Assembly (NCBI GenBank): GCA_024641985.1
Contig: JAHEBZ010000003.1
Coordinates: 310,001-374,000 of the forward strand
Source of the DNA: Rhodoluna sp.
GTDB lineage: Bacteria; Actinomycetota; Actinomycetes; Actinomycetales; Microbacteriaceae
Length of the DNA stretch: 64,000 bases
Direction of reading: 5' to 3'
The notes under the pieces were generated by a model that saw nothing but the letters and a program-made list of their open reading frames with translations, was not told the origin of the DNA and searched no databases. This document shows, one piece after another, positions 1 through 64,000 of the stretch (position 1 is its first letter; each line of letters opens with the position of its first letter). A program made the translations under genes and the position numbers.

Positions 1-695
1 AAACTCTTCTCACAGCCGACTACTCGCAAATCGAAATGCGCATCATGGCCCACCTCTCTGAAGATGAGGGCATCATCGAGGCATTCAAGACCGGCGAAGA
101 CCTGCACAAGTTTGTTGGAGCGCGCATCTATGGCGTTGAACCAGCAGAAGTAGATTCGGCCATGCGCTCGAAGGTAAAGGCGATGAGCTATGGACTTGTG
201 TATGGGCTAAGTGAATACGGGTTGGCAAAACAATTACGAATACCGAACGGCGAAGCCAAGCAACTGATGGCCGACTACTTTTCACGATTCGGGGGAGTGA
301 AACGCTATTTGGCAACGGTGGTTGATGAAGCCAAGACCGTTGGCTATACCGTAACCACGTTCGGTCGCCGAAGGCCATTCGATGACCTCAACAGCAAAAT
401 CTTTCAACTTCGCGAGAATGCGAGACGTGCTGCGCTAAACGCCCCAATCCAGGGCACAGCCGCCGACATCATGAAACTTGCGATGACCAAGATCGACGAA
501 AGAATGATTGAAGCAAAGCTAAATAGCCGCATGTTGCTTCAAGTTCACGACGAATTGGTGTTTGAGGTCGCCCCGGGCGAACTCGATACCCTCAAAGCCC
601 TCGTGATCGATCAAATGCAAAATGTGGTCGAGCTCTCTGTTCCCCTAGAGGTGCACATCGGGGTTGGCCGCAGCTGGGATGCCGCCGGTCACTGA
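1..695 (+). CDS. polA: DNA polymerase I, C-terminal part (partial)
   Basis: This is the 3' end of DNA polymerase I, cut by the window edge; the reading frame is open from base 3. The polymerase domain is recognisable. Motif A (DYSQIEMR) lies at bases 18-41, the O-helix region reads RSKVKAMSYGLVYG, an NAPIQGTAADIMKLAM stretch follows, and motif C is LLQVHDELVFEV. The enzyme fills gaps in repair and removes Okazaki primers. The residue matching E. coli Phe762 is Tyr (KAMSY), as is usual in actinobacterial PolA; Tyr here is known to weaken discrimination against dideoxynucleotides. The stop TGA shares one base with the next start. Confidence 0.97.
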   Translation, partial: TLLTADYSQIEMRIMAHLSEDEGIIEAFKTGEDLHKFVGARIYGVEPAEVDSAMRSKVKAMSYGLVYGLSEYGLAKQLRIPNGEAKQLMADYFSRFGGVKRYLATVVDEAKTVGYTVTTFGRRRPFDDLNSKIFQLRENARRAALNAPIQGTAADIMKLAMTKIDERMIEAKLNSRMLLQVHDELVFEVAPGELDTLKALVIDQMQNVVELSVPLEVHIGVGRSWDAAGH

Positions 696-952
696 TGATT
701 CGCGAAGTTTTCAAGGTAGAAATTACCGACGGTTTACACGCCAGGCCAGCGGCCGAATTTGTTCGGCTTGCCCAACTTGCCGATCACACCGTTTTAGTTT
801 CAAAACCAGGAGGTAAATCCAGCCCTGGTGACAGCATCCTCGCCCTAATGTCTTTGGGTGTGCAATTCGGTCAACAAATCATGGTTGAGGTTTCAGGACC
901 TAACGAAATATCGTTGCTGCAGAGCCTCAAATCGATTGTTCAAGGCAAATAA
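695..952 (+). CDS. HPr-family phosphocarrier protein
   Basis: An 85-residue HPr-like protein, the usual length for the family. The active-site stretch GLHARPAA carries the His phosphorylated by enzyme I and the Arg two residues later. The second conserved block, DSILALMSLG, keeps the Ser at the regulatory Ser46 position. HPr relays phosphate from phosphoenolpyruvate to sugar transporters of the PTS. It starts one base inside the polA stop (TGATG), so translation is probably coupled to polA. No enzyme I or EII gene is nearby, so whether it serves sugar uptake or only regulation cannot be told here. Confidence 0.88.
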   Translation: MIREVFKVEITDGLHARPAAEFVRLAQLADHTVLVSKPGGKSSPGDSILALMSLGVQFGQQIMVEVSGPNEISLLQSLKSIVQGK

Positions 953-1075
953 ATCGGCTAGGCTGGAGGGGCGTGTTTTTTGCGCAAACCCAATCCATTG
1001 CTGCGATTAGGCCCAAAGAAAATCTTTGGCAGTTTGTCGCGGCCCGAGTAATGCCCGTTAAGAGTAAATAAACAC

Positions 1076-2542
1076 ATGACCTCAAAGACCACAAAGCAGA
1101 TCGCCATCAACGATATTGGCTCTGCAGAAGACTTCCTTGCAGCAGTAGAAGCAACCCTGAAGTTCTTCAACGACGGCGACCTCATCGAAGGCACCGTAGT
1201 AAAAATTGACCGCGACGAAGTTCTTCTTGACGTCGGCTACAAGACCGAAGGTGTAATCCCTTCACGCGAGCTTTCAATTCGCCACGACGCAGATCCATCA
1301 GAGATCGTTGCAGTCGGCGACACCGTAGAGGCACTTGTTCTTCAGAAGGAAGACAAAGAAGGCCGCCTAATCCTTTCAAAGAAGCGCGCACAGTACGAGC
1401 GCGCATGGGGCGACGTCGAGAAGGTCAAAGAAGCAGATGGCACCGTTACCGGTGTTGTTATCGAGGTTGTTAAGGGTGGTCTGATCGTAGACATCGGCCT
1501 GCGCGGCTTCCTTCCTGCCTCACTTATCGAACTTCGCCGTGTTCGCGACCTTGGCCCATACCTTGGCCAGAAGGTTGAAGCCAAGATTCTAGAGCTCGAC
1601 AAGAACCGCAACAACGTTGTTCTTTCACGTCGCGCACTTCTCGAAGAGTCACAGTCAGCATCACGCAGCACCTTCCTAGCAGATCTAGCCAAGGGCCAGA
1701 TTCGCACCGGTGTTGTTTCATCTATCGTCAACTTCGGTGCATTCATCGACCTAGGTGGCGTAGACGGTCTAGTTCACGTTTCAGAGCTGTCATGGAAGCA
1801 CATCGAGCACGCCTCTGAGGTTGTTGAAATCGGCCAGGAGGTTACCGTTGAGGTTCTCGAGGTTGACCAAGAGCGCGAGCGCGTGTCGCTATCGCTAAAG
1901 GCAACTCAAGAAGACCCATGGCAGGTATTCGCCCGCACCCACGCAATCGGTCAGTACGCCCCTGGAAAGGTAACCAAGTTGGTTCCTTTCGGTGCGTTCG
2001 TTCGCGTTGCAGACGGCATCGAGGGCCTAGTTCACATCTCAGAGCTATCATCACGTCACATCGAACTAGCCGAGCAGGTTGTTTCGGTTAACCAGGATGT
2101 ATTCGTGAAGGTTATCGACATCGACCTAGAGCGTCGTCGCATCTCACTATCGCTAAAGCAAGCTACAGAAGAGGTTGACCCAGAGGGCACCGACTTCAAC
2201 CCAGCTCTTTACGGTATGGCTGCAGACTACGACGAGACCGGTCAGTACAAGTACCCTGAAGGCTTCGACCCTAAGACCAACGAATGGAAGGCTGGCTTCG
2301 AAGAAGCACGCGCCAAGTGGGAGAAGGAATACGCCGAGGCTCACGCCCGTTGGGAAGAGCACAAGAAGCAGGTTGCAGCCGCCAACGAGGCAGCCGCAAA
2401 GCTTCCTGAGGCAAGCGAAGCTCCTGCAGCTGCGTCTTCTTCATCATCGGCTAGCTACTCAAGCGAGTCATCAGAGACCGGCACCTTGGCTTCTGACGAG
2501 TCACTAGCGGCTCTTCGCGACAAGCTAAAGAGCGCCGAGTAA
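1076..2542 (+). CDS. rpsA: 30S ribosomal protein S1
   Basis: 488 residues with four S1 RNA-binding domains at roughly 34-106, 120-188, 206-276 and 293-361. They are followed by a charged tail of about 120 residues ending in a Ser/Ala/Glu-rich stretch. Four S1 domains and a long tail are the actinobacterial arrangement; E. coli S1 has six domains. S1 helps mRNA bind the 30S subunit. No Shine-Dalgarno is obvious just before the ATG, only AAGAG about 10 bases upstream, which is common for rpsA. Codon choice is noticeably more uniform than in the neighbours, as expected for a highly expressed gene. A strong hairpin follows the stop. Confidence 0.97.
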   Translation: MTSKTTKQIAINDIGSAEDFLAAVEATLKFFNDGDLIEGTVVKIDRDEVLLDVGYKTEGVIPSRELSIRHDADPSEIVAVGDTVEALVLQKEDKEGRLILSKKRAQYERAWGDVEKVKEADGTVTGVVIEVVKGGLIVDIGLRGFLPASLIELRRVRDLGPYLGQKVEAKILELDKNRNNVVLSRRALLEESQSASRSTFLADLAKGQIRTGVVSSIVNFGAFIDLGGVDGLVHVSELSWKHIEHASEVVEIGQEVTVEVLEVDQERERVSLSLKATQEDPWQVFARTHAIGQYAPGKVTKLVPFGAFVRVADGIEGLVHISELSSRHIELAEQVVSVNQDVFVKVIDIDLERRRISLSLKQATEEVDPEGTDFNPALYGMAADYDETGQYKYPEGFDPKTNEWKAGFEEARAKWEKEYAEAHARWEEHKKQVAAANEAAAKLPEASEAPAAASSSSSASYSSESSETGTLASDESLAALRDKLKSAE

Positions 2543-2553
2543 CACTCAAACAT

Positions 2554-2590
2554 CGAAACGGGTCGGCCATTGGTCGGCCCGTTTCGCTTT
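2554..2590 (+). terminator. Terminator hairpin after rpsA
   Basis: Bases 2554-2568 pair with 2572-2586 (15 bp with two G-U pairs) around a 3-base loop, followed by CTTT. It sits 12 bases after the rpsA stop and just before the coaE promoter-like element, so it probably insulates the two genes. Confidence 0.75.
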
Positions 2591-2609
2591 AACTTGGTCG
2601 GCCAAGATT

Positions 2610-2621
2610 TAGGCTTAGAAC
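2610..2621 (+). promoter_or_regulatory. Predicted leaderless promoter -10 of coaE
   Basis: TAGGCT at 2610-2615 is followed by exactly six bases and then the coaE ATG at 2622. There is no Shine-Dalgarno sequence. Transcription would begin at or next to the A of the ATG. The -35 region is weak. The same geometry recurs at many starts in the window. Confidence 0.5.
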
Positions 2622-3233
2622 ATGTACATTGTTGGCCTAACCGGCGGGATAGCCTCTGGCAAATCAACCATTGCCGCGCACTGGCAAAAACTGGGTGGTT
2701 TCGAGATCGATGCGGATCAGCTGGCTAGACAAGTGGTTGAACCTGGCACGCCAGGAGCCGCCGAGATTCGAGCGGTTTTTGGAGATGTCGTCTTCAACCA
2801 AGATGGAACGCTAAAACGCGGAGCCTTGGCTTCGATAGTGTTTGGCGACCCGCAGAAACGTGAAACCCTCGAAGCAATCCTGCACCCGCTAATTAGGGAA
2901 GCCGCGAAAGTGGCAGTGGCTAGCCAACCCGAATCAGCAATTGTGATTTACAACGTTCCACTTCTAGTCGAAGCCTCGGTCGACCTAGATTTTGACAAGA
3001 TAGTCACGGTTGAGGCGCCTATTGATAAGCAAATTGAACGTTTGATGCAGAGCCGCGGCTTAACTAAGCCTGAAGCCGAAGCGCGCATCGCTGCGCAGGC
3101 CACGCCAGCTCAGCGAGCCAATGCTGCCGACGCGATCTTAAGTTCGAATCAAAGCCTAGATCTGATGCTGACCGATTCCGAAATTATTTGGAATCAGATT
3201 AAACGGGAAGCATTGCTCAAGCAATCCGCTTGA
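2622..3233 (+). CDS. coaE: Dephospho-CoA kinase
   Basis: 203 residues, normal for CoaE. The protein opens with the P-loop [12 protein letters not shown] (about residues 6-17). It continues with the family's acidic substrate site (DADQLAR) and the LIREAA and VPLLVE segments of the lid and core. CoaE adds the 3'-phosphate to dephospho-CoA in the last step of coenzyme A synthesis, in the cytoplasm. Its place between rpsA and uvrB is standard in Actinobacteria. Several actinobacterial CoaE proteins carry a C-terminal UPF0157 domain; this one does not. Confidence 0.96.
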
Positions 3234-3243
3234 AAATATCGAT

Positions 3244-5322
3244 ATGGAACCGACTAGATCATTTGCGCCTTTTGAGGTAATCAGCGAGTACACCCCCTCG
3301 GGTGACCAACCAACGGCCATTGCCGATTTGGCGGCAAGAATAAACGCCGGCGAAAAAGACGTGGTGCTGTTAGGTGCCACAGGAACAGGAAAATCGGCAA
3401 CCACGGCCTGGCTGATTGAGGCAGTTCAAAAACCAACCTTGGTGCTGGCGCACAACAAGACTCTCGCCGCGCAGCTTGTGAATGAATTTCGCGAACTATT
3501 GCCGAATAACGCAGTCGAATATTTCGTCAGCTACTACGACTATTACCAACCCGAGGCATACGTGCCCCAGACCGACACCTTCATCGAGAAAGACTCTTCG
3601 ATTAACGAAGAGGTTGAGAGACTTCGATATAAAGCAACCATGAGCCTGCTGAGCCGCAGAGATGTTGTGGTGGTTTCTACCGTTTCTTGCATTTACGGCC
3701 TTGGTGCACCAGCCGAATATCTAAACCAAAGCGTGGCACTTCAGGTGGGCGACAGAATCGACCGAGATGCCCTAATTCGCAAATTCGTCGACTTGCAATA
3801 CAAGCGCAACGATTTCGATTTCTCGCGGGGCAACTTTCGAGTCAAGGGCGACACCATCGAAATCATCCCGGTCTATGACGAACTGGCCACTCGAATAGAG
3901 TTCTTTGGCGATGAAATTGAAGCAATCTATTCGCTTTCGCCACTCACCGGCGAGATTCAGCGCGAAGAGAAGGCAGTGGCCATTTTCCCGGCTTCCTACT
4001 ATGTCGCTCCGGTTGAACGCATGGCAAAGGCCATGGAGGCCATCGAGGAGGAGTTGGTCTGGCGTTTGAAAGAGCTCGAGTCGCAAGGCAAACTTCTCGA
4101 AGCTCAAAGATTAAAGATGCGCACAACCTTTGACCTAGAGATGATCAAAGAGCTCGGTTTTTGCAGCGGAATCGAAAACTATTCACGGCACATCGATGGC
4201 CGTGGCCAAGGTGAGGCAGGCGCGTGCCTACTCGACTATTTCCCCGAAGATTTCTTGACGGTTATCGACGAATCGCACGCAACTGTTCCACAGATCGGTG
4301 CAATGTATGAAGGCGATTCGAGTCGCAAGCGCACCCTGGTAGAGCATGGTTTCAGGCTGCCTTCGGCGCTCGACAACCGGCCACTAAAATTCAGCGAATT
4401 CCTTGAACGAGTCGGCCAAACCGTCTACCTTTCGGCAACTCCGGGCAAATATGAAATGAATCTGGGCGCCGGTGTTGTTGAGCAGATCATTCGCCCGACG
4501 GGGCTGATCGACCCAGAAATCGTGATCAAACCGAGCAAGGGTCAAATCGATGATTTGCTCGAAGAGATAAGAGTTAGAGCAGCCAAAGATGAGCGAGTTT
4601 TGGTGACCACTCTGACTAAAAAGATGGCCGAAGAACTCACCGATTTCTTGACCGAAGCAGGGGTTCGGGTTCGCTACCTGCATTCAGATGTAGACACGCT
4701 TAGAAGAGTTGAGCTGCTGCGTGAATTGCGCAGCGGGCTTTTCGACGTGCTAATCGGAATCAACCTTCTGCGCGAAGGTCTCGATCTGCCCGAAGTTTCG
4801 CTGGTCAGCATTCTCGATGCCGATAAAGAGGGTTTCTTGCGCTCAACGACCTCACTAATTCAAACCATTGGTCGCGCAGCTCGAAACATCAACGGCCAGG
4901 TTCACATGTATGCCGACAATGTGACCGATTCGATGGCTAGGGCGATCGATGAGACCAACCGACGCAGAGCCAAGCAAGTCGCCTATAACCTCGAACGAGG
5001 AGTAGACCCCCAACCATTGCGCAAGAAGATTGCCGATATCACCGACCAAATCCTTCGCGAGGAGGCAGACACCGCTCAATTACTCGAAGCGGCTCAAAAG
5101 AATAAGCGCAATAAAGACGGCAAAACTGTTATTCCTTTGAAGGCTCGAAAGGGCATCGCAGGCATGGCCTATAACGAAATTCTTTCGGTGATCGTTGATT
5201 TGGATGAGCAGATGAAGGCGGCCGCAGTTGAGCTCAAATTCGAGTTGGCAGCACGGTTGCGAGACGAAATATCTGAAATGAAGCACGAGCTTCGTCAAAT
5301 GGAAAAGGCAGGCCACGCTTAG
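3244..5322 (+). CDS. uvrB: UvrABC system protein B
   Basis: 692 residues, typical for UvrB. Walker A is GATGTGKS near residue 44. The damage-probing beta-hairpin carries [10 protein letters not shown] near residue 96. The Walker B variant is VIDESH near residue 339, and a C-terminal UVR coiled-coil that contacts UvrC occupies about 650-690. UvrB is the damage-verifying helicase-like subunit of nucleotide excision repair, loaded by UvrA and cut beside by UvrC. It lies 10 bases after coaE and 33 bases before uvrA. No Shine-Dalgarno precedes the ATG, so it may be read from coaE by coupling. Confidence 0.98.
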
Positions 5323-5346
5323 GCGCGTTGGCGCTGATTGCGAGGT

Positions 5347-5358
5347 TAAACTTTCATG
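5347..5358 (+). promoter_or_regulatory. Predicted -10 element before uvrA
   Basis: TAAACT at 5347-5352 ends only three bases before the ATG at 5356 but exactly six bases before an in-frame GTG at 5359. The six-base spacing matches the leaderless pattern seen elsewhere in this window and would favour the GTG as the first codon. This is inference from spacing only. Confidence 0.35.
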
Positions 5359-8223
5359 GTGTCTATAAGCCAGATCCATCACAACAACAAGCTCATCATC
5401 AAGGGCGCGCGCGTTCACAACTTGCAAAATGTGAATCTCGAAATTCCACGAGACTCGATGGTGGTGTTCACCGGCCTCAGTGGTTCGGGCAAGTCTTCGT
5501 TGGCGTTCGACACCATTTTTGCCGAAGGCCAGCGCCGCTATGTTGAATCTCTTTCGGCCTATGCGCGTCAATTTTTGGGCCAGGTTGATCGCCCAGATGT
5601 TGATTTTATTGAGGGTTTAAGCCCCGCCGTATCGATTGACCAGAAATCGACAAACCGAAACCCGCGTTCGACTGTCGGAACTATTACCGAGATTCACGAC
5701 TACCTTCGCCTGCTTTGGGCTCGTGTTGGAGTGCCGTTCTGCGCCGAGTGTGGCGAAAAAATTGTCAAGCAAACCCCACAGCAAATAGTCGACCAAATCC
5801 TCGAAATGCCTGACGGCACTCGCTTTCAGATTCTGGCTCAAATTGTTGACCAAAAAAAGGGCGAGTTCGTAGACCTCTTTCGCGACCTAAACGCCCAAGG
5901 CTTCGCTCGTGCAGTCGTTGACGGCGAGGTTGTCTCTCTTGCCGAAGCTAAACCACTCAAAAAAACCTTTAAGCACGATATCTCGGTCGTTGTGGATCGA
6001 TTGGTGAACAAGCCCGACATCATTGGCCGTCTCGCCGACTCTGTTGAAACCGCTCTAAAACTTGCTGGCGGACGAATTCTTATAGACCTTGTTGACGAGG
6101 CTGCTGGGCCAACCAAGACCAGAGTTTTTAGCGAAAAAATGTCTTGCCCCAACGAGCATGCGCTTAGCCTCACCGAGATCGAGCCTCGCACATTTTCATT
6201 CAACGCACCCTTTGGTGCTTGCCCTACCTGTTCTGGGCTAGGCACCAAGCAAGCCGTAGATGGAGACCTTGTTATCGGCGACCACGAGGCAAGCATCAAT
6301 GGGGGAGTTATTTTGCCTTGGTCAACCCAGGGTAAGGGCCTGTTTAGTTATTTCACCCGCATGCTTGAAGGTCTGGCAGCTGACATGGAGTTCTCGCTTG
6401 ACACACCGTGGAACGAGCTTGCCGAAGAGGTGCAGCAAGCCGTTCTGCACGGCAATAACTTCGATGTTCAGGTGAAGTGGAAGAACCGATACGGTCGCGA
6501 GTTGCGCTACACAACCGGTTTCGAAGGCGTGCTCAGCTATATCGAGCGCAAATATTTAGAGTCTGAAAACGACTTTGCTCGTGGCCGCTGGAGCGGGTTC
6601 TTGCGCGAGGTTCCGTGCCCGGCCTGCGAAGGCAGACGCCTAAAGCCTGAAGTTCTGGCGGTAAAGGTAGACAACCGCTCGATAGCCGATGTTGCCGCCA
6701 TGAGCCTTGGCGACGCCGTCAAGTTTTTCGAAACCATTCATCTCGACGACCGCGATGTAAAAATTGCGGCCCAGGTGCTTCGCGAAATTCGCGCCCGCCT
6801 CGACTTCTTGCTTGCCGTCGGGCTCGATTATTTGAGCCTCGAACGTGCGGCCGGCAGCCTATCTGGTGGCGAAGCACAACGCATTCGCCTTGCCACACAA
6901 ATTGGCTCGGGGCTAACCGGCGTGCTCTATGTGCTTGATGAGCCGAGTATCGGTTTGCACCAAAGAGACAACCGTCGCCTAATTGACACGCTGATAAAGT
7001 TGCGCGACCTTGGCAACACCCTGATTGTGGTTGAGCACGATGAAGACACCATCAAGGCATCTGACTGGATTGTCGACATCGGCCCAGGTGCTGGAGTTAA
7101 CGGTGGCACCGTGGTGCACAGCGGAACCTATGAAGAACTTCTCACCAATACAACATCGGTGACCGGGGCATTTATGGCTGGCCGCGAGAAAATCGAAACC
7201 CCAAAGAACCGCCGCATTATCGACCCCGCCCGCAAGATCAAAGTGATTGGCGCGCGTGAGAACAATCTCAAAACCGTTGACGTCGAGTTTCCGCTTGGAA
7301 CCCTAACCGCGGTGACCGGCGTGAGTGGCTCTGGCAAGTCATCGTTGGTAAACGACGTGTTGTATGAGGTTCTGGCTAACACGCTAAACGGCGCCAAGGG
7401 CGTTGCTGGCAAGCACACTCGCATCGAGGGGCTCGACCAACTCGACAAGGTTGTGCACGTTGACCAAAACCCAATCGGCAGAACTCCACGCTCGAACCCG
7501 GCAACCTATACGGGTGTTTTTGATCATATTCGCAAGCTTTTTGCCGACACTCAAGAATCAAAGGCCCGCGGTTATCAGCAGGGTCGCTTCTCGTTCAACG
7601 TAAAGGGCGGCCGATGCGAGGCCTGTTCTGGCGATGGCACCCTGCGCATCGAGATGAACTTCTTGCCAGACGTTTATGTTGCCTGCGAGGTTTGCCACGG
7701 TGAGCGCTATAACCGCGAGACTCTTCAGGTTAAATACAAGGGCAAGAACATCGCCGAAGTTCTTGAAATGCCGATCGCCGAGGCTGCAGAGTTCTTTGCA
7801 CCGATAACTTCGATTGCCAGATTCTTGGTAACGCTCGTTGAGGTTGGGCTTGGTTATGTGCGATTGGGCCAAAGTGCCACCACGCTTTCGGGCGGTGAAG
7901 CGCAACGAGTCAAGTTGGCAACCGAGCTGCAAAAGCGCTCGAACGGGCGCAGCATCTATGTTCTCGACGAACCAACCACCGGTTTGCACTTCGAAGATGT
8001 TCGCAAGCTGCTTATGGTGCTCAATGGTCTAGTCGATAAGGGCAACACTGTGCTGGTTATCGAGCACAACCTCGATGTAATTAAGTGCGCCGACTGGATC
8101 GTTGACATGGGCCCAGAGGGTGGCTCTAGAGGCGGCGAGGTGGTTGCTATCGGCACACCAGAGCAGGTTGCCAAGAACTCGAAGAGCTTCACCGGCGGAT
8201 TCTTGAAGGAGATTCTCGACTAG
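5356..8223 (+). CDS. uvrA: UvrABC system protein A
   Basis: 955 residues, full length. It has two ABC ATPase modules: Walker [15 protein letters not shown] near residue 37 and [10 protein letters not shown] near residue 655, each with its own LSGGEAQR signature. Zinc-binding Cys pairs are visible (CPTCSG, CPACEG, and CEAC...CEVC in the second module). UvrA scans DNA for lesions and loads UvrB. The ATG at 5356 has no Shine-Dalgarno; a GTG one codon later fits a leaderless start better. Its stop overlaps the GTG of uvrC by one base, so uvrA and uvrC are surely co-transcribed. Confidence 0.98.
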
Positions 8224-10088
8224 TGGCAAACGACCTCTCGTTTCGCCCCAAGACCGGTGAGATTCCAACCGATCCGGGAGTTTATCGCTGGCTGGATGAG
8301 ACTGGCCGAGTGCTTTATGTTGGTAAGGCCAAAAACCTCAGAGCAAGATTAAGCAACTATTTTGGCCCGCTTGAGAGCCTTCACGAGCGAACCCGTCGAA
8401 TGGTTACCAGCGCCGTCGATGTGCAGTGGACAATTGTCAAAAGTGAATATGAAGCGCTGCAACTCGAATTCACCTGGATCAAAGAATATGACCCACCATT
8501 TAACGTTCAATTTAAGGACGATAAGTCCTACCCTTACCTCGCGGTATCAACCGGCGACTCTTATCCCAGAGCCTTCATCACTCGCAATCGAGGTCTAAAA
8601 GGAGTCAAGTATTTTGGCCCCTACACCCAGGCTTGGGCAGTTCGCGAAACTCTCGACACACTGCTAAAGGTCTATCCGGTAAGAAGCTGCTCTTCGGGAG
8701 TATTTAACCGGGCTCAATCATCGGGTAGAGCCTGCCTGCTTGGCGACATCGGCAAATGTGCCGCACCCTGCGTTGGCAGAGTTACCTCAACAGAGCACAA
8801 GGCAATCGCGAAGCAATTTATCGACTTCATGGGAGGTGGTGACACCGAACACGTCGAAACTCTTAGATCCCGCATGCTCGAGGCATCTGAGGCTCAGCAG
8901 TATGAATTGGCCGGAAGGCTGAGAGACAATGTTGAGGCGCTCGAGACAATCCTCGAAAAAAGCACGATCGTGTTGAGCGATAACACCGATGCCGATCTCT
9001 TTGGCATCGCCGACGACGAGTTGGCAGCCGCTGTGTCTCAGTTCATTGTTCGCGGTGGTCGAATTCGCGGTGTGCGTGGCTGGGTTGTCGACAAAGAACT
9101 TGAGCGAGACCTGAGCGAGCTGGTTGAGTATGTGTTGCAAAATGTGTACTCGCCGACAGATGGGGCAGAACCTCAAGAAGTGCCACGTGAGGTAATTGTT
9201 CCGGCGTTGCCCGATGACTCCAAAGAACTCAGCAGGTGGTTGGGTGAACTGCGCGGTTCTAAGGTTGATCTGCGAGTTGCCCAGCGCGGCGACAAGGCGG
9301 CCTTAGCAGACACGGCCCTCACCAACGCCAAACACGCTCTGATGCTATACAAAACCAGACGAAGTGCCGATTTCACGGCCAGAGCAGATGCCCTAGCCGG
9401 CATCCAAAGCGCGTTGAACCTGGCCGAAGCACCACTGCGCATTGAATGTTTTGACGTGTCGCATCTTGGTGGAACGGGCGTGGTTGCCTCAATGGTGGTT
9501 TTTGAAGACGGACTGCCAAAGAAAGACCACTATCGAAGGTTCTCGATCGAAGAGACGACCGATGACACAGAATCGATTTATCAAGTCATGTCTCGGCGTT
9601 TGAAATATTTGAAAGACCCAGCTAGCGATGCAGAACTAATTGATCCGGGCAAATTTAGCTATCGGCCTTCGCTTTTAATCGTTGATGGTGGTTTGCCGCA
9701 GGTAAACGCCGCGCAGCGAGCTATCAACGACTCTGGCGTCGGTGGGCTTACCGTGGTTGGCCTGGCAAAGCGACTCGAAGAGGTTTGGCTTCCAGGTGAT
9801 GAATTTCCGATTATTTTGCCAAGGGCAACCGACGAGCTGTTCTTGCTGCAACGGATTCGCGATGAGGCACACCGATTCGCTATAAGTTATCAACGCAAAA
9901 AGCGTTCAAGCAGCATCGCGAGTGTTTTAGGCGAGATTCCCGGTTTAGGTGAAAAGCGCATCAGCGCATTGTTGAGGCGATTTGGCTCTGCCAAACGCCT
10001 CAAAGTTGCCTCGGTCGACGAGATTTCGGAGGTGGCTGGAATCGGCTATTCACTCGCCGTTCAGATTATTGAAGGTCTAAAAAAGTAA
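8223..10088 (+). CDS. uvrC: UvrABC system protein C
   Basis: 621 residues. The N-terminal GIY-YIG nuclease domain, which makes the 3' cut, spans about 15-95 (GVYRWLD...[14 protein letters not shown]). A UVR motif that binds UvrB lies near 205-240. The RNase H-like nuclease that makes the 5' cut follows ([11 protein letters not shown] and [10 protein letters not shown] carry its acidic residues), then a C-terminal helix-hairpin-helix pair (about 565-620). It starts with GTG overlapping the uvrA stop by one base. Having all three uvr genes side by side is common in Actinobacteria. Confidence 0.98.
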
Positions 10089-10195
10089 CGATTTGCTTTC
10101 GGCGTGTCGCGAGGCGTTAGACTTCTACAAACCGCGTCACAGCAAGCAACACGCCGAGACGCCTGATTTCTGATTAGAACGACGTAGGAGGGGCC
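10089..10195 (+). other. uvrC-rapZ spacer with crossed inverted repeats
   Basis: A 107-base spacer. CGGCGTGT (10100-10107) is complementary to ACACGCCG (10149-10156), and AGGCGT (10112-10117) to ACGCCT (10159-10164). The two pairings cross rather than nest, so they would form either alternative hairpins or a pseudoknot. A good Shine-Dalgarno (AGGAGG) precedes rapZ. Function unknown. Confidence 0.4.
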
Positions 10196-11071
10196 ATGTC
10201 GACCGAAAAGAAGCACGAACTTCTCATTGTCACGGGCATGTCTGGTGCCGGCCGATCAACCGTTGCCAACGCCCTCGAAGACCTCGGCTGGTATGTCGTA
10301 GACAACCTGCCACCGCAAATGCTTGGGCCAATCGCCGATCTTTTCAGTCTCGCAAAATCGCCTTTGCCCCGCCTGGCTGTGGTTATCGATGTTCGCGGTG
10401 GCGATTTCTTCAGCGAGCTTCATGAACATTTGGCTCAGCTTCGCACCCGCAGCATCAACTTGCGCCTTCTTTTTCTAGAGGCCACCGATGCCGCACTCGT
10501 AAAGCGTTTCGAGTCGGTTCGTCGACCACATCCGTTGCAGGCAAACGGAACCATCCTTGATGGTATTGGCGCAGAGCGTTTGCGACTGCTTAGCCTGCGA
10601 GAATCAGCCGACGTTGTAATCGACACCAGCGACCTAAACATTCACCAATTGTCAAACAAAATCAGCGATGGTTTCACGCTCGAACACTCAGAGCGGCTAC
10701 AGATCACAGTGATGAGCTTCGGTTTCAAATACGGGCTACCTTCTGATGCCGACTTGGTCGCCGACATGCGTTTTTTGCCGAACCCGTTTTGGCAGGAGAA
10801 CCTGCGCCCGTTCACAGGCGAAGACCCCGCGGTAAGCGACTTTGTGCTCAGTCAACCAGGAGCCGAAGAGTTTGTAACCAATTACTTGGAGGCCCTGAAG
10901 CCCGTACTCAGGGGCTATGTGCAAGAGAACAAGCGTTACGCAACCATCGCTATTGGTTGCACGGGTGGCAAACATCGATCGGTGGCTACGGCCAAACGAA
11001 TTGCCACAGAATTAGCCAAACTAAGCGATGTAGCCGTGAGCATCAAGCACCGCGATCTCGGCAAGGAATAG
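10196..11071 (+). CDS. rapZ: RNase adapter protein RapZ (YvcJ family)
   Basis: 291 residues, the usual length. A P-loop GMSGAGRST sits near residue 14, followed by the family's YVVDNLPP stretch, and the C-terminal block GCTGGKHRSV is highly conserved. RapZ binds nucleotides; in E. coli it directs RNase E to the small RNA GlmZ, but its role in Actinobacteria is less clear. The gene is next to whiA (9-base gap), a pairing conserved across Gram-positive bacteria. A strong AGGAGG Shine-Dalgarno precedes the ATG. Confidence 0.95.
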   Translation: MSTEKKHELLIVTGMSGAGRSTVANALEDLGWYVVDNLPPQMLGPIADLFSLAKSPLPRLAVVIDVRGGDFFSELHEHLAQLRTRSINLRLLFLEATDAALVKRFESVRRPHPLQANGTILDGIGAERLRLLSLRESADVVIDTSDLNIHQLSNKISDGFTLEHSERLQITVMSFGFKYGLPSDADLVADMRFLPNPFWQENLRPFTGEDPAVSDFVLSQPGAEEFVTNYLEALKPVLRGYVQENKRYATIAIGCTGGKHRSVATAKRIATELAKLSDVAVSIKHRDLGKE

Positions 11072-11080
11072 GGGAGAACC

Positions 11081-12058
11081 ATGGCACTAACCGCAGACCT
11101 CAAAGATGAGCTCGCACGTCTAGAACTAAATAAAAATTCCGTAAGAATGGCCGAGTTGGCAACAATTTTGCGGTTCTCAGGCGGCTTGCACCTAATCTCG
11201 GGGCGAGTTGCAGTTGAAGTTGAACTTGATACCGCTCAGCTTGCAAGACGAGTGCGAAAAGACCTTGTCGAACTGTTCGGCATCGATTCCGAGCTAGCCA
11301 TAATTTCACCTAGTGGAATTCGCCGCACCAGCCGCTATCAGGTTCGAGTAATCAAGCAGGGGGATGTGCTTGCGCGTCAGACGGGTTTGCTAGACCAACG
11401 TGGGCGGCCAGTTCGCGGCCTCCCAGCCCTGTTAGTTTCGGGTTCAATTCCCGAGGCTCAGGCGGTTTGGCGTGGAGCATTCTTGGCGCATGGTTCTTTG
11501 ACAGATCCAGGCAGGTCGGCAGCACTCGAAATTACTGCGCCGGGCAACGAAGCCGCTATGGCGTTGGTTGGAGTGGCCAGAAGGCTGGGAGTGCAGGCCA
11601 AGGCTCGTGAGGTTCGTGGCGTCTACCGAGTGGTGGTTCGCGAAGGCGAAGCAATTGCAACCATGCTCACCCAAATGGGCGCTCACACGCAGGTTTTGCG
11701 CTGGGAAGAGATGCGCCTCCGCCGCGAGGTTCGTGCAACAGCTAATCGCCTAGCCAACTTTGATGACGCCAATCTGAGAAGGTCGGCGCAGGCTGCCGTA
11801 GCCGCGGGTGCTCGCGTTGAACGAGCTCTCGAGATTTTGGGTGAAGACATTCCAGACCACCTTCGCTATGCGGGGCAACTGAGGCTTCAGCACAAGCAGG
11901 CAAGCCTCGACGAACTTGGTCACCTAGCCGACCCGGTGATGACCAAAGATGCAATAGCCGGTCGCATTCGCAGGCTGCTGGCAATGGCAGATAAAAAGGC
12001 TGAAGACCTCGGCATTCCGGCCACCGACGCCTTTTTAAGCGATGACTTAGAAGATTAA
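11081..12058 (+). CDS. whiA: DNA-binding protein WhiA
   Basis: 325 residues. The N-terminal half is the degenerate LAGLIDADG-like fold ([14 protein letters not shown] onward). The C-terminal third is the helix-turn-helix domain ([20 protein letters not shown]). In Streptomyces WhiA works with WhiB to control sporulation septation genes; in non-sporulating Gram-positives it affects cell division and chromosome segregation. GGGGAG precedes the ATG at a suitable distance, and the gene follows rapZ closely. No whiB is seen in the window. Confidence 0.96.
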
Positions 12059-12118
12059 ACTGGAATAAACCCGGCCGAATCTAAACTTTTATAAGCAAGA
12101 CAAAACTAGGAGCCCAAA

Positions 12119-12742
12119 ATGAGCAAATATGTTCTTCCAGAACTCAACTACGATTACGCAGCGCTCGAGCCAAGCATCTCGGCTCGCATCATGGAGCTGC
12201 ACCACTCGAAGCACCACGCCGCCTATGTTGCCGGCGCAAACGCCACACTTGATTTGTTAGAAGACGCTCGTTCAAAAAACGATTTCACCTGGGTTAACAA
12301 GTTGCAAAAAGACTTGGCCTTTCACCTAGCCGGCCACATCAACCACTCAATTTTCTGGAAGAACTTGGCGCCGGTCAACAGCGACCGCCCCGAGGGTGAA
12401 CTTGCCTCAGCGATCGAAGAATTCTTTGGCTCATTCGAAGCATTCCAGGCTCATTTCAACGCCAGCGCGATGGGCATCCAGGGTTCTGGCTGGTCATTCT
12501 TGGCCTGGGATGTTCTTGGTCAGCGCCTAATCATCGAGCAGCTTTACGACCAGCAGGGCAACATCGTTCCAACCAGCGTTCCACTGCTAATGCTCGACAT
12601 GTGGGAGCACGCTTTCTACCTCGACTACGTAAACGTCAAGGGCGACTATGTGAAGGCATTCTGGAACATCATCAACTGGGCAGATGTTCAGGCGCGTTTT
12701 GAGGCAGCACGCACTCAAACCCGCGGTCTACTGCTAGTCTGA
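12119..12742 (+). CDS. sodA: Superoxide dismutase, Fe/Mn type
   Basis: 207 residues, standard for cytoplasmic Fe/Mn superoxide dismutase. The metal ligands are visible: His in MELHHSKHHAAYV near residue 27, His in HLAGHINHSIFW near 80, and Asp and His in LDMWEHAFYLDYVN near 163-167. It converts superoxide to hydrogen peroxide and oxygen. Manganese versus iron cannot be settled from sequence alone, although Actinobacteria mostly use Mn. AGGAG precedes the ATG. It is probably monocistronic, with a hairpin before gapA. Confidence 0.96.
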   Translation: MSKYVLPELNYDYAALEPSISARIMELHHSKHHAAYVAGANATLDLLEDARSKNDFTWVNKLQKDLAFHLAGHINHSIFWKNLAPVNSDRPEGELASAIEEFFGSFEAFQAHFNASAMGIQGSGWSFLAWDVLGQRLIIEQLYDQQGNIVPTSVPLLMLDMWEHAFYLDYVNVKGDYVKAFWNIINWADVQARFEAARTQTRGLLLV

Positions 12743-12760
12743 TAGAAGTTTTTCCACCCA

Positions 12761-13841
<1,081 letters not shown>

Positions 13842-13877
13842 ACAGCTAGTCAGCTCAAACAAACGAAAAGGCAAAAA

Positions 13878-15080
13878 TTGCGCAAACTCTCCGACCTGCC
13901 AAACCTTGACGGAAAGCGGGTAGTTATCCGCTGCGACCTCAATGTTCCACTAGATGGAACCCGCATCACCGACGACGGTCGCATCGTGGCATCTGCTCCA
14001 ACCATCAAGTATCTGGTAGATCAAGGCGCCAAAGTTGTGGTTATTTCACACCTTGGCCGCCCAGAGGGTGCGCCTGATGCCAAATACTCGCTCGAGCCAG
14101 CCGCTAAGCGACTCGGCGAACTTCTAGGGCAGCCTGTGTTCTTCGCTACCGACACTGTTGGTAGCGAAGCACAGGGCGCCGTGAAAGCCCTTGCACGCGG
14201 CGGAGTGGTTGTTCTTGAGAACTTGCGATTCAACGCCGCCGAAACCAGCAAGGATGCCTCGGAGCGCGAAGCATTTGCAGCTAAATTGGCCGAATTTGGC
14301 GACTTCTTCGTTAGCGACGGCTTCGGTGTTGTGCACCGCAAACAGGCATCCGTGTTCGAGCTAGCTAAAGCGTTGCCTAGCGCGGTTGGTTTTCTTGTCG
14401 AAAAAGAGCTCGAGGTTGCACAACGCCTGACCACCAACCCAGAGCGCCCATACGCGGTTGTTCTTGGCGGGTCAAAGGTCTCTGACAAACTCGGCGTTAT
14501 CGATCACCTACTGCCAAACGTCAACAAGCTCTTGGTTGGCGGCGGAATGGTATTCACCTTCCTGGCTGCCCAGGGTTACAAAGTAGGTTCGAGCTTGCTT
14601 GAGGTAGATCAAATCGAAACTTGCAAAGAATATTTGGCTCGCGCCGAAAAATTGGGCGTCGAAGTAATCTTGCCAACCGACATCGTGGTGGCATCTAAGT
14701 TTGGTGCCGACGCAGAAGTTGCCGTTACATCGGCGCACGAAATTGAATCAAGCCCGTTTGGTGAAAAGGGTTTGGGTCTCGACATTGGCCCCGAATCTGC
14801 CGCGGCATTCGCAGCCGAAATTAAGGCTTCAAAAACTGTTTTCTGGAATGGCCCAATGGGCGTGTTCGAGATCGACAAATTTGCCGGCGGAACCCGTGCC
14901 GTGGCACAGGCGTTAACCGAAGTTGACGGGCTAAGTGTGGTTGGCGGCGGAGACTCTGCGGCAGCCGTACGCATTCTCGGTTTCGAAGACGACCAGTTTG
15001 GTCACATTTCTACCGGTGGTGGCGCAAGCCTCGAATACCTTGAGGGCAAAACACTGCCAGGGCTCGAAGTTCTTAACTAA
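13878..15080 (+). CDS. pgk: Phosphoglycerate kinase
   Basis: 400 residues, full length. It starts at a TTG at 13878 preceded six bases upstream by AAAAGG; the N-terminus then reads as the family expects (DGKRVVIRCDLNVP). The C-terminal ATP site ends in GGGDSAAAV and STGGGASLEYLEG. One of the usually invariant hinge segments reads SDGFGVVHRKQAS, a normal actinobacterial variant. It makes ATP from 1,3-bisphosphoglycerate in glycolysis. It lies 36 bases after gapA and before tpiA. Confidence 0.97.
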   Translation: MRKLSDLPNLDGKRVVIRCDLNVPLDGTRITDDGRIVASAPTIKYLVDQGAKVVVISHLGRPEGAPDAKYSLEPAAKRLGELLGQPVFFATDTVGSEAQGAVKALARGGVVVLENLRFNAAETSKDASEREAFAAKLAEFGDFFVSDGFGVVHRKQASVFELAKALPSAVGFLVEKELEVAQRLTTNPERPYAVVLGGSKVSDKLGVIDHLLPNVNKLLVGGGMVFTFLAAQGYKVGSSLLEVDQIETCKEYLARAEKLGVEVILPTDIVVASKFGADAEVAVTSAHEIESSPFGEKGLGLDIGPESAAAFAAEIKASKTVFWNGPMGVFEIDKFAGGTRAVAQALTEVDGLSVVGGGDSAAAVRILGFEDDQFGHISTGGGASLEYLEGKTLPGLEVLN

Positions 15081-15109
15081 TTTTTTCAACAAACCAAATG
15101 GAGGGCCAA

Positions 15110-15895
15110 ATGGCTAACCGCGTTCCACTTATCGCTGGCAACTGGAAGATGAACCTCGACCACCAGCAGGCAATCGCTCTGGTGCAGAAGCTTTCTTGGA
15201 CACTCACCGATGCTGGGCACGACTTTAAGTCGGCAGAAGTAGTCGTTTTTCCTCCGTTCACCGACCTTCGCACGGTGCAAACCCTGATCGACGCTGAAAA
15301 GCTCGAGCTTGGCCTCGGAGCACAAGACCTTTCTCAACACGACTCGGGCGCCTACACCGGCGATATTTCGGGCGCTTTCTTGGCTAAACTCGACGCAATA
15401 TATGTATTGATCGGTCACTCAGAGCGCCGTCAATACCACGCCGAGGATGACTCGGTGGTTCAAGCCAAGACAGCTGCCGCCTTCCGTCACGGGCTGACTC
15501 CGGTTATCTGTGTGGGCGAGACCCTCGAAGAACTTGAATCCGAGGGCCAGAGCGCTGTTCCGATTCGACAAACATTGGCAGCACTAGCAGGTCACGAAAA
15601 GCTATCGGAATTTGTGATTGCATACGAGCCGGTTTGGGCAATTGGCACCGGCAAGGTGGCTACCCCCGAAGAGGCTGCAACCGTTTGTGGCAAAATTCGT
15701 GAGGCTTTGGCAGCCAAATTTGGCGCCGAGACCGCCCAAGCGACTCGCATTCTTTATGGCGGTTCAGTCAAGGCTGCCAACGTTGCCGGGTTCTTGCGCA
15801 GCACCGAAGTCGACGGCGTGCTCGTTGGTGGCGCCAGCCTCGATGCCGAGGAGTTCAGCGGTATTGCGCGTTTCCAGAAGCACATCGCTCTATAA
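15110..15895 (+). CDS. tpiA: Triosephosphate isomerase
   Basis: 261 residues from the ATG at 15110. GGAGGG at 15100-15105 is ideally placed for that start; an earlier in-frame ATG at 15098 would put the ribosome site inside the coding region. Motifs: N and K of the substrate site in LIAGNWKMN, the His electrophile in IGHSERR, the catalytic Glu in AYEPVWAIGTG, and phosphate binding in YGGSVKAANV. It interconverts dihydroxyacetone phosphate and glyceraldehyde-3-phosphate. Third gene of the glycolytic operon. Confidence 0.97.
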   Translation: MANRVPLIAGNWKMNLDHQQAIALVQKLSWTLTDAGHDFKSAEVVVFPPFTDLRTVQTLIDAEKLELGLGAQDLSQHDSGAYTGDISGAFLAKLDAIYVLIGHSERRQYHAEDDSVVQAKTAAAFRHGLTPVICVGETLEELESEGQSAVPIRQTLAALAGHEKLSEFVIAYEPVWAIGTGKVATPEEAATVCGKIREALAAKFGAETAQATRILYGGSVKAANVAGFLRSTEVDGVLVGGASLDAEEFSGIARFQKHIAL

Positions 15896-15926
15896 TTTTT
15901 ATACTGCTATTACCTAAGGATTCTTC

Positions 15927-16178
15927 ATGGTCGCTCTATCAATCGCGCTCTATGTGTTGCTTGCCATCACTAGCCTGCTGCTAACTCTGCTAATTCTTTT
16001 GCACAAGAGCCGCGGTGGAGGCCTTTCAGATATGTTTGGTGGCGGCGTAAACACGACCCTGGGTTCTTCAGGCGTAGCCGAACGCAATCTCAACAGAATC
16101 ACCATCATTCTTGGTGTGGTTTGGGCCGTGGTCATCATCACACTCGGTTTGTTCACTCGCTTCAACTTATTGGGCTAA
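15927..16178 (+). CDS. secG: Preprotein translocase subunit SecG
   Basis: 83 residues with two membrane helices (about 4-24 and 55-77). They are joined by the SecG loop HKSRGGGLSDMFGGGV with its Gly-rich stretch. SecG is the small auxiliary subunit of the SecYEG export channel. It sits 31 bases after tpiA with AAGGA upstream of the ATG. The tpiA-secG order is conserved in Actinobacteria. Confidence 0.95.
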   Translation: MVALSIALYVLLAITSLLLTLLILLHKSRGGGLSDMFGGGVNTTLGSSGVAERNLNRITIILGVVWAVVIITLGLFTRFNLLG

Positions 16179-16181
16179 GCA

Positions 16182-16568
16182 ATGAGCAGCGGCGGTTCAG
16201 CAATTCGCGGTTCTCGCGTTGGCGCCGGGCCGATGGGCGAGTCAGATCGAGGCTTCAAGGCCGAGCGGGTCTATCGCGATTATTTTTGCTCGAATGGTCA
16301 CGAAACTAATAAGCAATTTTCGGCCCATCTAGAAGCCGAAGAAATCATGGCCGAAATCGATTGCCCCAACTGCGGTTTGCCGGCCGGTCTCGACAAAAAC
16401 AACCCACCGGTTGTCGCCAAGCACGAGCCCTACAAAACACACCTGGCCTATGTTAAAGAGCGTCGCACAGATGTTGAAGCCGTCGAATTGCTCGATGAGG
16501 CAGTTGCTGCCGTGCGCGATCGTCGAATTAAGGCAGCCGAGGCCGAAGCAGCTAAGCTAAACCGCTAG
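16182..16568 (+). CDS. rbpA: RNA polymerase-binding protein RbpA
   Basis: 128 residues, the length of actinobacterial RbpA. The core has a zinc-ribbon-like pair of sites (CSNGHE and CPNCGLPAG). A basic linker and C-terminal sigma-interacting helices follow (THLAYVKERRTDVEAVELLDEAV). RbpA binds the principal sigma factor and RNA polymerase and stabilises the open complex. It is found only in Actinobacteria, so it is strong evidence for the phylum. It starts three bases after the secG stop and ends at the bidirectional terminator. Confidence 0.95.
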   Translation: MSSGGSAIRGSRVGAGPMGESDRGFKAERVYRDYFCSNGHETNKQFSAHLEAEEIMAEIDCPNCGLPAGLDKNNPPVVAKHEPYKTHLAYVKERRTDVEAVELLDEAVAAVRDRRIKAAEAEAAKLNR

Positions 16569-16582
16569 TCGCAGTTTTAAAT

Positions 16583-16614
16583 AAAAAAAGAGACCCAAAT
16601 GGGTCTCTTTTTTT
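16583..16614. terminator. Bidirectional terminator between rbpA and pgl
   Basis: A perfect 14-bp inverted repeat (16583-16596 with 16601-16614) around loop AAAT, with an A-run on one side and a T-run on the other. It can stop transcription from both the rbpA (+) and pgl (-) sides, separating the glycolysis operon from the pentose phosphate operon. Confidence 0.93.
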
Positions 16615-16631
16615 ATTTTTGGTGGTTGCGC

Positions 16632-17357
16632 TCAGCAGCCCCAAACGCGATTGCCGGCGGTTTGATCAACAAACCAAACGGTTTTTTGAGTTCCATGCAC
16701 CCGACCCACAGGCAAAGACTGCGCAGAATCGCCAAAAGCAACTTCGACTGCCGCCTGCTTATCGGCGCCGGCAACTACAAACCAAACCTCATCGGCCGAA
16801 TTGACGGCCTCGTAGGTGAAGGTAAGCCTCAGTGGTGGGGGCTTGGGTGAGTTGTGCTCGGCAAACACTAGCAGCCCAGATTCAAGAGCCGGCTTTTCGG
16901 GGAACAGGCTGCAGATATGGCCGTCGGGGCCAACGCCACAAAAGACCACATCGAAATGCGGTCTTATTTGGTTCACGTGCAAGGCAAACGCGGCGGCTGC
17001 TTGATCTAGGTCTAGGCCTTCATCGCTTGCCGGAAACTCGTGAACCTTAGATTCATCAAGCTGGATTTTGCTTAGCAACGCCTTGCGAGCCTGGTTAGCG
17101 TTTCTATCTGGGCTGTCGGAATCAACAAAACGTTCGTCGCCCCACCAAAAATTGACTTTGGTGTAATCGATTTTGTCGCGGTCGGCGTGGTTTGCGAGTG
17201 CGGCAAGAGTGGCAATGCCAACGGTGCCACCGGTAAGCGCGATGTGAGCCTCAGATTTGAATTGAAGAACGGTCTCTAATTTGTCGATCAGAGCCGAGGC
17301 AGCGGCCTTTGCCACCGATTCAGCATCGGCAAATCGATTAACAATGGGCTGCGTCAT
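16632..17357 (-). CDS. pgl: 6-phosphogluconolactonase
   Basis: 241 residues. It has the family blocks ALTGGTVGIATL near the N-terminus, NFWWGDERFVDSDSPDRN in the middle and GVGPDGHICSLFP, the phosphate-binding and catalytic region. The enzyme hydrolyses 6-phosphogluconolactone to 6-phosphogluconate, the second oxidative step of the pentose phosphate pathway. Its ATG shares one base with the opcA stop. It is the last gene of the tkt-tal-pgi-zwf-opcA-pgl operon. Confidence 0.95.
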   Translation of the reverse strand: MTQPIVNRFADAESVAKAAASALIDKLETVLQFKSEAHIALTGGTVGIATLAALANHADRDKIDYTKVNFWWGDERFVDSDSPDRNANQARKALLSKIQLDESKVHEFPASDEGLDLDQAAAAFALHVNQIRPHFDVVFCGVGPDGHICSLFPEKPALESGLLVFAEHNSPKPPPLRLTFTYEAVNSADEVWFVVAGADKQAAVEVAFGDSAQSLPVGRVHGTQKTVWFVDQTAGNRVWGC

Positions 17358-18310
17358 TAGCGATCCTGAGTTAGAACCGGCTTGGCCGAGTGTGAACCGA
17401 AGGTTTTGATTACCTTGCCAAACAGGTCATCGGGGTCGAGACGACGAAGGTCTTCACTTAGGCAATCTCGCAAGCTGCGGCGCGGCAAAGATATTTCACG
17501 CGTTGGTTGCGTTGGTTGAATCAGCGTTGCAACGTCTGGAACATTGCGCACGATTTCGATGTCTCCAGATTTGCGCAAAATCTTTACACCGCGGATGCCG
17601 GCAACCTGCTTGCCTCGGTTGGTGCGAACCAGGGTGACACCAACCTTGAGTTTGAGCTCAAGCCAAGCCGCCAACAAATCGGTGCTTGGTGAATCGGTGG
17701 CACCAGTTACTTCTACTCCAACTACTGCGTCGAATGGTGGCTGGTCAAGAATTGCGGCTAATTGAGCGCGCCAAAGCGTGAGCCTTGTCCAGGCAAAATC
17801 GCTGTCGCCCGGTTGGTATGACGCTGCCAGTTGAACCAAGAAACCGTGTGGGTCTTGCTGGCTCGCCGCATCGGTGATTCTGCGAGTGGCAATGTGCCCG
17901 ACGGGCGAGTCTCCGACCACAGCAGGCGCCTTGTCTGGCCACCAAGCAACCACGGGGGCATCTGGAAGTAGCAAACCGGTTACTAGACTCTCTGGGTCGC
18001 TTGCAGCCTCGCCGTAAGCGCGAAGCACGATGACCTCTGATGCGCCCGCATCGCCGCCTACTCGAATTTGCGCATCGAGTTTGGCATCAGATGCAGCGGT
18101 GCCTTCGTCGTCGGCTACAACAATTACTCGACACGGGTGCTCTCGAGAGGCTTCGTTTGCCGCCTTGATGGCTGGTTCGATGCCCGCAAAATCGGTCTCA
18201 ATAATCAGAGTCAGCACGCGTCCAAGAGCAACGGCGCCGCCCTCTTCGCGAATCTGAACCAAGGCCTTTGAAACCTTGCTGATAGTGGTGTTTGGTAGGT
18301 CTTTGATCAC
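17357..18310 (-). CDS. opcA: Glucose-6-phosphate dehydrogenase assembly protein OpcA
   Basis: 317 residues from a GTG at 18310. This start is preferred because it forms a GTGA overlap with the zwf stop, has GGAGAA six bases upstream, and yields the family start VIKDLPNTT. The longer ATG version at 18322 would cover its own ribosome site. OpcA is required for full glucose-6-phosphate dehydrogenase activity in cyanobacteria and Actinobacteria. The WWPDKAP motif and the adjacent zwf support the call. Confidence 0.93.
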   Translation of the reverse strand: MIKDLPNTTISKVSKALVQIREEGGAVALGRVLTLIIETDFAGIEPAIKAANEASREHPCRVIVVADDEGTAASDAKLDAQIRVGGDAGASEVIVLRAYGEAASDPESLVTGLLLPDAPVVAWWPDKAPAVVGDSPVGHIATRRITDAASQQDPHGFLVQLAASYQPGDSDFAWTRLTLWRAQLAAILDQPPFDAVVGVEVTGATDSPSTDLLAAWLELKLKVGVTLVRTNRGKQVAGIRGVKILRKSGDIEIVRNVPDVATLIQPTQPTREISLPRRSLRDCLSEDLRRLDPDDLFGKVIKTFGSHSAKPVLTQDR

Positions 18311-19848
18311 GGAATTCTCCACTCACGGCCATCACGGGCAAGCATGTCATCGGCTGAGGTTGGCCCCCAGGTGCCTGGCTTATATTGCTCGGGCTGGCCC
18401 TGCGTCGCCCAAAAATCCTCGATTGGGTCAAGAATTTTCCACGATAGTTCTACCTCTTCGTGACGAGGGAAAAGCGGCGGGTCACCGAGTAGCACGTCAA
18501 GAATCAAACGCTCGTATGCCTCGGGGCTGGCTTCGGTGAACGCGTGACCATAGCCGAAGTCCATGGTTACATCGCGAACCTGCATGCCCACACCGGGAAC
18601 CTTTGAGCCAAAGCGAATGGTTACGCCTTCGTCTGGCTGCACACGAATCACTAGAGCATTTTGGCCGAGTGCACTTGTTTGGCTTTCGGCAAAGAGTTGC
18701 TGCGGTGCTCGTTTAAAAACGACTGCGATTTCGGTGACCCGGCGACCTAGGCGCTTGCCAGCGCGCAGATAAAAAGGCACTCCGGCCCATCTTCGAGTGT
18801 TGATGTCGAGGCGCATTGCGGCATAGGTTTCAGAAACAGATTCCGGGTTCATGCCGTCCTCATCCAAGAAACCGGTGACTTTTTCGCCGCCCTGCCAGCC
18901 GCCGGCGTATTGCCCGCGAGCAGTGTGCTTGCCTAAGTCTTTTGGCAACCTAACGGCCGACAAAACCTTTTCTTTTTCAGCGCGAAGATCGGCAGCATCG
19001 AACGACACCGGTTCTTCCATAGCTGTCAAGGCCAAGAGCTGCAAAAGGTGATTTTGAATTACATCGCGAGCCGCACCGATGCCGTCATAATAACCAGCAC
19101 GTCCGCCAACGCCGATGTCTTCGGCCATAGTGATCTGCACGTGGTCAATGTAGTTGGCGTTCCAAAGCGGTTCGAAAAGCTGATTTGCAAAGCGCAGCGC
19201 AAGAATGTTTTGAACCGTCTCTTTGCCCAAATAGTGATCGATGCGAAACACTGAGTCAGCCGGGAATACCGATTCGACTACCTCGTTCAACACCCGCGAT
19301 GATGCCAAGTCGTGACCGAAAGGCTTCTCGATGACAACGCGACGGAACTCATCTTGCGCCGGCGCTGCCAAACCGCTTCGCTTTAGTTGTTCACAAACTT
19401 GGGCGAAAGCCTTTGGCGGAATCGACAGGTAGAAAGCGTGATTACCGTTAGTGCCACGCTCTTTGTCGAGTGTCTCGATTGTGGTTTTGAGTCGGTCAAA
19501 GGCGGCGTCGTCATCAAATTCACCAGATACAAAGCGGATGCCAGTTGAAAGCTGCTCCCACACCTCTTCAGACCAAGGGGTGCGAGCATATTGCTGAACG
19601 GCCTCTTTAACGACCTTGCCAAAATCTTGATCAGCCCAATCGCGACGAGCAAAGCCAACCAAGGCAAAGCCGGGCGGCAACAAGCCACGGTTGGCTAGGT
19701 CATAAACGGCAGGCATCAACTTTTTGCGCGACAGGTCGCCGGTGACACCAAAGATAACTAACGAGCTCGGGCCTGCGATGCGGTTTAGACGACGATCATC
19801 TGGGTCGCGAAGCGGGTTGTTTCCCGGTCCGATTTTTGCTGGACTCAT
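18307..19848 (-). CDS. zwf: Glucose-6-phosphate 1-dehydrogenase
   Basis: 513 residues, full length. The N-terminal nucleotide-binding loop is IFGVTGDLSRKKL, the substrate and catalytic site is RIDHYLGKETVQN, and the C-terminal domain includes YLRAGKRLGRRVTEI. The enzyme oxidises glucose-6-phosphate to 6-phosphogluconolactone, making NADPH. AAGGAG lies ten bases before the ATG. It overlaps opcA by four bases (GTGA), consistent with 1:1 co-production of enzyme and assembly factor. Confidence 0.97.
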   Translation of the reverse strand: MSPAKIGPGNNPLRDPDDRRLNRIAGPSSLVIFGVTGDLSRKKLMPAVYDLANRGLLPPGFALVGFARRDWADQDFGKVVKEAVQQYARTPWSEEVWEQLSTGIRFVSGEFDDDAAFDRLKTTIETLDKERGTNGNHAFYLSIPPKAFAQVCEQLKRSGLAAPAQDEFRRVVIEKPFGHDLASSRVLNEVVESVFPADSVFRIDHYLGKETVQNILALRFANQLFEPLWNANYIDHVQITMAEDIGVGGRAGYYDGIGAARDVIQNHLLQLLALTAMEEPVSFDAADLRAEKEKVLSAVRLPKDLGKHTARGQYAGGWQGGEKVTGFLDEDGMNPESVSETYAAMRLDINTRRWAGVPFYLRAGKRLGRRVTEIAVVFKRAPQQLFAESQTSALGQNALVIRVQPDEGVTIRFGSKVPGVGMQVRDVTMDFGYGHAFTEASPEAYERLILDVLLGDPPLFPRHEEVELSWKILDPIEDFWATQGQPEQYKPGTWGPTSADDMLARDGREWRIP

Positions 19849-19862
19849 TAAAGAGTTTCTCC

Positions 19863-21458
19863 TTAGATGGCGTTCTTTATGGCGGCTAATCCAGCCTTGA
19901 CCTCGGCCAAAGTTAGGGTCAAAACAGGGCGACCAAGGGCACCTAGAACTTTTGCATCGCCCGCAGCCTGAGAGGCAATCAGTTCACCAAAAGTGAACTC
20001 ACGCCCAGGCACAGCAATGTCTTTGCTGGCGGTTGCCACGATTTGCAAATAAACGCCCTGGCGCGGGCCACCCTTGTGATATTGGCCGGTTGAGTGCAAG
20101 AAGCGAGGCGCCCAACCAAAGGTGACAGGTCTGCGCGTTTTGTGCGCAATGAGGTCTCGCAGCTCGGCGGCTTCGGGTGCGCTTGTGCGATCTAGATATG
20201 CGTGCACAGAAACATAACCCTCGTCATCATCTAGCTTCGCCAGAAGCGAGGCGATGGCAGCATTCAGAGTCGATCCACTAAGCGTCAACGAGGTGCTTCT
20301 AACCTCAACGCCGAGTTCGCTAAATTCTGCCGGGATTACCGCGTCGCGCTGCTCTAGCATGCCTCGCGCGGCAATCTTTGCCGACTCTACGTCTGGCTGG
20401 TCGAAGGGGTTGACGCCCAGCAATCGGCTAGCGACCGCTGTCGCATATTCCCACAGCAAAAACTGTGCTCCAAGCGGGCCCGAAACCGAAACGGTGTCGC
20501 CAGAAACTGGCTTTGCGTCGGCCTGAACATGCACAGCAAGCAAATCGGCTAGGCCAGAGTGCAATTCTTGGCTTTGCGGTTCTAGAACTACCGGCAAAAC
20601 ACCTTTCCCTATTTTTCCGGTTGATTCGGCTATAAGCTGTTCCGCCCAGTCACCAAAACCGACAATTTCGGTTCCGTCGGCAACGATCCCGATCTTGTCT
20701 CGGTATCCCATTTCGCCGGGTGTGCGGGCCAATGCTGCACCCAAGATTAGGCCAGGGTTTTGCTCTGAATCGCTTGCAAGAAGTTCGGCAACTGCTTGTG
20801 CCTCTGCCAAAAGAGCGGCGATGTCGGCTCCGGCAAGGCCAGATGGCACAAGGCCAAATGCGGTTAGAGCAGAATAGCGCCCGCCAACGTTTGGATCGGC
20901 ATTAAAGATTCGATAGCCGTCGGCCTTTGCAGCGGCCTCCATGGGTGAGCCAGGGTCGGTAACAATGACTACGCGATCTGTTTTATCGATTCCGGCGTCG
21001 GTGAACGCCTTTTCAAAAATACGCTTCTGCGAGTCGGTTTCGACTGTAGAACCAGACTTGGATGAAACAATGATCGCCGTTTTGGAAAGGTCTCCAGCCA
21101 GTGCGGCGCCAATTTGGTCGGCATCGGTTGAATCAAGCACTACCAAGGCTGCACCCGCTGTGCCGGTGATTACCTCGGGAGCCAAAGATGAACCACCCAT
21201 GCCGCAAAGCACGAAGCGGGTAACGCCCTTGGCCGCAAATTCGGCTTTCAGCACCAAAATTGGCTCAACTAGGGGAGCTGAATCGAATGCCGACCCAACC
21301 CAACCCAAGCGAACAGCCGATTCTGCTTCGGCCTCTGAACCCCACAAAGTGGAATCTTTTGCGGCAATTCGGCTGGCCACCTTGTCGGCAACTAGCTCAG
21401 GCAGGGTGTTTGCTACAGCAGCGGCAGCGGTTCCGGCAACTACGACCTTGAGAGACAT
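19863..21458 (-). CDS. pgi: Glucose-6-phosphate isomerase
   Basis: 531 residues. SIS-fold motifs are visible: LCGMGGSSLAPEV, IIVSSKSGSTVET and a C-terminal HSTGQYHKGG block. This is the divergent actinobacterial PGI found between tal and zwf rather than the E. coli-like form. It interconverts glucose-6-phosphate and fructose-6-phosphate, linking glycolysis with the pentose phosphate genes around it. Gaps to its neighbours are 14 and 2 bases; no good Shine-Dalgarno is seen, so it may be coupled to tal. A bifunctional transaldolase/PGI is unlikely because tal is a separate gene. Confidence 0.88.
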   Translation of the reverse strand: MSLKVVVAGTAAAAVANTLPELVADKVASRIAAKDSTLWGSEAEAESAVRLGWVGSAFDSAPLVEPILVLKAEFAAKGVTRFVLCGMGGSSLAPEVITGTAGAALVVLDSTDADQIGAALAGDLSKTAIIVSSKSGSTVETDSQKRIFEKAFTDAGIDKTDRVVIVTDPGSPMEAAAKADGYRIFNADPNVGGRYSALTAFGLVPSGLAGADIAALLAEAQAVAELLASDSEQNPGLILGAALARTPGEMGYRDKIGIVADGTEIVGFGDWAEQLIAESTGKIGKGVLPVVLEPQSQELHSGLADLLAVHVQADAKPVSGDTVSVSGPLGAQFLLWEYATAVASRLLGVNPFDQPDVESAKIAARGMLEQRDAVIPAEFSELGVEVRSTSLTLSGSTLNAAIASLLAKLDDDEGYVSVHAYLDRTSAPEAAELRDLIAHKTRRPVTFGWAPRFLHSTGQYHKGGPRQGVYLQIVATASKDIAVPGREFTFGELIASQAAGDAKVLGALGRPVLTLTLAEVKAGLAAIKNAI

Positions 21459-21460
21459 GA

Positions 21461-22561
21461 TTAGTTAGCAGCCTTTAGCGCGCTGTCAACGGTTGCAACC
21501 AGCTCGTTCCAAGAGATGATGAACTTGTCAACGCCCTCTTTTTCTAGCAATTCGGTAGCATCGGCCAGCGAAACCCCAGTTGCAGCAACATTTGCCAACA
21601 CTTCGCGAGCACCCTCGTAGTTGTTGGTGATCGAAGCGGCCGGAACTACTCCGTGATCGTAAACAGCCTCCATTGTCTTTTCTGGCATGGTGTTTACAAG
21701 TTGTGGTGCAACCAACTCGGTTACATACAGGGTGTCAAGAAGGTTTGGGTCTTTAACTCCGGTAGAGGCCATCAACGGGCGCTGCACGTTGCCACCAGCG
21801 GCGGCAATTTCGGCCCATTCGTCGGTTGCGAATGACTGCTCAAACACTTCATAGGCGAGGCGAGCGTTAGCCAACGCTGCCTGGCTCTTGAGCTCTGGGT
21901 GGCCGGCAGCAACCAAGCGGTTGTCGACCTCGGTGTCAACCCGAGAAACAAAGAACGAAGCAACCGAGTGAATCTTTGAGATGTCGTGCCCGGCAGCGCG
22001 TGCCTGCTTTACGCCAGCGATGTAAGCAGCAATTACCTCGCGGTAGCGCTCGAGCGAGAAGATCAAGGTTACGTTTACGCTGATGCCTTCGGCGATAACG
22101 GCGGTGATTGCCTCTAGGCCCGGGATGGTTGCCGGAATCTTGATCATTACGTTCTCGCGGCTCACCTTGGCGAAAAGCTCTTTAGCCTGCTCTACGGTGC
22201 CAGCCGCATCGTTGGCAAGCCCTGGCTCTACCTCGATCGAAACGCGTCCGTCGAAGCCCTTGGTCGAAGCATAAACGCCAGCAAAAATATCGCAAGCGTC
22301 GGCAACATCTTTGGTGGTGATTTCAAAAATTGCCTGCTCTGCGGTGGCGCCGGCAGCAGCCAATTCTGCAACCTGAGCCTGATAGCCCTCACCCTTGGCC
22401 AGCGCGCCAGCAAAAATAGTTGGGTTGGTGGTTACGCCAGAAACCGAACGGTTGGCAATGAGGTCGCGAAGGCCGCCCGATACGATTCGTGATCGTGACA
22501 GGTCGTCGAGCCAAATGCTGACACCGTTTGCTGCAAGTTGCGCTAGTGGGCTTTGTGACAT
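21461..22561 (-). CDS. tal: Transaldolase
   Basis: 366 residues, the length of the actinobacterial class. The Schiff-base Lys is in NVMIKIPAT. Other markers are GVTTNPTIF near residue 40, [11 protein letters not shown], and the C-terminal [10 protein letters not shown] block. It transfers a dihydroxyacetone unit in the non-oxidative pentose phosphate pathway. GGAGAAAC precedes the ATG at a good distance. The stop lies two bases before pgi. Confidence 0.96.
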
Positions 22562-22591
22562 GGAGTTTCTCCGTTTTCTATGAAGGCTTGA

Positions 22592-24682
22592 TTAGTTGGT
22601 TGCGATTGAGGCTTTGGCAGCTGAGACAACGGCCTCGGCGGTCATACCAAATTCGCGATAAAGAGTTTTCGGGTCGGCCGAGGCACCGAAGTGTTCGATC
22701 GATACGCTCTGGCCGAATGGGCCAACGTATTTGTTCCAGCCAAGGCTAACTCCGGCTTCAACAGAAACCTTTGCCTTCACCGATGCCGGCAGCACCTGCT
22801 CGCGGTAAGCAGCAGGCTGCTCGTCGAACCACTCAAGACATGGCGCAGACACAACGCGAGTCGCGATTCCTTGGGCCTCTAGCAGCAATCGGGCAGCAAC
22901 TGCAATTTCTACTTCAGAACCGGTGGCAATCAGAATTACCTCTGGGGTTGAATTTGCAGCCTCAAGAAGCGTGTATGCGCCCTTCGCTGTGTTCTCGGCG
23001 CCGGCATAAATTGCACCGGTCTCGTCGGCTTCGCCACGTGGGTAAACCGGAAGGTTCTGGCGGCTGAGCGCCAAACCTGCCGGGCCCTGACGGCGCTCGA
23101 GCACTGTCTTCCAGGCAAATGAGGTTTCATTGCCATCGGCTGGGCGAACCATGTCGAGGTTTGGAATAGCGCGCAAGGTGGCGATCTGTTCAATCGGCTG
23201 GTGAGTAGGGCCATCTTCGCCAAGTGCAACCGAGTCGTGGGTCCAAACGAAAATCGACGGGATTCCCATGAGCGCAGCCAAACGAACAGCAGGGCGCATG
23301 TAGTCGCTGAAGATCAAGAAGGTTCCGCCGAATGCGCGGGTGTTTCCGTGCAGCACGATTCCATTCAAGATTGAACCCATGGCGTGCTCACGAATGCCAA
23401 AGTGCAGCACGCGACCAAATTGGTCGCCAGTCCACTCGTGAGTTGACCATTCGCTTGGCACAAACGACTTGGCGCCGGCGATGGTGGTCATGTTTGAGTC
23501 GGCTAGGTCGGCAGAACCGCCCCAGAGTTCTGGCATAACCGACGCAATCGCGTTGATCACCTTTCCAGATGCAACACGAGTCGAAACTGAACTGCCATTT
23601 TCAAAAACTGGCAAGGCGGCGTCGAGACCTTCGGGGGTCTGACCCGAAACGATTCGTTCCAGAAGGTGCTTCTTTTCAGAGTTCTCCGAGGCCCAGGCAT
23701 CGAATGATGCCTCCCAGGCCGACCGCTCGCGCTTGAATCGCTCGGTGCTGCGAGTGTGAGCCAAAACTTCGGGGGCCACATCAAAGGTCTTTTCTGGGTC
23801 AAAGCCAAGAACTGACTTTAGGGCCGCAAGCTCTTCAGCGCCCAGTGCAGAACCGTGGATTTTGCCTGAGTTCTGCTTCTTTGGTGATGGCCAGCCGATG
23901 ATGGTGCGCAGAGTGATCAAAGACGGCTTGTTGGTAACCGATTTCGCCTTCTGAATCGCGTTGTAAAGCTCTTCCATGTCTTCTACATAGTCGCCAGTCT
24001 TTTTCCAGTCGACGGTTTGAGTGTGCCAGCCGTATGACTCGTAACGAGCATTCACGTTTTCGGTGAACGCGATGTTGGTGTCATCTTCGATCGAAATTTG
24101 GTTCGAGTCATAAATGACTACCAGGTTGCCGAGTTGCTGGTGGCCCGCAAGCGAAGCGGCTTCGGCAGTTACACCCTCTTGCATGTCGCCGTCGCCAGCA
24201 ATTACGTAAACGAAGTGATCGAAAGGTGATTGCCCCTGAGCTGCCTGCGGGTCATAAAGGCCGCGCTCGAAGCGCGCCGCGTATGCAAAGCCGGTGGCCG
24301 AAGCCAAACCTTGGCCAAGTGGCCCAGTAGTGATTTCTACACCCTTGGTGTGACCGTATTCTGGGTGGCCAGGAGTGGCTGAACCCCAGGTGCGAAGCGC
24401 CTTTAGGTCGTCGAGCTCAAGACCGTATCCGTGCAGGAAGAGCTGGTTGTAGATAGTTAGCGAGCTGTGGCCAACCGAAAGAATGAATCGGTCGCGGCCA
24501 AGCCAGCGATCGTCGCTTGGGTCGTGACGCATCACCTTGTTGAACAGCAGGTATGCAACCGGCGCGAGGCTAATCGCTGTTCCCGGGTGGCCGTTACCCA
24601 CCTTTTCAACGGCATCTGCCGCAAGTACGCGGGCGGTGTCTACGGCTTTGGTGTCTAGTTCTGACCACTGAAATGCTGACAA
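22592..24682 (-). CDS. tkt: Transketolase
   Basis: About 696 residues from a TTG at 24682. That start is proposed because AAGGAG (24689-24694 on this strand) stands six bases before it and the protein then begins SAFQWSELDTKAVDTARV as in relatives. The ATG at 24697 would add five codons that contain the Shine-Dalgarno. The thiamine diphosphate motif is GDGDMQEG near residue 160; phosphate and substrate His residues lie in GNGHPGT and IREHAMGS. It is the first gene of the operon and moves two-carbon units between sugars. Confidence 0.96.
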   Translation of the reverse strand: MSAFQWSELDTKAVDTARVLAADAVEKVGNGHPGTAISLAPVAYLLFNKVMRHDPSDDRWLGRDRFILSVGHSSLTIYNQLFLHGYGLELDDLKALRTWGSATPGHPEYGHTKGVEITTGPLGQGLASATGFAYAARFERGLYDPQAAQGQSPFDHFVYVIAGDGDMQEGVTAEAASLAGHQQLGNLVVIYDSNQISIEDDTNIAFTENVNARYESYGWHTQTVDWKKTGDYVEDMEELYNAIQKAKSVTNKPSLITLRTIIGWPSPKKQNSGKIHGSALGAEELAALKSVLGFDPEKTFDVAPEVLAHTRSTERFKRERSAWEASFDAWASENSEKKHLLERIVSGQTPEGLDAALPVFENGSSVSTRVASGKVINAIASVMPELWGGSADLADSNMTTIAGAKSFVPSEWSTHEWTGDQFGRVLHFGIREHAMGSILNGIVLHGNTRAFGGTFLIFSDYMRPAVRLAALMGIPSIFVWTHDSVALGEDGPTHQPIEQIATLRAIPNLDMVRPADGNETSFAWKTVLERRQGPAGLALSRQNLPVYPRGEADETGAIYAGAENTAKGAYTLLEAANSTPEVILIATGSEVEIAVAARLLLEAQGIATRVVSAPCLEWFDEQPAAYREQVLPASVKAKVSVEAGVSLGWNKYVGPFGQSVSIEHFGASADPKTLYREFGMTAEAVVSAAKASIATN

Positions 24683-24697
24683 GGACAGCTCCTTCAT

Positions 24698-24832
24698 TTT
24701 TATATGAGCGTTAAACGATTGTTTTGAGGGCTCGGCATCATCGCCTTAAAACGGGTGAATGTGCTGGCCATTTCATCCCAATGAGCCACAATCCGTTCAC
24801 TAAAAAGTCTATACCTTCGCGCTTTTTATAAC
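24698..24832. other. Divergent tkt/ctaB spacer
   Basis: About 135-180 bases between the divergent tkt and ctaB starts. It holds A/T-rich stretches (TATAAAA next to the tkt start on the - strand, TTTTTATAAC on the + strand). No inverted repeat or conserved RNA element is obvious by eye. Confidence 0.3.
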
Positions 24833-25807
24833 GTGGGAATAACCGATGATGTCGGTGATTTAGACTTAACTGAAATGCGAAACGAAACCTCAACTTCTGA
24901 CGCGCCGTCGAGCGCCGGTTTCTTGGGCAAAATTGGCCGCAAGTCACGCGCCTACGTTGCACTAACCAAACCTCGCGTAATCGAGCTTTTGCTAATCACA
25001 ACGGTTCCAACCATGATTTTGGCCCAGCAGGGCATTCCAAACCTTTGGTTGGTTTTGGCAACTCTCGTGGGTGGCGCTCTCAGCGCTGGCTCGGCAAATG
25101 CCTTCAACTGTTACATCGATGCCGACATCGACAAAATCATGGGTCGCACCAAAGGCCGCCCACTGGTTACCGGTGAACTAAGCAAAACCGAGGCGTTTGT
25201 GTTTGCCTGGGTCATTGGCATCGGTTCTGTGCTGTGGCTGGGCCTTTTGGTCAACTGGATGGCCTCGATGCTTTCGTTGATCGCCATCCTTTTTTACGTC
25301 TTCGTGTACACACTCCTGCTAAAGCGTCGCACTCCTCAAAACATCGTTTGGGGTGGAGCAGCCGGAGCCATGCCCGTCACAATCGGTTGGGCGGCAGTGA
25401 CCGGCACCGTTGATCTTGCTGCCTGGGTTCTGTTCCTGGTCATCTTCCTGTGGACTCCACCGCACTACTGGCCACTATCGATGCGATACAAAGAGGATTA
25501 TGCAAATGCAGGCGTGCCAATGCTGCCGGTGGTTCGCGGTTCAAAAACCGTTGCAGTTCAAATAATTCTTTACGCATGGGCGCTTTTCGCATCCACATTG
25601 CTTTTGATACCGGTGGCCAACATGGGGCTGCTTTACATTGTGGTTTCGGTTGCTTCGGGTGGCTGGTTTGTTTTCGAGGCATACAAGCTTTATCGCGAGG
25701 GCATTTCGCAAACAGTAAAAAACCCAATGCGCTTATTCCACTGGGCGAACACCTACTTGACAGTGCTGTTTATCGCTATCGCTATCGACCCACTGCTGCC
25801 GTTCTAA
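24833..25807 (+). CDS. ctaB: Protoheme IX farnesyltransferase (heme O synthase)
   Basis: 324 residues from GTG 24833, or 310 from ATG 24875; the extra residues are acidic and unlike the family, and the ATG has a promoter-like element eight bases upstream. It is a UbiA-type prenyltransferase with eight or nine membrane helices. The prenyl-diphosphate sites are [20 protein letters not shown] and [14 protein letters not shown]. It adds a farnesyl group to heme B to make heme O for cytochrome oxidase. ctaA is close by, completing heme A synthesis. Placement next to tkt is typical of Actinobacteria. Confidence 0.94.
24861..24874 (+). promoter_or_regulatory. Predicted leaderless promoter -10 of ctaB
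   Basis: TAGACT (24861-24866) is followed by eight bases and an ATG at 24875 that is in frame with ctaB. The same TTTAGACT plus eight bases is seen before metH. This argues for the ATG at 24875 over the upstream GTG at 24833. Confidence 0.4.
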
Positions 25808-25811
25808 ATCT

Positions 25812-27176
25812 TTAGCTAATCTTTATCTCTTTTAGCCTCAGCAAGGCTTCATCGCGTTCGGCAGCGTGATCAACAATTGGCGCGGGGTAGCCGTTAATCA
25901 ACCCATCCAAACGGTTCCAAGGCTCGTGAACATCTGAACCCATGATGTGGTTCAGCTCTGGAATGTATCTGCGCACATAGTCGCCGCGCGGGTCAAACTT
26001 ATAGCCCTGCAAGATCGGATTGAATACGCGGTAGTAGGGCGAGGCGTCTGTGCCGGAACCTGCTGTCCATTGCCAGCCATGAGAATTGGAGGCTGGGTCA
26101 AAATCGCTCAGCTGCTGCTCAAACCAAGCCGCTCCCTGTTGCCATTCGAGATGCAGGTCCTTAATCAGAAACGACGCAACAATCATGCGAACTCGATTGT
26201 GCATCCAGCCGGTTGCTAACAGTTGCCGCATGCCCGCATCCACCATCGGATAGCCCGTTTTACCTTGCTGCCAGGCTGCCAGTTTTTCATCGGCAGCTGG
26301 GCCTGAATCGTAGCGCATGCCTGCAAATCGGGGCTCGTAATATTCGGTCTGCGATGCGGGTTTATTCCAGAGAACATCGGCATAAAATTCGCGCCAGGCG
26401 ATCTCTTTTCTGAAAACGTTGTGGCCGGGGGAGTCGGCAAGCTCGAAAAGTATGGTTCGCGGGTGAATTTCGCCGAAAGCGAGGGCATGGCTCAGATGCG
26501 AGGTGCCCGAAAGGTCTGCTCGATTTCGCAGCTCGTCGTAATCAAAGAGCGCGCGTTGCTTGAATCTTGCGAGGGTGCGCAGCGCGAATGCTTCGCCGGC
26601 CACAACGTTGAAAGGAGCCTCTTTATCTGGTATCGGCAATTGATTCAGGTCTGCCAATTTAGACCAGGTCACTCCTTCGGCGAGCGCTTCAGGTTTGGAA
26701 TCAAAGATTTGAAACCAAGTTTTGAAGAATGGAGTGTAGACCTTGTAGGGGCTTCCATCTGGTTTTACTACTGAGCCCGGCGCAACCGAATAGTTGCTGT
26801 CATCGAGCTGAAGATAAATTCCGGCAGCCTTCAGAGCCAGACCGACCCGATTCTGTTCGGCAACGCCCTGTGGGTCGTGGGCCCGGGTTGCATGAACGGT
26901 TTTAGCTTCGATTCGCCGAGCAAATGCGACCAGGTCGCTGGCCGGCTCTTTATTCAAAACAGAAAGGTTTGAGTCAAGGCTTTTGGCAAGTGACTTTAGT
27001 GATTCAACGAGAGAGTGTTGCCTGATGCCACTGAGTGCTTCAAATTGTTCGCGGCTATAGGCATAGGCAGCAAACACCTCCGGGGATCCATCTTTTTGGG
27101 CCGCCCTGATTGCTGAATTCAATGCTCGGTTATCGCCTAGCCGCAGATCACGTCGAAACCAAAAGACTCTGGCCAT
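25812..27176 (-). CDS. phrB: Deoxyribodipyrimidine photolyase
   Basis: 454 residues. The N-terminal antenna-cofactor domain begins RVFWFRRDLRLGDNRAL. The C-terminal FAD domain carries WREFYADVLW, the GYPMVDAGMRQLLATGWMHN stretch and the NSHGWQWTAG block typical of class I CPD photolyases. It repairs UV-induced pyrimidine dimers using blue light. The gene lies two bases after ctaA and shares its transcript. Its stop is four bases from the convergent ctaB stop. A cryptochrome role cannot be excluded, but the Trp and Asn pattern fits a repair enzyme. Confidence 0.94.
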   Translation of the reverse strand: MARVFWFRRDLRLGDNRALNSAIRAAQKDGSPEVFAAYAYSREQFEALSGIRQHSLVESLKSLAKSLDSNLSVLNKEPASDLVAFARRIEAKTVHATRAHDPQGVAEQNRVGLALKAAGIYLQLDDSNYSVAPGSVVKPDGSPYKVYTPFFKTWFQIFDSKPEALAEGVTWSKLADLNQLPIPDKEAPFNVVAGEAFALRTLARFKQRALFDYDELRNRADLSGTSHLSHALAFGEIHPRTILFELADSPGHNVFRKEIAWREFYADVLWNKPASQTEYYEPRFAGMRYDSGPAADEKLAAWQQGKTGYPMVDAGMRQLLATGWMHNRVRMIVASFLIKDLHLEWQQGAAWFEQQLSDFDPASNSHGWQWTAGSGTDASPYYRVFNPILQGYKFDPRGDYVRRYIPELNHIMGSDVHEPWNRLDGLINGYPAPIVDHAAERDEALLRLKEIKIS

Positions 27177-27178
27177 AG

Positions 27179-28099
27179 CTAATTGCTAACCGCTTTGCGA
27201 TTTGAACCCCGAATTGCAAGCCACTGCCAGGTAAGCAGGCTGCACAGCACCGCTGCGCCCATCATGTGCAGGCCAACCAGTAGCGGCGGAACACCCAGTC
27301 GAGCTTGGGCTACACCGATGATTGCCTGAACGATACTCACGGCCAATAGCAATGCTGCAATGCGGGTCTGATGACTTGGCACGCCCCGCCTCACCAAGAG
27401 AGCCCATTGCAGCACTATTAGAGCAAGCATCAAGTAAGCCGGGTAGCTGTGAATGTGTTGCAAAACATCGAGGTCTAAGCCGTTTCGAACGCTCTTGGCA
27501 TCGCCAGAGTGCGGGCCAGCACCGGTAACCAACACACCCACCACAACGGTGATCGCACCAACGAGCGCGATTGGGCTCGCGGTTCTCCAAATTGCGGGGC
27601 TAACTGCAACGTGAACCGGCGGCAGCGCACGAAACAGCAAAACACTGGCGACAGCAATCATGTAGCCGCTAAGCACAAAGTGAGCACCTACGAACCATGG
27701 GTTCAATTGTGTAAGCACGGTGAATCCGCCAAGTATTGCCTGTGCCGGAATGCCAAGCCCGAGAATAAGAGCCGGCGCGAACAAACCCTGACGAAGTTCG
27801 CGACCCAAGCCCAGGATGCTGAGAAATGTTAAGACTGCGATGAGCGCGAGAACAAAGGTCAACAGGCGATTAGCGAACTCAATTATGCCGTGCAGGCCCA
27901 TCTCGGGAACTGTGACCAATGATGAATCGGTGCACTTAGGCCAGGTTGGGCAACCGAGGCCCGAGCCAGTGAGTCGAACCACGCCGCCGGTAACCACAAT
28001 GAGAACTTGACTTACCAGTGAAACCCAAACATACAGAGGGATTCGAGCGCTAGAAAATAGTGCGAACCGGGGCAGTGTGGCTATGAGCTTCGATATCAT
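27179..28099 (-). CDS. ctaA: Heme A synthase (COX15/CtaA family)
   Basis: 306 residues with about eight membrane helices. The family block VVRLTGSGLGCPTWPKCT near residue 40 contains the paired Cys found in this class. His residues that bind heme are seen in HGIIEFANR, GAHFVLSGY, LDVLQHIHSYPAY and LVGLHMMGAA. It oxidises heme O to heme A for the aa3 oxidase. It precedes phrB by two bases and is divergent from sufB. Confidence 0.94.
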   Translation of the reverse strand: MISKLIATLPRFALFSSARIPLYVWVSLVSQVLIVVTGGVVRLTGSGLGCPTWPKCTDSSLVTVPEMGLHGIIEFANRLLTFVLALIAVLTFLSILGLGRELRQGLFAPALILGLGIPAQAILGGFTVLTQLNPWFVGAHFVLSGYMIAVASVLLFRALPPVHVAVSPAIWRTASPIALVGAITVVVGVLVTGAGPHSGDAKSVRNGLDLDVLQHIHSYPAYLMLALIVLQWALLVRRGVPSHQTRIAALLLAVSIVQAIIGVAQARLGVPPLLVGLHMMGAAVLCSLLTWQWLAIRGSNRKAVSN

Positions 28100-28344
28100 T
28101 CGAATCTGGCCTTTCTTGGGCTTTCGCTATTGCCTCGCGCCAACTAAACTTGACCTAGGTTTCAGCGATTTTGGCTGGCATTGCTGCCAATTGAAACACT
28201 CTCTCTTCGATTCTCGCACAGTAGAAAAGCCGCTAGGTTTTTATCGCCCTGCGGGAATACTTACGCGAGAAAGAGACGTTGAAACCACTGAATAGGCAGA
28301 CCGAGATAAGCACTCGATTCTGAAACTAAAAACAGGAGGCCGGC
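28100..28344. other. Divergent ctaA/sufB regulatory region
   Basis: 245 bases, the longest gene-free stretch in the window. In many Actinobacteria a sufR repressor gene sits before sufB; no ORF of that kind is present here. I see a short perfect hairpin (TGGCA-TTGC-TGCCA at 28176-28189), a TTGACC at 28150 and a TTGAAA at 28191, but no convincing -35/-10 pair or SufR-like palindrome by eye. A strong Shine-Dalgarno (AGGAGG, 28334-28339) precedes sufB. Confidence 0.5.
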
Positions 28345-29763
28345 TTGTCCGACATCATTATCGAAAGACCAGAGCTAGACAGCCTAGGCGTCTATGAATT
28401 TGGTTGGTCCGATTCAGACTCTGCCGGCACAAATGCCCGCCGTGGCATTAACGAAGAGGTCGTCACCGACATCTCAAACAAAAAGAGCGAACCCGAGTGG
28501 ATGCTCGAGCGCCGCCTTCGTGGCTACGAATACTTCTTGAAAAAGCCAATGCCCAGCTGGGGCTCAGATCTTTCTGGCATTGATTTCGACAACATCAAAT
28601 ACTTCGTTCGTTCAACCGAAAAGCAGGCAACCAGCTGGGAAGACCTACCCGAAGACATCAAGAACACCTACGAGCGCCTAGGCATTCCTGAGGCCGAAAG
28701 AAGCCGGCTAGTTGCAGGCGTTGCCGCGCAATACGAATCAGAGGTGGTTTACCACCAGATTCGCGAAGACCTCGAGGCTCAGGGAGTGATCTTCCTAGAC
28801 ACCGACACCGCTCTCAAAGAGCACCCAGAAATCTTCAAAGAATACTTCGGCACCGTGATTCCTGCGGGAGACAACAAATTTGCTTCGTTGAACACGGCAG
28901 TGTGGTCGGGAGGCTCATTCGTTTACGTGCCAAAGGGCGTACGCGTAGACATCCCGTTGCAGGCATACTTCCGAATCAACACCGAAAACATGGGTCAGTT
29001 CGAGAGAACCCTCATCATCGCCGATGAAGATTCATACGTGCACTACATCGAGGGTTGCACCGCGCCCATCTACAACTCAGACTCACTTCACTCGGCCGTT
29101 GTCGAAATCATCATCAAAAAGGGTGCTCGAGTTCGCTACACCACAATCCAAAACTGGTCGACCAACGTCTACAACCTGGTCACCAAGCGCGCCATTTGCC
29201 ACGAGGGCGCAACCATGGAGTGGATCGATGGAAACATTGGCTCGAAAGTAACCATGAAATACCCGGCGGTCATCTTGGCTGGCGAACATGCTCGCGGCGA
29301 AACACTTTCGGTGGCATTTGCCGGAGAAGGTCAACACCAAGATGCCGGCGCAAAAATGATTCACCTCGCACCGCACACCAGCTCGTCGATTATTTCTAAG
29401 TCAATTGCGCGTGGCGGCGGCCGCACCTCATACCGAGGCGAGATCAGGGTAATGCCCGGTGCACACCACTCGGCCAACACGGTTCGCTGTGATGCCCTGC
29501 TAGTCGACACGATTTCAAGATCAGACACCTACCCATACGTTGACGTTCGTGAAGACGATGTTTCGATGGGCCACGAAGCAACCGTTTCACGGGTTAGCGA
29601 AGAGCAGCTGTTCTATTTGCAATCGCGTGGAATGCCAGAAGACGAAGCCATGGCCATGATTGTTCGCGGCTTCATCGAACCGATCGCCAAGGAACTCCCG
29701 ATGGAATATGCACTCGAGCTAAACAAGCTCATCGAAATGCAGATGGAAGGGGCTGTCGGCTAG
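28345..29763 (+). CDS. sufB: Fe-S cluster assembly protein SufB
   Basis: 472 residues. The start is a TTG at 28345, five bases after AGGAGG. The beta-helix core includes [18 protein letters not shown], and the C-terminal region has [28 protein letters not shown] and the conserved Cys in [11 protein letters not shown]. SufB is the scaffold protein that, with SufC and SufD, builds iron-sulfur clusters. Its stop overlaps the GTG of sufD by one base. First gene of the operon. Confidence 0.97.
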
Positions 29764-30944
29764 TGACAACCTCAAATGCAACCATTCCGGTTCAACACGG
29801 AATGGCAGAACACAGTCATGGCGCAGGAGTGCCGGTTCAAACTCGCAGCGAACGTGTGCGATCGGGCAATGTGGCCGACTTTGCGCCGGTTTCGAAGCGC
29901 GAAGAGCAATATCGCTACATAACCAGCGAACAGCTTGCCGGTCTCGATGCCGACAACCTCGACGAATACGTTGGCGACATCTCGATCAAACACCCCGATG
30001 GCGTTACTACGGCCTGGGTTGGAACCGAGCACCCGGCTTTCGGTGGCGCGGGCCTTCCTGAGGATCGCCCAAGTGCGGCCGCTTGGGGTTCTGCACAGCA
30101 GGCGTATCTTGTAACCATTCCGGGTGATGCAAAATCAGACTGCGAAATTCAGCTCGGAATTGATTCTGAAAGCGACGCACCAAGTGCGCTGCACGTAATC
30201 ATCGAAGCCAAACCATTCGCCCGTGGCACAGTCATTCTTGACCACAAGGGCGATGCAATTCTGGGTGAAAACGTCGAAATCATCGTTGGCGATGAAGCCG
30301 ACATCACGGTAATTTCGATCCAAGACTGGAACTCGAAGTCGGTTCACAACTCTTCGCAGTTTGCCAAACTCGGCCGAAACGCCAAATTGCGCCACCTGGT
30401 GGTTAGCCTTGGCGGCAAGACCGTTCGCGTTTCAACATCTGCCGAATTTGCGGCACCAGGCTCAGAAGTAGAACTTCTTGGCATGTATTTCGCTGACGCT
30501 GGTCAATATTTAGAAAACCGCCTTTACGTAGACCACGCTGTGCCGAACTGCAAGTCTCGTGTGACCTACAAGGGTGCCTTGCAAGGCGAAAAGGCACACA
30601 CCGTGTGGGTTGGCGATGTCTTGATTCGTCAGGCAGCCGAAGGCACCGACACCTACGAACTAAACCGCAACCTGTTGCTCACCGACGGTGCGCGCGCAGA
30701 TTCTGTGCCAAACCTCGAAATTGAAACCGGCAAAATCGAGGGTGCGGGTCACGCAAGTGCCAGCGGCCGCTTCGATGATGAGCAGTTGTTCTATTTACAA
30801 GCCCGCGGCATTAACGAGCGCGAAGCTCGCCGCCTAGTGGTGCGCGGTTTCTTAAACGAAATCATCCAAAAAATCGGAAACGAAGAAATCGAAAGCCGCC
30901 TCTCGGCGTCGATCGAAGCAGAACTCGAAAGGAGCGGCTCATAA
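29763..30944 (+). CDS. sufD: Fe-S cluster assembly protein SufD
   Basis: 393 residues, starting at a GTG that overlaps the sufB stop; GGAAGGGG lies upstream inside sufB. It is a SufBD-family beta-helix with the C-terminal block DDEQLFYLQARGINEREARRL shared with SufB. The conserved His near the SufC interface is seen in the GAGHASASGRFD segment. SufD partners SufB and SufC in the SufBC2D scaffold and is needed for iron acquisition. The next gene begins within its stop codon. Confidence 0.95.
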   Translation: MTTSNATIPVQHGMAEHSHGAGVPVQTRSERVRSGNVADFAPVSKREEQYRYITSEQLAGLDADNLDEYVGDISIKHPDGVTTAWVGTEHPAFGGAGLPEDRPSAAAWGSAQQAYLVTIPGDAKSDCEIQLGIDSESDAPSALHVIIEAKPFARGTVILDHKGDAILGENVEIIVGDEADITVISIQDWNSKSVHNSSQFAKLGRNAKLRHLVVSLGGKTVRVSTSAEFAAPGSEVELLGMYFADAGQYLENRLYVDHAVPNCKSRVTYKGALQGEKAHTVWVGDVLIRQAAEGTDTYELNRNLLLTDGARADSVPNLEIETGKIEGAGHASASGRFDDEQLFYLQARGINEREARRLVVRGFLNEIIQKIGNEEIESRLSASIEAELERSGS

Positions 30945-31258
30945 TGGCTGTTCGCATCTGTGCGGTCGAAGACATCAAGCTAGGCAAGGCACTTCGAATC
31001 AAGGTAGGCGACGAAGCGATTGCCATCGTTCGAACCAAGGCCGATAAGGTTTTTGCTCTCGACGACAAGTGTTCACACGGCGAGATTTCACTTTCTGAAG
31101 GCTTTATCGACAACGAAACCATCGAATGCTGGGCACACGGCGCAAAATTTTCGCTTGAGACCGGCGAAGCCCTTACCCTCCCGGCTTTTGAGCCGGTGGC
31201 TAAATACGAGGTGATCATCGACAACGGTGACATCTACCTCGAAATAGACGCCGAATAA
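30944..31258 (+). CDS. Rieske [2Fe-2S] ferredoxin-like protein of the suf operon
   Basis: 104 residues forming a single Rieske domain. The cluster ligands are in CSHGEISL (Cys and His) and CWAHGAKF (Cys and His), the C-x-H...C-x-x-H spacing of bacterial Rieske ferredoxins. It resembles the ferredoxin subunit of non-heme iron oxygenases, but no oxygenase is nearby. Its place between sufD and sufC, with AAGGAG before the ATG, suggests it supplies electrons for cluster assembly or is an early client. That role is inferred from context only. Confidence 0.92.
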   Translation: MAVRICAVEDIKLGKALRIKVGDEAIAIVRTKADKVFALDDKCSHGEISLSEGFIDNETIECWAHGAKFSLETGEALTLPAFEPVAKYEVIIDNGDIYLEIDAE

Positions 31259-31289
31259 ACCGAAACTTAGAAAAGAAAACGAGCTAAAA

Positions 31290-32042
31290 ATGGCAATTCT
31301 TCAGATCAAGAACCTGCACGTAACAGTCGAAACCGAGCAAGGCACCAAAGAGATCCTCAAGGGTGTAGACCTAACCATTCGCAGTGGCGAGACTCACGCG
31401 ATCATGGGCCCAAACGGTTCAGGCAAGTCAACTCTGGCCTACACAATCGCCGGGCACCCAAAATACACCGTTACCGAGGGCGAGATTCTGCTCGACGGCG
31501 AGGATGTTCTTGAAATGTCGGTTGACGAACGCGCGCGCGCCGGAGTCTTTTTGGCCATGCAATACCCGGTCGAAATTCCTGGAGTTTCGGTGTCAAACTT
31601 CTTGCGCACCGCCAATACTGCCATCTCGGGCGAGGCGCCTGCACTTCGCACCTGGATCAAAGATGTGCGCGCAGCCATGGACTCGCTGAAAATGGACTCT
31701 ACCTTCACCGAGCGCAACGTAAACGAAGGATTCTCGGGTGGCGAAAAGAAGCGCCACGAGATTTTGCAGCTTGAGCTTTTGAAGCCAAAATTTGCAGTAC
31801 TTGACGAGACCGACTCTGGGCTCGACGTTGACGCGCTAAAAATTGTTTCAGAAGGCGTAAACCGAGCAAAAGAAGCAAACGATTTCGGCCTCTTGCTTAT
31901 CACCCACTACACCCGAATTTTGAACTACATCAAGCCAGATTTCGTGCACGTTTTTGTTGCCGGCAAGATTGCCGAGCAGGGCGGCCCAGAGCTGGCCGAG
32001 CGCCTCGAAGCCGAGGGCTACGACCGTTTCGTGAAGGCCTAG
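31290..32042 (+). CDS. sufC: Fe-S cluster assembly ATPase SufC
   Basis: 250 residues with complete ABC ATPase motifs. Walker A is GPNGSGKSTLAYT near residue 38; the signature FSGGEKKRHEILQ is the SufC form. Walker B is AVLDETDSGLD, and the SufC-typical Asp-Glu-Thr-Asp replaces the usual DEPT. ATP hydrolysis drives the shape change of the SufBC2D scaffold. It lies 31 bases after the Rieske gene and three bases before the sufT-like gene. Confidence 0.97.
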   Translation: MAILQIKNLHVTVETEQGTKEILKGVDLTIRSGETHAIMGPNGSGKSTLAYTIAGHPKYTVTEGEILLDGEDVLEMSVDERARAGVFLAMQYPVEIPGVSVSNFLRTANTAISGEAPALRTWIKDVRAAMDSLKMDSTFTERNVNEGFSGGEKKRHEILQLELLKPKFAVLDETDSGLDVDALKIVSEGVNRAKEANDFGLLLITHYTRILNYIKPDFVHVFVAGKIAEQGGPELAERLEAEGYDRFVKA

Positions 32043-32045
32043 ATC

Positions 32046-32375
32046 TTGGCTGAGACAGAACTCGAACCGGCCCTTTATGACGCCGTAATCGAGGCGTTGA
32101 AAGACGTGATCGACCCAGAAATCGGTGTGAACATCGTTGATCTTGGTTTGATCTATGGCTTGCAGCGCTCTGAAGACGGAAACCTTTTGATCAACATGAC
32201 TCTTACCTCGGCTGGCTGCCCGCTAACCGACGTTCTCGAAGAACAAACGGCAGAGTCGCTAGATGGCGTGGTTGATGCCTTCAGAATTAACTGGGTCTGG
32301 ATGCCACCTTGGGGGCCAGAGAAGATTACCGAAGATGGCAGAGAGCAAATGCGAGCCATCGGCTTTTCGATTTAG
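32046..32375 (+). CDS. sufT: SufT / MIP18-family (DUF59) Fe-S maturation protein
   Basis: 109 residues of the DUF59 fold. The conserved DVIDPEIGVNIVDLGLIY block lies near residue 20, and the hallmark Cys is in TSAGCPLTDVL near residue 58. Proteins of this class (SufT, PaaD, eukaryotic CIA2/MIP18) help deliver iron-sulfur clusters to target proteins. It starts with TTG three bases after sufC. It closes the operon at a strong bidirectional terminator. No sufS or sufU is present in this operon. Confidence 0.9.
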   Translation: MAETELEPALYDAVIEALKDVIDPEIGVNIVDLGLIYGLQRSEDGNLLINMTLTSAGCPLTDVLEEQTAESLDGVVDAFRINWVWMPPWGPEKITEDGREQMRAIGFSI

Positions 32376-32380
32376 CCAAA

Positions 32381-32411
32381 AAAATCCCTCGGCCAGTAGC
32401 CGAGGGATTTT
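32381..32411. terminator. Bidirectional terminator between sufT and bioY
   Basis: A perfect 13-bp stem (32381-32393 with 32399-32411), loop CAGTA, flanked by A-run and T-run. It serves the convergent suf operon (+) and bioY (-). Confidence 0.93.
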
Positions 32412-32431
32412 TTGTTTCAAATTCTTTTGAA

Positions 32432-33016
32432 TTAGCCCTTGATCTTCTTGACCAAAGCCCAGGCCGAAGGAAGCAACGCTCCGGCAGCAACGGCCTTCAC
32501 GACATCCCAGACCATAAACGGCACCATGAAACCAGTGGTCGAGGCCAGGTCGCCGCCAAAGGCGACTGCTGCCAAAACCGGAATACCGACTGCGTAGATG
32601 ACAACTGAACCAGCTGCATAGCTAGCGAACATCTTCAGAGCGTTTGAGCTCCAGTTCTTTTCGGCTAGGTAACCGACCAAAGCAGCCGCCACGATAAAGC
32701 CAAAAATGAAGCCACCGGTTGCGCCAAACAAGACCGAAACGCCGTGAGAGGCATCAGAGAAAATTGGCAAGCCGATTGCGCCTAGAACCGCGTATAGCGC
32801 CATCGAGAGAGCGCCGCGGGTTGAACCAAGCGTTGCGCCAACTAGCAGAACAGCGAGGGTCTGAAAGGTGAACGGCACTGGGCTGGTAGGAATTGCGAGC
32901 TGAGCCGCAACGGCAGTTAGAGCGGTGCCAGAAACGACGAGGGCTACGTCTACAGCCAAGCTGCGTGGAACAACTCTGTCGATGATGGTTGGGCGGGTAG
33001 CTAGCAATAGTGACAT
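32432..33016 (-). CDS. bioY: Biotin transporter BioY (S component)
   Basis: 194 residues with about six membrane helices. BioY signatures are visible: IPTSPVPFTFQTLAVLLVG near residue 42, GLPIF, and GATGGFIFGF in the middle. BioY binds biotin and works with an energy-coupling (ECF) ATPase module or alone. No bioM/bioN pair is next to it, so it must use a shared module elsewhere or act alone. GGAGTT precedes the ATG. No biotin synthesis gene is in the window. Confidence 0.93.
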   Translation of the reverse strand: MSLLLATRPTIIDRVVPRSLAVDVALVVSGTALTAVAAQLAIPTSPVPFTFQTLAVLLVGATLGSTRGALSMALYAVLGAIGLPIFSDASHGVSVLFGATGGFIFGFIVAAALVGYLAEKNWSSNALKMFASYAAGSVVIYAVGIPVLAAVAFGGDLASTTGFMVPFMVWDVVKAVAAGALLPSAWALVKKIKG

Positions 33017-33123
33017 GTGAACTCCAATGGGGATAAAAAAGTCTTGTCTCGATTGTAGACTGGGACTTTTGTGGGCAACCCACTATTAGTGACTAAAATC
33101 CACACCAATTTTTGGAGTATTGC
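33017..33123. promoter_or_regulatory. bioY/ABC-F divergent region with three inverted repeats
   Basis: The 107-base spacer holds three stacked symmetric elements. The first is an interrupted hairpin, AAAAGTC (33037-33043) with GACTTTT (33064-33070) plus an inner GTCT/AGAC. The second is GTGGG-CAA-CCCAC (33071-33083). The third is TTAGT-G-ACTAA (33086-33096). These could be operators for bioY (for example a BirA- or BioQ-type repressor) or part of the ABC-F promoter. The assignment is inference. Confidence 0.4.
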
Positions 33124-34722
33124 ATGCTTGCCGTTAGCGACCTAGAGATTCGCATTGGTGCACGCACATTGATGTCGGGCGTGAACTTCAAAGTCGACAA
33201 GGGCGACAAAGTTGGTCTTGTTGGCCGAAATGGTGCCGGCAAAACCACATTGACCAAAATTTTGGCAGGCGACGGCCAGCCAGATCAGGGCAAGGTTTCA
33301 CGCGGGGGAGAGATCGGCTATCTGCCGCAAGACCCAAGAACCGGCGACCCAGAAGAACTTGCCAGAACTCGAATTTTGAATGCACGCGGTCTTGGTGACC
33401 TGTTGGCCGAGATGAACAAAGCAACCGAAGACATGGGCAGCATTGACGAAAAGGTTTACGACGCAGCCATGGAGCGTTATTCAAAACTAGAAGAGCGCTT
33501 TCAGGCCGGTGGTGGTTATTCGGCTGAGGCCGAAGCCGCTGCTATCGCAAGCAATTTGGGCATCAAAGAACACATTCTCGAGCAACAACTAAAAACACTT
33601 TCTGGCGGTCAACGTCGTCGCATCGAGCTGGCTCGAATTCTATTCTCGAACGCCGAAACCATGATTCTCGACGAACCGACAAACCACCTCGATGCCGATT
33701 CCGTAATGTGGCTACGTGATTTCTTGAAGAGTTATCAGGGCGGTCTAATCGTGATTAGTCACGATGTCGACCTCGTAGAAGAAACCGTAAACCGCGTTTT
33801 TTATCTCGATGCCATGCGTTGCGTGATCGACATCTACAACATGGGTTGGCGCGCTTACCAAAAGGCCCGCGAAACCGACGAAGAGCGCCGCAAGCGCGAG
33901 CGTTCGATTGCTGAAAAGAAGGCCAGCACGCTGCAACTTCAGGCAGCCAAATTCGGCGCCAAGGCTAGCAAAGCATCGGCCGCCCACCAAATGGTTCGCC
34001 GAGCCGAAAAGCTGCTAAGTGGCCTCGATGATGTGCGCGAAGTCGACCGGGTAGCAAAAATCAAGTTTCCCGACCCAGCTCCGTGCGGTCGCACACCTCT
34101 CATGGCCAACAATCTCTCCAAGAGTTATGGCTCACTCGAAATTTTCACTGCCGTCGACCTTGCCATCGACAAGGGCTCGAAGGTTGTCATCATCGGTCTC
34201 AACGGTGCCGGCAAAACCACAATGTTGCGCATGTTGGCTGGGCTCGACACACCCGATACCGGCGAAATTGTGCCGGGTCACGGGCTAAAAATTGGTTATT
34301 TCGCTCAAGAGCACGAAACTCTCGATGTTTCTAAGACTGTGCTCGAAAACATGCAGCGAGCCGCTCCACAGCTTGCCGATACCGATGCACGTAAGGTTCT
34401 CGGTTCGTTCCTCTTCACCGGAGACGACGTAAACAAGCCCGCAGGTGTTTTGAGTGGTGGCGAAAAAACTCGTTTGGCACTCGCTTCACTTGTGGTTTCA
34501 TCGGCTAACGTGTTGTTGCTCGATGAGCCAACCAACAACCTCGACCCAGCCAGCCGCGAAGAGATTTTGCGAGCCCTGAGCACCTTTACCGGTGCCGTGG
34601 TGCTTGTTTCACACGATGTTGGTGCCGTTGTGGCCTTGAACCCAGAGCGAGTTCTGATTTTGCCAGACGGCGATGAAGACCACTGGAACGATGGCTATGC
34701 CGAGCTCATTTCACTGAGCTAA
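33124..34722 (+). CDS. ABC-F family ATPase (translation factor type)
   Basis: 532 residues from the ATG at 33124, seven bases after TTTGGAG; an upstream in-frame TTG at 33112 overlaps that ribosome site and is less likely. It has two ABC modules: GRNGAGKTTLTKIL with LSGGQRRRIELARI, and GLNGAGKTTMLRML with LSGGEKTRLALASL. A charged linker between them (about 230-310) is rich in Arg, Lys and Ala. There are no membrane segments. ABC-F proteins act on ribosomes; the exact subfamily cannot be told. It resembles the housekeeping actinobacterial type, so antibiotic resistance should not be assumed. Confidence 0.92.
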   Translation: MLAVSDLEIRIGARTLMSGVNFKVDKGDKVGLVGRNGAGKTTLTKILAGDGQPDQGKVSRGGEIGYLPQDPRTGDPEELARTRILNARGLGDLLAEMNKATEDMGSIDEKVYDAAMERYSKLEERFQAGGGYSAEAEAAAIASNLGIKEHILEQQLKTLSGGQRRRIELARILFSNAETMILDEPTNHLDADSVMWLRDFLKSYQGGLIVISHDVDLVEETVNRVFYLDAMRCVIDIYNMGWRAYQKARETDEERRKRERSIAEKKASTLQLQAAKFGAKASKASAAHQMVRRAEKLLSGLDDVREVDRVAKIKFPDPAPCGRTPLMANNLSKSYGSLEIFTAVDLAIDKGSKVVIIGLNGAGKTTMLRMLAGLDTPDTGEIVPGHGLKIGYFAQEHETLDVSKTVLENMQRAAPQLADTDARKVLGSFLFTGDDVNKPAGVLSGGEKTRLALASLVVSSANVLLLDEPTNNLDPASREEILRALSTFTGAVVLVSHDVGAVVALNPERVLILPDGDEDHWNDGYAELISLS

Positions 34723-34737
34723 CCTCAACACCAATTT

Positions 34738-35556
34738 CTACAAGGCATCTTCGGCGTTTTTATCGTCATCGCCAACTTTTTTTCTGACTTTAGGTTGAAA
34801 ACTAGGGTCTTGAGCCATGCGCCTAATGCGCAATTCTTGCCGCACACCCCACCACAGAGCACCGAACGCCATTAGTGCAAAAAGAATCCATTGCATGGCA
34901 TAACTCAGATGATTGCCCTCGTTTAGATCGGGGCGCCCGAGAATCTTGGGCAAGGTTTTATCAGATTGGTAGCTTTCGCCGAGTCGAACGTAAACAGAGT
35001 TAATTGAAGGGCCTGAAGAGTCGAGGGCCTCGAAAAGCTTTGCCGAGTTTATGCTGGCCAATTGCCCAGCGGGAGCCGATTTACCGGTTTCGGGTTCGGT
35101 TACTCGCAATCGACCCCAAATCTTGAAATTACCCGAGCTTGGCAGCGGAATCAGATCTGGCTCGTCTTGGGCATTACCTGATGGCAGCCAGCCCGTTTCA
35201 ACGGCCACCAATGTGCCATCTATGGTTTTGAATGGAATCAACTGCAAAAATCCGGCGGTTCCGTTGTAAGGGCGGTTACGCACTAAAACTGCCTCTGCTG
35301 GCAGGAACGAACCTTCTAGCTCTACCGGCCGCCACTCATTTTGGGCGTCAAAAGGCTGGGTTAGGTCTTCGATCGAAACTAGTGGTTGATCAAAGTTGTG
35401 TTGAACCAGCTCAATGCGAGCAACGGCTTCTGCCCGCCTCGAAAATTGCCACTGGGACAAAAACACGCAGGCCACTGCAAAAACGCTCGCCAGAGCCAAC
35501 CAGGCCAGCCAACGCTTCCAAGATTCCTTCAACCAGCTGGCCGAAATTGAGCTCAT
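34738..35556 (-). CDS. SURF1-family cytochrome oxidase biogenesis protein
   Basis: 272 residues with one membrane helix near the N-terminus (about 17-34) and one near the C-terminus (about 222-240), with an extracytoplasmic domain between. This is the SURF1/Shy1 layout. The segments WQFSRRAEAVARI, VLVRNRPYNGTAGF, VETGWLPSG and LSYAMQWILFALMAFG fit the family. SURF1 helps insert heme A into cytochrome oxidase subunit I, fitting the ctaA/ctaB genes nearby. AAAGGTGAT precedes the ATG, which overlaps the previous stop by one base. Confidence 0.92.
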   Translation of the reverse strand: MSSISASWLKESWKRWLAWLALASVFAVACVFLSQWQFSRRAEAVARIELVQHNFDQPLVSIEDLTQPFDAQNEWRPVELEGSFLPAEAVLVRNRPYNGTAGFLQLIPFKTIDGTLVAVETGWLPSGNAQDEPDLIPLPSSGNFKIWGRLRVTEPETGKSAPAGQLASINSAKLFEALDSSGPSINSVYVRLGESYQSDKTLPKILGRPDLNEGNHLSYAMQWILFALMAFGALWWGVRQELRIRRMAQDPSFQPKVRKKVGDDDKNAEDAL

Positions 35557-35756
35557 CAGATCACCTTTGCTTCGAGGAAGAATCCTCGAACTCGTAAGTA
35601 GTCAATCAGAAAGTCTTGATGCTCGAGGCACGCCAACCAAGTTTTAGTTCTGCCATCGAAATGTATTTTGAGGTTGCACCAGATGATTTGCTGCGACGCA
35701 ACAGACACGCAGCCCGCCCTAGAGCATTTTTGATAAGCGGGGGATTGCTGAAGCAT
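35556..35756 (-). CDS. Small Cys/His protein between DUF3099 and SURF1
   Basis: 66 residues that exactly fill the space between the two neighbours. Its ATG uses the last base of the DUF3099 stop and its TGA overlaps the SURF1 ATG. It has two potential metal-binding pairs, KCSRAGC near residues 11-16 and LACLEH near residues 42-45, with a hydrophobic helix after them. I recall similar short proteins next to SURF1 in other Microbacteriaceae; their function is unknown to me. The tight spacing and Cys/His pattern argue that it is a real gene, perhaps linked to oxidase assembly (inference). Confidence 0.75.
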   Translation of the reverse strand: MLQQSPAYQKCSRAGCVSVASQQIIWCNLKIHFDGRTKTWLACLEHQDFLIDYLRVRGFFLEAKVI

Positions 35757-36034
35757 TACTTGTTATCGGACGTGTTTGTTTTGGCAAAAACATCGGCGGA
35801 AATTGTGATTGTTGGCGCCACCACTTTGGGAAGTGAATTTTTTGCTTGCCCGTTGCCTTGAGCATTGGCGAGCACAACCGCAAAATATGGCAGCAAGATT
35901 GCTCCGGCAAAAAACACCCACATCAGCCAGCCTTGAACCACCATTGCAAGAATCAGACAGACCACACGAATCGACATAGCCAGGGTGTATCGCAGCATTC
36001 GCTGCTTGCGCTCCTGCTCAGGAGACACGCCCAC
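35756..36034 (-). CDS. DUF3099-type small membrane protein
   Basis: 92 residues from a GTG at 36034. It has two membrane helices (about 16-34 and 37-55) preceded by the basic stretch ERKQRMLRYTLAM, which fits the actinobacterial DUF3099 family. The GTG lacks a ribosome site. A perfect GGAGGT (36066-36071) lies four bases before an in-frame ATT at 36061, which would add nine residues (SKPQSATA after the start) resembling the family N-terminus. An in-frame stop lies just above. Function unknown; it leads the unit with the Cys/His protein and SURF1. Confidence 0.8.
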   Translation of the reverse strand: MGVSPEQERKQRMLRYTLAMSIRVVCLILAMVVQGWLMWVFFAGAILLPYFAVVLANAQGNGQAKNSLPKVVAPTITISADVFAKTNTSDNK

Positions 36035-36180
36035 CGCTGTGGCACTCTGGGGTTTGCTAATCTCTACCTCCGGCTAAGAATTGTGGGCAGCCAACTTATT
36101 CAAGAATAAGTCAAAGGCTAGACTTCACTTGTCCCAAGCATCGACGAACTAGTTGTATTCCCCGGAAAGAGAGCTTCTAA

Positions 36181-36891
36181 ATGACCCAGGCAAGAACCGT
36201 TCTAGTTACCGGCGGAAACCGCGGAATCGGCCGTTCTATTGCAGAAGAGTTTGTGCGCCTTGGCCACCGAGTGGCAGTAACTGTGCGAAGCGGCGAGGGG
36301 CCAGCAGGAACACTAAGTGTGATTGCAGATGTAACCGACCCAGCCTCGCTAGACAAGGCTTTCGCTGAAGTCGAAGAAAAGCTGGGCGCAATCGAAATTT
36401 TGGTTGCCAATGCCGGTATCACGCGCGACACCCTGTTGATGCGCATGACCGATGAAGAGTTTGAGGATGTAGTTAACACCAACCTGAACGGTGTTTTTAG
36501 AGTTTTGCGTCGAGCAACCAAGGGCATGATCAAAGCGCGTTTTGGTCGAGTAATTTTGATCGGTAGCGTGGTTGGGCTGCTTGGCTCGGCAGGTCAGGTA
36601 AATTATTCGGCAACCAAGTCAGCACTGGTGGGAATGGCTCGCTCGGTAACTCGCGAGCTTGGAGCGCGCGGAATCACGGCAAACGTTGTGGCCCCGGGCT
36701 TCATCGACACAGACATGACCGCGGCTCTGCCAGAGGCACAGCAAGACGACTATAAAAAGAAAATTCCGGCCGGTCGTTTTGCACAGCCAGAAGAAGTTGC
36801 CAAGGTAGTTGCCTGGTTGGCAAGCGAAGATGCAGCATACATTTCTGGTGCCGTAATTCCGGTTGACGGCGGCCTAGGAATGGGTCACTAA
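36181..36891 (+). CDS. fabG: 3-oxoacyl-ACP reductase (short-chain dehydrogenase)
   Basis: 236 residues. The NAD(P) loop is TGGNRGIGRS near residue 10, NAG lies near residue 78, the catalytic Ser is in ILIGSVVG, and Tyr and Lys are in YSATKSAL (Y-x3-K). It resembles MabA/FabG, which reduces 3-oxoacyl-ACP in fatty acid elongation. Other SDR activities are possible. A TAGACT at 36119-36124 could be the -10 of a promoter with a leader of about 50 bases; AGAGAG serves as a ribosome site. Its stop interlocks with the convergent serB stop. Confidence 0.9.
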   Translation: MTQARTVLVTGGNRGIGRSIAEEFVRLGHRVAVTVRSGEGPAGTLSVIADVTDPASLDKAFAEVEEKLGAIEILVANAGITRDTLLMRMTDEEFEDVVNTNLNGVFRVLRRATKGMIKARFGRVILIGSVVGLLGSAGQVNYSATKSALVGMARSVTRELGARGITANVVAPGFIDTDMTAALPEAQQDDYKKKIPAGRFAQPEEVAKVVAWLASEDAAYISGAVIPVDGGLGMGH

Positions 36892-37520
36892 AGCCCAAGC
36901 ACCGCTATCAGCGCCGACAAATCATGTTCTTCGATAACTAGATCGGCTTGTTCTCGAACTATTGGCTTGGCATTGAAGGCCACACCCAGATTGGCTAGCG
37001 CCAGCATGTCTAGGTCGTTTGCGCCGTCTCCCACGGCAACCGTATTGTGCATAGGAATGCCGCAAATAGCAGCCCACTCCGCCAAGGCTTCGGCCTTTGC
37101 CGTGCGGTCGATAATTTTGCCAAGCACTCGACCGGTTAGTTTTCCGTTGGTCACTTCGAGATCATTCGCCCTAGCAAAATCAAGTTGCAACAACTCCGCA
37201 AGTGGCGTTAGAACCTGAGTGAAGCCGCCCGAAACTGCGCCAACTTTTCCGCCAGAGGCATGAACGGCATCGATCAGCTCTTTTGCGCCGCGGGTGACGG
37301 TGACGCGATCAAAGACATCGGCAAAAACCGACTCTGGCAAGCCCTCAAGAGCTTTCACTCGCTCAATCAGGCTCTCGGCAAAATCAAGTTCGCCCGCCAT
37401 CGCGCGTTCGGTAACAGCTGCAACCTGGGCGCGCTTGCCGGCAACTTCAGCCAATAATTCGATCACTTCATCTTCAATGAGGGTTGAATCAACATCGAAG
37501 ATCACAAAAAATTTGGTCAC
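36888..37520 (-). CDS. serB: Phosphoserine phosphatase
   Basis: 210 residues of the HAD superfamily. The nucleophile motif is [14 protein letters not shown] near residue 8, motif II is [10 protein letters not shown] near residue 97, and motif IV is [11 protein letters not shown] near residue 161. This is the SerB pattern without the N-terminal ACT domains. It makes serine from phosphoserine. It begins four bases inside glgC and ends interlocked with fabG (CTAA). Confidence 0.92.
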
Positions 37521-38758
37521 GGAGTAACTAAGACACCCTTTCCGACTACGGTAATTCCCGAGTCGGTGACGTGGAAACCACGGTCAAGGTCGCGTTGCTT
37601 GTCGACACCGATCGAGGCGCCATCGGCAACGATAACGCTCTTATCGAGGATAGCCTTTCGAATAGTGCAATCGCGGCCAACTTGAACGCCGTCGAGCAAA
37701 ATTGAGTCGGTGATTAGCGCCCGAGAGTGAACCCTAACGTGTGGCGACAGCACACTTCTCTCGACAATTCCGCCAGAAACCACGGTGCCAAGCGAAACAA
37801 TCGAATCGGTGGTGCGCCCCTGATTGCCTTCGCCATCGTGAACGAATTTAGCTGGAGGCAGGTTCACCTGCTGGGTGTGCACCGGCCATTCGGAGTTGTA
37901 AAGGTTAAATACCGGCATCACCGAAATCAGGTCCATGTGGGCGTCGTAATAAGAATCCATGGTTCCGACATCGCGCCAGTATGAGTGATCGCGCTCGGTT
38001 GAGCCAGGGATTTCGTTATAGGTGAAGTCATAAACACCAGCGTCATCGCGAGCCACCATGTAGGGAACAATATCGCCACCCATGTCGTGGCTCGAGTCTT
38101 CGAGTGTGCCATCGTGTTCGATTGCATCAATCAGCGCTTGGGCAGTGAAAACATAATTGCCCATAGAGGCCAAAACTTCGCCAGGTGACTCTGGCAAACC
38201 CTTAGGATTTGCCGGCTTCTCGAGGAAAGCTGCAATCTTGGTTGGATCGGCATCATCGATCTCGATTACGCCGAATTGGTTTGCCAGTGCCAATGGTTGA
38301 CGAATTGCAGCCACTGTCACGCCTCGACCCGAGGCAATGTGCGCCTGAATCATTTGGTCGAAATCCATACGGTAAACGTGGTCGGCACCAACGACTACCA
38401 CGATGTCAGGGCGCTCATCGCTTAGCAGGTTCATGCTTTGCAAGATGGCATCGGCCGAACCCGAAAACCACCGCTTGCCTAAGCGCTGCTGAGCCGGAAC
38501 CGAAGCTACGTATGCCCCCAAGAGCGGCGACATGCGCCAGGTTTGCGAAATATGCCTGTCGAGCGAGTGTGACTTGTATTGAGTCAGAACTACGATGCGG
38601 CGAAGCCCGGAGTTGATCAGATTCGACAGCGCAAAGTCGATCAGTCGATAACTTCCCCCAAACGGAACCGCGGGCTTTGCCCTGTCGGCGGTAAGTGGCA
38701 TTAGTCGTTTGCCCTCGCCACCAGCGAGAACCATTCCAAAAATACGCGGTGCACTCAT
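37517..38758 (-). CDS. glgC: Glucose-1-phosphate adenylyltransferase
   Basis: 413 residues. The N-terminal nucleotidyltransferase loop is [35 protein letters not shown] and [15 protein letters not shown] follow, and a C-terminal left-handed beta-helix carries the allosteric region. It makes ADP-glucose for glycogen or for maltose-1-phosphate. It is divergent from glgA across 47 bases. Its ATG lies seven bases after a TAACAT element with no Shine-Dalgarno, predicting a leaderless mRNA. It overlaps serB by four bases. Confidence 0.96.
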
Positions 38759-38771
38759 ATTCAGAATGTTA
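38759..38771 (-). promoter_or_regulatory. Predicted leaderless promoter -10 of glgC
   Basis: Read on the minus strand, TAACAT (38766-38771) is followed by seven bases and the glgC ATG. The same hexamer serves glgA on the other strand. The -35 position expected for glgA overlaps this element. Confidence 0.5.
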
Positions 38772-38793
38772 TTGGTCTTTTATTTCGGGGCAG

Positions 38794-38805
38794 TAACATG
38801 GCGAC
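38794..38805 (+). promoter_or_regulatory. Predicted leaderless promoter -10 of glgA
   Basis: TAACAT (38794-38799) is followed by exactly six bases and the glgA ATG at 38806. No Shine-Dalgarno is present. It faces the identical hexamer of glgC within a 47-base spacer. Confidence 0.5.
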
Positions 38806-39996
38806 ATGAGAATAGACCTGATCAGCAAGGAATATCCGCCAAACATTTACGGTGGAGCGGGCGTACATGTCGCTGAATTAGTGAAAGTACTGCGAAATCA
38901 GATAGAAGTTAAGGTTCGCTGCTTCGGCGAAGACCGTAATGAAACCGATACATTCGCATACCGTCACCATCCCGAGTTTGACGCGGTGAATGGCGCACTG
39001 CAAACCATGGCCGTCGATTTGAGCATGGTTAATGACATAGCCGGCGCCGACTTGGTGCACAGCCACACTTGGTATGCAAACTTCGCGGGGCAAGTTGCTG
39101 GCACCTTGCATGGAATTCCTCACCTCATCACTGCTCACAGCCTCGAACCACTGCGCCCCTGGAAAGAGCAACAACTTGGCGGGGGATACCGCCTTTCATC
39201 CTGGGTCGAACGCACTGCCTATGAGGGTGCCACCGGCATCATTGCCGTATCTGACGGCATGCGCAAAGACATTTTGCGGGCCTACCCCCAGCTTGACCCA
39301 AACAAAGTAAGCGTTGTGCACAACGGAATCGACCTCGATGCCTTCCGAGCCGCCGATAACCCCGATTTGGTTCGCGCCAACGGAGTTAATCCCGATCAAC
39401 GAAGCGTTGTATTCGTCGGCCGCATCACCATGCAAAAAGGCCTTCCTTACTTGCTCAAGGCCGCAAAAGAACTACCTAGCGATGTTCAGCTCGTTTTGTG
39501 TGCAGGCGCCCCTGACACCCCGCAGATTCTTCAAGAAGTCACCGAGCTCGTTGAAGAACTTCGCAAGGTACGTAACAACGTGATTTGGGTAGAGAAGCAT
39601 CTCAGTCGGGCTGAACTGATTGCAATGCTTTCGGCAGCCACGGTTTTTGCGTGCCCATCGATCTATGAACCGCTTGGCATCGTGAACCTCGAGGCCATGG
39701 CATGTGGAACACCGGTCGTTGCAACTGCAACCGGCGGAATTCCGGAGGTTGTCTCCGACGGCGAGACAGGCCTCTTGGTGCCCATCGAGCAACTGATGGA
39801 TGGCAGCGGAAAGCCCCTGGATGAAAGCAAATTTGTAGCCGACTTTGCCGCTGCATTGAACCAAATGCTCGCGCATCCAAAGCTTGAAGAATTCGGCCTT
39901 GCCGGTCGCAAGCGAGTGGAGTCTTTGTTTAGCTGGAACAGCATTGCTGAACAAACTATTCGTGTTTATCAAAAGGCAATCAACACAATCGCATAG
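38806..39996 (+). CDS. glgA: Glycogen synthase, GT4 family (GlgA/GlgM type)
   Basis: 396 residues, a GT-B fold glycosyltransferase. The N-terminal acceptor half begins ISKEYPPNIYGGAGVHVAEL; the C-terminal donor half has VFVGRITMQKGL and the EX7E site in YEPLGIVNLEAMACGTPVV. It uses ADP-glucose. The length and the divergent glgC match mycobacterial Rv1212c/Rv1213, where the enzyme makes maltose-1-phosphate (GlgM) as well as extending glucans. Which activity applies here cannot be told by sequence reading. Predicted leaderless. Confidence 0.92.
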   Translation: MRIDLISKEYPPNIYGGAGVHVAELVKVLRNQIEVKVRCFGEDRNETDTFAYRHHPEFDAVNGALQTMAVDLSMVNDIAGADLVHSHTWYANFAGQVAGTLHGIPHLITAHSLEPLRPWKEQQLGGGYRLSSWVERTAYEGATGIIAVSDGMRKDILRAYPQLDPNKVSVVHNGIDLDAFRAADNPDLVRANGVNPDQRSVVFVGRITMQKGLPYLLKAAKELPSDVQLVLCAGAPDTPQILQEVTELVEELRKVRNNVIWVEKHLSRAELIAMLSAATVFACPSIYEPLGIVNLEAMACGTPVVATATGGIPEVVSDGETGLLVPIEQLMDGSGKPLDESKFVADFAAALNQMLAHPKLEEFGLAGRKRVESLFSWNSIAEQTIRVYQKAINTIA

Positions 39997-40005
39997 GCTC
40001 GAAAC
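39994..40005 (+). promoter_or_regulatory. Predicted leaderless promoter -10 overlapping the glgA stop
   Basis: TAGGCT (39994-39999) contains the TAG stop of glgA and is followed by six bases and the ATG of the ABC ATPase. It matches the hexamer and spacing seen before coaE and the hydrolase at 46484. Confidence 0.45.
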
Positions 40006-40788
40006 ATGTCTCGCGTTATAGATCTAAACAATGTCACTGTCGTTCGCGATCAGCGACCAATTCTCAACAACATCGACTGGCAGGTTGAAGACAATCAACG
40101 CTGGGTGATTGTTGGCCCAAACGGAGCCGGCAAGACCACGCTTTTGCGAGTTGCTGCCGCGCAGATTCACCCAACCCATGGCAAAGCGACAATACTTGGC
40201 GAACGTCTTGGCGAGATAAACGTGTTCGAGCTTCGCACTCGCATTGGTTTTGCATCTAGCGCGCAGGCGGCTCACATTCCTAACTCCGAAACCGTTTTGA
40301 ATTCGGTTATGACCGCGAGTTATGCCGTTACTGGGCGTTGGAACGAGGCCTACGACGACATTGACGAGCGCAGGGCACGCAGGGTGCTGAACGAGTGGCA
40401 CCTCGAAAGTTTTGCTGACAGAGCCTTTGGCACCCTCAGCGATGGCGAGCGCAAGCGCACCCAAATCGCCAGAGCAGTTATGCCAGACCCAGAGCTTTTG
40501 CTGCTAGATGAGCCGGTTGCAAGCCTCGATCTAGCCGCCCGCGAACAGACCATCAACATAATCGGTCAATATGCTTCAGCCCCGATGGCCCCAGCAATGG
40601 TTATGGTTACTCATCACCTAGAAGAGATTCCGGCCGGGTTCACTCACGCTCTGTTAATGCGCGGTGGCGAAATTTTTGCTGCCGGCGAGATTCACCACAC
40701 TCTCACCTCTGACAAGATCAGCGAGGCCTTTGGTTTTGGCTTACAGGTTGAGCACGTTGACGGCCGATTTAGGGCTCGAGCCAAATAA
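40006..40788 (+). CDS. ABC transporter-like ATP-binding protein
   Basis: 260 residues with a full ABC ATPase set. Walker A is GPNGAGKTTLLRV near residue 38, the signature is LSDGERKRTQIARAV (SDGE rather than SGGE), Walker B is LLLLDEPVASLDL, and the switch His is in MVTHHLEEIP. No permease gene is adjacent, so the partner is unknown; similar stand-alone ATPases follow glgA in relatives. It begins nine bases after glgA and has no Shine-Dalgarno. Substrate unknown. Confidence 0.85.
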   Translation: MSRVIDLNNVTVVRDQRPILNNIDWQVEDNQRWVIVGPNGAGKTTLLRVAAAQIHPTHGKATILGERLGEINVFELRTRIGFASSAQAAHIPNSETVLNSVMTASYAVTGRWNEAYDDIDERRARRVLNEWHLESFADRAFGTLSDGERKRTQIARAVMPDPELLLLDEPVASLDLAAREQTINIIGQYASAPMAPAMVMVTHHLEEIPAGFTHALLMRGGEIFAAGEIHHTLTSDKISEAFGFGLQVEHVDGRFRARAK

Positions 40789-40800
40789 GTTTGCAAACCG

Positions 40801-40830
40801 CTGGCAAGGCATAAATCAATCTGGTATGCT
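40801..40830 (+). promoter_or_regulatory. Predicted promoter of rpmE2
   Basis: CTGGCA (40801-40806) and TATGCT (40825-40830) are separated by 18 bases, with an extended TGG before the -10. The leader of about 55 bases ends with a GGAG ribosome site at 40881-40884, seven bases before the ATG. Confidence 0.55.
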
Positions 40831-40891
40831 TTTCCTTTAGTGCCTAGTGCACGCCAACCCACAGTTTTCTATCTATAAACGGAGTTTTCCC

Positions 40892-41143
40892 ATGAAGGCA
40901 GACATTCACCCAAAGTACGAGCCAGTAGTATTCCGCGACTTGGCATCGGGTGTAGCGTTCCTTACTCGCTCAACCGCGTCTTCAAACAAGACCATCGAGT
41001 GGGAAGACGGCAACAGCTACCCAGTGTTTGACGTTGAAATCTCTTCAGAGTCACACCCGTTCTACACCGGCAAGCAGCGCATCATGGACACCGCTGGCCG
41101 CGTCGAGCGCTTCAACGCTCGCTACAAGAACTTTGGCGCATAA
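40892..41143 (+). CDS. rpmE2: 50S ribosomal protein L31 type B
   Basis: 83 residues from the ATG at 40892, supported by CGGAG upstream; a GTG at 40847 would add 15 unlike residues. The protein starts [16 protein letters not shown] and lacks the Cys pairs of zinc-binding L31, which is the type B form. In other bacteria the zinc-free paralogue is often induced by zinc limitation; here it may be the sole L31, which this window cannot decide. A UUCG-capped terminator follows at once. Confidence 0.95.
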
Positions 41144-41157
41144 GTCAAAAAGAATTC

Positions 41158-41190
41158 AAAAAAAGCCCTGCTTCGGCAGGGCTTTTTTGT
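41158..41190. terminator. Terminator between rpmE2 and the DnaQ-like gene
   Basis: GCCCTGC (41165-41171), loop TTCG, GCAGGGC (41176-41182), preceded by an A-run and followed by TTTTTT. The A and T runs extend the stem and make it usable in both directions. UUCG is an unusually stable tetraloop. Confidence 0.93.
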
Positions 41191-41202
41191 GTTTGAAGCA
41201 CA

Positions 41203-41937
41203 CTAGCTCTTGAGCTTAAGTGGCCAGCCTCGAGTTAGCGAAAAGTCGGGGTTTTGGCGGCGCATAAATTCTTCGAAACTTGCGTCGTTCGCATCGCTCC
41301 ACGAAATCTGCAGGTTATGCAGCTCTGCTGCCGATGCAGGAAGCTCGGCAGCCCAGCGCTTTGCGATAGCCTGTGCAACGCGCCCGGCTGCCACGGCATC
41401 GGCAGTGGCATTATGCGCATCTTCGAGCTTTACCTTGTAGAACTCGGCCGCGTTTTCGAGGCGACGCTTGCCCTTGCGATAACGATCTTTGAATTTGTCG
41501 ATAACCAATGGGTCGATAATTGGCCCAGGGTTTTCTAGTGGTTTTAGCCCGTGGCGCAGGGCTTCGAAGTGCAAAATGGTGAAATCGTAGGGTGCGTTAT
41601 AGGCGACCACCGGAACGCCTCGATCAAAAAAACTCTGCAACGTGGAGAGCAATTCGGCAACTACCTCGCCGGCCGGCCGGCCATCGCGGCGCGCAATATC
41701 GGTGGTTATGCCGTGAACGTCACTTGCCTGCGAAGGGATTTCGATGGCTGGGTCTGCAAGCCATTCAACGTTGTTGCCCACCACCTGACCCGATTCATCG
41801 AGCTCTACGGCACAGGCCGTAACTATTCGAGCATCGGTTAGGTCGAGGCCGGTGGTTTCGAGGTCGAAAACGGCAATGCTCTTTGCCCACTCGGGCAGTG
41901 GCTCAGCAAAATCGAAAGCTATTTGATCTTCATTCAC
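41203..41937 (-). CDS. DnaQ-like 3'-5' exonuclease
   Basis: 244 residues with the DEDDh exonuclease pattern. Asp and Glu are in AVFDLETTGLD near residue 23, an Asp lies in YNAPYDFTIL near residue 117, and His and Asp are in AHNATADAVAAGRVA near residue 193. It resembles the epsilon proofreading subunit or a related stand-alone exonuclease; there is no BRCT or GIY-YIG extension. The start is a GTG at 41937, exactly six bases after TAGTCT, again a leaderless arrangement. Confidence 0.88.
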   Translation of the reverse strand: MNEDQIAFDFAEPLPEWAKSIAVFDLETTGLDLTDARIVTACAVELDESGQVVGNNVEWLADPAIEIPSQASDVHGITTDIARRDGRPAGEVVAELLSTLQSFFDRGVPVVAYNAPYDFTILHFEALRHGLKPLENPGPIIDPLVIDKFKDRYRKGKRRLENAAEFYKVKLEDAHNATADAVAAGRVAQAIAKRWAAELPASAAELHNLQISWSDANDASFEEFMRRQNPDFSLTRGWPLKLKS

Positions 41938-41949
41938 GGGTTCAGACTA
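41938..41949 (-). promoter_or_regulatory. Predicted leaderless promoter -10 of the DnaQ-like gene
   Basis: On the minus strand TAGTCT (41944-41949) is followed by six bases and the GTG start. No Shine-Dalgarno is visible. Confidence 0.45.
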
Positions 41950-41956
41950 AACCCGA

Positions 41957-42874
41957 CTAGCGACAAAGCCCTGCACCGCGAGCAACTTCGAGTGCAGCTT
42001 TGGCAAGGTTTAGCGAGAAAAGGTGCAACCCTGGCGCGCCTGCGGCCACCAAATCGGCAGCCAATTTAATCGAATAATCGATGCCGATAGTTCGAGCCTG
42101 AGCCTCATCGGCGGTTTCAAACTTTTTCAAGAGCTCGGTTGGCAATTTTGCACCACTCATCTCGGCCATTCGAACAATGCGATCGGCGTTCGAAATTGGC
42201 ATCAACCCGGGAATGATTGGCATAGTTGCGCCGGCTTGCCTCGATGACTCAACAAGCTCAACATAGGCCTCAACCGTGAAAAACAACTGCGTCATGGCAT
42301 AGCTGGCACCAGCAGCCTGCTTGAGGCTCAAAACCTTGGCATCGTGAATTAGGTCTGGAGACTCTGGATGTTTCTCGGGAAAGGCAGCAACACCCACCTC
42401 AAGATTCGTGTCTCGCGATACCAACTCAACTAGCTCTAACGCGGTTTTCAATTCGCCTTCGGCGAGCGCATTGGGGTTATCGCGTGGCGAATCTCCGCGC
42501 AGCGCAAGAATTGAGCTGACTCCTGCGGCTTCAAAGCGCTCGATAACCTCGCGGGTAGATGCCCGCGTAGCGCCGACACAGGTAAGGTGCCCAATTGTAG
42601 GCACTTGTTTAGCCATTCGGTCGACCACGGCAAGTGAGGTTTCACGATTTGAGCCACCGGCGCCATATGTAACCGAAACGAAATCGGGATTTACCTCTAA
42701 AAGTTTGTCGAACGAACGCCATAATGTGGCTGCACCATCATCGTCTTTTGGTGGAAAAAATTCAAACGAAAGGGTTGGCTCTGACTTTGCGGCCCTTGCA
42801 CTCAGGATGTCGGTGACTCGCGCGGCGCCAACGACCGGGCGCGTTTGATCGCGAAGCAAAGGGAAATCAGGCAT
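41957..42874 (-). CDS. metF: 5,10-methylenetetrahydrofolate reductase
   Basis: 305 residues, a TIM-barrel FAD enzyme. The N-terminal LSFEFFPPKDD carries the catalytic Glu. FVSVTYGAGGSN, HLTCVGATR, ILALRGDSPRDN and AMTQLFFTVEAYVELVES are family blocks. It makes 5-methyltetrahydrofolate, the methyl donor for the neighbouring metH. It is divergent from metH across 46 bases and has a TATACT element six bases before its ATG, so it is probably leaderless. Confidence 0.96.
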   Translation of the reverse strand: MPDFPLLRDQTRPVVGAARVTDILSARAAKSEPTLSFEFFPPKDDDGAATLWRSFDKLLEVNPDFVSVTYGAGGSNRETSLAVVDRMAKQVPTIGHLTCVGATRASTREVIERFEAAGVSSILALRGDSPRDNPNALAEGELKTALELVELVSRDTNLEVGVAAFPEKHPESPDLIHDAKVLSLKQAAGASYAMTQLFFTVEAYVELVESSRQAGATMPIIPGLMPISNADRIVRMAEMSGAKLPTELLKKFETADEAQARTIGIDYSIKLAADLVAAGAPGLHLFSLNLAKAALEVARGAGLCR

Positions 42875-42886
42875 TCCATAAGTATA
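42875..42886 (-). promoter_or_regulatory. Predicted leaderless promoter -10 of metF
   Basis: On the minus strand TATACT (42881-42886), a near-consensus -10, is followed by six bases and the metF ATG. It faces the metH element in the same short spacer. Confidence 0.55.
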
Positions 42887-42906
42887 TTCGGCAAACCCCT
42901 CTGGTT

Positions 42907-42920
42907 TAGACTTATGACGT
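42907..42920 (+). promoter_or_regulatory. Predicted leaderless promoter -10 of metH
   Basis: TAGACT (42907-42912) is followed by eight bases and the metH ATG at 42921. There is no Shine-Dalgarno, and the 46-base spacer leaves no room for a cobalamin or SAM riboswitch. Confidence 0.5.
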
Positions 42921-45900
42921 ATGTTTACCCCTAAATCTCAAGCCCTCATCGAGGCCGTTCGTTCACGCGTAGTTGTTGCCGATGGCGCGATGGGAACGAT
43001 GATTCAAGAGGCCAACCCGACACTCGACGAGTTTGAGGGCTATGAGGGCTGCAACGAGATCCTAAATGTAACCCGGCCCGATATCATCGCCGGTATACAC
43101 GCCCAATATCTCAAGGCCGGCGCCGAAGCTATCGAGACCAATACTTTTGGTGCCAACTTTGCCAACCTTGCCGAATATGGCATCGAAAGTCGCATCGAAG
43201 AATTGGCTTTTGCCGGTGCAAAACTTGCCCGCGAAGTAGCCGATGATTTCAGCACCGAAGACAAGCCTCGCTGGGTCTTGGGTTCGGTAGGCCCAGGAAC
43301 CAAGCTTCCGAGCCTAGGCCACGAAAAGTTTTCTGTGCTTCGCGACGCATACCAGCTCGAAGCGCTTGGCCTTATTCGCGGTGGCGTAGACGCAATTCTG
43401 ATCGAAACGGCTCAAGATTTGCTGCAGGCAAAAAGCGCCGTGATTGGCTCAAAGCGAGCAATGAAGGCGCTGTCGATTCAGGTTCCCATCCTCGTTTCGG
43501 TTACTGTCGAAACAACCGGCACCATGTTGCTTGGCTCAGAGATTGGTGCGGCACTCACCGCTCTCGCCGCCCTAGGCATCGATGCAATCGGCATGAACTG
43601 TGCCACTGGCCCAACCGAGATGAGCGAGCACCTTCGTTATCTTTCAAAGTTTTCTCAGCTTCCACTGGTGGTTATGCCCAATGCCGGGCTGCCAATTCTT
43701 GGCCCTCACGGCGCTCACTACCCACTCACTGGCAGCGAGCTGGCTAGCGCGCAACTTCAGTTCGTTAAAGAATATGGAGCCGGCCTCGTAGGCGGTTGCT
43801 GCGGCACAACACCGACACACATCGCTGAAATCGCCAAAGCAGTGGCCGATCAAAAGCCATCGCGCCCCGCCTTCATCGATGAGCCTGGTTTGGCTAGTTT
43901 GTATCAACACCAGCCTTTCGATCAGACCATGACCTACCTTTCAATCGGCGAGCGCACCAACGCAAACGGCTCAAAGGCGTTTCGCGATGCAATGCTTGCC
44001 GAAAACTGGGAGGAGTGCATCGAGATTGCTCGCTCGCAAACTCGTGAGGGTGCCCACCTTCTAGACGTTTGCGTTGACTATGTTGGCCGAAACGGCGTGA
44101 ACGATGCCCGAGAGCTAGTGAGCCGATTGGCAACTGCAACCACGTTGCCACTGGTTCTAGATTCAACCGAACCCGCCGTTCTCGAGGCAGGCCTCGAGTG
44201 CATGGGTGGCCGAGCCATGATCAACTCGGTCAACTATGAAGATGGCGATGGCCCCAACTCACGCTTTGCACGAATTATGCCGCTTGTGGTTGAGCACGGC
44301 GCCGCCGTTGTTGCGCTCACCATCGACGAAGAGGGGCAGGCCCGCACGGCCGAAACAAAATTTGCCATTGCCAAGCGCCTCATCGATGACCTGACCTCAA
44401 ATTGGGCAATGCGCCTAGTCGACATAACCGTCGACACACTCACATTTCCGATTGCCACTGGCCAAGATGAAACGCGTCGCGACGGCATCGAAACCATCGA
44501 AGCCATTCGCCGACTAAACGCCGCTTACCCGGGTGTTCAGACCACCCTCGGCATTTCAAACATTTCGTTCGGCCTTAGCCCGGCAGCGCGTCACGTTTTA
44601 AACTCTGTTTTCTTGCACGAGTGCGTGCAGGCTGGCCTTACCAGCGCCATTGTTCACGCAGCGCGCATCATGCCACTCAACCAAATACCGGCCGAGCAGC
44701 TCGATGCAGCCATGGGGCTAATCTATGACAAGCGCGAATATGATGCAGATGGTTTAGTTAGCTATGACCCGCTAACCCACTTCTTAGATGTATTCAGCGG
44801 AGTCGATTCAAAGGCCGCACGTCAGTCTCGCGCCGAAGAACTTGCTGCAATGCCTCTCAAAGATCGCCTCGAACGTCGAATTATCGACGGCGAGAAAAAG
44901 GGTCTAGAGCCAGATCTTGATGAGGCGCTGGCCAGCGGAATGACAGCGCTCGGCATCATCAACGATCATTTGCTTTCGGGCATGCAGGTTGTTGGAGAGC
45001 TATTTGGCAAGGGCGAGATGCAGCTGCCATTTGTGCTGCAGTCTGCCGAGGTAATGAAGACCGCGGTCGCACACCTAGAGCCCTTCATCGAAAAAACGGA
45101 TGATGCCGGCAAGGGCAGGATTTTGCTCGCCACGGTGCGTGGCGATGTGCACGACATTGGCAAAAACTTGGTCGATATCATTTTGAGTAACAACGGCTTT
45201 GAAACCGTAAACATTGGCATCAAGCAGCCAATCAACGAAATCCTGAACGCGGCCGAAGAACACAACGTTGATGTGATTGGCCTCAGCGGTTTGCTCGTGA
45301 AGTCAACCCAGATCATGCGCGAAAACCTCGAAGAGATGAACCAACGAGGCTTAGCCGCCCGCTGGCCAGTAATTCTGGGCGGCGCGGCGCTAACCCGCAG
45401 CTTCGTCGAACAAGACCTTGCCGAAATCTATGAGGGTCAGGTTCGCTATGCGCGAGACGCCTTCGAAGGATTGCGCCTTATGGACGCCCTGGTGAAGATT
45501 AAGCGCGGCGACACCTCCGTTGAGCTTCCCGCTCTCAAAAAGCGCGTGGTTAAACCAGTCAGCAAACTAATTCACACCGTTCCAGATATGATGCCCGACC
45601 GCTCAGATGTCGCAAGTGACAACGACATTCCAACCCCGCCATTCTGGGGAACGCGCATCATCAAAGGCATTCCGCTTCGCGACTACTCGACATTCCTCGA
45701 CGAACGCGCCACCTTTATGGGCCAGTGGGGGCTAAAACCCTCTCGGGCCGAAGATGGCGCAAGCTATGAAGAACTTGTCGAAACCGAGGGGCGCCCACGG
45801 TTGCGCTCTTGGTTAGAGCGCATCCAAACTGAAAGTTTGCTTGAAGCCGCGGTTGTCTACGGATACTTCCCTGCGGTTTCTGATGGCGATGATCTCGTAA

Positions 45901-46457
45901 TTTTGCACCACGGTGCAGAAGGCGCTACCGATGGTGGTTCCGGGGGAGTGCCAGGCACTGAGCGAATGAGATTTACCTTCCCTAGGCAAGCCCGCGATCG
46001 CCATCTTTGCTTGAGCGATTTCATCGCTTCAAAGGAAAGCGGCAAGGTCGATGTTGTGCCTTTCCAACTTGTGACAATGGGCAATCGGGTCTCTGAGGCC
46101 GCCAATGAACTCTACGCGGCCAACGATTACCGCAATTATCTTGAACTACACGGCCTTTCGGTGCAGCTAACCGAGGCGCTTGCCGAGTTTTGGCATGCCA
46201 GAGTTCGCGAAGAACTCGGCTTTTCGGGTCAAGACCCCAAAGAGATCGGGGGCATGTTCAAGCTTGACTACCGAGGCGCCCGTTACTCGTTTGGCTATCC
46301 TGCTTGCCCAGAGCTCGAAGATCGAATCAAACTCGTCGAGTTGCTAAAACCAGAGGCAATTGGGGTAACTCTTTCAGAAGAACTGCAGCTGCACCCCGAG
46401 CAGTCAACCGACGCAATGGTGCTGCACCACCCAGAAGCCAAATACTTCTCGGTTTAG
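42921..46457 (+). CDS. metH: Methionine synthase, cobalamin-dependent
   Basis: 1178 residues with all four modules. The homocysteine-binding barrel occupies about 1-310 (VVADGAMGTMIQ; zinc Cys pair in GGCCGTTPTH). The folate barrel follows at about 335-600 (GERTNANGSKAF). The cobalamin domain is at about 640-870, with the axial His in DVHDIGKNLV. The C-terminal activation domain that binds S-adenosylmethionine occupies about 890-1178 (YFSV end; RGARYSFGYPACPELEDR). It transfers the methyl group of methyl-tetrahydrofolate to homocysteine. It needs vitamin B12. Confidence 0.98.
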   Translation: MFTPKSQALIEAVRSRVVVADGAMGTMIQEANPTLDEFEGYEGCNEILNVTRPDIIAGIHAQYLKAGAEAIETNTFGANFANLAEYGIESRIEELAFAGAKLAREVADDFSTEDKPRWVLGSVGPGTKLPSLGHEKFSVLRDAYQLEALGLIRGGVDAILIETAQDLLQAKSAVIGSKRAMKALSIQVPILVSVTVETTGTMLLGSEIGAALTALAALGIDAIGMNCATGPTEMSEHLRYLSKFSQLPLVVMPNAGLPILGPHGAHYPLTGSELASAQLQFVKEYGAGLVGGCCGTTPTHIAEIAKAVADQKPSRPAFIDEPGLASLYQHQPFDQTMTYLSIGERTNANGSKAFRDAMLAENWEECIEIARSQTREGAHLLDVCVDYVGRNGVNDARELVSRLATATTLPLVLDSTEPAVLEAGLECMGGRAMINSVNYEDGDGPNSRFARIMPLVVEHGAAVVALTIDEEGQARTAETKFAIAKRLIDDLTSNWAMRLVDITVDTLTFPIATGQDETRRDGIETIEAIRRLNAAYPGVQTTLGISNISFGLSPAARHVLNSVFLHECVQAGLTSAIVHAARIMPLNQIPAEQLDAAMGLIYDKREYDADGLVSYDPLTHFLDVFSGVDSKAARQSRAEELAAMPLKDRLERRIIDGEKKGLEPDLDEALASGMTALGIINDHLLSGMQVVGELFGKGEMQLPFVLQSAEVMKTAVAHLEPFIEKTDDAGKGRILLATVRGDVHDIGKNLVDIILSNNGFETVNIGIKQPINEILNAAEEHNVDVIGLSGLLVKSTQIMRENLEEMNQRGLAARWPVILGGAALTRSFVEQDLAEIYEGQVRYARDAFEGLRLMDALVKIKRGDTSVELPALKKRVVKPVSKLIHTVPDMMPDRSDVASDNDIPTPPFWGTRIIKGIPLRDYSTFLDERATFMGQWGLKPSRAEDGASYEELVETEGRPRLRSWLERIQTESLLEAAVVYGYFPAVSDGDDLVILHHGAEGATDGGSGGVPGTERMRFTFPRQARDRHLCLSDFIASKESGKVDVVPFQLVTMGNRVSEAANELYAANDYRNYLELHGLSVQLTEALAEFWHARVREELGFSGQDPKEIGGMFKLDYRGARYSFGYPACPELEDRIKLVELLKPEAIGVTLSEELQLHPEQSTDAMVLHHPEAKYFSV

Positions 46458-46471
46458 CCAGCGGCAAAAGT

Positions 46472-46483
46472 TAGGCTAAAGCC
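46472..46483 (+). promoter_or_regulatory. Predicted leaderless promoter -10 of the hydrolase gene
   Basis: TAGGCT (46472-46477) is followed by six bases and the ATG at 46484; no Shine-Dalgarno is seen. It lies within the 26-base metH-hydrolase spacer. Confidence 0.5.
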
Positions 46484-47380
46484 ATGATCAGCTCACCCAT
46501 GCAACTTATGCAACTGGGTCGAGAGCGCTCGATTGCCGGGCAGGTTCAAACTGGCGAAAGCGTAACCCGATTTTGGAAATACCCGGCAAACGTTCCGAAC
46601 GGCCAAAGCTTGGTTTTCATCCACGGTTATCGAGGCAATCACCACGGGCTTGAGGCAATCGCGGCAGCCCTGCCAGATTTCGACATCTACATTCCCGATT
46701 TGCCGGGCTTTGGCAAGAGCACTCCATTCGCTGGCTCACACAGCATCGATGCCTACCAAAATTGGGTTGGAGAGTTTATTTCAGCCTTGAATTTGAAGCA
46801 GAACCCGGTGCTTTTGGGCCACAGTTTTGGAACCATCGTTTGCGCCGCGCACGCCACCAATTTCGATGACTTTAGCCACCTCATTCTGGTCAACCCTGTG
46901 TCTGCGCCGGCTCTGAGCGGCCCCAAGGGTGCACTAACGGGCATAGCAAGAACATTCTTTAGCCTGGCCGGCGTGCTGCCGCTCAAGGCCGCAGAAGCAA
47001 TCCTTAAAAGCTGGCCCATGGTTCGTGGCATGAGTATCGTGATGACAAAGTCACGCGATCGCAAGCTGCGAGCCTGGGTGCACGCCCAACACGATGCAAA
47101 CTTCAACGATTTTGCCAACCGGCAGGTGGCTATCGAAGGGTATTTGGCTTCGGTGTCTCACAACGTAGGCGATTATTCGGCCCAATTCAAAAAGCCAACT
47201 CTGGTGATTGCTGGGGCGCTTGACGACATAACCACGCCTAGCCAACAAAAATCAATGGTGCAAACCATCCAAGTTGACTCCGTGCTTAAAATTCACGAAC
47301 GGGTTGGTCACCTCACTCACTACGAAATTCCCGCCGTTGTGGCCGCCGATATTCGCGATTTTTTGGGTGGCATAAAATGA
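46484..47380 (+). CDS. Alpha/beta hydrolase
   Basis: 298 residues of the alpha/beta hydrolase fold. The oxyanion-loop region is FIHGYRGNHHG near residue 46, the nucleophile elbow is GHSFGT near residue 108, the likely acid is Asp in GALDDITTP and the His is in VGHLTHYEIP. The substrate cannot be predicted. It overlaps the following glycosyltransferase by four bases (ATGA), so the two are co-translated. There is no signal peptide. Confidence 0.88.
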   Translation: MISSPMQLMQLGRERSIAGQVQTGESVTRFWKYPANVPNGQSLVFIHGYRGNHHGLEAIAAALPDFDIYIPDLPGFGKSTPFAGSHSIDAYQNWVGEFISALNLKQNPVLLGHSFGTIVCAAHATNFDDFSHLILVNPVSAPALSGPKGALTGIARTFFSLAGVLPLKAAEAILKSWPMVRGMSIVMTKSRDRKLRAWVHAQHDANFNDFANRQVAIEGYLASVSHNVGDYSAQFKKPTLVIAGALDDITTPSQQKSMVQTIQVDSVLKIHERVGHLTHYEIPAVVAADIRDFLGGIK

Positions 47381-48474
47381 CCAACCTCGCCAAAGAACGC
47401 ATCTATTTCGACGCGCGCTTCATTCGACATGACCACCACGATGGCATCAGTCGCTTTTCGGCGGGTCTTTTTGCGTCGCTCCATCGTCGAGTCAAAGTAA
47501 CTGCAATTATTTGTGACACCAGGCAACTCTTAAAACTGCCTCGTGGCTGCGATTACATTCTGGTCAATGACCCAACTTCGATAAAAGAATTATTTGTAGC
47601 CTTAAAGCTAAATAAAGTCGGTGCCAAAGTCGTTTTTTCACCGATGCAAACGATGGGCTCATGGTTTCGCAAATACAAATTGATCCTTACATTGCACGAT
47701 CTGATTTATTATCGGCACCCAGCACCACCACCGGGCTTTAACCTTGCGATTCGCACCATTTGGCGCCTTTACCACTTGGTTTATTGGCCCCAAAGGTTGC
47801 TGTTGAACCGTGCCGATGCGGTTGCAACAGTTTCTAAAACCACCAAGCGATTGATGCTTGAGCACCGGCTAACCAAGAGGCCAATCGAAGTGATTTACAA
47901 CGCGGCCGGCACTTTCATCAGTGATTACGAACACAGAGGCCCCAAATCGCGACCGCGTGACCAGCAGAACTTGGTCTATATGGGTAGTTTCATGGATTAC
48001 AAGAATGTTGAAGTGCTGATTGCCGCGATGATTCACTTGCCTGATTACAACTTGCAGTTACTGAGCAGAATCTCTCCGGAACGCCAGACCGAATTGGCGG
48101 CTCAGGTGAATTCCCAAGGTGGAACCGTAGAGTTTTTCAATGGCGTAAGCGAGGCCGAATACCACGAGCTACTGGATCACGCTGTGGCGCTGGTAACCGG
48201 TTCCTTCGACGAAGGGTTTGGAATTCCGCTTGTGGAATCAATGAATCGCGGAGTGCCGGTGGTGGTTTCGGATATCGAAATCTTCAAAGAAATTGGCGGC
48301 GATGCTGCCGTGTTTTTTGATGCCACACAGGCCTCCGACTTTGCTGCTGCCGTAAAGACGCTCGAAGCCAACCCCGAATGGTTAGCAGCTTCTCGCAAAT
48401 CAATTGTTCAGGCGCAAAAATTTAATTGGGATCGATCGGCTGGCGAGCTGATCGACATGATCAATCGCCTTTAG
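47377..48474 (+). CDS. Glycosyltransferase family 4 protein
   Basis: 365 residues with a GT-B fold. The donor half has NLVYMGSFMDYKNVEVLI near residue 196 and the EX7E-type site in GSFDEGFGIPLVESMNRGVPVVVSD (Glu at both ends). The acceptor half starts RIYFDARFIRHDHHDGISR. It probably adds a sugar to a lipid or polysaccharide at the membrane surface. The sugar is unknown. It overlaps the hydrolase by four bases and its stop interlocks (TTAG) with the convergent phosphatase. Confidence 0.9.
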   Translation: MTNLAKERIYFDARFIRHDHHDGISRFSAGLFASLHRRVKVTAIICDTRQLLKLPRGCDYILVNDPTSIKELFVALKLNKVGAKVVFSPMQTMGSWFRKYKLILTLHDLIYYRHPAPPPGFNLAIRTIWRLYHLVYWPQRLLLNRADAVATVSKTTKRLMLEHRLTKRPIEVIYNAAGTFISDYEHRGPKSRPRDQQNLVYMGSFMDYKNVEVLIAAMIHLPDYNLQLLSRISPERQTELAAQVNSQGGTVEFFNGVSEAEYHELLDHAVALVTGSFDEGFGIPLVESMNRGVPVVVSDIEIFKEIGGDAAVFFDATQASDFAAAVKTLEANPEWLAASRKSIVQAQKFNWDRSAGELIDMINRL

Positions 48475-49058
48475 ATATCTGGCTGCAAGGTTTTTGGTTC
48501 GTAGCTCAAAACTCTCCAGCCATCGACCGAGTGTTCGAAAATGCTAAGACAGGCGTTGCCAAGTCGCTCGCCTTCTCGCGGATACTCAGATTTGCTTACG
48601 AGTTTGAGCAACTTTCGAATTAGTGCTCCGTGTGTCACGGCCAATACTCGCCTGCCCGAGTAATCTGCCGCTAGGCGATCGAGCAAACGCCAAGCTCGCA
48701 TGGTCAACTCATCTAAAGTTTCGCAGCCTCGCACCAGGTTTTGATCTGGAAAAGCTAGTTTCCATTCGTCGTGACGCATGCCCTCTGCTTCACCGAAGGC
48801 GCGTTCTAACAGCAGTGGTTCAATGGCCACCGGGCCTAATTCCAAGGCAGTTGCGACAATTTCGGCGGTGTCTTTAGCTCGAGACAGGGGAGAGCTAACA
48901 ATCGCATCCCAGGAGCCACGGCCAAGCATCGAAGCGGCAACTTTTGCCTGGTTCAAACCAGTTTGGTTGAGCGCGATGTCGGTGGTTCCTTGAAGGCGAA
49001 AATCAATGTTCCAGTCGGTTTGACCATGGCGCAGCAAGCCAACGATTGTGTTAGTCAA
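48471..49058 (-). CDS. Histidine phosphatase family protein
   Basis: 195 residues. The phospho-His motif LLRHGQTDWN lies near residue 8, RLQGTTDIALNQTG follows as in phosphoglycerate mutase-like phosphatases, and the second His is in AVTHGALIRKL. Substrates of this family range from sugar phosphates to alpha-ribazole phosphate. Given B12-dependent MetH next door, a cobalamin-linked role is possible but unsupported. It overlaps the sirtuin gene by eight bases. Confidence 0.9.
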   Translation of the reverse strand: MTNTIVGLLRHGQTDWNIDFRLQGTTDIALNQTGLNQAKVAASMLGRGSWDAIVSSPLSRAKDTAEIVATALELGPVAIEPLLLERAFGEAEGMRHDEWKLAFPDQNLVRGCETLDELTMRAWRLLDRLAADYSGRRVLAVTHGALIRKLLKLVSKSEYPREGERLGNACLSIFEHSVDGWRVLSYEPKTLQPDI

Positions 49059-49881
49059 TGAGCAACTTTTCGAGTGCTAACGAGGTTGAGGCGTCGATTT
49101 TGGCGATAGCCAGTTCGTCGGCCTTGGTTGGGCCAAGATTTACGATCACGATTGGCTTGCCAGCGCGGGCTGCCAGCCGGGCGAATCGGAGGCCCGAATT
49201 CACGGTTAGTGAAGTGCCAGCAACCAAGAGCGCCTCGGCTTTGTCGAGCAGGCTAAGGGCCTGTTCGGCACGGGTCGCAGGAACGCTTTCACCGAAAAAG
49301 ACCACGTCGGGTTTCAATACACCGTTACATTTTTGACAGCTAGGCACCCTAAAGTCGGCCGTAACTTCAACTTCGGCATCGCCATCGGGAGTGAATTCAA
49401 TGTTTTGATCTTTGCTAACCATTGGGTTAAGTTCTTGAAGTCTTTCGTCGAGTTGAGCGCGCGCGGTAACCGCGCCGCAGCCCATGCACCTGACTCGATC
49501 GAGACGACCGTGCAAATCAATAACAGAGCGTGAACCTGCTGCCTGGTGCAGGCCATCAACGTTTTGGGTCACCAGTTGGGTCACCCTTCCGAGGCTTTCG
49601 GCATGCGCCAACGCAAAATGCCCTGCGTTCGGGGTTGCCTGTTCGATGCGACTCCAGCCCACGAAGCTTCTGGCCCAATACCGAGTGCGAGCGGTTTCAG
49701 AGCTCATAAACACGTCGTAGGTCATGGGGTGTCTTGCTACGCGCCCCTCACCGCGATAATCGGGAATGCCCGAATCTGTGCTGATGCCGGCGCCTGTCAG
49801 GGCAAAAATTCTTTTATTAGCAAGATGCTCGCGTGCGAAATCTATGCCATAGCTGGCGGCAGCACTCAATTCGATTGACAT
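49051..49881 (-). CDS. NAD-dependent protein deacylase (sirtuin)
   Basis: 276 residues from the ATG at 49881. The open frame extends to 50223, but a TAGAAT element seven bases before 49881 and the family N-terminus support the shorter form, and the extension runs antisense into the methyltransferase gene. Motifs: GAGISTDSGIPDYRG, TQNVDGLHQAAG, the catalytic His in DLHGRLDRVRC, and zinc Cys pairs CMGC and CQKC. Sirtuins remove acyl groups from lysines using NAD. An insert of about 25 acidic residues lies between the Cys pairs. Confidence 0.92.
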   Translation of the reverse strand: MSIELSAAASYGIDFAREHLANKRIFALTGAGISTDSGIPDYRGEGRVARHPMTYDVFMSSETARTRYWARSFVGWSRIEQATPNAGHFALAHAESLGRVTQLVTQNVDGLHQAAGSRSVIDLHGRLDRVRCMGCGAVTARAQLDERLQELNPMVSKDQNIEFTPDGDAEVEVTADFRVPSCQKCNGVLKPDVVFFGESVPATRAEQALSLLDKAEALLVAGTSLTVNSGLRFARLAARAGKPIVIVNLGPTKADELAIAKIDASTSLALEKLLID

Positions 49882-49894
49882 CGGTTCAATTCTA
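49882..49894 (-). promoter_or_regulatory. Predicted leaderless promoter -10 of the sirtuin gene
   Basis: On the minus strand TAGAAT (49889-49894) is followed by seven bases and the ATG at 49881. It supports that start over the longer reading frame. Confidence 0.45.
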
Positions 49895-49975
49895 CTTTTT
49901 GATTGGCAAGACCATGGCCGTGGGAACAGGGCCGCCTGTCGTGGCATGATGAACGAGACTGTTCGGGAGAAGCGT

Positions 49976-51022
49976 TTGATTAAATACATGGGTTCAAAGC
50001 GCACTCTCATACCCGTGCTAACCCAATTGGTGGCCTCTTCGGGTGCCAAGAGCGCACTCGACCTATTTACTGGCACTACCAGAGTTGCCAGAGCAATAAA
50101 ATCATTGGGAATCGAAACCACCGCAAGCGATTCGGCTTCGTATTCGGAAGTTTTTGCAAAAACCTGGATAGAGCTTGATGGCAGTGCCGTGAAGCCCAGA
50201 GAATTAGACAGAGCGATTGCCAAGTTGAATGCGCTGCCTGGGCAACACGGTTATTTCACTGAAAACTTTTGCCTGAAGGCGAGATATTTTCAGCCCGAAA
50301 ATGGCGAGCGAATCGATGCAATGCGCGAACACATCGAATCGAACTATAGGGACTCTTGGCTTTATTACCCGCTACTCACTTCATTGATTATGGCTGCCGA
50401 CCGGGTTGACAGCACAACCGGTGTGCAAATGGCATTCCTAAAGTCTTGGTCACCAAGGTCGCACAAATCGCTCGAGCTAAAAGACCCCGACTTGGTTTCA
50501 GGCATAGGGCATGCTGCTCGGGGAGATGCCACCGAGCTTGTAAAAACTTTTCCTTCGGTCGACCTGGCCTATTTAGATCCGCCGTACAACCAACACCGAT
50601 ACTTTGGCAACTACCATGTTTGGGAATCTCTCGTTAGGTGGGATAAGCCAGAGACTTATGGCATTGCCAATAAACGCATCGACAATAGATCTGCAGAGCA
50701 TAAATCTGCTTTTAACAGCCGCGCCACTATGCCGGCAGCGCTCAGCAAATTGGTAACCGACCTCAAGTGCGAGACGCTCATTCTCAGCTACAACAATGAA
50801 TCTTGGCTTTCGCGAGACCAACTTATCGAAATTGCATCGGCCAGGGGACACGTTGAGGTTCTAGATATCGAATTCAAGCGCTACGTGGGCTCGCAAATTG
50901 GTGTTTATAACAAGGCTGGCGAAAAGGTGGGGTCGCCTGCACACAGAAACAATATTGAGCACATTGTGATTGCCGGGCAAAAACAAATTGTGCAACGCAT
51001 GGTCGCTCAACTCGACGGATGA
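49976..51022 (+). CDS. DNA adenine methylase, D12 class
   Basis: 348 residues from a TTG at 49976, five bases after GGGAGAA and giving the family start IKYMGSKRTLIPVL. ATGs at 49946 and 49949 would add ten residues and bury the ribosome site. The S-adenosylmethionine site is LDLFTGTTRVARA and the catalytic motif IV is DPPYNQHRYFG. It methylates adenine N6 in a specific DNA sequence that cannot be read from the protein. No restriction endonuclease is adjacent, so it looks solitary. A terminator and tRNA-Leu follow. Confidence 0.88.
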   Translation: MIKYMGSKRTLIPVLTQLVASSGAKSALDLFTGTTRVARAIKSLGIETTASDSASYSEVFAKTWIELDGSAVKPRELDRAIAKLNALPGQHGYFTENFCLKARYFQPENGERIDAMREHIESNYRDSWLYYPLLTSLIMAADRVDSTTGVQMAFLKSWSPRSHKSLELKDPDLVSGIGHAARGDATELVKTFPSVDLAYLDPPYNQHRYFGNYHVWESLVRWDKPETYGIANKRIDNRSAEHKSAFNSRATMPAALSKLVTDLKCETLILSYNNESWLSRDQLIEIASARGHVEVLDIEFKRYVGSQIGVYNKAGEKVGSPAHRNNIEHIVIAGQKQIVQRMVAQLDG

Positions 51023-51053
51023 AAAAACCCCGGCCGTGGAGGGCCGGGGTTTT
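51022..51053. terminator. Terminator between the methyltransferase and tRNA-Leu
   Basis: A perfect 12-bp stem (51024-51035 with 51042-51053), loop GTGGAG. The minus strand has a T6 run and the plus strand a T4 run, so it should stop the tRNA transcript most efficiently and also the methyltransferase mRNA. Confidence 0.88.
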
Positions 51054-51055
51054 AG

Positions 51056-51138
51056 TGTCCGAAAGGGGACTTGAACCCCTACCCTCGTAAGAGGACTAAC
51101 ACCTCAAGCTAGCGCGTCTGCCATTCCGCCACCCGGAC
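51056..51138 (-). tRNA. tRNA-Leu (anticodon GAG)
   Basis: An 83-base gene folds as a class II tRNA. The acceptor stem is GTCCGGG with TTCGGAC, the discriminator is A, and the D-loop contains GGCGGAATGGCAGACGCG. The anticodon stem CTAGC/GTTAG encloses loop TTGAGGT, giving anticodon GAG (reads CTC/CTT). A variable arm (CCTC...GAGG) and T-stem AGGGG-TTCAAGT-CCCCT complete it. The 3' CCA is not encoded. It stands alone, with no other tRNA in the window. Confidence 0.96.
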
Positions 51139-51246
51139 GAGTGTGCGTTTTCGAAGCTATGCGCTTCGGCAACGAGCCTCAACATTACCAGAAAAGTTAG
51201 ACAGCACCTAAACCGCGTTTGGCTACCATGTTCGGATGATTCGGGG

Positions 51247-51258
51247 TAGTTTAGGGCT
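51247..51258 (+). promoter_or_regulatory. Predicted leaderless promoter -10 of the 68-residue gene
   Basis: TAGTTT (51247-51252) is followed by six bases and the ATG at 51259; no Shine-Dalgarno is present. Confidence 0.45.
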
Positions 51259-51465
51259 ATGGCAATCGACCCGCGCATAGCACTTCAACAGTTCATCGCT
51301 TCATTGGAGCGTCACTTTGAGGCAGCCTCAACTCGCCGCGGTGATGATTTCACCGCTGTCGAACAGGCATACGACCACCTAAAGGATGCATTCCTCGACT
51401 ACGAAGAGGCGCTTGGCGAAAAGTACGAAGAGTACCTACCGATCGAACTTGCCGAAGATAACTAG
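51259..51465 (+). CDS. Small acidic conserved protein before uppP
   Basis: 68 residues, predicted to be helical and acidic, with no membrane segment, Cys pair or known motif. The N-terminal DPRIALQQFIASLERHFEAAS looks amphipathic. I recall similar short proteins in other Microbacteriaceae without an established function. It is probably real because it has a promoter-like element six bases before its ATG and its stop overlaps the uppP GTG by one base. The overlap suggests translational coupling to the cell wall gene. Confidence 0.75.
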   Translation: MAIDPRIALQQFIASLERHFEAASTRRGDDFTAVEQAYDHLKDAFLDYEEALGEKYEEYLPIELAEDN

Positions 51466-52331
51466 TGAACATCTTTGACGCGGTAGTTCTTGGATTAATT
51501 CAGGGATTAACAGAGTTTCTGCCGATTTCTTCGAGTGCCCACGTGCAAATAGCAGAGCAGCTGCTTGGCCTGAGCGACATGTCTAAGCCACAGCTAACGG
51601 CCTTTATTGCCACGATTCAATTGGGAACCGAACTCGCGGTATTAATCTACTTCTTCAAAGACATCGTGCGAATCGCCGGGGCCTGGATTGCCGATTTGGG
51701 CGCTTGGCCAAGCCGGTTTGGCCGCAAAAAACTATCGCCTTCCAGTGCCATTGGCCAAGATGCAAAACTCGGTTGGCTCATAATTATCGGCAGCTTGCCG
51801 GTGGTGTTCATCGGTTTTGCGTTCAAAGATTTAATCGAAAACGAGTTGCGGAACCTTTGGGTCATTGCAACAACGCTGATTATTTTTGGCATTCTGCTGG
51901 GCCTCGCCGATCGGTATGGAAAACGTGAGAAATCGATCGAATCGCTAACCCCTAAGCACGGCTTGCTCTTCGGATTAGGTCAAGCTCTTGCTGTAATCCC
52001 CGGAGTTTCGCGATCGGGTGGCACTATTTCGGTGGGATTGGCATTGGGCTATAGCCGACAGGCTGCTGCCAGATTCAGCTTTTTGCTCGCCATCCCGGCG
52101 GTTTTAGCTAGTGGCACATATGAATTCTTGAAAACCTATCAAGACCTGTCACAAGCAGACCTTGCAGCTACTCTCGTGGCTGCCACGATTGCATTCGCCA
52201 GCGGTTTTTCGGTGATTGTGGTGTTGCTCAAATACCTAAATCGCGGTTCTTTTATGCCATTTGTAATTTGGCGAATCGCTCTCGGGCTTGCCCTGTTTGC
52301 AATGCTATTTAGCGGATTGGTTTCGGCTTAG
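51465..52331 (+). CDS. uppP: Undecaprenyl-diphosphate phosphatase
   Basis: 288 residues with about eight membrane helices. The two active-site repeats are visible: LTEFLPISSSAHVQI near residue 16 and IPGVSRSGGTISVGLALG near residue 177. UppP (BacA) recycles undecaprenyl diphosphate to the lipid carrier used for peptidoglycan; overproduction gives bacitracin resistance in other bacteria. It starts with GTG inside the previous stop. Its stop interlocks (TTAG) with the convergent PAC2 gene. Confidence 0.95.
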   Translation: MNIFDAVVLGLIQGLTEFLPISSSAHVQIAEQLLGLSDMSKPQLTAFIATIQLGTELAVLIYFFKDIVRIAGAWIADLGAWPSRFGRKKLSPSSAIGQDAKLGWLIIIGSLPVVFIGFAFKDLIENELRNLWVIATTLIIFGILLGLADRYGKREKSIESLTPKHGLLFGLGQALAVIPGVSRSGGTISVGLALGYSRQAAARFSFLLAIPAVLASGTYEFLKTYQDLSQADLAATLVAATIAFASGFSVIVVLLKYLNRGSFMPFVIWRIALGLALFAMLFSGLVSA

Positions 52332-53209
52332 TCAGTTTGGGCGGGCTCATCGCCCGGTTTAGCTTCGGTAGACCGCAAGAATTTCTCAAACTCCATCGCC
52401 AGCGCATCGCCTGTTGCTGCCTGAGATTCCGCCTCGTCGCGAGTTTTCTCGAGCTGAGCGATATATCCAGCCATTTCTTCATCGGCTTCGGCGACCTCAT
52501 CGATTCCGCGTTCCCAGGTGAAGGCTTCTTCAGCAAGTGAACCGTGATCAAACGAAACTCCAAGCAGGTTTTCGATCTCGATCAAGAGCGCCAGAGTTGC
52601 CTTTGGCGATGGAGTGTTGTGAACATAGTGGGGAACCGATGCCCAAAGCGCGATGCTGGGAATATTGGCTTTTTCTAGAGCTATGCCTAAAACACTTAAG
52701 ATGCCAACCGGGCCCTCATATTGGCTTCGCTCGGCATCGAATTCGGCTCGCACGCGTTCATTTTGACTGGTGCGACTCACGCTAATTGGCCTAGAGTGCG
52801 GAACATCGGCAAGCATTGCGCCAAGGAATACAACCGCATCGATTTCACGGTCATCCACCATTTCCATGATTTCGGTCGTGAATGATTGCCACCTTCGCGA
52901 TGGCTCAGTGCCAATAAGCACACTCAAATTCGCAAATTCTGGGTGTTCAGCAATGGCCTCTGTTGCGGCAACACAGAAATCAGTGCTTGGCCAGGTGATT
53001 TCGCGCTTGCCGTCTGCATCAAACGCCACAGTAGGTCGCGTGAACTGATAGTCGTAGTAATCCTCGGAGTCGACGGTGGCAACCACATCGGCAGCAATTT
53101 TTTCGCAAATGAATTTGGCAACGTTGCTGGCCGAATCGGCGGCGTCGTTCCAACCCTCGAAAGCCACAACCAGCGTGCGGCCTCCAAATAGTCTGCTCTG
53201 CTCGGTCAA
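52328..53209 (-). CDS. PAC2-family protein
   Basis: 293 residues starting at a TTG at 53209 with GAGGAAG upstream. The protein fits PAC2 (proteasome assembly chaperone 2) proteins of Actinobacteria: VVAFEGWNDAADSASN near residue 13, FTRPTVAFDADGKREI, VVFLGAMLADVPHSRP, and SVPHYVHNTPSPKATLALL. Function in bacteria is not established. The C-terminal 60 residues are acidic and helical. pafB and pafC lie 3 kb away on the other strand, but no proteasome or pup gene is in the window. Confidence 0.88.
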   Translation of the reverse strand: MTEQSRLFGGRTLVVAFEGWNDAADSASNVAKFICEKIAADVVATVDSEDYYDYQFTRPTVAFDADGKREITWPSTDFCVAATEAIAEHPEFANLSVLIGTEPSRRWQSFTTEIMEMVDDREIDAVVFLGAMLADVPHSRPISVSRTSQNERVRAEFDAERSQYEGPVGILSVLGIALEKANIPSIALWASVPHYVHNTPSPKATLALLIEIENLLGVSFDHGSLAEEAFTWERGIDEVAEADEEMAGYIAQLEKTRDEAESQAATGDALAMEFEKFLRSTEAKPGDEPAQTD

Positions 53210-53265
53210 ATTTCTTCCTCTGCCATCAATTACCCTTCTAAAACTCTAAGCCAAACTGTCGCGGG

Positions 53266-53279
53266 TAAACTCGAGTCTT
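53266..53279 (+). promoter_or_regulatory. Predicted leaderless promoter -10 of the HAD gene
   Basis: TAAACT (53266-53271) is followed by eight bases and the ATG at 53280; no Shine-Dalgarno is visible. It would drive the long plus-strand run that follows. Confidence 0.4.
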
Positions 53280-53939
53280 ATGTTCGGCAAAAAATTACCC
53301 GCGGCTGTCCTCTGGGACATGGATGGCACGCTGGTCGATTCGGAAGAGTATTGGCTCAGCAGCGAACAGGCGCTTGCCAAGGAACACGCTGGAACCTGGA
53401 CCGAAACAGATGGTCACGGTGTAATCGGCTTGAACCTTTATGAGTCGACCAAAATCTTGAAATCGAAGGCTGGAATCGACCTAGCGCCAGAACAAATAAT
53501 CGACAAATTAACCGACTCTGTTACTGAAAAATTGGGGAACGCAATTCCCTGGCGACCAGGGGCGCAAGAGTTGCTGCGAGAGTTGCGAGCTAAGGGCATA
53601 AAAACGGCGCTGGTTACGGGCTCGATGCGCCGCATGGCAACAATGGTTGCCGACCGCATACCATTCAAAGCGTTTGATGTGGTCGTGGCCGGCGACGATG
53701 TGGTTAATGGCAAGCCCCATCCCGAACCATACCTGCGCGCCTGTGAGCTGCTCGGAGTTTTGCCACAGAATTGCGTTGCCTTTGAAGATTCAATGACCGG
53801 CCTGCTCTCGGCCGAGTCGGCGGGCACCAAGGCCGTTGGAATAACCAACATAGCTCCGTTACAACCGTCGCCCGGGCGTGTAATCTGGCCAACTCTGGCT
53901 GGCGTGCAAGTCAAAGACCTCAAAAAGCTTTTCAACTAA
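53280..53939 (+). CDS. HAD-family hydrolase (beta-phosphoglucomutase-like)
   Basis: 219 residues. HAD motif I is LWDMDGTLVDSEEYW near residue 11, motif II is TALVTGSMRRM near residue 108, the Lys is in VNGKPHPEPY, and motif IV is CVAFEDSMTGLLSA. The helical cap after motif I is the subfamily I type seen in phosphoglycolate phosphatases and beta-phosphoglucomutases. The substrate is unknown. It begins the plus-strand run and lies eight bases before trmI. Confidence 0.9.
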   Translation: MFGKKLPAAVLWDMDGTLVDSEEYWLSSEQALAKEHAGTWTETDGHGVIGLNLYESTKILKSKAGIDLAPEQIIDKLTDSVTEKLGNAIPWRPGAQELLRELRAKGIKTALVTGSMRRMATMVADRIPFKAFDVVVAGDDVVNGKPHPEPYLRACELLGVLPQNCVAFEDSMTGLLSAESAGTKAVGITNIAPLQPSPGRVIWPTLAGVQVKDLKKLFN

Positions 53940-53946
53940 GGGAAAA

Positions 53947-54942
53947 ATGTCAGAAAACCTATTAGCAAATATGCCTCGATTACCACGTGGCCCGTTTCGC
54001 GACGGAGATCGAGTTCAACTAACCGGACCAAAAGGTCGATTGAACACCATCACGTTAGTGGCCGGTCAACGCTACGGAACTCACCGAGGCGATCTGATGC
54101 ACGACGACATTATTGGCCAGCCAGAGGGCTCGGTAATTAAGAATCAATTCGGCATCGAGTATCTAGCTTTTAGGCCGTTACTGAGCGACTTTGTTCTGTC
54201 GATGCCGCGCGGTGCCAACATTATTTATCCAAAAGACTCCGCCCAGATCGTGACCATGGGCGATATCTTTCCCGGCGCACGCGTTGTTGAAGCAGGTGTT
54301 GGTTCAGGCGGCTTGTCGATGTATTTGTTGCGTGCCATCGGGCTTACCGGCCACCTAAGCTCTTTTGAACGCCGAGCCGAGTTTGCCGACATCGCGAAAG
54401 CAAACGTGGCCACCAACTATGGTCTCGTACCCTCCAACTGGGATGTCTTTATCGGCGATCTTCAAGACGAACTGCCAAAGAAGTGCCCTGCCGGCACCGT
54501 TGATCGAATCGTGCTAGACATGCTTGCGCCTTGGGAGTGCATCGAGGAGTGCGCCGAGGCCTTGGTTCCCGGTGGACTCATCATTGGTTATGTGGCCACC
54601 GTGACTCAACTTTCAAGGTTTACTGAGGCGCTGCGCGATAGCGAACATTTTGCCGAGCCAGAAGGTTGGGAATCTATGGTTCGCGGCTGGCACCTTCAGG
54701 GCCTTGCCGTAAGACCTGAACACCGAATGATCGGACACACCGGCTTTTTGGTTACGGCAAGACGCATGGCACCGGGAACTGTGATGCCATATTTCAAGAC
54801 CAAGGCAAAGCCTGAATTCGACGATGCCGACATTTCGGTTTGGAACCCAGACCACATGGGGGAGCGAAAAGTGAGCGACAAAAAGCTTCGCAAGACAATT
54901 CGCAACGCAGAGGCTGCAGCCCAGGCCCGAGCTGAACAATAG
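53947..54942 (+). CDS. trmI: tRNA (adenine-58-N1)-methyltransferase TrmI
   Basis: 331 residues. The N-terminal small domain contains YGTHRGDLMHDDIIGQPEGSV. The SAM site is VVEAGVGSGGLSMYLLRAIG near residue 116, and the active-site Asp is in RIVLDMLAPWEC. TrmI methylates A58 in the T-loop of tRNAs; in mycobacteria it is characterised. The basic, Ala-rich tail (about 300-331) is longer than in Thermus. AGGGA precedes the ATG. In many Actinobacteria this gene leads to the proteasome locus; here the pafBC genes follow instead. Confidence 0.92.
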   Translation: MSENLLANMPRLPRGPFRDGDRVQLTGPKGRLNTITLVAGQRYGTHRGDLMHDDIIGQPEGSVIKNQFGIEYLAFRPLLSDFVLSMPRGANIIYPKDSAQIVTMGDIFPGARVVEAGVGSGGLSMYLLRAIGLTGHLSSFERRAEFADIAKANVATNYGLVPSNWDVFIGDLQDELPKKCPAGTVDRIVLDMLAPWECIEECAEALVPGGLIIGYVATVTQLSRFTEALRDSEHFAEPEGWESMVRGWHLQGLAVRPEHRMIGHTGFLVTARRMAPGTVMPYFKTKAKPEFDDADISVWNPDHMGERKVSDKKLRKTIRNAEAAAQARAEQ

Positions 54943-54986
54943 AAATCTCGATAAACTTGTTAGACACAACAATCGAAAGAACTCAC

Positions 54987-55967
54987 TTGCGTAAATTCAT
55001 TGCTTTGACCGCCGCCGCTTTGCTAACCGTTTCATTGGCTGGCTGCGCTCCGACCAACCCTGCCGACGCACTATTTGCCGGCGTTGCGCAAACCTGTGAT
55101 TCCTTCACCACCGGCGCTGCGGCTGACAACATCAAAGTTGACACCGACATGAGCAAAGTGCCAACGGTTGAATTTGCAACACCGCTAACCGCCGAAGAAA
55201 TTCAAACCAAAGTTGTGGTTGAAGGCGATGGCCCAAAGTTCACTGGCAACGAGCTAGTTGACCTTGAATATGTTGGCGTTAATGGAGGCACCGGAAAGGT
55301 CTTCCAGACCTCAAAGTTTGATGGCACCGACTTTGCATCTCAGTTCATGGCTGCAGGCGGAACCCCCGACTTCTGCCACGCGCTTTCGGGTGTGCGCGAA
55401 GGCTCGAGAGTGGCAATTTTGTTTCCTGCCACTTTTGCCCACGCGGGTCAAGGAGTTGCCGATCTTGGCATCGGCACCGATGAATCAATCGTTTTCGTTT
55501 TCGACCTTCTAAAAGTGTTCTTGCCACGTGCAGTAGGCGAAGATAAAGGCAATGGAGTCGGCTTTCCTGCCGTCGTTCGCGACCCAAAGACAGGTCAGCC
55601 TGGGCTCACCACCAGCGGTGGAGCGGCCCCTACAGAATTTAAAGTTCACACCTTGATCAAAGGTCGCGGCGATGTAGTTGCCAAGGGTCAGGTTGTCACG
55701 CTTCACTACTCGGGTTTCTTGTATGAAGGCGGCACTGTTTTTGATTCTTCTTGGGATAAAGGCCAACCAACTCAATTCGCACTGGCAGACGGTCAGCTCA
55801 TTCCGGGCTTTATAAAGGCACTCGAGGGCCAAACAGTGGGCTCTCAGGTCATTGCGATTGTTCCGCCTTCAGACGGTTATGGCAATCAAGAGCAAGGAAG
55901 CATCCCGGCAAACTCGACTCTGATCTTCGTTGTGGACATCCTCGGCACCAACAATAAAACCAACTAG
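54987..55967 (+). CDS. FKBP-type peptidyl-prolyl isomerase, lipoprotein
   Basis: 326 residues from a TTG at 54987, six bases after GAAAGA. This start gives a clean lipoprotein signal (RKFIALTAAALLTVSLAGC, lipobox Cys at residue 20); the upstream TTG at 54957 would add ten polar residues. Two FKBP domains are present. The first (about 60-185) lacks the usual aromatic pocket pattern and looks degenerate. The second (about 225-322) has VTLHYSGFLYEGGTVFDSSW and IPGFIKALEGQTVGSQ. It probably helps fold secreted proteins at the outer face of the membrane. Confidence 0.9.
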   Translation: MRKFIALTAAALLTVSLAGCAPTNPADALFAGVAQTCDSFTTGAAADNIKVDTDMSKVPTVEFATPLTAEEIQTKVVVEGDGPKFTGNELVDLEYVGVNGGTGKVFQTSKFDGTDFASQFMAAGGTPDFCHALSGVREGSRVAILFPATFAHAGQGVADLGIGTDESIVFVFDLLKVFLPRAVGEDKGNGVGFPAVVRDPKTGQPGLTTSGGAAPTEFKVHTLIKGRGDVVAKGQVVTLHYSGFLYEGGTVFDSSWDKGQPTQFALADGQLIPGFIKALEGQTVGSQVIAIVPPSDGYGNQEQGSIPANSTLIFVVDILGTNNKTN

Positions 55968-55988
55968 TCTGTCCTTTAGGGGAGACTA

Positions 55989-56987
55989 ATGGCAAAGATC
56001 AGAACCACCTGGCAGCCCTATAAGACCGACAAGTCTGAACGGCTACTGCAGTTGACTACCGCACTGTTATTTGCCGAGCGCGGCTTGACCAAACGAGAGC
56101 TTTACTACTCGATTACGGAGTATCGAGCGGATGTTGCAGACAAGAAATCTGAACCGAGCCTGAACCGAAAATTCGAACGCGACAAGTCAGATTTGCGCGA
56201 TTCGGGCATTCTGGTGCAAATTAGCAACCCACAGGATGCACCCGAAGAACAGCGCTATGTAATCACCAGCGATTCGTTTGTTTGGCCAGCAAAAACCTCG
56301 CTGAGCCCACATCAGTTGCAACTTTTAAACCTGGCTTCGCAGGCTTGGTCGATGGCGTCGCTCTCGAGCGAGGTTAACCAGGGCCTAATCAAATTGCGGT
56401 CGCTCGGCCTGCAACCGGCCGAAGCCGACTTGGTTGGGCTTGCCCCCAAGTTCAAGACTCACGAACCCGCCTTCATGCCCCTCAATAAGGCTATCGACGA
56501 ACGCTATGAGGTCACCTTCAACTATCGTCGCCAAGACGAACAGGTTAAACCACGTCGCGTGCAACCTTGGCAACTGCAAAACATAAGCGGTCAGTGGCTG
56601 TTGGTTTGCTTTGATGTCGACAAAAAAGAGGTAAGAAATTTCCTGCTTAAGCGGATCGTTTCAAAGGTTACAGCCGTGCAGCTAGACCACGAATTGATCA
56701 ACTTTGAGGCTCCCGATGCAACCGAATTGCAATCGGCCATCGAAGATCTTGCAACTCACACCGCAAAACAGGTTGCCACTATCAAAGTAAACAAAGACTC
56801 GAGTGCTTGGTTTCACTTTCATCTCGACGAGAAACAAGACACCGAACTGAATTTTGAATACATGGATCTAAACCTTTTGGCCGAGGAGTTAAGCGTGTTT
56901 GCCCTTGATATTAAGGTGTTAAGCCCTCGCGAACTCGACGAGGCAATTAGGGCTGGCTTCGAGAAGGTTGCATCTGACCATGCCTAA
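55989..56987 (+). CDS. pafB: WYL-domain transcriptional regulator PafB
   Basis: 332 residues. The N-terminal winged helix begins around KSERLLQLTTALLFAERGLTK and a WYL domain sits at about 160-250 (EVTFNYRRQDEQVKPRRVQPW). A WCX domain is C-terminal. Together with PafC it forms an activator of the LexA-independent DNA damage response in mycobacteria. AGGGGAG precedes the ATG. It overlaps pafC by eight bases. Confidence 0.92.
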   Translation: MAKIRTTWQPYKTDKSERLLQLTTALLFAERGLTKRELYYSITEYRADVADKKSEPSLNRKFERDKSDLRDSGILVQISNPQDAPEEQRYVITSDSFVWPAKTSLSPHQLQLLNLASQAWSMASLSSEVNQGLIKLRSLGLQPAEADLVGLAPKFKTHEPAFMPLNKAIDERYEVTFNYRRQDEQVKPRRVQPWQLQNISGQWLLVCFDVDKKEVRNFLLKRIVSKVTAVQLDHELINFEAPDATELQSAIEDLATHTAKQVATIKVNKDSSAWFHFHLDEKQDTELNFEYMDLNLLAEELSVFALDIKVLSPRELDEAIRAGFEKVASDHA

Positions 56988-57969
56988 ATTAAATTCGCTT
57001 GATGGTGGATCTCGGTTTAACTTCATGCTCGCTCTAATCGCCTATTTAGAGCGCTCGGGCGAGGTAACCACAGCAACTGCAGCTCAGCATTTCAATCTCG
57101 ACGAAAAATACCTCCGCGAGGTTGTCTTCTCGATCAACCAGTTATCGGTCGAGTTTCCGGGTCGCGAAGAAATCTTCTTCTTCATCGATGCCGACCTGGC
57201 CGATGAAGGCATTTTGTCACTAACCCAAAATGATTTGATTCAAGATGTACCAAGGCTTTCAAGTCGCCAAGCCGCGGCAATCGGGGCTGGCTTAAACTAT
57301 CTTGCAACAATGCCCGCATTCGCCGACGACGCCGAGCTCAAGTCGCTTCAAGAGCTTATGAGTCAAGGCTCTGGCCGTGGAAGCGCACCAGCGATCACTG
57401 TTGCCCCAGGCACCGAAGCGCAATATGCCGAGGTTCTGCGAGAGGCTTTGCTGGCCGGCCGAAGAATCTCGTGCGAATACCTGAATGCCAAAGGCGAGCA
57501 AACCATACGCGAGATTGACCCTCTGCGAATCGATGTGCGGCCGGATGGCACTTATTTGCGCGGCTACTGCCTAGTAAATGCAGCCCTAAGAAACTTCAAG
57601 CTTGACCGCATGCGAAACATCAAAATTTCAGAACTACCGATTAGCGCAGAAGCAAAATCAGTTGGAGAAATCGAAGACTCACTCTATGTTTCACAGGCAA
57701 ATGACATCGAAGTCACCGTCGAGCTCGAACCCGAAGCCTACGGCCTAATTGCTGAATTTCAGACGGTTGAAGAGCCAACAAGTGCGGGCGAAGGAGCAAT
57801 TCGCGCCGTGATCAAGGTTGGCCATTTGCCAAACATCGCGAAATTGATTTCTCGTTACCGAGGCAAAGCCCGCGTAATTGAACCCAAAGAGGCCCGGGAG
57901 CTTGTTAAAAACTACGCTCTCAAGGTGTTGGGTGAATCGGCACACTCTAACCAAACCGAGGTCGAATAA
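56980..57969 (+). CDS. pafC: WYL-domain transcriptional regulator PafC
   Basis: 329 residues from the ATG at 56980, which gives PKLNSLDGGSRFNFMLAL and an eight-base overlap with pafB; an upstream TTG at 56968 is possible but less likely. It has an N-terminal helix-turn-helix, a WYL domain near 160-225 (RISCEYLNAKGEQTIREIDPLRI) and a C-terminal WCX domain. It pairs with PafB. Single-stranded DNA is proposed as the activating signal for the pair in mycobacteria. The uvr genes in this window are plausible targets but this is unproven. Confidence 0.92.
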   Translation: MPKLNSLDGGSRFNFMLALIAYLERSGEVTTATAAQHFNLDEKYLREVVFSINQLSVEFPGREEIFFFIDADLADEGILSLTQNDLIQDVPRLSSRQAAAIGAGLNYLATMPAFADDAELKSLQELMSQGSGRGSAPAITVAPGTEAQYAEVLREALLAGRRISCEYLNAKGEQTIREIDPLRIDVRPDGTYLRGYCLVNAALRNFKLDRMRNIKISELPISAEAKSVGEIEDSLYVSQANDIEVTVELEPEAYGLIAEFQTVEEPTSAGEGAIRAVIKVGHLPNIAKLISRYRGKARVIEPKEARELVKNYALKVLGESAHSNQTEVE

Positions 57970-57971
57970 GA

Positions 57972-58304
57972 ATGGGGTTCTGGGCTTGGTTCTGCATTTG
58001 GACCACTCTCGGCATCGCCGCACTTAGTGTGCTTGGCCTGATCGCAAAGTCACTGTTCAACCGAGCGATGGATGTGCTGCATCAAATAAACCGTCTCGAG
58101 CCTAAAGTTTCGAACTTATTATCCGCTACGCAACGTAAAGGCACCGCCAAGAAACCCGCCAACAGCATCGATCAAGATCCACGTCTGGCAAGGGCAGCGT
58201 GGAGCAAACTCTTGGTTGCCAAGGCAAAGAATCGACAGGCAAGACAGCGTAGGCTTATAGCGTCTCTAAAAGCGTTTAAACCCGAAGAAAGCAGGTTCCA
58301 CTAA
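57972..58304 (+). CDS. Small membrane protein between pafC and tatA
   Basis: 110 residues. A single N-terminal membrane helix (about 4-28, WAWFCIWTTLGIAALSVLGL) is followed by a basic cytoplasmic tail rich in Lys, Arg and Ala, with a helical LARAAWSKLLVAKAKNRQARQRR segment. I recognise no domain. It starts two bases after pafC and its stop overlaps the tatA ATG by one base, so it is part of the operon. The position before tatA suggests a membrane-linked role (inference). Confidence 0.8.
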   Translation: MGFWAWFCIWTTLGIAALSVLGLIAKSLFNRAMDVLHQINRLEPKVSNLLSATQRKGTAKKPANSIDQDPRLARAAWSKLLVAKAKNRQARQRRLIASLKAFKPEESRFH

Positions 58305-58492
58305 TGCGACTAAATGGCTGGGAATGGATCATCATCCTTGTGATCGTTTTGTTGCTTTGGGGTGGCCCAAAGTTGCCTGGTTTAGCCAAGAGCTTGGCTC
58401 AATCGCTTCGCATTTTTAAGAGCGAGATGAAGCCCGAAGACAAGAAGAAGTCGGCAGATGCTGGCGAGGCCGACAAGCCTGCCGAAGACTAA
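58304..58492 (+). CDS. tatA: Sec-independent translocase subunit TatA
   Basis: 62 residues. A membrane helix (about 7-22) is followed by a short hinge and an amphipathic helix (LPGLAKSLAQSLRIFKSEMK), then an acidic/Lys tail. The usual Phe-Gly hinge reads LLWGGPKLP, with Trp in place of Phe. TatA forms the pore of the twin-arginine pathway with TatC. It overlaps the upstream gene by one base and tatC follows by 18 bases. Confidence 0.92.
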   Translation: MRLNGWEWIIILVIVLLLWGGPKLPGLAKSLAQSLRIFKSEMKPEDKKKSADAGEADKPAED

Positions 58493-58510
58493 TTAGCGCA
58501 GGGCATTACT

Positions 58511-59302
58511 TTGGCCGGCAAGCGCAACCCCGAAAGCAAAATGAGCATCGGGGGACACCTAAAAGAACTAAGAAATCGCCTTTTTTGGTCTGCCATTTTC
58601 ATCTTTGCCGCCACCGTCGGGGGTTGGTTTCTATTTGATCCCGTGTTCCAAATTTTGCAGGCTCCGGTAATCGAAATCGCCACTAAAAAGGGCGTCAATG
58701 CAACCATCAACTTCGGCACTGTGGTCTCGGCGTTCGACCTTCGATTGCAGGTATCGATTTTCATCGGCCTGCTACTCTCGAGCCCCTTCTGGCTCTTCAA
58801 CCTCTGGGCATTCATCACCCCTGGCCTAAAACGGCGTGAAAGAAGATTCACACTCGGTTTCGTTTTCAGCGCTGTTCCACTCTTTGCACTGGGATGTTGG
58901 CTTGCGTGGGTGTCACTGCCGAGTTTTGTCGAGACTCTGATTGGCTTCACACCACAGGGCAGCGCCAACGTCATCAATGCCAGCGAATACATACTTTTCA
59001 CCATCAGAATTTTGCTTGTCTTCGGTATCGCATTTGTTTTGCCGGTGGTTTTGGTTTTGCTCAATTTTGCCGGGTTAATCACGGCAAAGAGCATCGTAAA
59101 GTCATGGCGAATCGCCATTTTTATTATTGCCGTGGTGGCGGCTTTGGCCACACCAACCGCCGATCCAATGTCGATGTTCCTGGTGATGGTTCCGCTAGTA
59201 GTTCTATATTTCGCGGCTGCAGGCGTTACGGCCCTAAACGACAAACGGCGTGAACGCCGAGTAATCGCGATTGACGAACAAATTGAAGCGCAAGATGGCT
59301 GA
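58511..59302 (+). CDS. tatC: Sec-independent translocase subunit TatC
   Basis: 263 residues from a TTG at 58511, or 253 from an ATG at 58541; neither has a strong ribosome site. Six membrane helices. The N-terminal MSIGGHLKELRNRLFWSA contains the conserved HLKELR signal-binding motif, and the first periplasmic loop and Pro-containing segments are in place. TatC binds twin-arginine signal peptides. It overlaps the helicase gene by eight bases. Confidence 0.95.
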   Translation: MAGKRNPESKMSIGGHLKELRNRLFWSAIFIFAATVGGWFLFDPVFQILQAPVIEIATKKGVNATINFGTVVSAFDLRLQVSIFIGLLLSSPFWLFNLWAFITPGLKRRERRFTLGFVFSAVPLFALGCWLAWVSLPSFVETLIGFTPQGSANVINASEYILFTIRILLVFGIAFVLPVVLVLLNFAGLITAKSIVKSWRIAIFIIAVVAALATPTADPMSMFLVMVPLVVLYFAAAGVTALNDKRRERRVIAIDEQIEAQDG

Positions 59303-61754
59303 CCAAATTTTGAGCCCGGCCGAGAGATATAAGAAAGCCAAGAAAAATCCGGCGTCGCCTTCGGTTGATAGCTTTGTTAGTCTGCTTAAATTTCCGATGG
59401 ATGACTTTCAAGAACGTGCCTGCCGCAGCCTTGCCAAGGGCAAGAGCGTTTTGGTTGCTGCTCCAACGGGTGCCGGCAAAACCATCGTTGGCGAGTTTGC
59501 CATTCACCTGGCCATCGAAAAAGATCTCAAGGTTTTTTACACCACTCCGATAAAGGCTCTCAGCAATCAAAAATATGCCGAGTTGGTGAAGCGATATGGT
59601 CAAGAGCGAGTGGGCATTCTCACTGGCGACAACAATCAAAACTCTGATGCTCAAATCGTTGTGATGACAACCGAAGTTTTGCGCAACATGATTTACGCCA
59701 ACTCCAACGCTCTAATCAGCCTCGGCTACGTTGTCATGGACGAGGTGCATTACCTTGCCGACAAATTCAGGGGAGCGGTTTGGGAAGAAGTCATTCTGCA
59801 CTTGCCTAAGGATGTAAAAATCGTTTCGCTGAGCGCAACGGTGTCTAACGCAGAAGAGTTTGGTGCCTGGCTCGACGAGGTGCGCGGCGAAACCGACATC
59901 ATTGTTTCTGAAATTCGACCAGTTCCCCTAAATCAACACGTTTTGTTTGGCAACGAATTGCTCGACCTTTTTGATGAAAGCGAGAAGGGCACCCGAGTCA
60001 ATCAAGACCTTGCTCAAAGGCATATATCCAAACTGCGCGAACCACTGCATAAGCCGCGTGGCCGGAGTGGTTATCGCGACGATCGCCGGGGTCAAAACCG
60101 CATCGACCGAATTAGCAAACCCGAGATTGTCGAATTACTCGAAGACGAAGACCTGTTGCCGGCGATCTTTTTCATATTCTCGCGAGCAGGTTGTGAAGCC
60201 GCAGTTAAGGCTTGTCACAGCCACGGAGTTCGACTCACCACAACCGAAGAGAAGCAAGAGATTCGGCGTTTAGTGGAAGAAAAGTGCTACAACATCGCCG
60301 AGGAAGACCTTGATACCCTTGGCTATTTCGATTGGCTAAGCGGCCTCGAGCGCGGCGTGGCAGCCCACCACGCAGGCATGCTACCGGCATTCAAAGAGGT
60401 GGTTGAAGAGCTATTTCTGCGCAAATTAGTCAAGGCGGTTTTTGCCACCGAAACGCTTGCACTCGGAATAAATATGCCAGCCCGAACCGTAGTTCTAGAG
60501 CGCCTCGATAAATACAATGGCGAAGGCCGAGTAAATCTAACGCCTGGCGAATACACCCAGCTAACTGGTCGCGCGGGTCGCCGTGGCATTGATACACAGG
60601 GGCACTCGGTTATTCAGTGGAGTGCCAACATGGAGCCAAACAGTGTGGCAGGGTTGGCAAGCAAACGAACCTATCCATTGATCAGCCCGTTCCGGCCCAC
60701 CTACAACATGGCGGTAAACCTCATTGAGGCATTTGGGCGCGAGCGCGCTCGTGAAGTGCTCGAAACCTCTTTTGCCCAGTTCCAAGCCGACCGCGCCGTG
60801 GTTGGGCTTGCCAAGGGAATCCGTGAAAAACAGGTTTCCCTAGAGGGATACGAAGACGCCATGAAGTGCCATCGCGGCAATTTTGTTGAATATGCCTCGA
60901 TGCGACGCGAAATCACCGACATTGAAAGGGCACTTTCAGCTGGCCGGGTGCGTGCCGAACGCGGCAAAGACATTCGCCAGAGCAAGGGGCGCCATCTTCA
61001 AGAGCAACGAATCAATCAGCTCAAACGCGACTTGCGAGCGCATCCGTGCCATGCTTGCAACGACCGCGAGGCACACGCCAGATGGGGCGAGCGTTGGTTC
61101 AAACTTCGTCGCGAACTCGATGCCGTTATGAGCCAAATTGAGGGCAGAACCAACCAGGTGGCCAAGACCTTCGACCGCATTTGCGAGATGCTCGTAGACC
61201 TGCGGTATATCGAGGCGAACCGCAATGGTGATGAGCTGGTTGACTACAACGTTCTCGATGGCGGCAAAACTCTTGCACGCATATATGGCGAACGAGATCT
61301 GCTAATTGCCGAGGCTCTGCGTGAAGACATATGGAGCAAGCTTGACCCAGCGGGCTTAGCCGCGATGGCCGCAGCGTTGGTTTATGAGGCTCGTCGCGAC
61401 GATGAGGAGTGGGAGCCGCGCTTGCCGAAGGGTAATTTTGGCGAGGTAATTCAACAAACCCAGCAACTCTGGTCTGATCTTGAAGAGTTAGCCGAGCACC
61501 ACAAATTGCGTCGCACTAACCCGCTCGATTTGAGTCTATGTTTGCCGATTTACCGATGGGCAACCGGTGCTCGGCTCGATGCGGTGCTCGAAAGCGCAGA
61601 CCTGTTGGCCGGAGACTTCATCCGTTGGACCAAGCAAATCATAGATGTTTTAGATCAAATTGCTCAGGCTTCAAACCCTGCCTTGGCTGAGACAGCGAAA
61701 ACTGCCGTAGACAAAGTGAAACGAGGAATTGTTGCCTATTCCTTCTACGGTTAA
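59295..61754 (+). CDS. DEAD/DEAH-box helicase (HelY/Mtr4-like)
   Basis: 819 residues from the ATG at 59295, eight bases inside tatC; the TTG at 59271 is less likely. Superfamily II motifs: Walker A AAPTGAGKT near residue 54, DEVH box VMDEVHYLAD near residue 150, the helicase C domain with GLERGVAAHHAGMLP and LTGRAGRRGID. The C-terminal part (DSHCT-like) follows. Related actinobacterial proteins are annotated HelY and are thought to act on RNA. The CHACNDREAH segment near residue 590 could bind zinc. Confidence 0.92.
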   Translation: MADQILSPAERYKKAKKNPASPSVDSFVSLLKFPMDDFQERACRSLAKGKSVLVAAPTGAGKTIVGEFAIHLAIEKDLKVFYTTPIKALSNQKYAELVKRYGQERVGILTGDNNQNSDAQIVVMTTEVLRNMIYANSNALISLGYVVMDEVHYLADKFRGAVWEEVILHLPKDVKIVSLSATVSNAEEFGAWLDEVRGETDIIVSEIRPVPLNQHVLFGNELLDLFDESEKGTRVNQDLAQRHISKLREPLHKPRGRSGYRDDRRGQNRIDRISKPEIVELLEDEDLLPAIFFIFSRAGCEAAVKACHSHGVRLTTTEEKQEIRRLVEEKCYNIAEEDLDTLGYFDWLSGLERGVAAHHAGMLPAFKEVVEELFLRKLVKAVFATETLALGINMPARTVVLERLDKYNGEGRVNLTPGEYTQLTGRAGRRGIDTQGHSVIQWSANMEPNSVAGLASKRTYPLISPFRPTYNMAVNLIEAFGRERAREVLETSFAQFQADRAVVGLAKGIREKQVSLEGYEDAMKCHRGNFVEYASMRREITDIERALSAGRVRAERGKDIRQSKGRHLQEQRINQLKRDLRAHPCHACNDREAHARWGERWFKLRRELDAVMSQIEGRTNQVAKTFDRICEMLVDLRYIEANRNGDELVDYNVLDGGKTLARIYGERDLLIAEALREDIWSKLDPAGLAAMAAALVYEARRDDEEWEPRLPKGNFGEVIQQTQQLWSDLEELAEHHKLRRTNPLDLSLCLPIYRWATGARLDAVLESADLLAGDFIRWTKQIIDVLDQIAQASNPALAETAKTAVDKVKRGIVAYSFYG

Positions 61755-63261
61755 GCGGCTTGCTCTCGCAATTGTCGGTGGTTTGGCATCGAGCCTTGCT
61801 ATGCCACGCGAAGACATCTGGCCTCTCATTTTTGTTTCGGTCGCGGCTCTAACGCTTTCAGTTCGCGGGCTCAAAATTTGGGCGTCATTCGCTGTCGGCT
61901 TGGTCGGTGGCCTGGCATTTTATCTAAGCCAAATCGAGTGGCTAACGCTCTATCTTGGCCCGGTTCCATGGTTGGCACTTTCTGTCCTAGAGTCAATAAT
62001 ATTCGGCATAGGCATGGCGGCTGTCAGCCAGGTCTGGAAGTGGCTAGATTCGAAGGTTTACGATCGGCTAAAAAGCCCTCTAATTGCACTTGCGCTGGCA
62101 ACAATTTGGACTGCCCGAGAGTGGATCTCGATCACCCTTCCGTATGGCGGGTTTCCGTGGTCGAGACTCGCTCAAACCCAATCGAATAGCTATCTCAGTA
62201 AGTGGGTATTTGTTGGCGGCCTTGGCTGGCTAACTTTTGTGGTTGCCTTCATTTCGGTTGCGGGTCTGTTGCTCGTGATCGGTCGCGAACCCAAAACGGC
62301 AAAATTTGCTCTTGCCGGTTCACTGGTATTTCTCCTTGCCATGCCACTTGCCATCAATCCATCCGGTGCAGCCGAGGCAGGCACATATCGAATCGGTGCG
62401 GTTCAGGGCAACGCCAATGCGGGCCTATTTGCGAACACAAAGCGCGGTGAAGTTCTTAATAACCACATCGAGGCCACTCAAGAAATGCTCGCGAACCCAA
62501 AAGCAAAAGACCTTGATGCAATAATTTGGCCCGAAAATGCGAGCGACCTAAGCCCTTTTTCTGATGCAAAAACATTTCAAGACATTCAAACCCTCGTTAA
62601 CGAGCAATATCACGTGCCGCTAATCTTCGGCACCATTACCGCGCGCGGCGAAAATCTCTACAACAGTTCAATTCTTTGGACTCCCGGTTTAGGCCCTACC
62701 GACTGGTATGACAAAAAAAGGCCAGTGCCATTTGCTGAATATGTTCCAGACCGAGATTTTTGGTACCAACTTTCACCCGAGTTGATTGGTTTGGTCTCTA
62801 GGGGCTACAGTTTTGGCGAACGCGATGGCATATTCGAGATTGACTCGGTGAAACTTGGCGCACTCATCTGCTTTGAGATTGCAATCGACGACATTGGTCG
62901 CGATTTGGTGCAACAAGGCGCTCAAGTGATCATTTCACAGACCAATAATGCCGATTTTGGCCGCAGCGATGAAACCTACCAGCAGGCTGCTTTTGCGAAG
63001 CTTAGGGCCATAGAGACTGGTCGGTCGGTAGTAAACATCTCGACGGTTGGCGTTTCGGCGATTTACCTGGCCGACGGAACTACGTTGTCAGCCTTACCTA
63101 GCTTTGAGGCTGGTTCAATGATTGAAGATGTTCCACTTCGAAATAGCATCACGCCGGCGATGATCATCGGAAGATACTTCGATTTGGCTATCAATATTTT
63201 TGCACTGCTACTGGTTGCTTTAGCTGGCTTTGCCGGCTCTAGATTTAGGCGCAGGCCATGA
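61729..63261 (+). CDS. lnt: Apolipoprotein N-acyltransferase
   Basis: 510 residues with about six N-terminal membrane helices, a nitrilase-like domain (about 225-480) and a final membrane helix. Catalytic Glu, Lys and Cys are in IIWPENAS, WYDKKRPVPF and GALICFEIAID. It adds a third acyl chain to lipoproteins such as the FKBP protein in this window. It starts 26 bases inside the helicase gene at TTG 61729; TTG 61732 has better spacing from CGAGGA. In M. tuberculosis Lnt and Ppm1 are fused; here they are separate, overlapping genes. Confidence 0.94.
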   Translation: MLPIPSTVKRLALAIVGGLASSLAMPREDIWPLIFVSVAALTLSVRGLKIWASFAVGLVGGLAFYLSQIEWLTLYLGPVPWLALSVLESIIFGIGMAAVSQVWKWLDSKVYDRLKSPLIALALATIWTAREWISITLPYGGFPWSRLAQTQSNSYLSKWVFVGGLGWLTFVVAFISVAGLLLVIGREPKTAKFALAGSLVFLLAMPLAINPSGAAEAGTYRIGAVQGNANAGLFANTKRGEVLNNHIEATQEMLANPKAKDLDAIIWPENASDLSPFSDAKTFQDIQTLVNEQYHVPLIFGTITARGENLYNSSILWTPGLGPTDWYDKKRPVPFAEYVPDRDFWYQLSPELIGLVSRGYSFGERDGIFEIDSVKLGALICFEIAIDDIGRDLVQQGAQVIISQTNNADFGRSDETYQQAAFAKLRAIETGRSVVNISTVGVSAIYLADGTTLSALPSFEAGSMIEDVPLRNSITPAMIIGRYFDLAINIFALLLVALAGFAGSRFRRRP

Positions 63262-63968
63262 GTGTCTTGGTAATCATGCCGACTTATAACGAGGCAACTA
63301 ACCTCGAACGAAGCGTGGCGCAGGTTAGATTAGCGCAACCGCAGGTTCACATTTTGATTGTCGACGACAATAGCCCCGACGGCACTGGCGCCCTGGCCGA
63401 CAATATCGCACGTGACGATGCGCAAGTAACCGTGCTGCACCGAACCAACAAAGAGGGACTGGGGGCGGCCTACCTGGCCGGATTCGCTTGGGGGTTCGAA
63501 CAGGGTTTTGAAACTTTGGTCGAAATGGATGCCGATGGCAGTCACCGAGCCGAAGACCTCGGGGCACTGCTGGCAAAATGTGGTGAAGCCGATTTGGTAA
63601 TCGGTTCGCGGTGGGTTGACGGGGGAGCTGTGCTGAACTGGCCGTGGTATCGCAAGCTGATCTCGCGCACAGGCACGCTGTATGCGGACATCATGCTTGG
63701 CAGCCGGATAAAAGACATGACAGCCGGATTTAGAGCCTTCGATGCAACCTTCTTGCAAAGCCTAGATCTAGGCGGAATTGCGGCACGTGGCTATGGCTTT
63801 CAGGTCGAAATGGCTTGGCGCACGCAAAAGGCAGGTGGCACAGTGACTGAAGTGCCAATAACTTTTGTGGAACGCACGCAAGGAGCCTCAAAAATGACAA
63901 CAGCCATAGTGCTTGAGGCACTATGGCTGGTCACAAAGTGGGGCATAAGCCGCCGCTTAGGTCTATAG
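63258..63968 (+). CDS. ppm1: Polyprenol monophosphomannose synthase
   Basis: 236 residues, a GT2 enzyme of the dolichol-phosphate mannosyltransferase type. VIMPTYNEA opens the protein, the metal/nucleotide Asp residues are in IVDDNSPDGTG and EMDADGSH, and the acceptor side has GSRWVDGG and the C-terminal VPITFVERTQGASKM. It transfers mannose from GDP-mannose to a polyprenyl phosphate for lipoglycans and protein O-mannosylation. It overlaps lnt by four bases (ATGA). A perfect 12-bp stem lies inside the coding region at 63901-63929. Confidence 0.95.
   Translation: MSVLVIMPTYNEATNLERSVAQVRLAQPQVHILIVDDNSPDGTGALADNIARDDAQVTVLHRTNKEGLGAAYLAGFAWGFEQGFETLVEMDADGSHRAEDLGALLAKCGEADLVIGSRWVDGGAVLNWPWYRKLISRTGTLYADIMLGSRIKDMTAGFRAFDATFLQSLDLGGIAARGYGFQVEMAWRTQKAGGTVTEVPITFVERTQGASKMTTAIVLEALWLVTKWGISRRLGL
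63901..63929 (+). repeat. Perfect 12-bp inverted repeat in the 3' end of ppm1
   Basis: Bases 63901-63912 and 63918-63929 are fully complementary around a five-base loop (TTGAG). It lies 40 bases before the stop, has no T-run, and codes for part of the AIVLEALWLV segment. No equivalent perfect repeat was noticed in the other coding sequences. Confidence 0.75.
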
Positions 63969-64000
63969 GTCGGCTTGGCCGCCGGCTCGACGAGCACGAA
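63963..64000 (-). CDS. Possible 3' end of a convergent gene (partial)
   Basis: On the minus strand one frame runs from the window edge to a TAG at 63963-63965, ending in RARRAGGQADL. It would interlock with the ppm1 stop (CTATAG), as three other convergent pairs in the window do. Only twelve codons are visible, so this is a weak call, and no family can be named. Confidence 0.3.
   Translation of the reverse strand, partial: RARRAGGQADL

Follow-up and report, generated by a model that had tools for sequence, protein, structure and literature searches.

Does a 66-residue protein encoded directly upstream of SURF1 take part in the assembly of cytochrome oxidase? The question is raised by three minus-strand genes in the window, which is the whole stretch of 64,000 nucleotides analysed here and comes from a genome of 1.38 Mb (G000), 91% complete. 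The first-pass annotation had described these genes as overlapping by one base each, had pointed to ctaA and ctaB in the same window, and had proposed that both uncharacterised proteins of the unit may be oxidase assembly factors. As listed below, the reading frames and their one-base overlaps were recovered exactly as described, and both cta genes do lie in the window.

35756..36061, minus strand: DUF3099 gene, 101 aa (PF11298, E 4.5e-22; hydropathy)
35556..35756, minus strand: Cys-His gene, 66 aa, with C11-x4-C16 and C43-x2-H46 (alignment; no Pfam or NCBIfam match)
34738..35556, minus strand: SURF1 gene, 272 aa (PF02104, E 8.1e-31; NF050123, 210.1 bits)
35756..35756, minus strand: one-base overlap TAATG, stop of DUF3099 and start of Cys-His (sequence)
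35556..35556, minus strand: one-base overlap TGATG, stop of Cys-His and start of SURF1 (sequence)
36181..36891, plus strand: fabG-type short-chain dehydrogenase gene, divergent (PF13561, E 4.4e-56; synteny)
33112..34722, plus strand: ABC-F type ATPase gene, convergent (PF00005, two stretches; synteny)
24833-25807, plus strand: ctaB, UbiA family (in the window)
27179-28099, minus strand: ctaA, COX15-CtaA (in the window)

In Micrococcales loci, as synteny shows, the unit usually has a divergent fabG upstream and a convergent ABC-F gene after SURF1. A full COX1 match was located at G000:C6:382891-384228, about 9 kb past the window end.

The outer members of the cluster

By its sequence, in which nothing odd was noticed, the gene at the downstream end clearly belongs to the SURF1 family. 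It exceeds both curated cut-offs (PF02104, 108.4 bits against 23.4; NF050123, 210.1 against 190), and hydropathy windows above 1.5 begin at residues 14-20 and 220, marking two predicted membrane segments that flank the domain. In PMC9145763 and PMC7775120, Surf1 is described as needed for the bc-aa3 supercomplex in C. glutamicum. In our C. glutamicum control genome, the family profiles matched both DUF3099 and SURF1. Among the matches listed, each SURF1-positive genome of the order set has two for PF02104, of which the cluster can account for one at most; in the class set many genomes have two such matches and some have one.

The upstream gene is likewise a clear member of its family (PF11298, 78.4 bits against a cut-off of 23.2), with a hydrophobic stretch at about residues 22-68. 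It differs from DUF3099 genes in its apparent initiation at ATT. Position 36061, given as the end coordinate in the first-pass annotation, is an ATT codon with GGAGG ahead of it. At the aligned position, 17 of the 18 other loci of the genus have ATG, GTG or TTG, and the first such codon in the frame of the window is a GTG at 36034. The ATT may be a rare start codon, the gene may have a shortened start at GTG 36034, or the codon may be an assembly variant. DUF3099 was named in no paper found by a literature search that covered few subscription papers.

A conserved family of small proteins

The middle gene is more than a chance reading frame because 28 of the 40 genomes in the relatives set encode it (the genome of the window counted), among them 18 of the 24 other genomes of its genus. 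All 28 matching loci have DUF3099 before the gene and SURF1 after it, on its own strand, with moaA between Cys-His and SURF1 at one of them (L025). When the window and the other 27 loci were aligned (alignment A1), C11, C16, C43 and H46 were invariant in 28/28 rows; they were also invariant in 56/56 rows of a wider alignment (A3), which adds to the window 55 of the 69 non-identical sequences that 80 loci yielded. The Cys and His residues singled out earlier are thus conserved in orthologues, and this conservation rules out a chance ORF. Invariant in A1 are also S12, W26, N28, H32, K38, W40, L54 and R57, and the eleven of these twelve positions that were recounted in A3 did not vary in its 56 rows either. 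Position 29 of the window copy is Leu, against Pro in the remaining 27 rows of A1, and this copy carries an extra Cys27.

At least 584 relatives of the protein were confirmed in a scan of species genomes, and matches were also found in Streptomyces. Within the phylum set the protein occurs in 12/198 genomes, all from the class of the window (12/17 in the class against 0/181 in other classes, 166 rows having been assigned to other classes by the kinship order of the rows). The class set gave matches in 51/148 genomes, a count that includes one doubtful genome, G114, with a partial match at E 7e-4. In the order set 120/178 genomes were matched, with one copy each. No relatives were found in phage records, and a scan of viral contigs returned 42 pattern stretches, of which 0 were confirmed.

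Neither Pfam nor NCBIfam contained a match to the 66-aa protein, and a PDB sequence search returned one row at E 2.6. Seven relatives searched at E<=10 likewise gave no Pfam or NCBIfam row over the cut-off. Acetone carboxylase, which we take to be a label used for such small proteins, was rejected: no such model was matched in either database by 8 family members (1 searched at E<=1, 7 at E<=10). The tag SCO1820 presumably belongs to the family. A literature search that covered few subscription papers found no report of the protein, and SCO1818-SCO1821 were not found in PMC4255298. Cys-His is a conserved actinobacterial family of predicted zinc-binding proteins that has neither a name nor a Pfam or NCBIfam model.

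Predicted fold and metal site

The invariance of C11, C16, C43 and H46 makes a metal site likely. AlphaFold2, run on the 56-row alignment, gave a model with a mean pLDDT of 88.6 and a pTM of 0.74, in which strands are predicted at residues 22-26 and 38-42, a helix at 47-56 and a further strand at 60-65. In this model C11 and C16 stand ahead of the hairpin, and C43-x2-H46 just ahead of the helix. A treble clef consists of a knuckle, a beta-hairpin and a helix, with the second ligand pair at the helix start. As in treble-clef zinc fingers, the modelled protein has two ligands on an N-terminal knuckle, then a beta-hairpin, and C-x2-H beside the helix start; unlike them, its sequence has no relative in Pfam or NCBIfam and no credible one in PDB. 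The conserved ligand-type residues, four Cys or His in two pairs, are those that a treble clef requires (28/28 and 56/56 rows). The domain, of treble-clef-like topology, is modelled with good confidence, and the arrangement of three Cys and one His, on the knuckle and next to the start of the helix, resembles a structural zinc site.

Structure prediction of the metal site, one of the checks proposed earlier, thus gave a treble-clef-like model, but the fold searches returned weak rows (Foldseek best E 0.75, VIA-align best Z 5.0), with no recognisable treble clef among the rows shown, a result that does not speak against one. These rows, which included a phycobilisome linker, Lsr2 and procarboxypeptidase domains, were set aside. 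Two PDB hits to the Cys-His profile were judged to be chance, namely 9d01_A, whose short helix was matched twice (E 0.00044, each i-Evalue 5.6), and a transporter fragment at E 1.4.

The first-pass annotation had also seen in the middle protein the look of a small chaperone, and on this point the evidence goes the other way. Small copper chaperones of oxidase assembly include Sco and PCuAC, both of which are listed in PMC9145763. Cys-His resembles them in being small, in containing Cys and His, and in lying near cta genes; it differs in having no signal or membrane stretch, in its structural-looking set of three Cys and one His, and in its presence in two genomes without aa3. Its best 19-residue hydropathy window reaches 0.78, and no membrane or signal-like stretch was detected by hydropathy. 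A periplasmic copper chaperone was rejected on the ground that there is no export signal. Cys-His is therefore probably a cytosolic protein that holds a zinc ion in a structural role.

Gene order in other lineages

A neighbourhood survey with SURF1 and the cta genes had been suggested as a check. The 80 named loci surveyed are the best 80 of at least 584 confirmed; they were found with patterns derived from Micrococcales and over-sample near relatives. Grouped from record titles, they comprise 43 Micrococcales, 29 Streptomycetaceae and 8 other loci. L084, a record titled Sphaerisporangium cinnabarinum, was placed with Micrococcales; its locus resembles that of Cellulosimicrobium, and the record is perhaps mislabelled or contaminated.

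The survey upheld the association with SURF1 in Micrococcales only. SURF1 lies within 1.5 kb downstream of Cys-His, and is its direct neighbour, in 43/43 Micrococcales loci; within the same distance it was found in 0/29 Streptomycetaceae and 1/8 other loci, the latter with moaA between, and it is the direct neighbour in 0/37 of these loci. In 15/29 Streptomycetaceae SURF1 is 1.5-10 kb from Cys-His, and in 14/29 it falls outside the stretch examined. The contact with DUF3099 is wider, this gene lying within 1 kb upstream in 43/43 Micrococcales, 29/29 Streptomycetaceae and 1/8 other loci. As for the gene that follows, moaA is the convergent next gene in 27/29 Streptomycetaceae loci, mobA-moaA comes next in four other loci (L077, L130, L133 and L134), and moaA separates Cys-His from SURF1 at L124 and L025. 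Salinispora and Micromonospora loci have MoxR and PH-domain genes among their neighbours. At L077:10212-11039 a MobA-like NTP transferase with a C-terminal DUF6457 domain is encoded. From these gene orders, the contact between Cys-His and SURF1 looks derived, and may have come about by the closing-up of an order DUF3099, Cys-His, moaA, SURF1.

Co-occurrence with the oxidase and its exceptions

The order set consists of 178 genomes, for which 95% completeness was requested, the genome of the window being in the set at 91%. COX1 was matched in 148 of them, SURF1 in 144, DUF3099 in 121 and Cys-His in 120. Cys-His and DUF3099 occur together in 118 genomes, Cys-His alone in 2, DUF3099 alone in 3 and neither in 55. 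The corresponding numbers are 119, 1, 29 and 29 for Cys-His against COX1, and 118, 2, 26 and 32 for Cys-His against SURF1. The Jaccard values with Cys-His are 0.959 for DUF3099, 0.80 for COX1 and 0.81 for SURF1, shared ancestry included. Across the order, Cys-His and the oxidase thus tend to be found together (Fisher p 4e-16, uncorrected for ancestry), and 29 of the 30 COX1-negative genomes have no Cys-His. These associations are strong, yet shared ancestry and adjacency enter into them. The exceptions are more telling.

Exceptions of one kind are genomes in which the oxidase goes without Cys-His. COX1 is present in all of the 26 SURF1-bearing order genomes (of 144) that have no Cys-His. COX1 and SURF1 occur with neither DUF3099 nor Cys-His in 23 of the 178 genomes, 12 of which are from family f10. 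Every DUF3099 bearer in the order set has COX1 and SURF1 (121/121). The relation is less strict in the class set, where DUF3099 was found in 139/148 genomes; at least 15 of the 139 have no SURF1 match and 5 no COX1 match (G095, G097, G112, G134 and G167), the five being drafts of at least 260 contigs, of which G112 is 99% complete though fragmented. A link of DUF3099 to the oxidase is plausible from these distributions. In the same set, three genomes have Cys-His without a SURF1 match (G049, G107 and G123), and two without a COX1 match (G107, 91% complete, and G134, 77% complete, both fragmented).

A true oxidase is absent in 2 of the 120 Cys-His bearers of the order set, G518 and G397. G518 is 99% complete and keeps Cys-His without COX1, SURF1 or DUF3099, and no COX1 match appeared even at E<=10; its Cys-His gene sits between two histidine-phosphatase genes. 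G397, which is 100% complete, has no SURF1 even at E<=1 and no DUF3099. Its sole PF00115 protein, of 830 aa, matched at 3.9e-50, compared with about 1e-159 for CtaD of two genus mates, and its PF00115 domain had no NCBIfam match, so that no CtaD model was matched. Judged from these scores, it is probably a quinol-type enzyme resembling nitric oxide reductase. A second PF00115 match resembling it was noticed in the genus mate G521. The Cys-His gene of G397 is intact: the divergent fabG adjoins it, a YdjM gene follows and then ABC-F 1.6 kb on, while both partners are gone. G462 and G521, genus mates of G397, have the order fabG, DUF3099, Cys-His, SURF1, and by this synteny the copy in G397 is marked as standing at the ancestral site.

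Genomes that have lost Cys-His and kept its neighbours were found as well. Three from the genus of the window, G011 (73% complete), G016 (94%) and G021 (79%), have DUF3099 followed directly by SURF1, with no room for Cys-His and no copy elsewhere in the genome. DUF3099 and SURF1 also adjoin without Cys-His in G379, G491 and G503, and none of the six junctions contains a Cys-His reading frame. Cys-His is therefore separable from its neighbours in both directions, and the expectation that it would be limited to genomes with cytochrome oxidase did not hold, since G518 and G397 keep it without aa3, SURF1 and DUF3099. As these are 2 of 120 bearers, the retention could be recent or idle.

Copies on plasmids

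Cys-His matches were obtained on 4 plasmids, all among the 40 plasmids with a SURF1 match; the other 36 of the 40 had no match to the one Streptomyces query used at E<=1e-3. The Kocuria rosea plasmid NZ_CP127859.1 (L158) carries Cys-His at 5932-6210 and SURF1 at 6207-7229, which overlap by 4 bases, and also holds CopC, CcdA, ResB, CcsB, ctaD and two genes annotated 'cytochrome c oxidase assembly protein'; no DUF3099 match was found in the 12 kb around the pair. On a second K. rosea plasmid, Cys-His is followed by a 42-aa stub resembling the SURF1 start, and an intact SURF1 lies elsewhere. The four ligand-type residues are intact in both K. rosea copies, but R57 is replaced by Gln. On the plasmid of Citricoccus SGAir0253 the Cys-His copy beside SURF1 has decayed and lost W40 and C43, and a second Citricoccus plasmid has SURF1 without a Cys-His copy in the 15 kb read. 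A Microbacterium plasmid has Cys-His in a chromosome-like order. Three of the four plasmid genes are annotated 'hypothetical protein', and the decayed one was missed. These findings therefore indicate that Cys-His is able to travel with an oxidase set, yet able to decay while SURF1 stays.

Plasmids of Micrococcaceae (L158, L162, L160, L163 and L164-L167) were seen to carry islands of cytochrome-assembly and metal genes, which contain varying sets of SURF1, oxidase assembly proteins, CcdA, ResB, CcsB, CopC, CopD and signal peptidase II. Among the K. rosea plasmids, ctaD is additionally present on one and cytochrome bd genes on another.

Discussion

We favour, with about an even chance of being right, the reading that Cys-His is a small cytosolic zinc-type domain family of the class of the window, which would act on some partner and would have a function that needs neither aa3 oxidase nor SURF1 nor DUF3099. 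C11, C16, C43 and H46 would together bind a single metal ion, most likely zinc, which would clamp knuckle, beta-hairpin and helix in a treble-clef-like arrangement, and this clamp would present a conserved face of W26, N28, H32, K38, W40 and R57 that may bind some protein or nucleic acid. In the window, the co-transcription of the gene with DUF3099 and SURF1 and its translational coupling to them would be a consequence of a closing-up of the cluster in Micrococcales. Against this reading count the travel of Cys-His with SURF1 on plasmids, on one of them with ctaD, and its co-occurrence with the oxidase in the order, where it is largely missing from oxidase-free genomes; in addition, a true oxidase is lacking in only 2 of 120 bearers, and the fold searches listed no treble clef.

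The plasmid travel and the co-occurrence favour an accessory factor of aa3 biogenesis, a cytosolic metalloprotein which would aid SURF1 or CtaA in the supply or insertion of heme a in some actinobacteria and would be useful but not essential. The need for Surf1 in forming bc-aa3 in C. glutamicum, reported in PMC9145763, speaks for this, together with the place of Cys-His within 1.5 kb upstream of SURF1 in all 43 named Micrococcales loci, its strong association with COX1 and SURF1 across the order set, the SURF1 match on all four Cys-His plasmids, and the overlapping pair of L158, which shares its plasmid with ctaD and assembly genes. We nevertheless consider it rather doubtful, as G397 and G518 keep Cys-His without oxidase, SURF1 or DUF3099, 26 of 144 SURF1-bearing order genomes do without it although all have COX1, 36 of 40 SURF1 plasmids show no match to the single query and the SGAir0253 copy has decayed, and SURF1 is within 1.5 kb in none of the 29 Streptomycetaceae loci. 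The retention of Cys-His in genomes that have neither oxidase nor SURF1 makes a dedicated role in oxidase assembly improbable. The earlier proposal for both unknown proteins is hence partly supported at best: G518 and G397 weaken it for Cys-His by the criterion that the first-pass annotation itself had set, and these natural experiments leave DUF3099 as the better candidate for an oxidase-linked protein.

DUF3099 might instead be the partner itself, a membrane protein that anchors Cys-His in a joint process usually, though not always, tied to respiration. Few exceptions disturb their joint occurrence (118 order genomes with both against 2 and 3, Jaccard 0.959), and the link is wider than that with SURF1, DUF3099 lying within 1 kb upstream in all the Micrococcales and Streptomycetaceae loci. 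This partnership seems unlikely to us, however, since G397 and G518 have Cys-His without DUF3099, only 51 genomes of the class set match Cys-His where 139 of 148 have DUF3099, and DUF3099 is not within 1 kb in 7 of the 8 other named loci; moreover, adjacent genes can readily disappear together, and no correction for shared ancestry enters the counts. We regard it as very improbable that this small protein is a conserved housekeeping passenger whose position in the cluster would be meaningless and whose overlaps would reflect streamlining in a 1.4 Mb genome. The neighbourhoods do vary by lineage (moaA, mobA, dodecin, MoxR and PH-domain genes), but that with DUF3099 is kept across two large lineages.

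A more speculative idea, which we hold to be quite improbable, is that Cys-His is a class-specific zinc-type switch, a cytosolic partner of DUF3099 that would sense zinc or redox state and tune the supply of respiratory or heme proteins. Such a switch would explain why Cys-His usually tracks the oxidase by genome and rides an oxidase plasmid, yet stays in an aa3-free genome with another enzyme of the heme-copper superfamily.

This small conserved protein, for which neither Pfam nor NCBIfam has a model, is matched in 120 of the 178 genomes of the order and in Streptomyces. Genomes that have lost Cys-His or its neighbours serve as natural experiments, which part it from SURF1 and render its role testable.
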